Positions 1 through 44,059 of a DNA stretch of 44,059 nucleotides are shown piece after piece. Below the pieces are notes generated by a model. The model was not told the DNA's origin, did no database searches, and saw only the letters and a program-made list of their open reading frames with translations. The DNA lies in assembly GCA_012518465.1 (NCBI GenBank), contig JAAYSD010000020.1, positions 1 to 44,059 of the forward strand, read 5' to 3'. Numbering within the stretch: the stretch's first letter is position 1; every line of letters starts with the position of its first letter. The position numbers and the translations under genes were made by a program. The stretch comes from Clostridiales bacterium (GTDB lineage Bacteria; Bacillota; Clostridia; Oscillospirales; Ruminococcaceae).

Positions 1-1
1 C

Positions 2-685
2 GAGCCACAACCTTGGTCTGTAATTTCCGGCTGTGCAAATAAGGAACAGGCTAAGCTTGCAATGGATAGCGTTTACCGTGAATTAAATACACCTTATGGA
101 ACAATGCTGCTTTATCCTCCTTATAAGGACCACCAGTTTGACGGCGCTTTGATGGAATTGTTTAATCCTACTACTAAGGAAAACGGTGGTATTTTCTCTC
201 ATACACAGGGATGGGTAATTCTCGCTGAATCCTTACTAGGAAATGGTAATAGGGCATATAAATATTGGAAGGAATCAAGTCCCTCTACACAAAATGATAA
301 TGCCGATGTAAGAGTAATAGAGCCTTATGCTCATGGACAAAACGTGGAGGGCAAGGATAGTCCATATGCAGGACGTGCACACGTTCATTGGCTTACAGGT
401 ACTGCATCTACTGTTATGGTAGGTTCTGTTGAAGGTATTTTAGGGCTAAGACCTCAGACAGACGGTCTTGTTATCAGTCCATCTATTCCATCAGATTGGG
501 ACGGCTTTAAAATGACAAAGACTTTTAGAGGCAAGAGGATTAATATTGAGGTTGATAATTCTGCTCATGTTGAAAGTGGCGTTAAATCAATAATTCTCAA
601 TGGAAAAGAAGTTGAGGATAAGATATTAACTGATGAATTATTAAGCTCAAGTGATGCTCATGAAGTTAAGGTAGTAATGGGCTAA
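2..685 (+). CDS. GH94 glycoside phosphorylase (cellobiose phosphorylase-like), 3' end only
   Basis: This is the C-terminal ~227 residues of a protein that begins before the window; the open frame runs from base 2. Visible family signatures are EPQPWSVISG, a KENGGIFSHTQGW stretch, RVIEPYAHGQ, and GRAHVHWLTGTAS followed by GILGLRPQTDGL. This order is typical of the (alpha/alpha)6-barrel and C-terminal beta-sandwich of GH94 enzymes, which split beta-glucosides such as cellobiose or cellodextrins with inorganic phosphate to give a sugar 1-phosphate in the cytoplasm. The catalytic Asp lies upstream of the window, so the substrate cannot be fixed. A strong hairpin 70 nt after the stop probably terminates the transcript. 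A glucose-1-phosphate producer near a glg operon fits carbohydrate storage, but that link is inferred. Confidence 0.85.
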   Translation, partial: EPQPWSVISGCANKEQAKLAMDSVYRELNTPYGTMLLYPPYKDHQFDGALMELFNPTTKENGGIFSHTQGWVILAESLLGNGNRAYKYWKESSPSTQNDNADVRVIEPYAHGQNVEGKDSPYAGRAHVHWLTGTASTVMVGSVEGILGLRPQTDGLVISPSIPSDWDGFKMTKTFRGKRINIEVDNSAHVESGVKSIILNGKEVEDKILTDELLSSSDAHEVKVVMG

Positions 686-753
686 AGATATGATACTAAT
701 AAACAATCACCTATTTTTATAAGTGATTGTATGCAGACTTTGTCTGAAAACTT

Positions 754-790
754 AAAAGGGGAGAGCCAGTTGGCGCTCTCCTTTTATTTT
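754..790 (+). terminator. Rho-independent terminator after the GH94 gene
   Basis: The stem GAGAGCC/GGCGCTCTC is extended by G-C, G-U and A-U pairs (756-766 with 775-785) and followed by TTTTATTTT. It is the first canonical terminator after the stop at 685. A second hairpin with a T6 tail (791-827) follows at once, so the spacer may hold two terminators or a terminator next to another structured element. Confidence 0.65.
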
Positions 791-827
791 CGCACTGCAC
801 ATACGTGCAACAATTAGTGCGTTTTTT
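791..827 (+). other. Nested hairpin with T6 tail inside element copy 1
   Basis: The outer stem CGCACT/AGTGCG encloses an inner stem GCAC-ATAC-GTGC plus the unpaired stretch AACAATT, and TTTTTT follows. It could act as a plus-strand terminator. The inner part matches the inner hairpin at 15450-15461 with a compensating wobble, so it may be a conserved RNA or DNA structure rather than a plain terminator. Confidence 0.45.
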
Positions 828-1001
828 GGCAGATAAATTCACAAAAAACAAATTTATTTTTTTGTACTTTGTTTTCAGTTCGAAATCACCTATTTTTGTA
901 GGTGATTTTAAATTTTTCAATATTAAATTATAATTCTATAAATTACCTTGCGTTAATTGTTATTAACTGCAAATACTTATAATATTGAAAGGAGATATAA
1001 A

Positions 1002-1964
1002 ATGAAGAAAAATAAAATATTCTTTTTATCAATAATTTTAATGTCAATAATGATGCTTAGTTCCTGCAATGGAAATAACCCAAGCGGAGTGATACAAGCA
1101 ACTGATTTTGACAGTGAAAATAAAAGCAAGCCATCTACAAGCTATCAAAGTGATATTGAAACTGTGCCAAATACACCAGATTCTGAAACTGCTCAGACTG
1201 TGCCATTGATAAATTCTCTTATTGCAGAGAAGAAAAGCTTAAAAGAGCTTTCTAGGGAGAAACTGGATATATTAAGCAGCTTGTCTAATAAGCTTATCCA
1301 ATATGGTGTAGGTAACGAAACAGATAATAAAAACCGTCCTACTGGTGCTACTTCTATGCAAGAGAAATACTATGATATGTCAGCAGTTTTTATAGAAAAA
1401 GCTGATGAGAAGAAGATTTATCTTACATTTGATGAAGGATACGAGGCAGGATATACACCTGATATTTTAAAGACTTTAGCTGAAAAAAATGTTAAGGCTA
1501 CATTTTTTATAACTGGTGGGTATTTAAAGTATTCTGAGGATATGGTAAAGGCAATAATTGATGGAGGCCATACACTGGGTAATCATACAGAAAATCATCC
1601 GTCGCTTCCTGAGTGTTCTGTGGAACAAATAACAGAGGAAATAAATACACTTCATAATTCAATAAAAGAAAAGTTTGGTATAGAAATGAAGGTTTTACGT
1701 CCGCCCAAAGGAGAATTTTCAGAGCAAAGCTTGAAAACAGCTGAAGAATTAGGATATAAGAGCATTTTTTGGTCATTTGCCTATGCTGATTGGGATAAAA
1801 ATAAACAGCCAGAGCCAGCGCAGTCATTGGAGAATTTGAAGAAAAAAACGCATAATGGCGCTATAATTTTATTACACGCAGTATCAAGCACAAATGCAAA
1901 AATCCTAGCAGATGCTATTGATTATTGGAAAGAAAATGGCTATGAGCTAGCAACATTTAATTAA
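1002..1964 (+). CDS. pdaA: PdaA-like delta-lactam-biosynthetic de-N-acetylase, lipoprotein
   Basis: A 320-residue protein starting at ATG 1002 behind AAAGGAGATATAAA; an earlier in-frame TTG lacks such a site. The N-terminus MKKNKIFF plus a hydrophobic run ending LSSC is a lipoprotein signal, so it is probably membrane-anchored outside the cell. The NodB deacetylase domain covers roughly residues 130-315: TFDEG (motif 1), GNHTENHPSL (the HxxxH motif), RPPKGEFSE, and a late ILLHAVS. The run TFDEGYEAGYTPDIL and the segment FWSFAYADW closely follow B. subtilis PdaA, which makes muramic delta-lactam in spore cortex peptidoglycan. PdaA also departs from TFDDG at the second acidic position (Asn there, Glu here). 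Secretion and family are firm; the cortex role is inferred. It is apparently monocistronic, with a long terminator behind it. Confidence 0.85.
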   Translation: MKKNKIFFLSIILMSIMMLSSCNGNNPSGVIQATDFDSENKSKPSTSYQSDIETVPNTPDSETAQTVPLINSLIAEKKSLKELSREKLDILSSLSNKLIQYGVGNETDNKNRPTGATSMQEKYYDMSAVFIEKADEKKIYLTFDEGYEAGYTPDILKTLAEKNVKATFFITGGYLKYSEDMVKAIIDGGHTLGNHTENHPSLPECSVEQITEEINTLHNSIKEKFGIEMKVLRPPKGEFSEQSLKTAEELGYKSIFWSFAYADWDKNKQPEPAQSLENLKKKTHNGAIILLHAVSSTNAKILADAIDYWKENGYELATFN

Positions 1965-1972
1965 AATATGTA

Positions 1973-2007
1973 TAAAATAAAAAAGGGGATACCCCTTTTT
2001 TATTTTA
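1973..2007. terminator. Bidirectional terminator between pdaA and a convergent gene
   Basis: A 16-bp perfect stem (1973-1988 with 1992-2007) has GGGG/CCCC at its tip, a 3-nt ATA loop, and A/T-rich arms that supply T-tracts on both strands. It lies exactly between the converging stops at 1964 and 2024. Confidence 0.85.
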
Positions 2008-2023
2008 AGTTTAAAATTATATG

Positions 2024-2524
2024 TCAATTGCTTACGCCTGAATAATGATAGCTTACCTCGACAAAAAAAGTTCGCTCGTTTTTAAAATGCTCTAGCTCAG
2101 GAATTAGAAAAGTAAAAGTGGGGATATTAGCATATCCAGTTGAAGTAACTTTGATTTGAGTAATTCTTTGGGCAATTATACTGTGTCTTACTTCGTTAGA
2201 ATCCTCTCCCTTTACCTCTTCCTTGAGTATTACAGCAACATTTACAAGCCTTTGTGGCGAAAGTTCGGGGAGCATTACATTTACTTCAAGCAGTCTGCCT
2301 ACTGAGCAATCGCCTTGTGGTGGAAAAACTACATTAACAGTATTTCTATCAACATTTTTAGGGAAAACAATCTGCTGTATTTTGCCCGTACAAGGAATAC
2401 ATATCGGGGAAAGCAAATCGCCTTCCTCACCACATAGTTTAATGCATTTTTCATAATATTCCTTATCCATATTTATGGTTACAGAGCCATTGCAGCAATT
2501 AATACTTTCATTAGTGTTTGGCAT
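2024..2524 (-). CDS. Hypothetical Cys-rich protein
   Basis: A 166-residue protein. The start is taken at the ATG whose codon is 2524-2522, because GAGGAGG lies 7 nt upstream; a TTG five codons earlier overlaps that site. I do not recognise the family. The N-terminal third carries five or more cysteines in short pairs (INCC, KCIKLCGEE, PICIPC). The rest looks like beta-strand-rich repeats of hydrophobic/polar alternation (VNVVFPPQGDC, LEVNVMLPEL, VNVAVILKEE) ending FFVEVSYHYSG. There is no signal peptide or membrane segment. Cys-rich beta proteins are frequent in spore coats and exosporia of this phylum, but nothing here proves that role. It is transcribed alone, convergent with pdaA and divergent from the next gene. 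Confidence 0.7.
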   Translation of the reverse strand: MPNTNESINCCNGSVTINMDKEYYEKCIKLCGEEGDLLSPICIPCTGKIQQIVFPKNVDRNTVNVVFPPQGDCSVGRLLEVNVMLPELSPQRLVNVAVILKEEVKGEDSNEVRHSIIAQRITQIKVTSTGYANIPTFTFLIPELEHFKNERTFFVEVSYHYSGVSN

Positions 2525-2608
2525 AAAATCCCTCCTCAAATTATTATATGAAAAGGGATAAAAACAGTTACTGTATCGAAAATGATATTTTTAATTAGAA
2601 ATTTTAGA

Positions 2609-2635
2609 TATTTTGTCGCATTTTACGACAAAATA
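2609..2635. promoter_or_regulatory. 10-bp perfect palindrome between divergent genes
   Basis: TATTTTGTCG and CGACAAAATA (2609-2618 and 2626-2635) flank the loop CATTTTA. It lies 85 nt upstream of the divergent Cys-rich gene's start and 50 nt upstream of the -35 box of the next gene. Position and symmetry suggest an operator, but the binding protein is unknown. Confidence 0.35.
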
Positions 2636-2684
2636 ATAGTAAAATTATTACAATATTCGACACATTTTTCAGCTAAATATTGCA

Positions 2685-2714
2685 TTGAATTTCACTATTA
2701 CGATATGTTATACT
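2685..2714 (+). promoter_or_regulatory. Sigma-A-type promoter for the DUF1492-like gene
   Basis: TTGAAT (2685-2690), an 18-nt spacer, and TATACT (2709-2714), with the start codon 41 nt downstream. Read from consensus only. Confidence 0.55.
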
Positions 2715-2754
2715 TATTACAAGGAAATTACAAAACAGTAAGGAAGGTGCTAAC

Positions 2755-3183
2755 ATGACTTTAAAGGAATATTTATCACAAGCTATTATTTTAGAAAAAT
2801 CAATTGATGTTAAGCTAATTCAGCTTGAAAAATTAGAAGGATACTCAAATCTAGTTTTTAATGCTTCAAAGGTTTATGAAAACAGTGCAAGGGGAGAGAT
2901 AGTAGTGGCAATAATAGATAAAATATCTTCCTTACAGCATGAGATAAACACTGAGATAGATAGACTTGTTGACACAAAGAGTGATATTTTATTGTTTTTG
3001 GGAAAAATTGAAAACGAAAATCTTAAAACTATTATGGAGTATCACTATCTGTGTGGAATGACTTGGGAGGAAATAGCAGATAGAATGTACATAAGCTTAC
3101 GTCAGCTTTATAATTGGAGTAAAAAAGCACATGATATTTTGGCAAAGAAGTTTGAAAATAAAAATATTCAGCAGATATGCTGA
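2755..3183 (+). CDS. DUF1492-like / ArpU-type phage transcriptional regulator, orphan
   Basis: A 142-residue protein starting at ATG 2755 with AAGGAAGG 6-7 nt upstream. The N-terminal ~90 residues are helical and likely coiled-coil (heptads around EKSIDVKLIQLEKLEGY and IIDKISSLQHEINTEIDRLV). The C-terminus has a sigma-70 region 4-like helix-turn-helix: YHYLCGMTWEEIADRMYISLRQLYNWSKKAHDIL. This architecture matches the small sigma-like proteins (DUF1492, RinA/ArpU) that control late genes in phages and integrative elements. No other phage gene is nearby, so it is a relic or a domesticated regulator. It has its own promoter and terminator. Family confidence is good; function is inferred. Confidence 0.75.
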   Translation: MTLKEYLSQAIILEKSIDVKLIQLEKLEGYSNLVFNASKVYENSARGEIVVAIIDKISSLQHEINTEIDRLVDTKSDILLFLGKIENENLKTIMEYHYLCGMTWEEIADRMYISLRQLYNWSKKAHDILAKKFENKNIQQIC

Positions 3184-3201
3184 ACAGTAAAAATATGAAC
3201 A

Positions 3202-3229
3202 GCAAAAGGGGGAATAATCCCCCTTTTGC
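3202..3229 (+). terminator. Terminator-like hairpin after the DUF1492-like gene
   Basis: A 12-bp perfect stem GCAAAAGGGGGA/TCCCCCTTTTGC with an ATAA loop, 18 nt after the stop. The T-stretch is inside the stem (TTTT), so termination would be imperfect by the standard rule. Confidence 0.6.
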
Positions 3230-3283
3230 CGATTCAAGCTACAAAAACAGTATGAATATTAGATTTTGGAGAGTTATTTACGA

Positions 3284-3372
3284 TTTTGCTGATTTTGCTG
3301 ATTCTGTTGGTTTTGCTTATTCTGTTGGTTTTGCTTATTCTGTTGATTTTGCTGATTCTGTTGGTTTTGATA
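3284..3372. repeat. 18-bp minisatellite
   Basis: Four tandem copies of TTTTGCTKATTCTGTTGR start at 3293, 3311, 3329 and 3347, differing at one or two positions. They are preceded by 9-bp half units (GATTTTGCT) and followed by a partial unit. The period is a multiple of three, so frames stay open across it and give Phe/Ala/Asp/Ser/Val or Leu/Ile-rich translations. None of these has a ribosome site, and I do not call a gene. Confidence 0.85.
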
Positions 3373-3411
3373 ATTATTATTCTTATTCTTAGCCATAATT
3401 GTACCTTTCAC

Positions 3412-3444
3412 AAAAATAATGATGTTCTCACGAACACCATTATT
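3412..3444 (-). terminator. Terminator of the serC-serA operon
   Basis: On the minus strand, AATAATGGTGTTC and GAACATCATTATT (a 13-position stem with one mismatch, loop GTGA) are followed by TTTTTG, about 20 nt after the serA stop. Confidence 0.75.
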
Positions 3445-3463
3445 ATAAGCAAAATATTAAAAA

Positions 3464-4627
3464 TTATACAACCCTGACTCTAATAACTGTATCAATATCG
3501 TTTAATTTTTTTATAATTTCATCAGAAACATTGCCCTTTACATCTAAAACTGTGTATGCATATTCCTTTTTAGACTTGCTTACCATATTTTCGATATTAA
3601 GCTTGTTATCAGAAGCAACGCCAGCAATCTTTGTTATAAGCCCCTCTAAATTTTTGTGAATAACGCAAATTTTTGCATCACCTGTTTTTGCTACATTTAC
3701 ATTAGGTAAATTAACTGAGTTTGTAATATCGCCATTTTCAATATAGTCAATAAGTTCATTAACAGCCATAACAGCACAGTTTTCTTCACTTTCCGGAGTT
3801 GATGCGCCTAAGTGTGGAAGAGCAATTACACCATCAACACCCAGCAATTCATCATTAGGAAAATCAGTAACATAAGCAGCAATTTTTCCAGAAGAAATAC
3901 CATCAATAACATCTTTACTATTAACTAAATCGCCTCTAGAAAAGTTTAAAATCCTTACATTATCCTTCATCTGCGAGATGGTTTCTGCATTTATAATTTC
4001 CTTTGTATCCGGAGTCAAGGGAACGTGAAGTGTAATATAATCACAGGTCTCAAAAATTTCTTTATAGCTTTTTAGATAAACAACGTCTTTTTCTAAGTGT
4101 AAAGCACCTTGCACAGAAAGATACGGATCAACGCCATATACCTTCATACCTAGATGAGAAGCAGCATTAGCTACTAAAGCACCAATAGCACCAAGTCCTA
4201 TTACGCCAAGCTTTTTACCAGAAATTTCAGGACCTACAAACTGACTTTTACCTTTTTCTACTAGCTTTCCTACCTCGTCACCCTTGCCTTTTAGGGTTTT
4301 TACCCAATCTAATGCAGCAGGAACCTTTCTTGAAGAAATTAAAGTACCCAGCAAAACAAGTTCCTTTACAGCGTTTGCATTAGCACCGGGAGTATTAAAG
4401 ACAACGATGCCCTCTTTAGTACATTTATCAATAGGAATATTATTTGTGCCAGCACCGGCTCTTGCAATTGCGACTAGGTTAGAACCAAGCTCGCTTTCAT
4501 GCATACTAGCAGAACGCACAAGAACAGCCGTGGGGTTTTGTGCATTATCACCGATTTCATATTTAGATTTATCAAATAAGTCAGTACCCTTATTTGATAT
4601 TTTATTTAAAGTAAGTATTTGATACAT
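3464..4627 (-). CDS. serA: D-3-phosphoglycerate dehydrogenase
   Basis: A 387-residue enzyme starting at ATG 4627 behind GAAGGGAGC. It oxidises 3-phosphoglycerate to 3-phosphohydroxypyruvate with NAD, the first step of serine synthesis. The Rossmann motif GLGAIGALVANAA is near residue 143. The catalytic triad region of the D-2-hydroxyacid dehydrogenase family is visible as NFSRGDLV (Arg), DFPNDELL (acidic) and LPHLGAST (His). The last ~75 residues (KICVIHKNLEGLITKIAG onwards) form one ACT domain, the usual site of serine feedback. The length fits the short ACT-bearing type without an intervening ASB domain. It lies 19 nt downstream of serC in the same operon. Confidence 0.95.
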   Translation of the reverse strand: MYQILTLNKISNKGTDLFDKSKYEIGDNAQNPTAVLVRSASMHESELGSNLVAIARAGAGTNNIPIDKCTKEGIVVFNTPGANANAVKELVLLGTLISSRKVPAALDWVKTLKGKGDEVGKLVEKGKSQFVGPEISGKKLGVIGLGAIGALVANAASHLGMKVYGVDPYLSVQGALHLEKDVVYLKSYKEIFETCDYITLHVPLTPDTKEIINAETISQMKDNVRILNFSRGDLVNSKDVIDGISSGKIAAYVTDFPNDELLGVDGVIALPHLGASTPESEENCAVMAVNELIDYIENGDITNSVNLPNVNVAKTGDAKICVIHKNLEGLITKIAGVASDNKLNIENMVSKSKKEYAYTVLDVKGNVSDEIIKKLNDIDTVIRVRVV

Positions 4628-4646
4628 TTTTTAAAGCTCCCTTCAG

Positions 4647-5723
4647 TTAAGCGTTGTCCTCTTCAAACTTTTTCATGAATTCTACAAGATGCTGCACTCC
4701 CTCAACCGGCATAGCATTATAGATGGATGCACGCATTCCACCGACGCTTCTATGGCCCTTTAGATTGATAAAGCCTGCATCCTTTGCCTCAGAAATAAAC
4801 TTTTTGTCAAGTTCTTCATTTCCTGTAATGAAAGGTATATTCATTAAAGAACGAGCTTTTCCTGAAACAGTAGCTTTAAATAACTTTGAATTATCTAAAA
4901 AATCATAAAGCATAGCAGCTTTCTTTTCGTTTCTTTCCTTCATCGCTGCTAAGCCGCCATTGTTTTCAATCCATTCAAGAACAAGTCCTAGAATATAAAT
5001 TCCATATGTTGGCGGAGTGTTAAACATAGAACCATTATCAGCATGAGTTTTATAGGAAAGCATAGTAGGAACACTATCGCCTAAATCTCTGATTAAATCA
5101 TCTCTGATAATAACTACTGTGAGTCCTGCAGGACCCATATTTTTTTGAGCACCTGCATATATTAAGCCAAATTTTGTTATATCAACAGGCTCTGATAAGA
5201 TACATGAAGAAAAGTCAGCTACTAAAGGAACGTTTTTAGTATCGGGGAAGTCAGTGTACCTTGTACCATAGATGGTGTTGTTTGCACAAATATGGAAGAA
5301 GTCTGCGTCTTTATCAAATTTACTTGAATCAAGCTCAGGAATATAGGAGAAGGTCTTGTCCTTTGAAGATGCAACTGCATTAGCCTCAAGAATTTTCTTT
5401 CCTTCATTATATGCTTTGTTTGCCCATTGTCCTGTGATTACATAGTCGGCTTTACCATTTTTCTTTAAATTTAGAGGGATCATTGCAAATTGAAGTGATG
5501 CACCACCCTGCAAAAATAAGACTTTGTAGTTATCAGGAACATTGAGTATTTTTCTAAACCTTGCTTCAACACTGGAGATAATTTCACCATATTCCTTTGA
5601 ACGGTGTGACATTTCCATAACTGATTGTCCGCTGTCCTTGTATTCAAGAAGCTCGGAAGCTGCTTTTTTCAAAACATCTTCAGGTAATACTGCCGGTCCT
5701 GCACTGAAATTAAAAACTCGCAT
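4647..5723 (-). CDS. serC: Phosphoserine aminotransferase
   Basis: A 358-residue PLP enzyme converting 3-phosphohydroxypyruvate and glutamate to O-phosphoserine. The start ATG at 5723 has AAGGAGG 7 nt upstream. It opens with the family signature VFNFSAGPAVLP, then MEMSHRS and LQGGAS; the PLP lysine is in IYAGAQKNMGPAG, and the end GHRSVGGMRASIYNAMP is diagnostic. The length matches E. coli SerC (~360). It is first gene of a two-gene operon with serA, behind a consensus promoter and a 125-nt structured leader. No serB is in the window. Confidence 0.97.
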   Translation of the reverse strand: MRVFNFSAGPAVLPEDVLKKAASELLEYKDSGQSVMEMSHRSKEYGEIISSVEARFRKILNVPDNYKVLFLQGGASLQFAMIPLNLKKNGKADYVITGQWANKAYNEGKKILEANAVASSKDKTFSYIPELDSSKFDKDADFFHICANNTIYGTRYTDFPDTKNVPLVADFSSCILSEPVDITKFGLIYAGAQKNMGPAGLTVVIIRDDLIRDLGDSVPTMLSYKTHADNGSMFNTPPTYGIYILGLVLEWIENNGGLAAMKERNEKKAAMLYDFLDNSKLFKATVSGKARSLMNIPFITGNEELDKKFISEAKDAGFINLKGHRSVGGMRASIYNAMPVEGVQHLVEFMKKFEEDNA

Positions 5724-5780
5724 AGGGGTGCCTCCTTATTAATGTTAAAATATTATCAATTAAAAAATAAATGAAATTTA

Positions 5781-5839
5781 CTTAGAAACAACGTCATCAA
5801 CCTTTGCATAAGTACAGAAGCTTTAGTGTTATTTCTAAG
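5781..5839 (-). ncRNA. Structured 5' leader of serC-serA (candidate cis-regulatory RNA)
   Basis: Read on the minus strand, CTTAGAAATAAC pairs with GTTGTTTCTAAG over 12 bp (one wobble). It encloses a 35-nt internal part that can form a second stem ending TGTA-CTTA-TGCA. The hairpin begins about 10 nt after the predicted transcription start and is followed 10 nt later by a T-rich run (TTTATTTTTTAATTG). That arrangement could be an attenuator or a riboswitch expression platform. It does not show the T-box sequence or any riboswitch core I know. Confidence 0.5.
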
Positions 5840-5855
5840 TATTAATACATATATA

Positions 5856-5884
5856 ATTATATTGCAAATTTTTATTATTGTCAA
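5856..5884 (-). promoter_or_regulatory. Consensus sigma-A promoter of serC-serA
   Basis: On the minus strand: TTGACA (5884-5879), a 17-nt spacer, and TATAAT (5861-5856). Both hexamers are perfect. The predicted start is near 5849, leaving a leader of about 125 nt before the serC ATG. The rest of the 5724-6149 gap is AT-rich and also holds the glgB promoter. Confidence 0.85.
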
Positions 5885-6072
5885 GTAAAATAAGGCTTTT
5901 TTCTTATAAAATTAAGTTATCAAAAGCAATAGATTTTTCTTAGTTAATTAGGAATTAATATATAAGTAAGAATTTTTAATAAATTCATCAGCCATTAGAT
6001 CAGTTTTTTTGTTGAAAGTATATAAATTTAAAAGTATATTATGTTTAATTTCATGAATTTTAAACAATGATA

Positions 6073-6101
6073 TTGAAAATAAATAGCATATGTGCTAAAA
6101 T
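6073..6101 (+). promoter_or_regulatory. Promoter of the glgBCD operon
   Basis: TTGAAA (6073-6078), a 17-nt spacer, and TAAAAT (6096-6101), overlapping a second possible -10 TATAAT. It lies 48 nt upstream of the glgB start. Confidence 0.55.
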
Positions 6102-6149
6102 ATAATTAAGATTTTATAGTAAAATAAATTAGAAAAAAGAGGGACAGGT

Positions 6150-8090
6150 ATGAACAAGAATTATGAGCTTCCTTTATACTTATTTCATCAGGGTACACTT
6201 TATCAAGCCTATGATTTCTTTGGCTCTCATCGTGAGCAAGACGGCGTATATTTTCGTGTGTGGGCTCCTAATGCAAAAAGCATTTGCCTTGTAGGTGATT
6301 TTAATGAATGGCAGTCGGGAAAACACCCTATGCTGAAAATTACTAACTCCGTGTGGGAAATTAAGCTTCCTGATTTTAAAGCAGGCTCATTATATAAATA
6401 CAGAATAGAAACTAATGATGGTAAAATACTTATGAAAGCCGATCCATATGGATTTCATATGGAGGTGCGACCAAATACAGCTACTGTTTATTATGAATTT
6501 AAGAACTTTAAATGGAGTGATAAAAGATGGTTTAATAAGCGTGACAGTACCGATATTTACAATAGTCCTATCAATATTTATGAATTACATTTAGATTCAT
6601 GGAAGAAAAAAGGTGAGGAGGAAAGCTATACATTTTTAGAAATAGGACAGACTCTTATTCCATATGTGAAAGAAATGGGATATACACATATTGAGCTTAT
6701 GCCTATTGCTGAGCATCCCTTTGATGGTTCTTGGGGATATCAGCAGATTGGATACTATTCACCAACCTCAAGGCATGGTACACCTGAAGATTTTATGGAA
6801 TTTGTAAATGAATGTCATAAAAATAATATAGGAGTTATTTTAGATTGGGTACCTGCACATTTTCCAAAGGATGAGGCTGGCTTGTATGAATTTGATGGTA
6901 CTTGCTTATATGAATATTCTGATATAAACAAAAGAGAGCATTATGGCTGGGGAACAAGGGTGTTTGACTGGGGAAAAGGTGAGGTAAAATCCTTTTTGAT
7001 TTCCAATGCGCATTATTGGATAGATAAATATCATATTGACGGGCTTAGAGTAGATGCTGTTGCTAGTATGCTTTATCTTGATTATGACAGGAAGGACGGA
7101 GAATGGACACCTAATATTCATGGGTCTAATGAAAACCTAGAGGCAATTGAATTTTTAAAGCAGCTAAATTCATCATTATTTCAAAGGAATAAGAATATAC
7201 TTATGATTGCTGAGGAATCTACTGCATGGCCCTTAGTAACAAAGCCGGTTGATGCCGGTGGACTTGGATTTAACTTTAAATGGAATATGGGCTGGATGAA
7301 TGATATGCTAAGATATATTTCACTAGACCCTTTAAGCAGACCGTATAATCACAACAATATTACTTTTTCTTTTTTATATGCTTTTTCAGAAAATTTTATT
7401 TTGCCTATTTCGCATGATGAGGTTGTGCATGGAAAATGCTCAATGCTCGAAAAAATGGGCGGACCGAGAGAATACAGATTTGCATCATTAAGGACTTTTA
7501 TGGCGTATATGATGGCACATCCAGGTAAAAAGCTCACATTTATGGGACAGGAATTTGCACAATATAAGGAATGGAATTTTAAACAAAGTCTTGACTGGGA
7601 TTTGCTTGAATATGAAGAGCATAATAAGTATCATGAATATATAAAAGCATTGAATCAATTATATAAAAAGTCTAAGCCTTTTTGGGAGCTGGATACAGGC
7701 TGGGATGGCTTTAGTTGGATTAGTGGAGATGATAGTAAAAATAGCGTAATTGCTTTTAGGCGAATGTCAAGGACGGAGGAAATTATTGCTGTAATCTCAT
7801 TTCAGCCTGTTGAACATGATGTATATGAAATAGGCGTGCCTTATTATGGTGAATATACGGAGATTTTCACAACTGATGCAATCGAATTTGGAGGAAGTGG
7901 AATAGTTAATTTACCTCAGCTATCACGTGAAAAGCCAATGCATGGAATGTATCATTCAATCGCTTTGAGGCTTGCTCCTATGTCGGCAGTATTTTTAAAG
8001 GTTAAAAAGCTTGAGATAAAAAAGAAGAAAAGTTATAAGATAAAAACGCAAAGTATGGCAAATGTAGTTCAAACAAATTGTAAAAAATAA
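6150..8090 (+). CDS. glgB: 1,4-alpha-glucan branching enzyme
   Basis: A 646-residue GH13 enzyme that introduces alpha-1,6 branches into glycogen. ATG 6150 follows AGAGGGACAGGT. An N-terminal CBM48 domain (VYFRVWAPNAKSICLVGDFNEW, about residues 30-120) precedes the barrel. Catalytic residues are visible: nucleophile Asp302 in DGLRVDAVASM, acid/base Glu355 in MIAEES, and the transition-state Asp in LPISHDEVVHGK. The marker ELMPIAEHPFDGSWGYQ is specific for branching enzymes. The length is that of the short bacterial type without the extra N1 domain. It is first gene of glgB-glgC-glgD; a Lys-rich tail (KKLEIKKKKSYK) closes the protein. Confidence 0.96.
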   Translation: MNKNYELPLYLFHQGTLYQAYDFFGSHREQDGVYFRVWAPNAKSICLVGDFNEWQSGKHPMLKITNSVWEIKLPDFKAGSLYKYRIETNDGKILMKADPYGFHMEVRPNTATVYYEFKNFKWSDKRWFNKRDSTDIYNSPINIYELHLDSWKKKGEEESYTFLEIGQTLIPYVKEMGYTHIELMPIAEHPFDGSWGYQQIGYYSPTSRHGTPEDFMEFVNECHKNNIGVILDWVPAHFPKDEAGLYEFDGTCLYEYSDINKREHYGWGTRVFDWGKGEVKSFLISNAHYWIDKYHIDGLRVDAVASMLYLDYDRKDGEWTPNIHGSNENLEAIEFLKQLNSSLFQRNKNILMIAEESTAWPLVTKPVDAGGLGFNFKWNMGWMNDMLRYISLDPLSRPYNHNNITFSFLYAFSENFILPISHDEVVHGKCSMLEKMGGPREYRFASLRTFMAYMMAHPGKKLTFMGQEFAQYKEWNFKQSLDWDLLEYEEHNKYHEYIKALNQLYKKSKPFWELDTGWDGFSWISGDDSKNSVIAFRRMSRTEEIIAVISFQPVEHDVYEIGVPYYGEYTEIFTTDAIEFGGSGIVNLPQLSREKPMHGMYHSIALRLAPMSAVFLKVKKLEIKKKKSYKIKTQSMANVVQTNCKK

Positions 8091-8121
8091 AACCTTTATA
8101 TAAAAAGAAAGGCAGGAATTT

Positions 8122-9327
8122 ATGTATCACGTAAAGAAAGAATGTGTAGCTATGCTGTTAGCAGGTGGACAGGGAAGCCGCTTGTATGCATTGACTCAGG
8201 ATATGGCAAAGCCGGCAGTGCCTTATGGCGGAAAGTACAGGATAATTGATTTTCCTTTATCCAATTGTGTTAATTCTGGTATAGATACAGTAGGGGTTTT
8301 GACTCAATATCAGCCACTTGTACTTAATGAATACATAGGAAACGGGCAGCCATGGGGCTTAGACAGAGTTCATGGGGGTGTGCATGTATTGCCACCGTAC
8401 GAATCCTTTTCAGGTGCATCGTGGTATAAGGGTACAGCTAATGCGATTTATCAGAATATGAGCTTTATCGATAGATATAATCCTGAATATGTTATTATTT
8501 TGTCAGGCGACCATATTTATAAAATGGATTATGCTGATATGCTTGAATTTCATAAGGAAAGAAATGCATCAGCTACAATAGCAGTGCTTGAAGTACCATG
8601 GGAGGAAGCGCCACGCTTTGGTATTATGTCGACTGATGAGAACGACAGAATTACTGAATTTGCTGAAAAACCTGAACACCCTGAATCTAACCTTGCATCA
8701 ATGGGCATTTATATGTTTAATTGGAAGGATTTAAGACGCCATCTCATTGAAAATGAAAATGATGAAGCGGCAAGCAAGGATTTTGGAAAAAACATTATCC
8801 CTGCTATGTTAAACGAGGGGTTAAAGCTGGTGGCTTATCCTTTTGAAGGGTATTGGAAGGATGTAGGAACTATTGACAGTTTATGGGAGGCTAATATGGA
8901 TTTACTCAATCCTAAAGTTCCTCTTGATTTATATGAAGAAAATTGGAAAATATACTCAAGAAATCCTGTATATCCACCTCATTTTAGCTCTGAAAGCTCA
9001 AAGATTGAAAATTCTATGATTACTGAGGGGTGCAAAATCAGTGGAGAAATTGACTTTTCTGTGCTATTTGCAGGCGTTGTTGTGGAAGAAGGTGCGATAG
9101 TAAGAGATAGTATAATTATGCCTAATACAGTTATTAAAAAAGGTGCTGTAATAGAATATGCCATAATCGGTGAAGAATGTGTTATCGGGGAAAATGTGCA
9201 TATAGGTGGAAGACCTGAGGATATTGATGATAAAGAGTCTTGGGGCGTATCTGTTATCGGGCATGAAATAAATATTTCTGCTAATACGGTTATACCAGCA
9301 AAATCAATGATTTCGGAATCTGTGTAG
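8122..9327 (+). CDS. glgC: Glucose-1-phosphate adenylyltransferase, catalytic subunit
   Basis: A 401-residue enzyme making ADP-glucose from ATP and glucose 1-phosphate. ATG 8122 follows AAAGGCAGGAATT, 31 nt after glgB. The nucleotidyltransferase signature is complete: [38 protein letters not shown]. Further markers are [18 protein letters not shown] (metal Asp), FAEKPEHP and [15 protein letters not shown]. The C-terminal third is a left-handed beta-helix of hexapeptide repeats ([19 protein letters not shown]). It pairs with the following GlgD, as in Geobacillus and clostridia. Confidence 0.97.
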
Positions 9328-9375
9328 TAATTGATTATGTCAGCGATGTTAAAATCGATTTAAAGGTAAATAAAT

Positions 9376-9398
9376 ACAAGCCTGTTGTTAAGGCTTGT
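9376..9398 (+). other. Intercistronic hairpin in front of glgD
   Basis: An 8-bp perfect stem ACAAGCCT/AGGCTTGT with loop GTTGTTA, ending 4 nt before the AAAGGAG ribosome site of glgD. It could set GlgC:GlgD stoichiometry by RNA stability or partial termination; that is inference. Confidence 0.5.
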
Positions 9399-9416
9399 TT
9401 GAAAAGGAGAAAATTT

Positions 9417-10541
9417 ATGGCAAGTATGTCAGATGTTATGGGACTTGTATTTTCAAATATGCATGATTCCTGCATTACTGAATTAACAGAGCAAAGGACA
9501 ATGGCAAGTGTGCCATTTGGAGGAAGATACAGGCTTATTGACTTTATGCTATCTAATATGGTTAATTCCGGTGTTACAGATGCGGGAGTCATTACTAAAT
9601 CTAATTATCAGAGCTTACTTGACCATTTAAGCTCAGGGCAGGAATGGGATTTAGCACGTAAAACAGGAGGGCTTAAGCTTTTACCACCGTTTGGCCATGC
9701 CGGTAGTGGTATCTATCGTGGGAGAATGGAGGCCTTAGCAGGCGTTCAGGAATACATAAGGCGTAATGATGCTGATTATGTAATATTAGCAGATAGTAAT
9801 GTTATAGCCAATATGGATTTAAAGCCTTTTGTAGAATTTCATAAAAAAAGGCAGGCTGATATAACTGTTGTTTATGGTAGGCAGTATTGTACAAAGGAAG
9901 AATCCAAGTCCAAGCTTGTTTTATTTTGTGATGAAAATGACAGGGTTTTTGATGTGCTGACCGGCCCTGAAATAAATGGTGAGATAAATGTTGCATTAAA
10001 TATATATGTTATGAATAAGAAGTTTTTACAAACCTTAATTGTTGAGGCTGCTTGCAGAAATCAGTATAGCTTTGAAAAGGATATTTTACAGAAAAAGCTG
10101 CGTGAATTTAAGGTTTTAGCGTATAAATATCAAGGATATTTTGCACAAATAGATAGCATGAAAGTGTTTTTTAAAAGTAATTTCGACTTACTTAATTCCG
10201 ATATCCGTACTGAATTATTTAAGGTGGATTCACCTATTTATACAAAGGTCCGTGATGAACCTCCTGCAAAATACGGTATAGGTGCGAGTGTTAGGAATTC
10301 CCTTATGGCTGATGGCTGTATTATTGAGGGGAAGGTTGAAAATTCTATCATTTTCCGTGGCGTTAAAATAGAAAAAGACTCAATAATTAAAAACAGCATA
10401 ATTATGCAGGGAAGCGTGATTAAACAAGGAAGTGATATCAATTATGCTGTGCTGGATAAAACTGTTCATGTGAGTGAAGGCAGTAGATTAACCGGTACAG
10501 CTGATTATCCAGTGTTTATAAAAAAAGCGGCTAAGGTCTAG
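9417..10541 (+). CDS. glgD: GlgD, regulatory subunit of ADP-glucose pyrophosphorylase
   Basis: A 374-residue GlgC paralogue. ATG 9417 has AAAGGAGAAAATT in front; the in-frame TTG six codons earlier overlaps that site. It keeps the fold (RTMASVPFGGRYRLIDFMLSNMVNSG, KLLPPF, QIDSMKVFFKSNFDLL, and C-terminal hexapeptide repeats with VENSIIFRGVKIEKD). It lacks the GGxGxRL phosphate-binding loop, where it reads LVFSNMHDSCIT. That loss marks the non-catalytic GlgD subunit, which raises GlgC activity in the hetero-oligomer. No glgA or glgP follows, so the pathway is completed elsewhere. Confidence 0.95.
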   Translation: MASMSDVMGLVFSNMHDSCITELTEQRTMASVPFGGRYRLIDFMLSNMVNSGVTDAGVITKSNYQSLLDHLSSGQEWDLARKTGGLKLLPPFGHAGSGIYRGRMEALAGVQEYIRRNDADYVILADSNVIANMDLKPFVEFHKKRQADITVVYGRQYCTKEESKSKLVLFCDENDRVFDVLTGPEINGEINVALNIYVMNKKFLQTLIVEAACRNQYSFEKDILQKKLREFKVLAYKYQGYFAQIDSMKVFFKSNFDLLNSDIRTELFKVDSPIYTKVRDEPPAKYGIGASVRNSLMADGCIIEGKVENSIIFRGVKIEKDSIIKNSIIMQGSVIKQGSDINYAVLDKTVHVSEGSRLTGTADYPVFIKKAAKV

Positions 10542-10644
10542 ATATATAATGTGATTATACTAATTAATGATAAAAATACTTGTTAAATATTTTAGTGAAT
10601 ATTGTAAATTAATTTTTGCTCATTTTAAAACATCTTAATCGTGA

Positions 10645-10711
10645 TATAATATCATTGTATACTTTTGCTGAAAATCTGTAATCTTTATTACTGATTTTCA
10701 GCATTATTTTT
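10645..10711 (+). terminator. Terminator downstream of glgD, with a possible small transcript
   Basis: A 10-bp stem GCTGAAAATC/GATTTTCAGC (10667-10676 with 10693-10702) has a further GTAAT/ATTAC inside it and is followed by ATTATTTTTTG. It sits 125 nt after glgD. A perfect TATAAT at 10645-10650 lies just upstream, so the hairpin might end a very short RNA rather than glgD. The rest of the gap up to 10743 shows nothing else. Confidence 0.6.
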
Positions 10712-10743
10712 TGCATAAATTATGTGATTTTGCTACAAAAGTA

Positions 10744-10772
10744 TTGACATTTATTATTTTTAGGCATATACT
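10744..10772 (+). promoter_or_regulatory. Promoter of the manganese operon
   Basis: TTGACA (10744-10749), a 17-nt spacer, and TATACT (10767-10772). It is near consensus, 64 nt before the regulator's start codon. Confidence 0.8.
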
Positions 10773-10796
10773 AATTATAGTTTAGGCACACCTAAA
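10759..10796. promoter_or_regulatory. Two DtxR/MntR-type operators over the promoter
   Basis: The distal site, 10781-10796, is a perfect palindrome TTTAGG-CACA-CCTAAA just past the predicted transcription start. The proximal site, TTTAGG-CATA-TACTAA (10759-10774), is a degenerate copy covering the -10 box. TTAGG/CCTAA half sites are characteristic of DtxR-family repressors, and the first gene of the operon encodes one. Autoregulation by metal-loaded repressor is inferred. Confidence 0.7.
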
Positions 10797-10835
10797 AATA
10801 TAATGATACGTTTATGGTAAAATAAAGGACTGGAT

Positions 10836-11531
10836 ATGACAGCTAATAGAGAAGATTATTTAAAGCAGATTTACAAGCTTGGCGGCGCTGAAAATTTTAT
10901 ATCGAATAAGCATCTTGCATTTTCACTTAATGTTTCTCCACCGTCAGTCAGTGAAATGATAGCAAAGCTTTCTAAGGAAGGATTAGTGACCTATGAAGCT
11001 TATAAAGGTGTTAAGCTTACGGAAGAGGGCAGAAAAAAATCTGTTTTTCTTGCACGAAGTCATAGGCTATGGGAGGTTTTTCTTATAGAAAAGCTTGGCT
11101 ATGATTGGAGCGACGCTCATATCGATGCTGAATTATTAGAGCATGTTACTCCTGAGAGGCTTGAAAAAAGACTTTATGCTTTTCTTGGAAAGCCAAAACG
11201 CTGTCCTCATGGTGAAATTATTCCTGATTATGAGGATATGGGAATAAAGGACGAGGGGCTAATTTTTCTTTCAGATATGGATTGTGGTAAAATGGCAACT
11301 CTCACCAGAGTAAAGGAAGAAAAGGAATTGCTTGATTATCTTCAAGATTTAGGCGTTGTTATTGGTTCTACAATAAAAATAATAAATAAAGGCGAGTATG
11401 AGGGAAACATAACTTTTGAGATGATAGCAGTTGAATCAATTGATGATAAAGAAAAGAGAAATAGTACAAGCAAGTCTATTACGGTTAGTCATAAAGCTGC
11501 ACAGAGAATTTTTGTAAGGGAAAATGATTAA
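10836..11531 (+). CDS. mntR: DtxR/MntR-family metal-dependent repressor
   Basis: A 231-residue regulator, ATG 10836 behind AAAGGACTGGAT. The N-terminal winged helix-turn-helix (EDYLKQIYKLGG, then LNVSPPSVSEMIAKLSKEGLV) is followed by the dimerisation/metal region (SHRLWEVFLIEKLGYDWSDAHIDAELLEHV, with CPHGEIIP after it). The last ~75 residues form an SH3-like FeoA-type domain (LLDYLQDLGVVIGSTIKII). It is therefore the long DtxR/IdeR-like form, not the 142-residue B. subtilis MntR. It heads an operon with a TroA-like transporter, which points to Mn (or Fe) sensing. The gene name is by context; IdeR or TroR would be equally fair. Confidence 0.85.
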   Translation: MTANREDYLKQIYKLGGAENFISNKHLAFSLNVSPPSVSEMIAKLSKEGLVTYEAYKGVKLTEEGRKKSVFLARSHRLWEVFLIEKLGYDWSDAHIDAELLEHVTPERLEKRLYAFLGKPKRCPHGEIIPDYEDMGIKDEGLIFLSDMDCGKMATLTRVKEEKELLDYLQDLGVVIGSTIKIINKGEYEGNITFEMIAVESIDDKEKRNSTSKSITVSHKAAQRIFVREND

Positions 11532-11551
11532 ATTTATTTTAGGAGGTAGTT

Positions 11552-12508
11552 ATGAAAAAAGCTTCTATGAGGAAAAAGGCGGCGATTTTAAAGATTTTTA
11601 CGGGAATAGTATTAATATTATCAATGGGACTTTTTATGCTAACAGGTTGTTCTATAAACACAACCTCAGATAACAATAAACTTAATGTAGTGGCAACTAC
11701 TACAATGCTAACTGATTTAGTAAAGCAGATAGGCGGCGAAAAAATCAATGTTTCAGGGCTTATGGGTACGGGGATAGACCCTCATTCATACAAGCCCACA
11801 GCAGGCGATGTAACTAAGCTGCAAACTGCTGATATAGCTGTTGTAAACGGACTTCATCTAGAAGGGAAGATGACAGATGTTTTTGATGATTTAAAGAAAA
11901 TTGATAAAATAGTAGTAAATTTAGAAGAGCAAATTGATAAATCGAAATTTTATCAAGAGGAAGAAGGTGTGTATGACCCACATATTTGGTTTGATGTATC
12001 GATATGGAAGGAAGCTGCAAAGGCAGTAGAAAAGGCACTTTCAGATAATGATGAGGAAAACAGCAGTACTTATAAAAGCAATTTAGAAGAGTATTTAAAG
12101 CAGCTTGATGAGCTTGAGGAATATATTATTGAAAAGGTTAATTCTCTTCCTGAGGAGTCAAGAGTGCTGGTTACTGCACATGATGCTTTTGGATATTTTG
12201 CAAGGGCATATGGCTTTGAAGTAAAGGGTATTCAAGGAATTAATACTCAGGCAGAGGCAGGAACTGCTGATGTTGATAATTTAGCACAATTTATAGCTGA
12301 TAATAAGATAAAGGCTATTTTTGTCGAAAGCTCTGTTTCACCAAAGACTATTGAGTCGCTGGAGGCAGCGGTAAAGGCAAAGGGGTTTGAAACGAGCATT
12401 GGAGGAGAGCTGTACTCTGACTCATTAGGTGATGAAACTTCAGATACAGAAACTTATATAAAGACATTTAAAAAGAATATAGACACAATTATTAATGCTT
12501 TGAAATAG
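11552..12508 (+). CDS. mntA: Metal ABC transporter substrate-binding lipoprotein (TroA/MntA family)
   Basis: A 318-residue cluster A-I binding protein, ATG 11552 behind AGGAGGTAGTT, 20 nt after mntR. The N-terminal hydrophobic segment ends MLTGC, a lipobox, so it is tethered on the outer face of the membrane. Metal ligands read by comparison with TroA are His78 (GIDPHSY), His144 (YDPHIW), His210 (VTAHDAFGYF) and Asp291 (YSDSLG). A His in third position is the TroA/B. subtilis MntA pattern; streptococcal PsaA has Glu there. There is no His-rich loop of the ZnuA type, which argues against zinc. Manganese is the best guess. Confidence 0.9.
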   Translation: MKKASMRKKAAILKIFTGIVLILSMGLFMLTGCSINTTSDNNKLNVVATTTMLTDLVKQIGGEKINVSGLMGTGIDPHSYKPTAGDVTKLQTADIAVVNGLHLEGKMTDVFDDLKKIDKIVVNLEEQIDKSKFYQEEEGVYDPHIWFDVSIWKEAAKAVEKALSDNDEENSSTYKSNLEEYLKQLDELEEYIIEKVNSLPEESRVLVTAHDAFGYFARAYGFEVKGIQGINTQAEAGTADVDNLAQFIADNKIKAIFVESSVSPKTIESLEAAVKAKGFETSIGGELYSDSLGDETSDTETYIKTFKKNIDTIINALK

Positions 12509-12540
12509 AATGTTATATTTAATTTGAAAAGAGGGATAAG

Positions 12541-13347
12541 ATGAGTGGCGAGTCTTTAAAAACAAACGAATATATTGCCATTGCTGAGGATTTAACAGTT
12601 GCTTATGGTGAAAAGCCTGTGCTTTGGGACGTTGATTTCAATGTTCCAAAGGGGAAGCTTATGGCTATTGTAGGTCCTAATGGAGCAGGGAAAAGCACGT
12701 TGATAAAATCAATGCTAGGCTTATTAAAGCCCGTTGCAGGCAAGGTTGAGTTTTTTATCAATTCTGATAATAAGCCAAGCAATTTTAAGGATAAGGGGAT
12801 AAGCAGAAAAATTGCTTATGTTCCTCAGAGCGGAAGTGTCGACTGGGATTTTCCGGCGACAGCACTTGACGTTGTACTTATGGGAAGATACGGACATTTG
12901 GGCTGGATTAAAAGACCTAAAAAGGCTGATAAGCAGCTTGCACTTGAAATGCTTGAAAAAGTAGGTATGAAGGAGTTTCAAAGCAGGCAGATAAGTCAGC
13001 TTTCAGGGGGACAGCAGCAGAGAGTGTTTTTAGCACGAGCTTTAGTCCAGCAGGCTGAATTGTATTTTATGGATGAACCCTTCAAGGGCGTTGATGCAAA
13101 AACTGAAAAGGCAATAATAACCTTGTTAAAGGAGTTAAAAGCACAGGGTAAAACAGTTGTTGTCGTTCACCATGATTTAAGAACCGTTACAGAGTATTTT
13201 GATTGGGTTACCTTGATTAATATGCGAATAATTGCCGAGGGTGAGGTAAATGAAACATTTACCAATGAAAATATTGATAAGGCTTATGGCAGAATCCGTT
13301 CGGATTTAGTTGAAGCTGTAAATACCGACGGAGAAAGCAGGGTGTAG
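12541..13347 (+). CDS. mntB: Metal ABC transporter ATP-binding protein
   Basis: A 268-residue cytoplasmic ATPase that powers the importer. ATG 12541 lies behind AAAGAGGGATAAG. All nucleotide-binding motifs are present: Walker A GPNGAGKST (about residue 44), Q-loop YVPQSG, signature LSGGQQQR, Walker B LYFMDEPF, and H-loop VVVHHD. VDWDFPATALDVVLMGRYG is typical of the Mn/Zn/Fe chelate subfamily (MntB/ZnuC/TroB). It is co-transcribed with the binding protein and both permeases. Confidence 0.93.
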   Translation: MSGESLKTNEYIAIAEDLTVAYGEKPVLWDVDFNVPKGKLMAIVGPNGAGKSTLIKSMLGLLKPVAGKVEFFINSDNKPSNFKDKGISRKIAYVPQSGSVDWDFPATALDVVLMGRYGHLGWIKRPKKADKQLALEMLEKVGMKEFQSRQISQLSGGQQQRVFLARALVQQAELYFMDEPFKGVDAKTEKAIITLLKELKAQGKTVVVVHHDLRTVTEYFDWVTLINMRIIAEGEVNETFTNENIDKAYGRIRSDLVEAVNTDGESRV

Positions 13348-13349
13348 TT

Positions 13350-14270
13350 ATGATGGATATTCTTTCAAGATTAAATAACTATACGACTATTGTGGTAGCA
13401 TTAGGTGCTGCTGTGCTTGGTATGATAAGTGGTGTAATAGGCAGCTACTCAGTTATTAGAAAGCAGAGCCTGATAGGTGATGGAGTATCACATTCTGCCT
13501 TACCTGGTGTAGTTTTGGCATTTATGATGACGGGGAATAAAAGTACTGAGGTTTTACTTTTAGGTGCTTTGGTAGCGGGTATCTTGGCAGCTGGATTTAT
13601 AATAGGTATTGTTAAAAATTCACGGATAAAGTTTGATAGTGCATTAGCACTTGTTATGTCGGTATTTTTTGGAACAGGTCTTGTACTTTTATCAATTGTA
13701 CAAAAGACACCTGATTCTGCACAGGCAGGACTTAGCAGGTTTATCTTTGGACAGGTATCAGCTATTTTAAAAAGAGATGTCTATATTATGACAATTGTAA
13801 GTGCTGTTTTAATATTGCTGGTGATTCTGTTTTGGAAGGAATTTAAGCTATTTAGTTTTGACCCAGAATACGCACACACACTGGGCTTTAAGCCCATGCG
13901 ACTTAATTTATTGTTGATGCTGATGACTGTTTTTACAATAATAATAGGTCTGCAAACGGTGGGTGTAATTTTAATGAGTGCAATGTTGATTGCACCTGGA
14001 GTTGCTGCAAGGCAGTGGACGGATAGACTTTGGCTTATGATTGTTTTATCTGCTGTATTTGGTGCTGGTGCTGGTGTGATTGGTGCTTTCTCAAGCTCAT
14101 TAGCTGAAAAGCTTCCTACCGGCCCTGCTATTGTGGTAGTAATAAGTATTATTGTACTTATCAGTATTTTAATTGCCCCCAACAGGGGATTGATAAGTAA
14201 GGCACTAAGACGCAGAAAAAGTAAAAAGGGATGGTTAGAAAAAGGTGTAAAAGGAGGAGATATTATATGA
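13350..14270 (+). CDS. Metal ABC transporter permease (ABC-3 family)
   Basis: A 306-residue integral membrane protein, starting 2 nt after the ATPase stop; two adjacent ATGs (13350, 13353) are possible. It shows about eight to nine hydrophobic segments and the ABC-3 hallmarks: SYSVIRKQSLIGDGVSHSALPGVV near the N-terminus, DPEYAHTLGF in the middle, and VGVILMSAMLIAPGVAARQW. This corresponds to MntD/TroC-type subunits. It overlaps the next permease by the 4-nt ATGA, which suggests translational coupling and a permease heterodimer. Confidence 0.9.
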   Translation: MMDILSRLNNYTTIVVALGAAVLGMISGVIGSYSVIRKQSLIGDGVSHSALPGVVLAFMMTGNKSTEVLLLGALVAGILAAGFIIGIVKNSRIKFDSALALVMSVFFGTGLVLLSIVQKTPDSAQAGLSRFIFGQVSAILKRDVYIMTIVSAVLILLVILFWKEFKLFSFDPEYAHTLGFKPMRLNLLLMLMTVFTIIIGLQTVGVILMSAMLIAPGVAARQWTDRLWLMIVLSAVFGAGAGVIGAFSSSLAEKLPTGPAIVVVISIIVLISILIAPNRGLISKALRRRKSKKGWLEKGVKGGDII

Positions 14271-15385
14271 ATCCTCAATTAGAAATACAATTGATAGCTA
14301 TTTTTATAGCGACAGCGTGTGCTTTACCCGGAGTTTTTCTTGTGCTTAGAAAAATGACTATGATGTCCGACTCTATTTCACATACTACACTTTTAGGTAT
14401 TGTGCTTGCATTCTTTATTGTACATGATTTAAGCTCACCTTTCTTAGTTGTTGGTGCAGCGGCAATGGGTGTTATAACAGTGTGGCTTACTGAATCACTT
14501 CATAAAACAAAGCTTGTATCTGAAGATTCATCAATAGGGATTGTTTTTCCTTTGCTGTTCAGCATTGCTGTAATTTTGATTTCTAAGTATGCTGGTTCTG
14601 TACACCTTGACAGTGATTCTGTGTTGGAGGGAGATTTAGTAAGTGCTCCATTTTACAGGCTTGAATTATTTGGCGTTTCCATAGGTGCAAAGTATATTTA
14701 TATATCGTTATTCTACCTAATATTGAATATAGTATTGATTGCAGTATTCTTTAAGGAGCTTAAGGTATCTGCTTTTGACCCTATGCTAGCTAGTGTGCTT
14801 GGATTTTCTCCGATATTGTTGCATTATGGATTAATGTCACTGGTTTCTATAACAGCAGTAGGTGCTTTTGAGGCTGTTGGTTCAATCCTTGTTATTGCAT
14901 TTATGGCAGGACCACCAGTAACTGCATATCTCTTAACCGATGATTTAAAGAAAATGTTATTTATAAGTGGAGGGATGGGTGCTTTAAATGCTGTGCTAGG
15001 CTTTCAGCTAGCAAGATTTTTTGATGTATCTATTTCGGGAGCAATGGCAGTAATGACGGGTGTAACTTTCCTTATTGTATTTATTTTTGCACCACAAAGA
15101 GGACTGATTTCTATTGCTCTGCGTAGAAAAAGGCAGAAGCTTTCTTTTGGAATGTTAAACCTATTAATACATTTGCTAAGTCATGAAAATAGCGAATATG
15201 AAACACGAGAAGCTGAACATTGTTCATTAGCTAATCACTTGCATTGGCATGAAGGATATGCAAGAAAAATTGTCGACAAGCTGATTATTGAAAAGCTTAT
15301 AGTAGTTGAAAATGGTATTTTAAAGCTAACGGATACGGGTAGAACGTATACATCAAATGAATATTCAAAGATTTTTAATAATTAA
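14267..15385 (+). CDS. Metal ABC transporter permease with a C-terminal winged-helix domain
   Basis: A 372-residue second permease. ATG 14267 is chosen because AAGGAGGAGA lies just upstream and gives an ATGA overlap. ABC-3 features are FLVLRKMTMMSDSISHTTLLGIVLAF, FDPMLASVLGFSP and VGSILVIAFMAGPPVTAYLL. After the last membrane segment (about residue 285) comes a soluble ~80-residue tail: LNLLIHLLSHENSEYE, then LANHLHWHEGYARKIVDKLI and a wing-like LVVENGILKLTDTGRTY. The tail resembles a DtxR/MarR-like winged helix, as in the extended MntC-type permeases of bacilli. Whether it binds DNA, metal, or the ATPase is unknown. Confidence 0.88.
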   Translation: MNPQLEIQLIAIFIATACALPGVFLVLRKMTMMSDSISHTTLLGIVLAFFIVHDLSSPFLVVGAAAMGVITVWLTESLHKTKLVSEDSSIGIVFPLLFSIAVILISKYAGSVHLDSDSVLEGDLVSAPFYRLELFGVSIGAKYIYISLFYLILNIVLIAVFFKELKVSAFDPMLASVLGFSPILLHYGLMSLVSITAVGAFEAVGSILVIAFMAGPPVTAYLLTDDLKKMLFISGGMGALNAVLGFQLARFFDVSISGAMAVMTGVTFLIVFIFAPQRGLISIALRRKRQKLSFGMLNLLIHLLSHENSEYETREAEHCSLANHLHWHEGYARKIVDKLIIEKLIVVENGILKLTDTGRTYTSNEYSKIFNN

Positions 15386-15391
15386 AAATAC

Positions 15392-15528
15392 TTGCCAAGA
15401 TATTGGCAAATCAGACTGAAGATAAAGTACAAAAACACAACTAGATGCTGCACGTATGTGTAACGTCTAGTTGTGTGAGTGGGGTAACATAGGGAGAGCA
15501 AGTTTACTTGCCAAGAAATTGGCAAGTA
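15392..15528 (+). repeat. Candidate dispersed intergenic element, copy 2 (bounded by twin hairpins)
   Basis: The gap between the convergent permease and uvrA is filled by three hairpins. The outer two are near copies: TTGCCAA-GATA-TTGGCAA (15392-15409) and CTTGCCAA-GAAA-TTGGCAAG (15507-15526). The middle is an 11-bp perfect stem ACACAACTAGA/TCTAGTTGTGT (15435-15445, 15466-15476) with an inner CAC-GTAT-GTG. The blocks 15415-15435 and around 15441-15463 match copy 1 near 859-879 and 795-817 on the opposite strand. No ORF is credible here. Confidence 0.55.
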
Positions 15529-15540
15529 TTTTTTATTTTT
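15505..15540 (+). terminator. Terminator at the end of the manganese operon
   Basis: A 10-bp stem TACTTGCCAA/TTGGCAAGTA (loop GAAA) is followed by TTTTTTATTTTTT, giving a strong plus-strand terminator 120 nt after the operon's stop. The T-run overlaps the uvrA stop codon. The earlier hairpin at 15392-15409 lacks a T-run. Confidence 0.75.
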
Positions 15541-18373
15541 TACTCTTTTTAAGATATTCTTTTAAATATTTAGCTGTATATGAATTTTTTGATTTTGCCA
15601 CTTGTTCAGGTGTTCCTTCAGCTATAACAAGTCCGCCCTTGTCACCACCCTCAGGGCCTAAGTCGATAATATAATCAGCTGTTTTGATTACATCAAGGTT
15701 ATGCTCAATGACGACAATTGTATTACCACCCTCGCATAGCTTTTGTAAAACATCTATAAGCTTATGCACATCAGCAGTGTGAAGTCCTGTTGTAGGCTCA
15801 TCAAGAATGTAAATGGTCTTTCCTGTCGAACGCTTTGAAAGCTCTGTTGCAAGCTTTACCCTTTGAGCCTCACCTCCTGAAAGAGTTGTTGCACTTTGTC
15901 CAATTTTAATATAGCCTAGACCAACATCAAAGAGAGTTTGCAGTTTTCTTGAAATTTTAGGAATGTTTTGAAAGAAGTCCAGTCCTTCCTCAACGGTCAT
16001 TTCCAGAATGTCGTGTATGCTTTTACCTTTGTATTTAATTTCAAGGGTTTCACGATTATATCTAGCCCCATGACAAACCTCACAAGGCACATAAATATCA
16101 GGAAGAAAATGCATTTCAATTTTTAAGATTCCATCACCCTCACAAGCCTCACATCTTCCTCCGCGAACATTGAAAGAAAATCTACCTGCATTATACCCTC
16201 TCATTTTTGCATCATTTGTTGAAGCAAATAAATCACGAATATCAGTAAAAACTCCTGTATAAGTAGCACAGTTTGAGCGGGGGGTCCTTCCTATTGGGCT
16301 TTGGTCTATGGCTATTACCTTATCTAAATTATTTTCACCAGAAAACCTTTTGAATTTACCTGCTTTTATTCTTGCACGATTAAGCTTTGCGTATAAGTGC
16401 TTAAATAGAATTTCATTTACTAAAGAGCTTTTCCCACTGCCTGAAACACCGGTAACACAAGTAAATACTCCAATAGGTATTTTCACATCGATATTTTTAA
16501 GGTTGTTTTCCTCAGCACCTATTATTTTTAAGTACTTTCCATTTGGCTTTCTTCTGCTTTCTGGGACGGGAATGAATTTTTTTCCGCTTAAATACTGTCC
16601 GGTAACGGAATTTTCACATTTTAAAATATCCTGATAAGTACCGCTGAAAACAATTTCTCCACCATGCACACCTGCACCAGGTCCTATATCGACAATATGA
16701 TCACTAGCTTTCATAGTATCCTCATCATGTTCTACAACAATAAGAGTATTTCCTAAATCTCTTAGCTTTTTCAGTGTAGAAATAAGCTTGTCATTATCAC
16801 GCTGATGCAGACCTATGCTAGGCTCGTCCAAAATGTAAAGCACACCCATTAGTGAGCTGCCTATCTGCGTGGCAAGGCGTATTCTTTGGCTTTCTCCCCC
16901 CGAAAGTGTGCCTGCCGCCCGTGATAAGCTGAGATATTCAAGACCAACGCTTTTTAAAAAACCTAGTCTTTCCTTGATTTCTTTTAAAATACGTTCTGCT
17001 ATCATCATATCACGTTTTGAAAGCTGAATATTTTCAGTAAATTCAAGTGCGTCTGCTACTGATTTTTTACTGTATTGAGATATGTTTATTCCTCCGACTG
17101 TTACGCCTAAGGCTACTTCATTCAGCCTTTCTCCGTGACAAACAGGACAAGCCTCCTCACTCATATATTGTCTGATTTCATCACGGGAATAATTACTATT
17201 TGTATCTCTGTATCTTCTTTCAAGATTATTTATAACACCTTCAAAATCAGTGAGATAAGAGCCGCTTCCTTGTTCAAAGGTACGTTCCACACGAATTTTT
17301 TCACCATTCGTGCCGTAGAGAATAATGTCGATAGCTTTTTGCGGTAAATCTTTAAAAGGTATGGTAAGAGAAAATTTATAGTGCTTTGCAAGTGCGTTAA
17401 GATACATTTCTGCTATTGAACCCTTTGTATAATTCCACCCCGTCGCACGAACAGCATTTTCAGCTAAGGACAGATTCTTATTAGGAACAACAAGGTCAGG
17501 GTCAACCTTTAAGAATACTCCGAGTCCTGTACATTTAGGGCAGGCACCAAAGGGATTATTAAAGGAAAACATACGTGGCTCAAGCTCTTCAACGCTGATG
17601 CCATGCTCTGGACAGGCATAGCTTTGTGAAAAGTGAATTTCACGCTCTGCATCACCATTTACATCGATAAATATTAATCCCCCACTTACTGCACCTGCTA
17701 TTTCTATGCTATCTGTAAGGCGAGAAACAATTCCTTCTTTAATAACTAACCTGTCTACAACGATTTCTATACTATGCTTTTTATTTTTTTCAAGCTTTAT
17801 ATTTTCAGATAAATCATAGATAATTCCATCAATACGCACACGTGCATATCCTGATTTTCTTGCATTTTCAAGTTCCTTTACGTGTTCGCCCTTTCGCCCT
17901 CTTACAATTGGAGCGAGTATTTGTATTTTTGCACCACTTTCAAGTTCCATAACCTGATCTACAATCTGGTCTACTGTTTGTTGTTTTATTTCCACTCCAC
18001 AAACAGGGCAGTGAGGAATACCCACTCTTGCATAAAGCAGACGTAGGTAATCGTGTATTTCAGTAACTGTTCCCACAGTAGAGCGAGGATTTTTAGAGGT
18101 GGTTTTTTGGTCGATAGATATTGCGGGAGAAAGTCCCTCAATGCTATCTACATCGGGTTTTTCCATCTGCCCTAGAAATTGACGTGCATATGAGGAAAGA
18201 CTTTCTATATATCGTCTTTGCCCATCAGCATAAATTGTATCAAATGCAAGAGAGGATTTTCCCGAGCCGGATAAACCCGTCATGACAATAAGCTTATCAC
18301 GAGGCAGTTCAAGGCTGATATTTTTAAGGTTGTTTTCTCTTGCACCTTTAATCTTTATAATATTTTTGTTCAT
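15533..18373 (-). CDS. uvrA: Excinuclease ABC subunit A
   Basis: A 946-residue DNA damage sensor of nucleotide excision repair. ATG 18373 is preferred over one two codons upstream, because GGAG abuts the earlier ATG and sits 5-6 nt before the later one. Both ABC modules are intact: GLSGSGKSS and [12 protein letters not shown] in the first, [15 protein letters not shown] and [15 protein letters not shown] in the second. Zinc modules [25 protein letters not shown] and [10 protein letters not shown] are present. The length is standard. It lies 18 nt behind uvrB. Confidence 0.98.
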
Positions 18374-18391
18374 TAGCATCTCCGTTTTATT

Positions 18392-20365
18392 TTATAATTT
18401 CTCTAGCTCTGCAATTTTATCTCTTAAATAAGCAGCATGTTCAAAATCAAGGATTTTAGCTGCTTTTTTCATTTCAACAGTGTATTGGTGAATAAGCTTT
18501 TGCTTTTCATTTTTAGTAAGCTTTTTAGCCTTGATTTTTCCGTCTTTATCTGTCTTTTTAGAAATTTCAAGTACCTCTCGAACGCTTTTTATAATTGTTT
18601 TTGGCGTTATATTATGAGTCTTATTATATTCGTCTTGAATTTTACGCCTACGGTTTGTTTCTACAATAGCAGCCTCCATAGAACGTGTAACTTGGTCCGC
18701 ATACATGATTACTTCGCCTTCTGCATTTCTAGCTGCACGTCCTATTGTCTGTATTAGCGAGGTTTCGCTTCTTAAAAAGCCCTCCTTATCAGCGTCAAGA
18801 ATGGCTACAAGCGATACTTCAGGAATATCAAGTCCTTCACGCAAAAGATTTATACCTACAAGAACATCAAATATACCATTTCTTAAATCACGAATAATTT
18901 CCATTCTTTCTAAAGCATCAATATCATGGTGCATGTAGCGAATCCTTATATCCATTTTTTCAAGATAATTTGTTAAATCCTCAGCCATTTTTTTAGTAAG
19001 AGTAGTTATCAAGACACGTTGCTTTTTTTCAACTCTTATATTTATTTCTGACAATAAGTCCTCGATTTGTCCCTCCACCGGTTTAACTGTAACAATTGGG
19101 TCGAGCAACCCTGTTGGTCTGATAACTTGTTGAACAGGGGGCGGACAATGCGATTTTTCAAATTCACCGGGAGTGGCTGACACATATACAGCTTGATTAA
19201 TTTTACTCATAAATTCATCGAAATTCAAGGGTCTGTTGTCAAATGCCGATGGCAGCCTAAATCCATAATCTATTAGGTTTTTCTTTCTGGCATAATCTCC
19301 GCCGTACATACCTCTTACCTGAGGCAATGTTACGTGACTTTCATCTACAAACAATAAAAAGTCATCGGGAAAGTGGTCCAAAAGTGTTAGGGGAGTGCTG
19401 CCCGGCTTTCTTCTTTGTAAAACTCTTGAGTAGTTTTCCACACCCTTGCACGTGCCTATTTCACGCAGCATTTCTATATCATATTTTGTACGCTGAGCAA
19501 TACGCTGAGCCTCTATTAGCTTGTGCTGAGCAGTAAATTCCTCAACCCTTTGATTAAGCTCTTCTTCAATATCAGAAATAGCGTCTTCAAGCAAGTCTTT
19601 TCCTACTATATAATGTGAGGCGGGGAAAATCATAACATGGTCTAAAATGTATTTTATATTCCCAGTTACAGATTCCACACCACTGATTCTTTCGATTTCA
19701 TCACCGAAAAATTCTACTCTTATACTTGTTTCATCATAAGCGCCGGCAGGAAAAATTTCAACAATATCTCCTCTGACTCTAAATTTGTTGCGTACAAAGT
19801 TTAAATCATTTCGTTCATACTGCATATCAACAAGCTTTTTCATAACCTCTTCACGAGAAATTTCCATACCATTTCGTAAAGAAAGTACATTTTTACGGTA
19901 CTCATCAGGACTACCTAAGCTGTAAATACATGAAACACTTGAAACGATTATTACATCACGGCGTTCTGTCAAGGCTGCTGTGGCTGAGTGGCGAAGCCTG
20001 TCAATTTCCTCATTAATTGCACTGTCTTTTTCGATATAAGCATCGGTAGAAGGTACATATGCTTCAGGCTGATAATAGTCGTAATATGAAACATAATATT
20101 CAACAGCATTATTAGGGAAAAACTCTTTAAATTCCGAGCATAGCTGTGCTGCTAAAATCTTGTTGTGTGCAAGGATAAGAGTCGGTTTATTTACCTTTTC
20201 AATTACATTTGCCATTGTAAAGGTTTTACCCGAGCCAGTTACACCTAATAGTGTTTGTGTTTTTTCACCGTTTTTAATACCTTTTACAAGCTTTTCAATA
20301 GCCTGTGGCTGGTCACCCGTAGGCACATATTCACTTTTTAAAATAAACTTATCCATTTTCATCAT
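18392..20365 (-). CDS. uvrB: Excinuclease ABC subunit B
   Basis: A 657-residue helicase-like subunit that verifies damage after UvrA loading and recruits UvrC. The N-terminus [16 protein letters not shown] is classic; then come Walker [16 protein letters not shown], the damage-probing beta-hairpin region [28 protein letters not shown], and helicase motif [11 protein letters not shown]. The UVR domain (about residues 620-655, [21 protein letters not shown]) closes it. The ribosome site is weak (AAAGAAAGATG), and three ATGs lie within four codons, so the start may shift slightly. It is first gene of uvrB-uvrA; I see no LexA box. Confidence 0.98.
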
Positions 20366-20411
20366 CTTTCTTTATGGCGAGATTATTGATTTAATCACAT
20401 GAGCTTGCAAA

Positions 20412-20490
20412 CAAAGTCTGAAAGCTTATAAGCAGAGAACAACACCTCCACGCACACCTCCACGGGAGGAGTGAATGTTGCTTTTTAGAG
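20412..20490. other. Tandem-repeat hairpin region between uvrB and radC
   Basis: The 162-nt gap holds two direct copies of ACACCTCCACG (20442-20452 and 20454-20464) followed by a single GGAGGAGTG. Either copy can pair with the GGAGG, giving mutually exclusive stems. CAACA/TGTTG (20440-20444, 20476-20480) closes the whole, and CTTTTTAG follows on the plus strand. It is unusually GC-rich for this window. It may simply terminate radC, but on the minus strand no T-run follows. Confidence 0.45.
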
Positions 20491-20527
20491 AAATATATTC
20501 CCTAAAAAACAGATTTAATTATTTTGC

Positions 20528-21232
20528 TTAGTCATACCATATATCGGGCATAAGTCCACTTTTTCTTATGGAGGTTTCTCCATTTATACCGATAATAATA
20601 TGGTCGATTAATCTAATGTTTATATTAGCAAAGGCATTATATATTCTTCTTGTGGTTTGAATATCAGCTTTTGAGGGAATGTGCAGCCCCTTTGGATGGT
20701 TATGCCCAATAGCTACTGTATCACATTTGCTCTTTATAGCTATTTCCATTAAACGACGCATATCAACATTTAGCCTGCCTATATCACCTTGGCATACCTT
20801 TTCATCCAGCACAAGCTCCATTTCGTGATTTAAACATACAATATGCAGCTGCTCTACATCTTCTCCTATTAAAACAGCCTTAAAATAGCTGCAAAGCTTT
20901 TCGGGGGAATCAAGCTTTTCGGCTGAAATGCTTTGCTGCATATATATTTTAGCAATTTCTTTTATAAAAGAAATATGACTTGCTGTGCTTTCACCAATGC
21001 CCGAGATGTTAATTAGCTCATCGTGAGATGCGTCTAAAACACCTCTGATACTGCCAAATTTTTTAATAAGTAAATGTCCTAGTGCATTTGTGTCTTTTCT
21101 AGGATTTGTGAAAAATAGCATTATTTCCATTATTTCGTGCGGCTCAAGTGAAGAAAGTCCATTCTTTATCATTTTTGCTTTCATCCTTTGCCTATGACCT
21201 TTATGTAGGTCTTCATATTTCTTTGTTGACAT
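20528..21232 (-). CDS. radC: RadC-family JAB/MPN domain protein
   Basis: A 234-residue protein (UPF0758). The start is at ATG 21232 behind AAAAGGAACAGTGAA; upstream in-frame codons read as untranslated leader. A helix-hairpin-helix region (GVLDASHDELINISGIGESTASHI) precedes the JAMM metal motif GHNHPKG plus SKAD (HxH-x8-D), the zinc-protease-like site of MPN domains. RadC is no longer thought to act in recombination repair, and its role remains uncertain; mobile-element variants exist, but this one lies in a chromosomal context beside uvrBA. It has its own promoter. Confidence 0.92.
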   Translation of the reverse strand: MSTKKYEDLHKGHRQRMKAKMIKNGLSSLEPHEIMEIMLFFTNPRKDTNALGHLLIKKFGSIRGVLDASHDELINISGIGESTASHISFIKEIAKIYMQQSISAEKLDSPEKLCSYFKAVLIGEDVEQLHIVCLNHEMELVLDEKVCQGDIGRLNVDMRRLMEIAIKSKCDTVAIGHNHPKGLHIPSKADIQTTRRIYNAFANINIRLIDHIIIGINGETSIRKSGLMPDIWYD

Positions 21233-21319
21233 TTCACTGTTCCTTTTAACATTAATTTGTATAAGAAAATAGTAATTTTTCATAAATAAATCAATTATTA
21301 TATTAACAAAGCTAGAATA

Positions 21320-21328
21320 ATTATAGCA
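21320..21328 (-). promoter_or_regulatory. Extended -10 promoter of radC
   Basis: On the minus strand TGCTATAAT (TG-N-TATAAT), with no convincing -35. The predicted start is near 21313, giving an 80-nt leader. Confidence 0.45.
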
Positions 21329-21429
21329 TATTTTATCAAAAAAGCATAGTGACTTTATCATGAAATTTGATTAACTATTTTTGGAAAAGGATATTTTAAA
21401 GAATAAAACAAATTTTATTATAAAAAGCA

Positions 21430-21458
21430 TTGACTTTTTTGGTTGTATAACGTATTAT
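21430..21458 (+). promoter_or_regulatory. Promoter of speD
   Basis: TTGACT (21430-21435), a 17-nt spacer, and TATTAT (21453-21458). There is no room for a SAM riboswitch between the start site and the gene. Confidence 0.6.
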
Positions 21459-21496
21459 AAAATTATTGATTATTTTGAAAGGAAGGATATTGAGTA

Positions 21497-22294
21497 TTGG
21501 ATAAAAAGCTTAAGCTTTATGGCTTTAATAATCTGACAAAAACCCTTAGCTTTAATATCTATGATGTTTGCTATGCAAAAAGTGAAAGAGAACAAAAGGA
21601 TTATATCGCCTATATTGATGAACAATATAACTCAGATAGGCTGGCAAAAATTTTATGTGATGTAACGGAGATAATAGGAGCACAGGTCTTGAGCATTTCC
21701 AGTCAGGATTATGACCCGCAGGGGGCGAGCGTTACTCTGTTGATTTCGGAAAATCAGCGTAAAAGACAGATGGACGGTGCAGTGCGTACTATTTCTGCAT
21801 CACAGGGTGAGGCTATCGTTGGGCATCTTGATAAAAGTCATGTTACTGTTCATACCTATCCCGAATATCATCCCGATAGTGCTATTGCGACCTTTAGGGT
21901 GGATATAGATGTGGCTACATGTGGAAAAATTTCGCCTCTTAATACATTGGATTATTTAATAGGCAGCTTTGATTCTGATATAATTACAATAGATTATAGA
22001 ATCAGAGGATTTACACGCGATATTAATGGACAAAAATTTTATCGTGACCATGATATTACTTCAATTCAGGATTATATAAATGACTATACCTTGCATGAAT
22101 ATGATGCAACGGATATAAATGTCTATCAGGCGAATATTTTTCATACAAGATTATTAATAAAGGAAATGGAGCTTAAAAACTATTTATTCAATTCTGATAT
22201 TTATGAAATTCCACCAAAAAAGCGTCTGGAAATTACTGAAAGCTTAAGGAAAGAAATGATAGAAATTTATAGCGGCATGAATATTTATGAATAG
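21497..22294 (+). CDS. speD: S-adenosylmethionine decarboxylase proenzyme (E. coli-type)
   Basis: A 265-residue enzyme that supplies decarboxylated SAM for spermidine synthesis. It starts at TTG 21497 with GGAAGG 11 nt upstream; no ATG or GTG fits. The self-cleavage site is [13 protein letters not shown]: Ser114 becomes the pyruvoyl cofactor, as in the KSHxxVHTYPE of E. coli SpeD. The length (~264) matches that class rather than the short B. subtilis SpeH. No speE or other polyamine gene is adjacent, so it acts alone in its transcript. Confidence 0.95.
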
Positions 22295-22307
22295 AAAAAT
22301 ATCTAAT

Positions 22308-22359
22308 AAAAAGTGCAATATGAGTTTTGTATAAATACGGCTCATTATTGCACTTTTTT
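22308..22359. terminator. Bidirectional terminator between speD and ricT
   Basis: AAAAAGTGCAATA-TGAG pairs with CTCA-TTATTGCACTTTTTT across a 16-nt loop, with one bulged T. A/T tails lie on both sides, between the convergent stops at 22294 and 22370. Confidence 0.8.
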
Positions 22360-22369
22360 ATTATTACGA

Positions 22370-23239
22370 CTAATTATCTTCAAGCGATTTTAACGCCATT
22401 ATTTCATCTGCATTAAGCTTAATTCTAGCATCTTTAATAATCTTTACATTATCACGGTGTACTGAAATCGAGCTGCCATCTAAATTGTTATCCAGTTTTA
22501 CTTTGAGATTACCAGTCAGAAGATTTACTTCCTCCACTGTACCTTTTCCTTCTTTTGTTTGCACATAAGCACCTTGTTTAGGCGTTATAGCTAAAAGCTC
22601 CTCATAGCAGTCCTGTTCATATTTTAAGCAGCACATAAGCCTTCCGCAAGTACCTGATATTTTAACGGGATTTAATGAAAGGGATTGCTCCTTAGCCATT
22701 TTTATGGAAACAGGCTGAAATTCCCCTAAAAATGTTTTACAGCAGAATGGCCTGCCACACACACCAAGCCCACCTAATAGCTTTGCCTCGTCACGGACGC
22801 CTATTTGCCTTAATTCTATTCTTGTGCGATAAATTGCCGCTAAATCCTTTACAAGCTCACGGAAATCCACTCTGTTTTCCGAGGTAAAATAGAACATGAT
22901 TTTATTTCCGTCAAAGGTGCAATCGATACCGATAGGTTTCATATCAAGCTTATGCTTTTCGATTTTTTCAGCGAAAACCTTTAATATTTCTTTTTCTTTT
23001 ATGCGATTAAGCTTGATTTTTTCCTTATCCTCTTTAGTAGCAACCCTTATAATCTCTTTTAAAGGAGGGTGAACTTCACTTTCATCTATCATCCTATTAG
23101 GTAGTACGACAGTACCGCTTTCCACACCACGAGCTGTTTCTACTATAACGACAGAGCCAACAGGTAATTTTTCATCTTTAGGAGAAAAATAATATATTTT
23201 TCCTACGTCCTTAAATCGAACGCCTATAATTTCAACCAT
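22370..23239 (-). CDS. ricT: RicT (YaaT), PSP1-domain protein of the RNase Y maturation complex
   Basis: A 289-residue protein. ATG 23239 is chosen over one two codons upstream because AAAGGA sits 5 nt before it. The PSP1 C-terminal domain spans about residues 60-150 (KIMFYFTSENRVDFRELVKDLAAIYRTRIELRQIGVRDEAK). It is followed by the conserved cysteines GVCGRPFCCKTFL and GTCGRLMCCLKYEQDCY, which bind Fe-S clusters in the B. subtilis RicAFT complex. That complex directs RNase Y processing and affects sporulation and competence. Order darA-holB-ricT resembles B. subtilis yaaQ-yaaR-holB-yaaT. Confidence 0.93.
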   Translation of the reverse strand: MVEIIGVRFKDVGKIYYFSPKDEKLPVGSVVIVETARGVESGTVVLPNRMIDESEVHPPLKEIIRVATKEDKEKIKLNRIKEKEILKVFAEKIEKHKLDMKPIGIDCTFDGNKIMFYFTSENRVDFRELVKDLAAIYRTRIELRQIGVRDEAKLLGGLGVCGRPFCCKTFLGEFQPVSIKMAKEQSLSLNPVKISGTCGRLMCCLKYEQDCYEELLAITPKQGAYVQTKEGKGTVEEVNLLTGNLKVKLDNNLDGSSISVHRDNVKIIKDARIKLNADEIMALKSLEDN

Positions 23240-23251
23240 ATACATCCTTTC

Positions 23252-24208
23252 TTATTTTGAAATATCTATAAAAATCTCATTAGTAATATATGAGGATAGA
23301 AGTGCAATATTAGAGTTTACTTCCCGATATTTTTGAAGACGTATTAAAAGCTCAAGAATAGAGGTGATTTTCCTGATGGAAAACTTTTCAGCTATTTTAT
23401 AAGATACACTTATATTATTATCAATATTTTTTACTGATAATTTTAACGCATTCCTAAATTCATCAATAATATAATCTAATAAAGCCCAAATATCTTCACG
23501 TTTTTTAAATGAGGAAATAATTGAGAGAAATTTATATTCATTAACTGATATTAGCGAACTGACAGCTTCTTGCCCTTTTTCAATTATTTGATTTTTTTCG
23601 GAATTATTAATGATTTCAAGTGCTTTACCTATATTTCCATTTACACTTTCAGAAATTAATTTGCACTGATTTTCATCTAAATCAGTATCCTTTGATAAAG
23701 CGTCAGCACAATCTTTAATGCTGGGCGACTTTACGTTAAAAGCGACAACTCTTGAAATAATAGTTTCCAGTATTTTGGTTATGTCTTGTGCAGTAAAGAT
23801 GAATCTTACAAAGGCGGGTGGCTCTTCAATCAGCTTTAGCAAAAGATTTTGCTGAATAACGCTCATTTCATCGCAATCGTTGAATATATATACCTTTACA
23901 TCACCGTCAACAGGCTTTACAATACTGTCTTTAATAACATCTCTTATTAGCTCGGCTGTATATTTGCTATCGCTTTCAGCAGGACTTTTGACGAAAGAAA
24001 CATCAGGATGCGTATCAGTATAAATTCTATCAATTTTTTTTGAAGAAAATATTTCATTCTCTAAAAAAAGCCCTGCACAATATCTTGCAAGAGTTTTTTT
24101 GCCCACGCCAGTATCACCCCATAATAAAATTGCATGAGGCATTTTATTATCATTATGAAGGCGACTGAGCCTATTTACAATATTATCCTTGCCAAAAAGC
24201 TCAATCAA
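23252..24208 (-). CDS. holB: DNA polymerase III delta' subunit
   Basis: A 318-residue clamp-loader subunit. It starts at TTG 24208, overlapping the darA stop (TTGA); no ATG is available. Walker A is GDTGVGKKT (about residue 32), Walker B is the weak VYIFNDCDEM, and sensor-like LLKLIEEPP and ISRVVAF follow. The usual four-Cys zinc module after Walker A is absent: the segment between AGLFLENEIF and THPDVSFV has no cysteine. The clustered arginine finger SRC is here SRV. The overlap with darA and the 6-13-nt gap to ricT imply one transcript. Confidence 0.9.
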   Translation of the reverse strand: MIELFGKDNIVNRLSRLHNDNKMPHAILLWGDTGVGKKTLARYCAGLFLENEIFSSKKIDRIYTDTHPDVSFVKSPAESDSKYTAELIRDVIKDSIVKPVDGDVKVYIFNDCDEMSVIQQNLLLKLIEEPPAFVRFIFTAQDITKILETIISRVVAFNVKSPSIKDCADALSKDTDLDENQCKLISESVNGNIGKALEIINNSEKNQIIEKGQEAVSSLISVNEYKFLSIISSFKKREDIWALLDYIIDEFRNALKLSVKNIDNNISVSYKIAEKFSIRKITSILELLIRLQKYREVNSNIALLSSYITNEIFIDISK

Positions 24209-24528
24209 ACTTTTTCAAACCTTTCAACATCTGTTACAAAAATTGTAGCTCCACCTACAAAAACCTCGACAGGAAAGCTTGTGTAATTTCCCTCGCTGTA
24301 TGATGCAGCAGAAGGCACCATTTGTTTTCTTTTGTGTGAATGTTCTTTAATCACATCAATTACCTGATTGATTTTATCATCATCAACGCCTATTATAAAA
24401 GTGGTGTTTCCAGCCTTTAAAAAGCCGCCGGTTGAAGCTAGCTTTGTAGCAGAAAAGCCACTCTCTGTTAAAGCAGTAGAAACAGCATGGGAATCATCAT
24501 TATTAACAATAGCATATACTAGTTTCAT
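24205..24528 (-). CDS. darA: DarA/PstA, PII-like cyclic-di-AMP receptor
   Basis: A 107-residue protein of the YaaQ family, ATG 24528 behind GCGGAGGATATT. The motif order VYAIVNNDDSHAV, FSATKLASTGGFLKAGNTTFIIGV and GGATIFVTDVERFEKV is that of c-di-AMP-binding PII-like trimers. The T-loop part is KRKQMVPSAASY. It signals the c-di-AMP level to unknown partners. It heads darA-holB-ricT and has its own promoter (24570-24598). The usual neighbour YaaR is missing between darA and holB. Confidence 0.95.
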   Translation of the reverse strand: MKLVYAIVNNDDSHAVSTALTESGFSATKLASTGGFLKAGNTTFIIGVDDDKINQVIDVIKEHSHKRKQMVPSAASYSEGNYTSFPVEVFVGGATIFVTDVERFEKV

Positions 24529-24569
24529 AATATCCTCCGCATCTATATTAAAAAATTTATGATATATAC

Positions 24570-24598
24570 ATTATAACATAATATATTTAAAAAGTAAA
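24570..24598 (-). promoter_or_regulatory. Promoter of darA-holB-ricT
   Basis: On the minus strand: TTTACT (24598-24593), a 17-nt spacer, and TATAAT (24575-24570), 42 nt upstream of the start codon. Confidence 0.65.
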
Positions 24599-24619
24599 TA
24601 AGAAAAACGAAAAGAGTAA

Positions 24620-24656
24620 AAACACTTATACACACCACTTAAAGCAGTGTGTATAT
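24620..24656 (-). terminator. Terminator-like hairpin after the XRE gene
   Basis: TATACACAC/GTGTGTATA stem (24627-24635 with 24647-24655), read on the minus strand and followed by AGTGTTTTTA. It separates the XRE gene from the darA promoter. Confidence 0.55.
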
Positions 24657-24744
24657 TTATAATATTATATATGTTTTCAAGGCAAGCAAATCGTTAAAAA
24701 GACGAATTAAGTATAATATTTCAGACTTTGACTTCTATCTTATA

Positions 24745-25734
24745 CTATTGTGCATTATCTTTTGCAAATAGATTTGCAATTGTAATTACAGCCGGATAAA
24801 GCACACCGGCCACGGGCCAAACAATCCAGCTTGTTCCCCAGTCATTTGTATAAAAGCTGTATGCTAGGTATATTGCAGTGGCAGCACACCAAAATGCAGC
24901 AGAAATTGGTGCAGTAAAGCTTTTAGTTTCTTTTGATTTTTTTGAATACTCGCCTTCTTGTAAAAGCTTTTCATAGCTTTCCCATACTATTCCTCCACGG
25001 ATAAAAAATATTACTCCTATCCCTGCTATAATGAAAAAGATTGCCATCATTGATATGGTCAGCATTTCATCATCTTCATTTACTGCCATACCGATAAAAA
25101 ACGGTACTACTGATAAAATACATAAAATCGTGCCTATAATATTGTTTCTAGTATAAGTAGGCTTAAATTCGCTTTTTCTTTGTTTTACCATATCGGTGAC
25201 ACCATATTCAGTTTCAAACACTTCTTTTTCTAGAAATTCATACATTTCCGTCTTACTTCCGCTTAATATAAATATTGCGACAGCCACTGCTGCAAGGATA
25301 AACATGATAATCAAGCCTATGCCGCCGGCTGCATTTTCAGAAATATTATATTTAGGTACTTCGCTCATTACGCCTAAAACAAGCAAGCATATAGGAGAAA
25401 TTATACAAAGAAAAACAGCATAAGCAATGGACTTTGAGGTTGTTTGTTTTACTTTTAAAAAATTGTTGGCATCTTCCATTGAAACTTTTCTTATTTCAGA
25501 TTTTTCTTCTATATATTCCTCTTGTTCTATTTCCTCATGAGTATCTTTTAAAAGAAAATCAGTGCTTACTCCAAAAATCTCCGATAGCTTAATTATTTTA
25601 TCTAAATCGGGTATTGACTGAGCCCCCTCCCATTTGGAAACGGATTGCCTTGAAACATTTAATTGATTAGCAAGTTCCTCTTGTGACCAGCCGCTTTTTT
25701 TACGCAGCATTATTAATTTGTCTGCAAAAATCAT
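24745..25734 (-). CDS. XRE-family regulator with a six-segment membrane domain
   Basis: A 329-residue protein, ATG 25734 behind AAGGAGAAAAAT. Residues 1-65 are a helix-turn-helix of the Xre/Cro type (LRKKSGWSQEELANQLNVSRQSVSKWEGAQSIPDLDKIIKLSEIFGVSTDFLL). A charged linker leads to about six hydrophobic segments (for example FLCIISPICLLVLGVM, IIMFILAAVAVAIFIL, MMAIFFIIAGIGVIFFI). This architecture is common in Firmicutes, where the membrane part is thought to sense an envelope signal or an antimicrobial; the ligand is unknown here. No transporter is next to it. Repeats upstream of its promoter may be its own operator. Confidence 0.85.
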   Translation of the reverse strand: MIFADKLIMLRKKSGWSQEELANQLNVSRQSVSKWEGAQSIPDLDKIIKLSEIFGVSTDFLLKDTHEEIEQEEYIEEKSEIRKVSMEDANNFLKVKQTTSKSIAYAVFLCIISPICLLVLGVMSEVPKYNISENAAGGIGLIIMFILAAVAVAIFILSGSKTEMYEFLEKEVFETEYGVTDMVKQRKSEFKPTYTRNNIIGTILCILSVVPFFIGMAVNEDDEMLTISMMAIFFIIAGIGVIFFIRGGIVWESYEKLLQEGEYSKKSKETKSFTAPISAAFWCAATAIYLAYSFYTNDWGTSWIVWPVAGVLYPAVITIANLFAKDNAQ

Positions 25735-25801
25735 ATTTTTCTCCTTATTACTTTATTATTTTAAAAATGCTTTAAAATAAATTTGCTTTATTTATGTAAT
25801 A

Positions 25802-25867
25802 AGTATAGCATTGAAAGCAGTTGCACACCACCAATTAGGCATTTCAATATGTCAACTGGCAGTTGCG
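25802..25867 (-). promoter_or_regulatory. XRE gene promoter with candidate operator repeats
   Basis: On the minus strand an extended -10 TGCTATACT (25810-25802) has no clear -35. Upstream lie two direct copies of GCAACTGC (around 25817-25824 and 25859-25866). The distal one belongs to the perfect palindrome CAACTG-C-CAGTTG (25853-25865). These could bind the XRE protein. The rest of the 25735-26067 gap is AT-rich with the parE promoter at its other end. Confidence 0.4.
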
Positions 25868-25961
25868 TTTAGCTGTTTATTAATATTATATATTATAATT
25901 AAACTTTTGTAAATAAAAAATTTTATTTAAATTAATTTATAATAAGCATGAATATTTTCGC

Positions 25962-25990
25962 TTGTAAATTTCTTAAAATAATGCTATACT
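25962..25990 (+). promoter_or_regulatory. Promoter of the topoisomerase operon
   Basis: TTGTAA (25962-25967), a 17-nt spacer, and an extended -10 TGCTATACT (25982-25990). A small hairpin GCAGT/ACTGC follows in the leader (about 26006-26023). Confidence 0.6.
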
Positions 25991-26067
25991 AATATTTATG
26001 ATACGGCAGTGACTTTAAACTGCTGATTTCTTTGTTTTCAAATCTTTTGGAAGGGAATGTATATAGA

Positions 26068-28053
26068 TTGGCTAAAAAATATGATGATAATTCGCTTGTA
26101 TCTTTAAAAGGGCCTGACCAAGTTAGAAAGCGTCCTGCTGTTATATTCGGCTCTGATGGGGTTGAAGGCTGTCGTCATTCAGTGTTTGAAATTTTGTCAA
26201 ATTCCATTGATGAGGCTAGAGAAGGCTATGGAAATAGTATAATTATCACCAAATATCTTGATAATTCAATTGAGGTTCAAGACTTTGGTCGTGGGATTCC
26301 CATAGATTTTAATAATAATGAACAAAAGTATAACTGGGAGCTTGCTTTTTGTACCCTTTATGCAGGTGGAAAATATAATAATAACAGCGGAGATAACTAT
26401 ACCTTTGCTTTAGGTCTTAATGGACTTGGACTTTGTGCTACACAATTCTCGTCAGAATACATGGAGGTTGTCAGCAAAAACGGTACTTGGGAATATCATT
26501 TAAGATTTGAAAAAGGCTTTAATGCAACGGATAATGAAAAAGGCTTTGTTAGAAAACGCTGTGATGGTGATACAGGTACAACTATTAAATGGCGTCCTGA
26601 TTTAGAGGTTTTCACTGAAATAGATATTGGCGCAGAGTATATTGAAGAAGTTTTAAAAAGGCAGGCTATCGTAAATGATGGCATTGAATTTGTTTTTAGA
26701 AATCAGCTTGAAAATGGTAGCTTTGATGAAAAAATATTTAAATATAATAATGGTATTGTCGACTATATAAATGAGATATGCAAAGATGACGCTCTTACCA
26801 CTGTTCAACACTGGACAACTGAAAAGGAAGGGCGTGACAGGGCGGACAAGCCTGATTATAAGCTGAAAATGAATGTTGCCTTTGTCTTTAGCAATAAATC
26901 AAAGCTTATAAATCACTATCATAATTCAAGCTTTCTTGAACATGGAGGCAGCCCTGATAAGGCAGTAAGGCAGGCATTTGTATCGCAGATTGACTCGTGG
27001 TTAAAGTCGAATAACAAGTACAATAAAAATGAAAGTAAGATAAACTTTAGTGATGTTGAGGATTGCTTAGTGTTTATTTCTAATAATTTTTCAACACAGA
27101 CAAGCTATGAAAATCAGACTAAAAAAGCTATTACAAATAAGTTTATTTATGAGGCTATGACAGAATGGCTAAAGCATCAGCTGGAAGTCTATTTCATAGA
27201 AAATCCCGATGAGGCACTAAAGATAGGCACTCAGCTTTTGATTAACAAGCGTTCTCGTGAGAATGCTGAAAAAACAAGGCTTAATCTGAAAACAAAGCTT
27301 TCTGGAACTATTGATATTTCTAACAGAGTGCAGAAGTTTATAGACTGCCGCAGTAAGGATACTTCAAAAAGAGAGCTTTATATTGTTGAGGGAGATTCAG
27401 CTTTAGGAAGTGTAAAGCTGGCGAGAAATGCAGATTTTCAAGCTGTTATTCCGGTAAGAGGAAAGATTTTAAACTGCTTGAAAGCTAGTTATGACAAAAT
27501 ATTTAAAAGTGAGATAATAGTTAATGTTTTAAAGGTTCTAGGCTGTGGAGTTGAGGTTAAATCCAAGGCGAATAAGGATTTGTCTTCATTCAATCTTGAT
27601 AATTTAAGATGGAATAAAGTGATAATCTGTACCGATGCCGATGAGGATGGCTTTCAGATAAGAACGTTGATTTTAACTATGATATACAGACTTACTCCTA
27701 CTTTGCTTGAAAAGGGTCTTGTCTATATAGCTGAATCCCCACTATATGAGATAAATACAAAGGATAGGACTTATTTTGCGTATACTGAGTCGGAAAAGAC
27801 ACGTATCTTAGAGGAAATAGGTAATAAAAAGTATACTATTCAACGCAGTAAGGGACTTGGCGAAAATGAGCCTGATATGATGTCGCTTACTACTATGAAT
27901 CCAGATACAAGACGACTTATTAAGGTGCTTCCTACTGATTATGAAAAGACCAAATGGATGTTTGATGTATTGCTTGGTGATGACTTGCAAGGGCGAAAAG
28001 ATTATATACAGGAGAATGGCAGTCAATATCTTGACCTTGCGGATATTAGCTGA
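26068..28053 (+). CDS. parE: Type IIA topoisomerase subunit B (divergent ParE-like)
   Basis: A 661-residue ATPase subunit. TTG 26068 is preferred because GGAAGGGA lies 11 nt upstream; an earlier in-frame TTG (26032) has no site. The GHKL fold shows ILSNSIDEAREG, DFGRGIPID and GLNGLGLCATQFSS. The TOPRIM part shows YIVEGDSALGS, PVRGKILN and TDADEDGFQIRTL, with QRSKGLGENEPDMM near the end. EGDSAL instead of EGDSAG, and DADEDGFQ instead of DADVDGSH, mark it as a divergent lineage rather than the housekeeping GyrB. It works with the ParC-like protein two genes on, probably as topoisomerase IV (decatenation). Confidence 0.88.
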   Translation: MAKKYDDNSLVSLKGPDQVRKRPAVIFGSDGVEGCRHSVFEILSNSIDEAREGYGNSIIITKYLDNSIEVQDFGRGIPIDFNNNEQKYNWELAFCTLYAGGKYNNNSGDNYTFALGLNGLGLCATQFSSEYMEVVSKNGTWEYHLRFEKGFNATDNEKGFVRKRCDGDTGTTIKWRPDLEVFTEIDIGAEYIEEVLKRQAIVNDGIEFVFRNQLENGSFDEKIFKYNNGIVDYINEICKDDALTTVQHWTTEKEGRDRADKPDYKLKMNVAFVFSNKSKLINHYHNSSFLEHGGSPDKAVRQAFVSQIDSWLKSNNKYNKNESKINFSDVEDCLVFISNNFSTQTSYENQTKKAITNKFIYEAMTEWLKHQLEVYFIENPDEALKIGTQLLINKRSRENAEKTRLNLKTKLSGTIDISNRVQKFIDCRSKDTSKRELYIVEGDSALGSVKLARNADFQAVIPVRGKILNCLKASYDKIFKSEIIVNVLKVLGCGVEVKSKANKDLSSFNLDNLRWNKVIICTDADEDGFQIRTLILTMIYRLTPTLLEKGLVYIAESPLYEINTKDRTYFAYTESEKTRILEEIGNKKYTIQRSKGLGENEPDMMSLTTMNPDTRRLIKVLPTDYEKTKWMFDVLLGDDLQGRKDYIQENGSQYLDLADIS

Positions 28054-28074
28054 TTTTGATAATTTTATAGATTT

Positions 28075-28476
28075 ATGGAAAATTTAATTTTTATAGAAAA
28101 CAAAAGTGTAAGTGCTAAGCAAATTTCAGATTTAAGGGAAAATATAGGTTGGAATCGTATGGAAAATGCCTTTTCTGATAAAAATATGCAAAGCTATTTT
28201 CATGTAGCTTGTTATGATAAGCAAGTCTTAGTCGGGTATATCGATTGTGTGAGCAATATGGTAACAGATGCATATATACAGGATCTTATGGTTGCTAAAG
28301 AATATCAGAAAAGAGGCATAGGTACGGAGCTTGTAAATAAAGTTATTTCACGCACGCGAAAAGACGGTATTTATATGGTGAATGTACTTTTCGATGAACA
28401 TTTGACAAGGTTTTATAAAAAGTTTGGCTTTAATTGTGTTTGCGGCGGGCAAATACAAAATTTCATTTCTTTTTAA
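28075..28476 (+). CDS. GNAT-family N-acetyltransferase
   Basis: A 133-residue acetyl-CoA-dependent acetyltransferase. Motif A (IQDLMVAKEYQKRGIGTELVNKVI) carries the R/Q-x-x-G-x-G/A pyrophosphate loop, and motif B ends FYKKFGF. It sits between the two topoisomerase subunit genes (21 nt after one, 12 nt before the other). No ribosome site is evident before ATG 28075, so it may be translated by coupling or weakly. The substrate is unknown. Acetylation of the topoisomerase would be a speculation based on position only. Confidence 0.85.
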   Translation: MENLIFIENKSVSAKQISDLRENIGWNRMENAFSDKNMQSYFHVACYDKQVLVGYIDCVSNMVTDAYIQDLMVAKEYQKRGIGTELVNKVISRTRKDGIYMVNVLFDEHLTRFYKKFGFNCVCGGQIQNFISF

Positions 28477-28488
28477 AGGAGAATTTTT

Positions 28489-30711
28489 TTGAGCAAGAAA
28501 AAGGATAGAAAAAGTAAAAATCCTAACCCACATAATGCCTATATTGAGGGGTCAGGCATAATAGAAGAAAAAAATATAGTGGAAACTCTTGAAGAAAACT
28601 ATATGCCTTATGCTATGAGTGTAATTGTTTCCAGAGCTTTACCTGAAATTGATGGATTTAAGCCATCACATAGGAAATTGCTTTATACAATGTATAAAAT
28701 GGGGCTGTTAAATTCTGCTAGGACAAAATCTGCGAATATTGTAGGACAAACTATGAGGCTTAATCCTCATGGTGATGGTCCTATATATGAAACAATGGTG
28801 CGTCTTGCAAGAGGGAACGAATCGCTTTTACACCCGTATGTTGACAGCAAAGGAAATTTTGGCAAGGCATATTCACGAGATATGGCATATGCGGCATCGA
28901 GATATACCGAGGCAAAGCTGGAATCAATTTGTAATGAGCTTTTTAGTGAAATTGACTTTGATACTGTTGATATGGTGCCTAACTATGATAACAGCACAAA
29001 AGAGCCTTTGCTTTTACCTGCAAAGTTTCCGTCGATACTTGTTAATTCTAATTTCGGCTTGGCTGTTTCTATGGCAAGCTCAATATGTTCTTTTAATTTA
29101 AAAGAAGTATGCGAAACAACCATTGCTTTAATAAAAGACCCTCAGCATAATGCTCTAACTACGCTCAAAGGTCCTGATTTTTCGGGCGGCGGCGAGATTG
29201 TTTATGATGAAAAAGAGCTTGAAAAGATATATACAACTGGCAGGGGAAGTGTAAAAGTCAGGGGGAAATATATTTATGACCAGTCTGAAAATTGTATAGA
29301 AATCACAGAAATTCCTCCTACCACCACGGTTGAAGCAATTATTGATAAAGTTGTTGATTTGGTAAAGGAAAATAAAATAAAGGAAATTGCTGATGTCAGA
29401 GATGAAACTGATTTGTCAGGGCTTAAGCTTGTGCTTGACTTAAAGCGGAATGTCGATTATAAACAGCTTATGGCTAAAATTTTCAGATTTACACCGCTTG
29501 AGGATAATTTTTCAGCAAACTTTAATATACTTATTGCAGGTACTCCAAGAGTCATGGGCGTATATAAAATTCTTGATGAATGGACGCACTTTAGAGTTGA
29601 ATGTATAAGGAGAAAGCTGTATTTTCAATTAGGGAAAAAACGTGAAAAGCTCCATTTGCTGATGGGCTTGCAAAAGATTTTGCTAGATATTGATAAGGCT
29701 ATTAAAATTATTAGAGAAACTGAGGAAGAGGCAGATGTAGTGCCTAATCTTATGATTGGATTTGGCATTGATGAAATACAGGCTGAGTATGTGGCTGAAA
29801 TTAAGCTTCGTCACATAAATAAAGAATATATTGTAAAAAGGATAGCTGAAATTGAATCCTTGAATAAGGATATTGCTGAAATGGAGCTTACAATTTCCGA
29901 GGATGGCAGGATAAAATCAATTATAATTGATGAGCTTAGGGAGATTTCCAAAAAATATGGGCAGAGTAGAAAAACAACCTTTACTTTTGAGGAAGATGAG
30001 GTAGTTGTAATCGAAGAAGAAGTACCTGATTATCCTGTGCATATTTTTATGTCGGAGGAAGGATATTTCAAAAAAATCACACCTCAGTCATTGAGAATGA
30101 GCAAGGAAAACAAGCTTAAAGAGGGAGATAGATTTATTTTTGAAACAGAGGCGACAAATAAGCACGAGCTTTTATTTTTCACTGATAAATTTCAAGTATA
30201 TAAGTCACGCTGTTCTGATTTTGATGATACAAAGGCAGCAAACCTAGGAGAATATATACCGGCTAGATTGGGATTTGATGAGGGAGAAAGGCTGATTTTT
30301 ACTTGTGTTACCTTGGATTATTCGGAGAATCTTGTTATATTCTTCAAAAATGGTAAGTGTGCAAAAGTGCCTTTGGCTTCATATGAAACTAAAACAAAGA
30401 GGAAAAAACTAGCCAAAGCATTTTCCCATGTTTCTGAAGTGGTTGCTATGTTCACTGTTAGTAAAGAATGTGAATTTATCCTTAAATCGGCGGCAGGGAA
30501 AGTGATGATTTTTTCAACAGAGCTAGTTTTGCCTAAAACTACCAAAAGCACTCAAGGTGTGCAGGTGATGAGGCTTACTAAGACTGAGCTTGCCAGTGCA
30601 AGAAGGTTTGAGGAAGGAATGATTGAAAATGCCGATGATTTCAGGACAAAGAATATACCAGTAGCAGGAACATTATCAAAAATAGATATTGACCAGCTTG
30701 AGCTGGAATGA
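28489..30711 (+). CDS. parC: Type IIA topoisomerase subunit A (ParC-like)
   Basis: A 740-residue DNA-cleaving subunit starting at TTG 28489 behind AAAGGAGAATTTT. The breakage-reunion core is clear: YAMSVIVSRALPEIDGFKPSHRKLLYTMY, NPHGDGPIYETMVRLAR, and the catalytic-tyrosine segment AYSRDMAYAASRYTEAKL. A helical tower and a C-terminal pinwheel-like part (about residues 500-700) follow. I see no GyrA-box (QRRGGKG), so it is ParC-like rather than gyrase, in keeping with its ParE-like partner. Two acidic stretches (FEEDEVVVIEEEVPDY) join the core and the C-terminal domain. Confidence 0.88.
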   Translation: MSKKKDRKSKNPNPHNAYIEGSGIIEEKNIVETLEENYMPYAMSVIVSRALPEIDGFKPSHRKLLYTMYKMGLLNSARTKSANIVGQTMRLNPHGDGPIYETMVRLARGNESLLHPYVDSKGNFGKAYSRDMAYAASRYTEAKLESICNELFSEIDFDTVDMVPNYDNSTKEPLLLPAKFPSILVNSNFGLAVSMASSICSFNLKEVCETTIALIKDPQHNALTTLKGPDFSGGGEIVYDEKELEKIYTTGRGSVKVRGKYIYDQSENCIEITEIPPTTTVEAIIDKVVDLVKENKIKEIADVRDETDLSGLKLVLDLKRNVDYKQLMAKIFRFTPLEDNFSANFNILIAGTPRVMGVYKILDEWTHFRVECIRRKLYFQLGKKREKLHLLMGLQKILLDIDKAIKIIRETEEEADVVPNLMIGFGIDEIQAEYVAEIKLRHINKEYIVKRIAEIESLNKDIAEMELTISEDGRIKSIIIDELREISKKYGQSRKTTFTFEEDEVVVIEEEVPDYPVHIFMSEEGYFKKITPQSLRMSKENKLKEGDRFIFETEATNKHELLFFTDKFQVYKSRCSDFDDTKAANLGEYIPARLGFDEGERLIFTCVTLDYSENLVIFFKNGKCAKVPLASYETKTKRKKLAKAFSHVSEVVAMFTVSKECEFILKSAAGKVMIFSTELVLPKTTKSTQGVQVMRLTKTELASARRFEEGMIENADDFRTKNIPVAGTLSKIDIDQLELE

Positions 30712-30857
30712 TTAAATTTGTAAATATTTTTTGATAATTATAATAAAAAAAGTGGAATTTTTTTTGTGTATATGATATAATTATATCGTTAATTTAAATA
30801 ATGAAAAATTTATTTGTTAAATATATTGTAAAAACAGATAATGGAGGTAAGTTGTCC

Positions 30858-32525
30858 ATGCTATCCGATATTGATATTGCAAAACAGGCTAGGCTATTGA
30901 ATATTAAGGAAATTGCAGAAGGCTTGGATATTGATGAAACTGAGATTGAGCCTTATGGGCATTATAAAGCTAAGCTTTCTCAATCTCTTATTAATCGACT
31001 TAAATCTAAACAGGACGGAAAGCTGATACTTGTTACAGCAATAAACCCTACTCCAGCGGGAGAGGGAAAGACGACAATAAGCGTCGGACTTTCTCAGGCG
31101 CTAAATAGGCTAGGTAAAAAATCGGTGCTTGCTTTGAGAGAGCCGTCTTTAGGTCCGGTATTTGGAATAAAGGGTGGTGCAGCAGGAGGAGGATATTCTC
31201 AGGTTGTGCCAATGGAAGATATAAATTTGCATTTTACGGGAGATATGCACGCTATTACCTCTGCTAATAATTTGCTTTGTGCTTTATTAGATAACCATAT
31301 TCAAATGGGAAATGAGCTTGGTATTGATGTTCGCAGGATATTATTCAAACGCTGCCTTGATATGAATGATAGATCCTTAAGAAATATCGTCATTGGCCTT
31401 GGTGCAAAGGTTGATGGCATACCTAGAGAGGATCATTTTCAAATTACAGTAGCAAGTGAAATTATGGCTATTTTATGCCTAGCTGATGATATAAATGATT
31501 TAAAAAAAAGACTTGGAGATATTCTTGTAGCATATTCTTATGATAATAAGCCGATTTATGCTAGGGATTTAAATGCGGTTGGTGCTATGGCGGCACTGCT
31601 TAAGGACGCTATAAATCCTAATCTTGTGCAAACCTTGGAAAATACTCCGGCAATAATCCATGGAGGGCCTTTTGCAAATATTGCACATGGCTGTAATTCC
31701 GTACGTGCAACTAAGCTTGCTTTAAAGCTTAGTGAATTTGCAGTGACTGAGGCGGGGTTTGGCTCGGATTTAGGTGCTGAAAAATTCTTTGATATAAAAT
31801 GCAGAAAAGCTGATTTAAAACCTGATTGTGTAGTAATTGTAGCTACTGTTCGTGCTCTAAAATATAATGGCGGAGTGCAAAAAAGTAATCTTACAAGTGA
31901 AAATTTAGATGCACTTGAAAAGGGTCTTTGCAATCTAACTGCTCATATCGAAAATATGAGAAAATTTGGTGCTCCTGTTGTTGTTGCTATAAATAGGTTT
32001 TTGACGGATAGCGAAAAGGAGCTTGCTATGGTTGAAAAGGCTTGCAAGGATAATGGAAGTGAATTTGCCTTGGCAGAGGTTTTTGCTAAAGGTGGAGAGG
32101 GTGGAATTTCTTTAGCTGAAAAGGTTATTTCAGCTTGTGAAAAAAAGAGTGATTTTTCACCTATTTATGACTTGGAGCTTAGTATTGAAGAAAAGATAGA
32201 AAAGCTAAATATAGAGATTTATGGAGGAAAGGCTGTGTCTTATTCAGCTGAGGCGAAAAAGGCACTGGCTGAGATAAAGGCTTTAGGCTTTGATAATTTG
32301 CCTATTTGCGTTGCAAAGACACAGTACAGCTTGTCTGATAATCCAGAGCTTTTAGGAAGACCTCATGACTTCACCTTGAATATAAGGGATTTGAGAGTAT
32401 CAGCAGGAGCAGGCTTTGTTGTAGTTTATACGGGAAATATTATGACAATGCCGGGCTTGCCTAGAGTTCCTGCGGCAAATAATATTGATGTGAATGAAGA
32501 TTGTGAGATAATAGGTTTATTTTAA
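30858..32525 (+). CDS. fhs: Formate-tetrahydrofolate ligase
   Basis: A 555-residue enzyme making 10-formyl-THF from formate, ATP and THF, which feeds purine synthesis and the Wood-Ljungdahl methyl branch. ATG 30858 follows ATGGAGG at 10 nt. A TTG two codons earlier is possible, and an ATG at 30801 has no site; the length matches the family (~556) only with the later start. The P-loop TPAGEGKTT is near residue 53, followed by [23 protein letters not shown] and, near the end, [17 protein letters not shown]. The 146-nt gap before it has TATAAT at 30776-30781 with a poor -35. Confidence 0.97.
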
Positions 32526-32959
32526 TGAAAAGAAAAGAATTTTTATCCTTTAGTGAAGAAGATACTGCAAATATTGCTAAGAAATTTTGCAACAACTTAA
32601 AAGTAGGTGATGCAGTGCTTTTTCATGGTGAGATGGGTGCGGGCAAAACCACATTTACAAAAACTATTGCAGAATATTATAATTGTGATGATATTGCTGT
32701 CAGCCCTACCTTTTCTCTTGTTAATGAGTATTTTGGTGATGCTAAGATTTTCCATTTTGATTTATATAGAATAAGTGATGAGGAAGATTTGTATTCAATC
32801 GGTTTTTATGATTATATTAGAGAAGAGGCAATTTTTGTAATAGAATGGAGCGAGAATATTCCCTCACTATCTGATGAATTTTCGAGAGTTTTTACTATTT
32901 CTATTACGAAAATTGACGAAGCTTCACGCAAAATTATAATAGAAGGCATGGAGGAATAA
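32525..32959 (+). CDS. tsaE: tRNA threonylcarbamoyladenosine biosynthesis ATPase
   Basis: A 144-residue P-loop protein that acts with TsaB/TsaD in t6A37 synthesis. Walker A is HGEMGAGKTTFTK, followed by VSPTFSLVNEY (the PTF/Y switch), FDLYRISDEEDLYSIG and VIEWSENI. The ATG overlaps the fhs stop (TAATG), so it is likely translated by re-initiation. It is followed one base later by tsaB, its functional partner. No tsaD is in the window. Confidence 0.95.
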   Translation: MKRKEFLSFSEEDTANIAKKFCNNLKVGDAVLFHGEMGAGKTTFTKTIAEYYNCDDIAVSPTFSLVNEYFGDAKIFHFDLYRISDEEDLYSIGFYDYIREEAIFVIEWSENIPSLSDEFSRVFTISITKIDEASRKIIIEGMEE

Positions 32960-32960
32960 T

Positions 32961-33692
32961 ATGCTTGTTTTAGGGGTTGAAAGCTCAGCTAAGGTTGCCT
33001 CCTGTGCTGTTTGTGAGATTGATAATACAGGTAGTATTAATAGTGATTATCAAAATATAAAGGTGATTTCAAACTTTACTGCTAATACAGGGCATACTCA
33101 TTCTCAAACTTTATTACCGATACTGGAGCAGGCTTTAAATATATGTGGTAAGAAATTTTTAGATATGGATTTGATTTCCGTATCCTCAGGGCCCGGCTCT
33201 TTTACAGGGGTGAGGATTGGTGTTTCTACGGTCAAGGGCATTGCATATGCATTAAAAAAGCCATGCTGTGGGGTTTCCTCATTAAAGGCTTTGGGTCTTA
33301 ATATGCTGGGTAATGCTGGAGTTGTATGTGCTGTGATGGATGCTAGGAGAAATCAAGTGTACAATGCACTTTTCAGAGTTAATGGCTTTGATTTTGAAAG
33401 GCTTTGTGAAGATAGAGCAATTTCAATTGAAGATTTAGAAACAGAGCTTTCAGGTTTTGATGAAAAGGTTTATCTAGTAGGAGATGGAGCAGATTTGGTT
33501 AAAAAAAGCATTTCTTGTAAAAATGTTATTTTAGCAAATTCTTTTCAAAAGCTGCAAAATGGTGTTTCTGTATGTGCGGCTGCTATTGGTGAAAAAACAG
33601 TTTCATCAGATATGCTTATGCCAAGCTATTTAAGGCTTTCTCAGGCAGAGAGAGAAAGGATTAATAAAGAGAAGGAGAATTTAAATGGATAG
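32961..33692 (+). CDS. tsaB: tRNA threonylcarbamoyladenosine biosynthesis protein TsaB
   Basis: A 243-residue actin/HSP70-fold scaffold that pairs with TsaD. It opens VLGVESSAKVASCAV, then HSQTLLPILEQAL, and has the family signature VSSGPGSFTGVRIGVSTVKGIAY. It is slightly longer than the usual ~230 residues. ATG 32961 lies behind GAGGAATAAT, one base after the tsaE stop. Its 3' end overlaps rpiB by 8 nt. Confidence 0.95.
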   Translation: MLVLGVESSAKVASCAVCEIDNTGSINSDYQNIKVISNFTANTGHTHSQTLLPILEQALNICGKKFLDMDLISVSSGPGSFTGVRIGVSTVKGIAYALKKPCCGVSSLKALGLNMLGNAGVVCAVMDARRNQVYNALFRVNGFDFERLCEDRAISIEDLETELSGFDEKVYLVGDGADLVKKSISCKNVILANSFQKLQNGVSVCAAAIGEKTVSSDMLMPSYLRLSQAERERINKEKENLNG

Positions 33693-34134
33693 AATTATAG
33701 CTTTAGGCAGTGACCATGGTGGTTATAGCTTAAAGGAAGAAATTAAAAAATATCTTGATGAAAGGGATATTAAATATATCGATTTAGGAAATGATGGTTC
33801 GAGATGTGATTATCCCGACATTGCTCAAATGGTATGTGAAAAAATTATTGAAAATAAAGCAGCTTTAGGTATTCTTTTCTGTGGAACGGGCATAGGCATG
33901 AGCATTGCTGCAAACAAGATTAGAGGAATACGTGCTGCTGTATGCTCAGACTATTTTTCTGCTAAGTATACAAGGCTGCATAATGATGCTAATGTACTTT
34001 GCCTTGGTGGAAGAGTACTTGGTGCAGGTGCTGCTACTGAACTTGTTGAAGTGTTTTTAAGCACAGATTTTGAGCAGGGAGGCAGACATTCTGTCAGAGT
34101 TGATAAAATTTCTAAGCTAGAAAATGATAATTAA
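33685..34134 (+). CDS. rpiB: Ribose-5-phosphate isomerase B
   Basis: A 149-residue LacA/RpiB-family sugar-phosphate isomerase of the pentose phosphate pathway. The hallmarks are [51 protein letters not shown] (catalytic Cys in FCGTG), and [15 protein letters not shown] 33685 lies behind AAGAGAAGGAGAATTTAA within the tsaB end. It overlaps the next frame closely and precedes upp; both act on ribose-phosphate metabolism. Confidence 0.96.
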
Positions 34135-34151
34135 TGAAAGGAGCTTTTAAT

Positions 34152-34784
34152 ATGAAAAAGCTAATAATTTGCGATCATCCACTTATTCAGCATAAAGTAT
34201 CTCTCTTAAGAGATAAAAATACAGGTTCTAAGGAGTTTAGAGAGCTTGTAAATGAAGTGTCAATGCTAATAGGCTACGAGGCAACAAGAGATTTGCCCTT
34301 AAAGGAAGTATCAGTAGAAACACCGGTCGCCATAGCAAGAACGAATGTAATATCGGGCAGAAAACTGGCGATTGTGCCTATTTTACGTGCGGGCATTGGC
34401 ATGGTAGACGGCTTGCTTGCTTTAGTACCTGCTGCAAAGGTGGGGCATATCGGTATTTCTAGAGATAAAAGAAATGATAATTCTGTTTCCGTATATTATA
34501 ATAAGCTTCCGTCTGATGTGGCGAGCAGAGATGTTATTTTACTTGACCTCATGCTTGCGACGGGTGCTTCTGCTATAAAAGCTATTGAGGCTGTAAAGCA
34601 GCAAGGGGTTTCATCAGTTAAGCTTATTACTGCTCTTTCCTGCCCCGAAGGTGTAAGGGCTGTGCATGATCAGCACCCAGATGTTGATATTTACACAGGT
34701 GCAATGGATGAAGGCTTGAATGATGAGCTGTATATAACTCCCGGTATCGGTGATGGGGGAGATAGGATTTTCGGTACTAAGTAA
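34152..34784 (+). CDS. upp: Uracil phosphoribosyltransferase
   Basis: A 210-residue salvage enzyme making UMP from uracil and PRPP. ATG 34152 follows AAAGGAGCTTTTAAT; an in-frame ATG six codons earlier overlaps the rpiB stop and leaves no ribosome site. Family marks are [31 protein letters not shown], the PRPP loop [12 protein letters not shown] (usually DPMLATGGSA), and the uracil site [17 protein letters not shown]. The length is as expected (~209). Confidence 0.96.
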
Positions 34785-34821
34785 TCTTTTGTTTTATTGC
34801 AATTGAAAAAGGAGGCTGACC

Positions 34822-35718
34822 TTGAAAGATAATAATTATCGCAATGGTATAGATAAGCCATTGGTGATTTATAGTATAGCTGTTGCAATAGTGCTTATTG
34901 TGATAGTAGCGGCGGCTTTTTTGCTGGCGTCACAAGATTCTGTGTTAAATGATAATAGCAAATCAGAGCCTTCTGGCACTGCTGCAACTTTGGATACTAC
35001 TTTACCTACTACACAGGAAAGCACTGAGCAAAGTGACAACATTCAATCAACTACTGCACCACCGGCAGCTGAAACCACTGCACCAGATAAGACAAGTGCT
35101 GCGGAAGAGATAAAATCGCCTCCTGCAATAGGCAGTGAGCTTAGTGTTGAATATAGCAAGGAATTTTTCGCTGATGATTTATTTTTCGGGGAAAGTATGG
35201 TTAGTGTAATGCCTATGTACGGCATTGTAGAAGAAAAGAACATCTTTGCATCGAATAATATTAGCCATAATAATTTACTTACTAAAAAAGCTGACACTCC
35301 TAAGGGAAGTCTTACTATTGCTGATTATGCAACACAAATGTCACCGCAAAGAATTTTTATTTTTGTTGGTACAAATTCGCTTTCTGCAAAGCTAGGTGTT
35401 GAAAAAATGGTTAAGGAGCTTGAAAAGCTTGTTGACAAGCTTCAAAAGGTATCTCCGTATTCAAAAATATATATTATTGCACACACACCCACCACATCAA
35501 AAAGTGATATTGATATAACAGCTAAGCAGATAAAAGAATATAATGAGCAAGCAAAGGTATTTGCAAAGGTCAAGGGAATAGGTTATATCGATGCATATAA
35601 TTTACTTGTAAATGGTAGCGACAGCTTGAGAGATGAATTTGTTTCATCAAATGGTATTTTCTTAAATGCTAAAGGATATAAGGCTTTGTTATCTTATATT
35701 CAGACTGCATTAAGCTAG
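34822..35718 (+). CDS. Membrane-anchored SGNH/GDSL-hydrolase-like protein with a degenerate active site
   Basis: A 298-residue protein starting at TTG 34822, 6 nt after GGAGG. A single membrane segment (about residues 13-37) is followed by a Ser/Thr/Pro-rich spacer to about residue 100 and then the SGNH-like domain outside the cell. Block I is FFGESM (Ser125 in place of GDS), block III FVGTNSL (Asn185), and block V is SNGIFLNAKGY. Block V normally reads D-G-x-H; here both the Asp (N277) and the His (F280) are replaced. The fold is probable. Hydrolase activity, for instance as a cell-wall esterase, is doubtful. It follows upp in the same direction. Confidence 0.75.
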   Translation: MKDNNYRNGIDKPLVIYSIAVAIVLIVIVAAAFLLASQDSVLNDNSKSEPSGTAATLDTTLPTTQESTEQSDNIQSTTAPPAAETTAPDKTSAAEEIKSPPAIGSELSVEYSKEFFADDLFFGESMVSVMPMYGIVEEKNIFASNNISHNNLLTKKADTPKGSLTIADYATQMSPQRIFIFVGTNSLSAKLGVEKMVKELEKLVDKLQKVSPYSKIYIIAHTPTTSKSDIDITAKQIKEYNEQAKVFAKVKGIGYIDAYNLLVNGSDSLRDEFVSSNGIFLNAKGYKALLSYIQTALS

Positions 35719-35739
35719 CTATGAAAGGAAAGAGGACCT

Positions 35740-36078
35740 ATGATAGCTGAATGTGTTGTTATTGTAATTATACTTCTTATAATTTCTGTGGTTTTTCTTA
35801 GAGCAAAACGAGTGAAATGGGCGCTGCTTACTTTTCCTTTAATGGTTGTTCCCTTTGCCAACGTTGCTGTAAGTCAGATATTCAGGTTTTTTAGATATAG
35901 TTATGATGCTAATATTATCACTATTACAAATGTAGTTGCTGTTATTATTTCTTCTGCGTGGATAGGGCTTATGAGCTATTATTTTGAGAAAAAGAGTCAG
36001 CGAGCCTCTTATCTCACAACTACTTTATTGTTTAATATAATTCTTGCTATAATATTGATAAATAATGCTCCTAATTAA
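35740..36078 (+). CDS. Small membrane protein of unknown function
   Basis: A 112-residue protein, ATG 35740 behind AAAGGAAAGAGGACCT. It has three to four hydrophobic segments (CVVIVIILLIISVVFL, ALLTFPLMVVPFANVAV, ITNVVAVIISSAWIGLM, TLLFNIILAIILI) with few charges between (RAKRVK, FRFFRYSYD, FEKKSQR). I recognise no family. It lies between the SGNH-like protein (21 nt) and alaS (21 nt) in one apparent transcript; the neighbouring SGNH-like protein is the only other envelope protein here. Confidence 0.7.
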   Translation: MIAECVVIVIILLIISVVFLRAKRVKWALLTFPLMVVPFANVAVSQIFRFFRYSYDANIITITNVVAVIISSAWIGLMSYYFEKKSQRASYLTTTLLFNIILAIILINNAPN

Positions 36079-36099
36079 TTTTTTGGAAGGGTTTGTTTT

Positions 36100-38724
36100 A
36101 TGAAGTGGACTGGTTTAAATGATTTACGTGAAAGCTACTTAAATTTTTTTGAAAGTAAAGGACATTTAAGAATGAATAGCTTTCCACTTGTTCCTCAAGG
36201 GGATAATTCTATATTGCTTATTAATGCCGGTATGACACCTTTGAAAAAGTATTTTCAAGGTGTAAAAACACCGCCGAGAAACCGTATAACAACTTGTCAG
36301 AAGTGTATACGTACAATTGATATTGAAAATGTCGGCAAAACTTCGAGACATGGCAGCTATTTTGAGATGCTAGGTAATTTTTCTTTTGGGGATTATTTCA
36401 AAAGAGAGGCTATTACTTGGGCATGGGAATTTTTCACTAAGGTGCTAGAAATTCCTGAGGAAAGGCTTTGGGTATCCGTTTACAAGGAAGATGATGAAGC
36501 AAAGGATATATGGATAAATGAAGTTGGTGTTCCAGCTGAGCGTGTTGTCAAAATGGGTAAGGAAGATAATTTTTGGGAACATGGAAGCGGCCCTTGTGGT
36601 CCTTGCTCTGAAATATATTTTGATAGGCAGACTGATGAGCCTGCAACAGGTATTTTCGAGGGATATGACGGTGATAGGTATGTAGAAGTATGGAATCTAG
36701 TATTTACACAGTTTGACAATGATGGAAGAGGGAATTATACACCTCTTGCCAATAAAAACATTGATACGGGTATGGGACTTGAAAGACTTGCTTGTGCTAT
36801 GCAAGGTGTGGACAACCTTTTTGAAGTTGATACAGTACGCAATATAATGGGCAAGATTTCCGAGCTTACAGGTGTTGAATATAAGGCAGATGAGCAAAGG
36901 GACATTTCGCTTAGAGTTATTACAGACCACATTAGAAGCACTGTTTTTCTTGTTGGTGATGGTGTTCGTCCTACTAATGAGGGCAGAGGCTATGTCTTAC
37001 GCAGGCTTTTACGCCGTGCAGCAAGGCATGGACGTTTATTAGGAGTTAAAGAGCCATTTTTATATAAAATTTGTGATACTGTTATTGACGAAAACCTTTC
37101 AGCATATGCGGAGCTTGATGAAAAGCGAGAGTATATTAAAAAGGTTATTAAAACTGAGGAGGAAAGCTTTTCTTCCACTGTTGACAAGGGTATTTTAATT
37201 CTTGATGAATATATAAATGAACTTAAGGAAAATAATAAAGCTATTCTTTCAGGTGAAAAGGTGTTTAAGCTGCATGACACTTATGGTTTCCCATTTGATT
37301 TGACTAGGGAAATACTTGAAGAAAAGGGCTTTAGCGTAGATGAAGAAAAGTTTAAGGCATTGATGAAGGAGCAAAAGGAAAAGGCTCGTGCTAATCAAAG
37401 CTTTAAGGGTGGTTGGAGTGATAGCACAGCTGATGCGGTGGCAAAGTTAAGCACTGAATTTACAGGTTATACTTCCTTAAGTGAAAAAACCGAGTTGCTT
37501 GCTATTTTAAAAGATGGTGAGCTTGTTAAAGCTGTTGAACAGGGCGATAGTGTAGCTGTAATTATTAAAACTACTCCATTCTATGCTGAAAGTGGCGGTC
37601 AGATAGGCGACAAGGGCACAATTTCCATTGGCGATAATGTTATTTCTGTCACAGATACTAAAAAGATGGCGGGCGGACAATATATCTGCTATGGAATTGT
37701 TGAAAGCGGTGCTTTTAGTGTAGGTGATGAGGCTTTGGCACAGGTTGACCAAGAAAAAAGACAGGCAATAATGAGAAATCACACTACTGCACATATTCTT
37801 CAAGCTGCATTAAGGAGTGTATTGGGTGAGCATGTTTTACAGGCAGGTCAGCTTGTAGATGAGCATAGATGCAGATTTGATTTTAGCCATTTTAATGCTA
37901 TGAGTGATGAAGAGATTGCAGAAGTTGAGTCTATTTGCAATAGAGAAATTTTAGCGGCAAAGCCCGTTGTTATTGATGAAATGGCGATTGATAAAGCTAG
38001 AGAAAAGGGTGCTATGGCTTTATTTGGAGAAAAATACGGTGATATAGTTAGAGTTGTAGAAATTGAGGGCTTTTCCACCGAACTGTGTGGTGGAACACAT
38101 GTTGATAACACCTCAAAAATCGGCTTGATGAAAATTATCTCTGAATCTTCAGTATCTGCAGGCACAAGGAGGATTGAGGCTGTTACAGGTGCAAATCTGC
38201 TTTTTGAATATGAAAATATGAAAAGGACTATTATTAAAACCTCAAAAGTGCTGAAGTCATCTAATATAAATGAACTGGTGAAACGTGCCGAAGCTGTTAT
38301 GGACGAGCTTTCAGATAAACAAAAGAAGATTAACTCACTGGAAACGCAGATTGCTAATACAAAATTATCTGATTTAAAACCGAATGCACAGGTAAATGGT
38401 GTATCAGTTATTACTGCCTTTATTGATGGTGCTGATGCGAATGAGTTAAGGACATTAGGTGATTCTTTAAAGGATAAATATGAAGATTTAGTGGTTGTGC
38501 TTGCTGGATTTAATGGTGAAAAGGGAAATCTGCTTGTAACATCAACAAAATCAGCTATAAGCAAAGGTGCAAATTCTGGTACAATTGTACGTGAGGTTAG
38601 TGCTATTGCCGGTGGAAGAGGCGGAGGAAAGCCTGATTCTGCTATGGCTGGTTATTCTGATAAAGCCAAGATAAGCGAAGCCTTGGATAAGGCTGTTGAA
38701 ATAATATCTAAGTATATTAAATAG
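36100..38724 (+). CDS. alaS: Alanyl-tRNA synthetase
   Basis: An 874-residue enzyme of standard length. ATG 36100 lies behind TTTGGAAGGGTTTG. The class II core opens LRESYLNFFESKGHLRMNSFPLVP, with CIRTIDIENVGKTSRHGSYFEMLGNFSFGDYF and GLERLACAMQG. The editing domain has HTTAHIL (HxxxH) and CGGTHVDNTS (CxxxH), both zinc sets intact. The C-Ala domain ends GGRGGGKPDSAMAGYSD. No T-box leader is present: the gap upstream is only 21 nt. Confidence 0.98.
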   Translation: MKWTGLNDLRESYLNFFESKGHLRMNSFPLVPQGDNSILLINAGMTPLKKYFQGVKTPPRNRITTCQKCIRTIDIENVGKTSRHGSYFEMLGNFSFGDYFKREAITWAWEFFTKVLEIPEERLWVSVYKEDDEAKDIWINEVGVPAERVVKMGKEDNFWEHGSGPCGPCSEIYFDRQTDEPATGIFEGYDGDRYVEVWNLVFTQFDNDGRGNYTPLANKNIDTGMGLERLACAMQGVDNLFEVDTVRNIMGKISELTGVEYKADEQRDISLRVITDHIRSTVFLVGDGVRPTNEGRGYVLRRLLRRAARHGRLLGVKEPFLYKICDTVIDENLSAYAELDEKREYIKKVIKTEEESFSSTVDKGILILDEYINELKENNKAILSGEKVFKLHDTYGFPFDLTREILEEKGFSVDEEKFKALMKEQKEKARANQSFKGGWSDSTADAVAKLSTEFTGYTSLSEKTELLAILKDGELVKAVEQGDSVAVIIKTTPFYAESGGQIGDKGTISIGDNVISVTDTKKMAGGQYICYGIVESGAFSVGDEALAQVDQEKRQAIMRNHTTAHILQAALRSVLGEHVLQAGQLVDEHRCRFDFSHFNAMSDEEIAEVESICNREILAAKPVVIDEMAIDKAREKGAMALFGEKYGDIVRVVEIEGFSTELCGGTHVDNTSKIGLMKIISESSVSAGTRRIEAVTGANLLFEYENMKRTIIKTSKVLKSSNINELVKRAEAVMDELSDKQKKINSLETQIANTKLSDLKPNAQVNGVSVITAFIDGADANELRTLGDSLKDKYEDLVVVLAGFNGEKGNLLVTSTKSAISKGANSGTIVREVSAIAGGRGGGKPDSAMAGYSDKAKISEALDKAVEIISKYIK

Positions 38725-38740
38725 TTGTCGAGGAGGTCAT

Positions 38741-39079
38741 ATGAGCTGTATTTTTTGCAAGATAATTGCTAATGAAATCCCATCAGAGCGTGTTTATGAA
38801 GATGATAAGGTTATAGCCTTTAAGGATATTAATCCTGCGACTCCCGTGCATATTCTGGTAATACCTAAGGTGCATATAGAGGGTGTACATGAGATTGATA
38901 GTGAAAATTCACACTATGTTGCAAGAGCGTTTGAGGTAATACGTACTTTAGCAGAAGAATTTCATCTGGAAAAGGGGTATCGTGTTATTACAAATGTTAA
39001 GGAATATGGTGGCCAGAGCGTTCCCCATTTGCATTTTCATTTGCTTGGGGGTAAGAATTTAGGAGAGAAGATAATATAA
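38741..39079 (+). CDS. HIT-family nucleotide hydrolase (HinT-like)
   Basis: A 112-residue protein, ATG 38741 behind GAGGAGGTCAT. The histidine triad HLHFHLLGG is complete, preceded by IFCKIIANEIPSERVYEDD and HILVIPKVHI. HinT proteins cleave adenosine phosphoramidates and aminoacyl-AMP; placement right after alaS would suit removal of aminoacyl-AMP, but that is inference. The stop overlaps the next start (TAATG). Confidence 0.93.
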   Translation: MSCIFCKIIANEIPSERVYEDDKVIAFKDINPATPVHILVIPKVHIEGVHEIDSENSHYVARAFEVIRTLAEEFHLEKGYRVITNVKEYGGQSVPHLHFHLLGGKNLGEKII

Positions 39080-39624
39080 TGTCAGTAGAGTATTATGAAT
39101 TAAAGGTAGCGGGGCTGACTAGGCATTTGCCTATATGCCCTTTGAATGAAAAAATTAGTATTGCCGGTTTTGTTATGTTTGGTGATGTGGAGCTTACAGT
39201 AAAATCAGCAGAGCAGCTTATAAAAAAAGCTCCCGAATGTGATATAATCGTCACAGCTGAAAGCAAGGGTATTCCCTTAGCTTATGAAATGGCAAGACAA
39301 TTGGGGCTTAGATATATAGTTGTACGAAAAATGCATAAATTATACATGGCTGAACCGTTTAAGGTTGATGTAAAGTCGATTTCCACTGAAAAGGTACAAA
39401 CTCTGTATCTCGATGGTAATGAGGCAAAACTGCTTAAGGACAAGCGTGTGCTTGTGGTAGATGATGTAATTAGTACGGGTGAAAGCTTACAGGCTATTGA
39501 TGTTCTTGTAAAAAAGGCAGGAGGAAATATTGTAGGACAATGTGCCGTACTTGCTGAAGGAGATGCAGCTAAGCGTGATGATATATTCTTTCTGGAGGAA
39601 TTGCCTTTAATTTTTAACGATTAG
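39079..39624 (+). CDS. Phosphoribosyltransferase, adenine PRTase-like
   Basis: A 181-residue type I phosphoribosyltransferase. The PRPP loop is VLVVDDVISTGESLQA (about residues 120-135); IIVTAESKGIPLAYEMARQLGLRYIVVRK and FGDVEL match the Apt/Xpt group. The N-terminal hood (YYELKVAGLTRHLPICPLNEKISIAGF) is longer than in housekeeping Apt, so the true base may be adenine or xanthine-like. It is translationally coupled to the HIT gene. A hairpin overlaps its stop codon. Confidence 0.82.
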   Translation: MSVEYYELKVAGLTRHLPICPLNEKISIAGFVMFGDVELTVKSAEQLIKKAPECDIIVTAESKGIPLAYEMARQLGLRYIVVRKMHKLYMAEPFKVDVKSISTEKVQTLYLDGNEAKLLKDKRVLVVDDVISTGESLQAIDVLVKKAGGNIVGQCAVLAEGDAAKRDDIFFLEELPLIFND

Positions 39625-39650
39625 ATTTCTAAATATAATTTTAGAAATCT
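39623..39650 (+). other. Hairpin at the phosphoribosyltransferase stop codon
   Basis: An 11-bp perfect stem AGATTTCTAAA/TTTAGAAATCT with loop TATAAT, beginning inside the stop codon. No T-run follows, so it is more likely an mRNA 3'-end stabiliser or processing site than a terminator. The loop contains TATAAT by chance or as a weak -10. Confidence 0.45.
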
Positions 39651-39683
39651 GTTCTGAATTGTAAGGGAGCTGGGGGAGAAAAG

Positions 39684-41810
39684 ATGAATAAATCGGCTAT
39701 ACTAGGTTTTTCCTATTTTATCGGTTTGATACTTGCATCTTTTCTTCCTGATTTTGTTTGTATCAGTGCTTTTGTTTTGTTGTTTTTACTTGGTGCTTTT
39801 AGTATAAAAAGGTTTAAGTCACTAGCCTTATCTTTTTTAGCATTGTCATTAGCTTTTGGAGTAGGGTATATTTATACTAATTATAAAAATAATATTAGAA
39901 ACTTGGCAGGCAGTGAGATTTATTTTTCTCATGCTGAGGTTCTCGATATTAAGAGCGTGGGAAACGATACAGCTCTATTTACGCTTAAGGGTGAAGCAAA
40001 CGGAAGAGTAATTAAGTTTACTATGTTTTCGCAGGATATAGATGTGAATAAAGGCGATATAATCAGCGTTAAAGCGAAATTATCGCCTCTTGTGGACAAT
40101 GCTCTTTTTTCACAAAGTACATATTATTCTTCTAGAAATATATTTTTAAAAGCCAATGCAGCAAGTGAAATTAATATTCAAAGCAGAGCTGAGAAAAATT
40201 TTTCTACATTAGTTGACAAATATTCCCGTTACATAGAAAATACTATTACTGAAAATTTGACTGCTAAGGAAGGTGATTTTCTAGCGGCAACATTTTTAGG
40301 GAAAACAAATTTGCTTGATGATGAGCTAAAAAACTCAATTAAAAGGACGGGACTTGCACATTATTTAGCTGTATCAGGAATGCATCTATCTTTTACAGGC
40401 ACGTTATTAATGCTCTTTCTTAATGCAACCTCAGTGAAAAGCAGAAGAATTTTAAAATTTTCTTTGTTAAGTGCTACTGTTTTATTTTTTATGCTGTTTT
40501 ATGGATTTTCTGTATCGGTAATGCGTTCTGGTTTTATGCTAATAATTTTTTATGGTGCAGATTTATTCCGACGAAAGTCAAGTGCTATAAATTCCATTGG
40601 CTTGGCATTGCTTATGATAATATTGCCCTCTCCCTATGCAGCTTTTGATATTGGCTTGCACCTGTCTATTTTAGGGACATTTGGAGTAGCAGTTGTTGGA
40701 GATTATTGGAATAAAGGGCTTAACAAAAGGTTTAATTTAAAAAAGTTCAAGTCCTTAGTTGAGGTGGCAGTAGGCACTTTAGCTGCCAATATATGCACAT
40801 TTCCAGTGATTTTATTGGCTTTTAAAGGCATCTCCACTGTTTCTATTTTGACAAATATGATAGCAACACCTATTTTCAATATTGCTTTAATATGCCTGAT
40901 TATCCATACTATCACTTTTGGAGTTTTTTCAGGGCCACTATTACTTATAGCAGGGCTTTGTGCAAAGCTGATAATATTAAGCATAGTGATTATTGATAAA
41001 ATACCTTATTCCTATATTGTGATAAATAATGATATTTTGATATTTGTTGTTCTGATCTCATTCTTATTTGTTATAGTTTCGGCAATTGCTTTTAAAAGAA
41101 GGGTATTTATATTTTCTTCGGCTTTGATTTCCTGCGTTTTAATTAGCTTCACGGTGGTTTTTGCAAATTCAAGCGGCGGAGTTCTACTTAATGTTTTATC
41201 AGATGGAAAAGCCGGAGCTATAATTATTGATGATGATAAAAGCATTTATACTTTTGTTATGGGAAATAGCCCAAACCTTGCAAATGTACTTAAGGAGTAT
41301 TTTCAAAATAATAATGTGAAACAAGCTATGCTACTGTCCCTGCCTCAGGTAGACAGCGCTTATGCAAAGCTGTACGGGGAGTTGACCGACAGTGTTAAAT
41401 TTGATACAATAATAATTAATGATAATATTATCAGCAGTGGACTTGATTTCGCTTTTAAGGGTGAAAATGTAATTGACGCAAATGTTTTTAGCTTTGGAGA
41501 GGGCATTATCTATGGAAAAATAGCTGCTGACAGGACAATTTTAAATATAAATGACAATCACCTGCTTATTTCCAGCGTAAAGAATATGGATAAAGCTGAT
41601 AACAAGGATGAATTTGATATTGCCATATACATGGATTATAAAAAATCAAGCTTTGAGGGCGAAGGAAAAATAAATATCTTTGTAAATAGTCGGCAAAGCA
41701 CCGTTGGTGAGAATGATTTCAATGCTTATCAAGAGGAAATTAGTCTTATAATCGATAGGAATGATGAAAACAGCAGGGTTTTAAAGAGGAGAAATTATGC
41801 CTTTTATTGA
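39684..41810 (+). CDS. comEC: ComEC/Rec2-type competence channel protein with a degenerate C-terminal domain
   Basis: A 708-residue membrane protein, ATG 39684 behind GGGGGAGAAAAG. An N-terminal hydrophobic part and an OB-like DUF4131 region (about residues 60-170) precede the competence domain: GLAHYLAVSGMHLSFTG, VSVMRSGFMLIIFYGADLFRR and LGTFGVAVVGDYW. This domain forms the channel that carries single-stranded DNA across the membrane. The C-terminal ~210 residues sit where a metallo-beta-lactamase-like nuclease domain belongs (GGVLLNVLSDGKAGAIIIDDD) but lack any HxHxDH motif. It overlaps holA by 14 nt, an arrangement conserved in B. subtilis (comEC-yqeN). Confidence 0.9.
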   Translation: MNKSAILGFSYFIGLILASFLPDFVCISAFVLLFLLGAFSIKRFKSLALSFLALSLAFGVGYIYTNYKNNIRNLAGSEIYFSHAEVLDIKSVGNDTALFTLKGEANGRVIKFTMFSQDIDVNKGDIISVKAKLSPLVDNALFSQSTYYSSRNIFLKANAASEINIQSRAEKNFSTLVDKYSRYIENTITENLTAKEGDFLAATFLGKTNLLDDELKNSIKRTGLAHYLAVSGMHLSFTGTLLMLFLNATSVKSRRILKFSLLSATVLFFMLFYGFSVSVMRSGFMLIIFYGADLFRRKSSAINSIGLALLMIILPSPYAAFDIGLHLSILGTFGVAVVGDYWNKGLNKRFNLKKFKSLVEVAVGTLAANICTFPVILLAFKGISTVSILTNMIATPIFNIALICLIIHTITFGVFSGPLLLIAGLCAKLIILSIVIIDKIPYSYIVINNDILIFVVLISFLFVIVSAIAFKRRVFIFSSALISCVLISFTVVFANSSGGVLLNVLSDGKAGAIIIDDDKSIYTFVMGNSPNLANVLKEYFQNNNVKQAMLLSLPQVDSAYAKLYGELTDSVKFDTIIINDNIISSGLDFAFKGENVIDANVFSFGEGIIYGKIAADRTILNINDNHLLISSVKNMDKADNKDEFDIAIYMDYKKSSFEGEGKINIFVNSRQSTVGENDFNAYQEEISLIIDRNDENSRVLKRRNYAFY

Positions 41811-42840
41811 TGAAAAGCGACTTTCAGCCAATATAAAGAACGATAAGCTGTCGCCATTATATTTTCTTTTTGGCGAGGAAATTTTTTTGACAGAAACATA
41901 TGTACAGCGAATAATAAAGAAAATAATCGGCAGTGATTATACCGACTTTGATTTCTGTGCATTTAACGGCAGCTTTTCTTCAGAAGAATTAGAGGAAAGT
42001 GTGGAGGGAATGCCACTTTCATGCGATAAAAAACTGGTTTTGATTACTGATTATGACGCTGATAAGGATAGTACAGACGAGTTTAATAAAAAGCTAGTAA
42101 TATTGTCGGATATTCCTGATTTTTGCGTGGTTGTACTTGTATTTAAGGATATTAGTATTGAGGTAAAAAAGCTAAAAAGTAAGATGAAAAAAATATTTTC
42201 ACTTGCAGAAAAAAATGGAGAAGTATGTGAATTTAAGCATATGACCCCATCTAAGGTGGCAGATTTAGTTGTTAAACGCTTTGCTAAAAGAAAAATTGAA
42301 ATTTCAAAGGAAAATGCTCTATTTCTAAGTCAGCTTTGCAAATTTGATTTATCACAAATAGGGACAGAGGCAGATAAGCTTGCAGCCTTTTCTTTAAAAT
42401 CAGGAGTTGTTGATAAAAAAGCGATTGAGCAGCTTGTACCAAAACAGCCTGAGGAAAAGGTATTTGCATTGGCGGATAGTATTTTTTCTGGAAATTCAAG
42501 ACGCTCGTATGAAATTTTAGATGACCTATTATGGCAAAGGATTGAGCCGATTGTCATAGTATCGGTGCTTTCCGGTGCATATATTGACTATTATAGGGCG
42601 AATTTAGCCATAGTCGGGGGAGTTAATCCAAAGCAGGTAGCTATCGATTTTTCATATCCTAAAAATAAGGAATTTTTAATTGTAAAGGCCTATAATAAGG
42701 CAAGAAGCATTAATCAGGAGTATATAAAAAATAGTATAAGGACATTGTTTATAGCTGACAACAAGCTTAAAACAACAGCAATTGACAGCAGAATTGTTTT
42801 AGAAGAAATGCTTGCAAGACTTTTAGCGGTGAAAAAATGA
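41797..42840 (+). CDS. holA: DNA polymerase III delta subunit
   Basis: A 347-residue clamp-loader subunit that opens the sliding clamp, ATG 41797 behind AAGAGGAGAAATT inside comEC. The N-terminus LSPLYFLFGEEIFLTETYVQRIIKKI is diagnostic, followed by SCDKKLVLITDYD and the C-terminal collar region (EKVFALADSIFSGNSRRSYEILDDLLWQ). The length and comEC-holA order are conserved in Firmicutes. holB lies 17 kb away on the other strand. Confidence 0.95.
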   Translation: MPFIDEKRLSANIKNDKLSPLYFLFGEEIFLTETYVQRIIKKIIGSDYTDFDFCAFNGSFSSEELEESVEGMPLSCDKKLVLITDYDADKDSTDEFNKKLVILSDIPDFCVVVLVFKDISIEVKKLKSKMKKIFSLAEKNGEVCEFKHMTPSKVADLVVKRFAKRKIEISKENALFLSQLCKFDLSQIGTEADKLAAFSLKSGVVDKKAIEQLVPKQPEEKVFALADSIFSGNSRRSYEILDDLLWQRIEPIVIVSVLSGAYIDYYRANLAIVGGVNPKQVAIDFSYPKNKEFLIVKAYNKARSINQEYIKNSIRTLFIADNKLKTTAIDSRIVLEEMLARLLAVKK

Positions 42841-43442
42841 TGGAAAAAATTCATATAGAAAAGCCAATAGTTGTAGAGGGAAAGTATGATAAAATAAAGC
42901 TTTCCAATATTTTTGATGCAGTGATTATTGTTATAAACGGTTATGGAATATATAAAGATAAGGAAAAAGTAGCTTTAATCAAAAAATATGCTGACAAAGA
43001 CGGTATTATATTATTAACTGATAGTGATGGGGCAGGCTTTCAAATTAGAAATTATTTAAAGGGAATTATACCGAATAAAAGGATAATAAATGTATATATC
43101 CCTCAGGTAAAAGGCAAGGAAAAGCGAAAAAAATCTCCCTCAAAATCTGGACTATTAGGTGTGGAGGGTATTAATAGGGAAACTATTATTAATGCCTTTA
43201 GAAAAGCCGGTGTTATTGATTTAAAATCAGCTGAAAAGGACAAAAAAGAGTTTTTTACAAAAGCAGTTTTAATGGATGACGGACTTATTGGTATGGATAA
43301 TTCTTCATTGTTACGAAAGAAGCTAATGCAGGAATTGGGCTTGCCTGAGCTTTTATCAACAAAGGCTTTGATAGAGGCTTTAAATTCATTTTGCAGTATT
43401 GAAGGATATAAGGAAATTTTAGCTAAAATAAAAGGTAGGTAA
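42837..43442 (+). CDS. rnmV: Ribonuclease M5
   Basis: A 201-residue TOPRIM protein that matures 5S rRNA in Firmicutes. Two adjacent ATGs (42837, 42840) overlap the holA stop. The TOPRIM Glu is in IVVEGKYDKIKL, and the DxD pair is in LLTDSDGAGFQIRNYL. The conserved SPSKSGLLGVEGIN links to a C-terminal DUF4093-like half (FRKAGVIDLKS onwards). The size fits the clostridial form. No rRNA or ksgA is near. Confidence 0.9.
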   Translation: MMEKIHIEKPIVVEGKYDKIKLSNIFDAVIIVINGYGIYKDKEKVALIKKYADKDGIILLTDSDGAGFQIRNYLKGIIPNKRIINVYIPQVKGKEKRKKSPSKSGLLGVEGINRETIINAFRKAGVIDLKSAEKDKKEFFTKAVLMDDGLIGMDNSSLLRKKLMQELGLPELLSTKALIEALNSFCSIEGYKEILAKIKGR

Positions 43443-43445
43443 ATT

Positions 43446-44059
43446 GTGCTTTATTCAAGCTATACATTTTTATTTATGTTTTTGCCAATAGCTTTAGCTT
43501 TGTATTATTTATCCCCAAAAAATATGAAGAACATAACATTATTATTGCTTAGTTTGTTTTTTTATTCATGGGGACAGCCTTTTTATGCAGTTTTATTAGT
43601 TTTATCTTCACTTATAGATTTTTATTTAGGCTTATTGATGCAAAAGGTAACAGAAAATGCAAAAAGGCGTAAGCTTATATTCATTTTTTCTCTATGTCTT
43701 AATATTATTTTTTTATTTATATTTAAATATCTTTCTTTCCTAATAGATTATCAAAATATTATTTTTGGCCTTGATATTAATGCTTTTAGGTTTGAATTTC
43801 CTATTGGAATCAGCTTTTTGGTCCTACAAAAGCTTTCGTATTTAATTGATGTGTATAATTTAAAAATCAAACCTACTAAAAGCTTTTTAGAATATTTGTT
43901 GTATGTTGTTTTGTTTATGAAAATATTAGCAGGTCCACTAATGAGATTTGCTGATTTTCAAAAGCAGCTTCGAAATAAAAGAGTTGATACTGAAAAAATA
44001 GCTAGCGGCATAAATCTTTTTATAGTAGGCTTGGCAAAAAAGGTTTTAATAGCAAATAA
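43446..44059 (+). CDS. MBOAT-family O-acyltransferase (AlgI/DltB-like), 5' part
   Basis: An open frame runs from GTG 43446 (behind AAAGGTAGG) to the window end, 204 residues so far without a stop. It begins MLYSSYTFLFMFLPIALALYY, then NITLLLLSLFFYSWGQP. The family signatures FPIGISFLVLQKLSYLIDVY and ILAGPLMRFADFQKQL are those of AlgI-type membrane-bound acyltransferases that acetylate exported polysaccharides or cell-wall polymers. The catalytic His lies beyond the window. The usual partner, an SGNH/AlgX-like protein, would be expected next. Confidence 0.88.
   Translation, partial: MLYSSYTFLFMFLPIALALYYLSPKNMKNITLLLLSLFFYSWGQPFYAVLLVLSSLIDFYLGLLMQKVTENAKRRKLIFIFSLCLNIIFLFIFKYLSFLIDYQNIIFGLDINAFRFEFPIGISFLVLQKLSYLIDVYNLKIKPTKSFLEYLLYVVLFMKILAGPLMRFADFQKQLRNKRVDTEKIASGINLFIVGLAKKVLIAN

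Follow-up and report, generated by a model that had tools for sequence, protein, structure and literature searches.

Insertion sequences of the IS1182 family include members already known to target palindromes, and the direct repeats tabulated for this family by curators are long and variable, so that the duplication of whole hairpins may be familiar to them. IS1272, a member of the family, replaces its target stem-loop (PMC5678879), and both IS1272 and TnSha1 insert at hairpins by deleting them without any target duplication (PMC4923244). A route that would instead duplicate the hairpin appears as hypothetical pathway b in the work on IS1272 (PMC5678879), and in the literature that we found on hairpin insertion by IS1182 elements (PMC5678879, PMC4923244) it is replacement that is documented, not duplication. 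Small elements have also been assigned to IS1182, i.e., the ISMac2-related MITEs of 160-169 bp in Methanosarcina (PMC3852290).

The elements described here share features with each of these systems. They resemble IS1272 and TnSha1 in using hairpin targets that are often terminators, with no preference for primary sequence (PMC5678879, PMC4923244), but IS1272 removes the hairpin without target duplication, whereas around our elements it is doubled as a whole. Like the Methanosarcina MITEs they are small non-autonomous IS1182 derivatives, though those reside in an archaeal host and have direct repeats of 0-4 bp instead of whole palindromes (PMC3852290). They make up a new MITE family whose kind is already known and whose mechanism is clear.

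The window, a stretch of 44,059 nucleotides from a Clostridiales draft genome (1.83 Mb in 120 contigs), contains three copies of the element. Element 1 (about 155 bp; 729-883, + strand) has a degraded left end and terminator-like hairpins inside, and it was matched at 727-883 (E=1e-15) by R1, a model that we built from an alignment of ten element copies. Element 2 (94 bp; 15412-15505, - strand; R1 match at 15411-15505, E=2e-5) carries an internal deletion and lacks hairpin 1 as well as most of hairpin 2. A third copy at 20401-20536 (+ strand; R1 match, E=2e-15) is without twin hairpins and is flanked by two genes on the - strand. Pattern searches of the same genome uncovered further copies, and R1 returned about 30 matches with E below 0.01, the weakest of which may be due to chance, so we state the family size as about 25-30 copies. 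These share common ends, range from 76 to 182 bp and contain no gene for a transposase or anything else, as is typical of a multicopy MITE. Their lengths vary through internal deletions, as expected for old non-autonomous elements. In the fullest copy (L075, 182 bp), the left end itself forms a hairpin (GAGTTTGCAGACTTTGTCTGCAAACTC) and is followed by two more hairpins, a T run and the right end (TACTTTGCCTTCAGCCT). R1 did not find the MITE in 298 other genomes of the same family, and a scan of 329 family genomes for the inverted-repeat pattern gave one isolated match only. Scanning genome and viral collections for the exact patterns produced chance matches only, and no Rfam family matched the window.

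The ends of the element link it to IS1182. The right terminal inverted repeat of element 1 (866-882, + strand; ACTTTGTTTTCAGTTCG) has the reverse complement CGAACTGAAAACAAAGT, to be compared with CAGACTGAAGACAAAGT of IS1182, and that of element 2 (15412-15428, - strand; CAGACTGAAGATAAAGT as read on the + strand) is identical at 16/17 positions to the same Streptococcus IS1182 end. Across 20 copies, the right-end consensus CAGACTAAAGACAAAGT agrees with the Streptococcus IS1182 in prophage Javan87 at 16/17 positions and with ISEfa7 at 15/17, and the left-end consensus agrees with the left end of a Sutcliffiella IS1182 at 15/19; the best score in 20,000 shuffles was 13. Because IS1182 members had been reported to target palindromes, we chose their transposases as query for searching family relatives, which revealed IS1182 elements with the ends CAGYCTGTCGAAAA. 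The transposase of one of them (L046) was then used to search plasmids and phages, yielding further elements with the ends CAGACTGTAGACAAAGTCC (ISEfa7, Enterococcus) and CAGACTGAAGACAAAGTCC (Streptococcus phages). ISEfa7 and the Javan87 IS1182 have the terminal repeat CAGACTG(A/T)AGACAAAGT in common with the window MITE, and the two IS elements and the MITE alike are inserted at hairpins with a complete copy of the hairpin on either side, but the IS elements are 1.5-1.7 kb long and code for a transposase of about 430-490 aa, whereas the MITE spans 76-182 bp without any gene.

Judged by these ends, the window elements are best classified as a degenerate IS1182-type MITE family, and we infer that an IS1182 transposase mobilised it. 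Neither the draft genome itself nor the relatives sampled (about 400 genomes) yielded an IS1182 transposase with matching ends; the sole IS1182 match in the genome, L058, is a short relic without MITE-type ends. The transposase that moves the MITE may have been lost from the genome or may lie in an unassembled part of the draft.

Element 1 is bracketed by two palindromes of 24 bp each that are identical at 22/24 positions: AATCACCTATTTTTATAAGTGATT (705-728, + strand) lies on the left, 3' of a GH94 gene, and AATCACCTATTTTTGTAGGTGATT (884-907, + strand) lies on the right, where the original downstream T-rich stretch is kept. Element 2 sits between the convergent genes for a metal permease and UvrA. 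Its two 22-mers, identical at 20/22 positions, are ACTTGCCAAGATATTGGCAAAT at the right end of the element (15390-15411, - strand), with the T-tract serving uvrA on the - strand kept, and ACTTGCCAAGAAATTGGCAAGT at the left end (15506-15527, - strand), which is followed by TATTTTTTATTTTTT on the + strand and therefore serves the metal-transport operon encoded on that strand. An 18-mer of these hairpins has no other occurrence than these two (0.01 matches expected from shuffles), and the hairpin pair of element 1 is unrelated to that of element 2. When the flanks of element 2 are joined, they form a near-perfect bidirectional terminator with a computed folding energy of about -18 kcal/mol on either strand. 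Since the metal-permease and uvrA genes each end with a hairpin adjoining their own T-tract in the filled state as well, insertion at this site was probably close to neutral.

The original prediction had been that every element copy is bracketed by twin palindromes that differ from locus to locus; this describes copies 1 and 2 well, but clear twins are a minority genome-wide. Across 28 copies, the similarity of left and right flanks was above that of all 100,000 shuffled pairings (p about 1e-5). Hairpins with a stem score of at least 9 lay flush with the left end of the element in 7/28 copies and with the right end in 4/28, as opposed to 0.5% of control positions at the same loci, a contrast that is somewhat generous since the control positions include coding sequence, though the shuffled-pair test is free of this weakness. 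The MITE thus behaves like intact IS1182 elements in its insertion at palindromic targets. Four copies (W1, W2, L075 on contig 21 and L089 on contig 115) have clear twin hairpins. A fifth, L092, probably has them too, but they are doubtful in L038 and L094 due to AT-rich flanks, although the scores of these two exceed those of most shuffled pairs. In about nine copies, just one of the two sides has a flush hairpin (e.g., L077, L078, L079, L080, L090, L098, L040 and L044), which means that duplication was not universal or that one twin has often decayed. We would read these one-sided copies as former twins that have lost one hairpin.

The sparse distribution of twins bears on another explanation raised at the outset, namely that the hairpins are a selected pair that exchange arms in RNA and act as a regulatory switch, with a structured RNA core between them. 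Such a switch would agree with the fact that both hairpins of every pair are still palindromic and that the core has strong hairpins followed by T runs. However, the pair is absent from most copies, its sequences are unrelated between loci, and the copies show varied internal deletions and are bounded by transposon inverted repeats. With the same geometry also flanking protein-coding IS1182 elements, the idea of a selected switch found no support and appears exceedingly improbable.

IS200/IS605-type elements, group IIC introns and REP-type elements likewise associate with hairpins and could in principle be the source of the repeats. We consider an origin from any of these equally far-fetched: the terminal inverted repeats are of the DDE type and match IS1182, the target duplications are long, the window has no Rfam match, and 76-182 bp leave no room for an intron or a transposase. 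Two specific candidates had been tried and were rejected. A group IIC intron has a ribozyme core and inserts after terminators without target duplication, but no Rfam family matched and twin duplication is seen; IS200/IS605-derived PATEs have neither terminal inverted repeats nor target duplications, but both features are present here.

Intact IS1182 elements show the same arrangement as the twinned MITE copies. Twin complete palindromes enclose eight of them, which come from a range of Firmicutes. In family relatives, identical complete palindromes lie on both sides of the IS1182 elements L046, L166 and L178, and complete twin palindromes of 21-30 bp flank those of L194, L199, L200, L201 and L203, a set with Enterococcus, Streptococcus phages, Sutcliffiella and Acetoanaerobium as hosts. 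At five other IS1182 elements (L165, L168, L170, L174 and L202) a complete hairpin abuts each end, but the two hairpins differ, possibly as a result of recombination between copies at different sites.

For one intact element, the site could be compared with and without the insertion. In prophage Javan87, two copies of the 26-bp hairpin AACCGCTCTCTTAATCGAGGGCGGTT enclose an IS1182 of 1538 bp, whereas prophage Javan90 has a single AACCGCTCTCTTAATCGAGGGCGGTT without insertion and is identical to Javan87 for 852 bases on the left and 845 on the right. The IS1182 insertion has turned one hairpin into two; this comparison comes from another host and an intact IS1182 with almost the same ends, not from the two window loci. 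No empty counterpart of the IS1182 sites on E. faecium and E. faecalis plasmids was found in the plasmid collection, and neither the GH94-pdaA nor the metal-permease-uvrA gene order was conserved in any family-relative locus returned.

The two prophages also speak to the possibility that the MITE replaces stem-loops in the manner of IS1272 and that the flanking hairpins are something else. IS1272, itself of the IS1182 family, offers a precedent, as it inserts at hairpins and removes them with no duplication of the target (PMC5678879, PMC4923244). Yet W1, W2, L075 and L089 have complete hairpins on both sides that are copies of each other, and the hairpin doubled in Javan87 is still present in the empty site of Javan90, so we regard replacement as very unlikely, if slightly less so than the switch or an unrelated mobile element. 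The evidence fits the duplicating route. We directly observed flush twin hairpins and IS1182-type ends in the MITE, as well as the twins that bracket intact IS1182 elements, one of which could also be compared between a filled and an empty site, and on this basis we are highly confident that the twins are one terminator hairpin duplicated whole by insertion of a non-autonomous MITE of the IS1182 kind that was moved in trans. The suggestion of a hairpin-targeting mobile element that duplicates an entire stem-loop is therefore supported.

In the mechanism that we propose, an IS1182-family DDE transposase would act in trans and insert the MITE at pre-existing hairpins, usually intrinsic terminators. 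The 3' ends of the element would join the two 5' feet of an extruded hairpin or cruciform, and gap repair would then copy the entire hairpin onto both flanks. The transposase's role, the strand-transfer geometry and the repair chemistry are inferred. The twin palindromes at each locus would thus be a whole-palindrome target-site duplication of 22-30 bp, and the pairs would be unlike between loci since a different terminator was hit each time.

Hairpin-duplicating insertion explains a puzzling repeat geometry and how such elements can land in terminators without destroying them, and it is now backed by an empty/filled pair where the authors of the IS1272 study had only a hypothetical drawing. 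It is conceivable, at slightly less than even chances in our view, that insertion by IS1182-family transposases at one type of hairpin target can end in two ways, i.e., replacement as in IS1272 and whole-hairpin duplication, with the latter being a built-in harmless landing. If so, an IS1182 element or MITE that enters a terminator in the duplication mode would end up with a functional terminator on either side. None of the papers that we found documents such a mode with empty sites. A complete hairpin with its own T-tract on each side, as seen from the reconstructed terminator between the metal-permease and uvrA genes, suggests that such elements can accumulate in terminators at low cost. For genome annotation, twin hairpins around a repeat that are unrelated between loci can mean an IS1182-type insertion.

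Several copies showed individual peculiarities. At L041 (G000:C67:23548-23574) and L044 (G000:C119:41523-41549), only the left-end hairpin of the MITE is left; it lies beside T runs and may have been co-opted as a terminator. The upstream flank of L079 (G000:C91:3977-4122) resembles coding sequence, the stop codon of which may come from the first bases of the MITE (TAG). Finally, a TATAAT-like box (TGATATAATA or similar) immediately precedes the copies L038 and L023, so that a flanking promoter may drive the transcription of some MITE copies.
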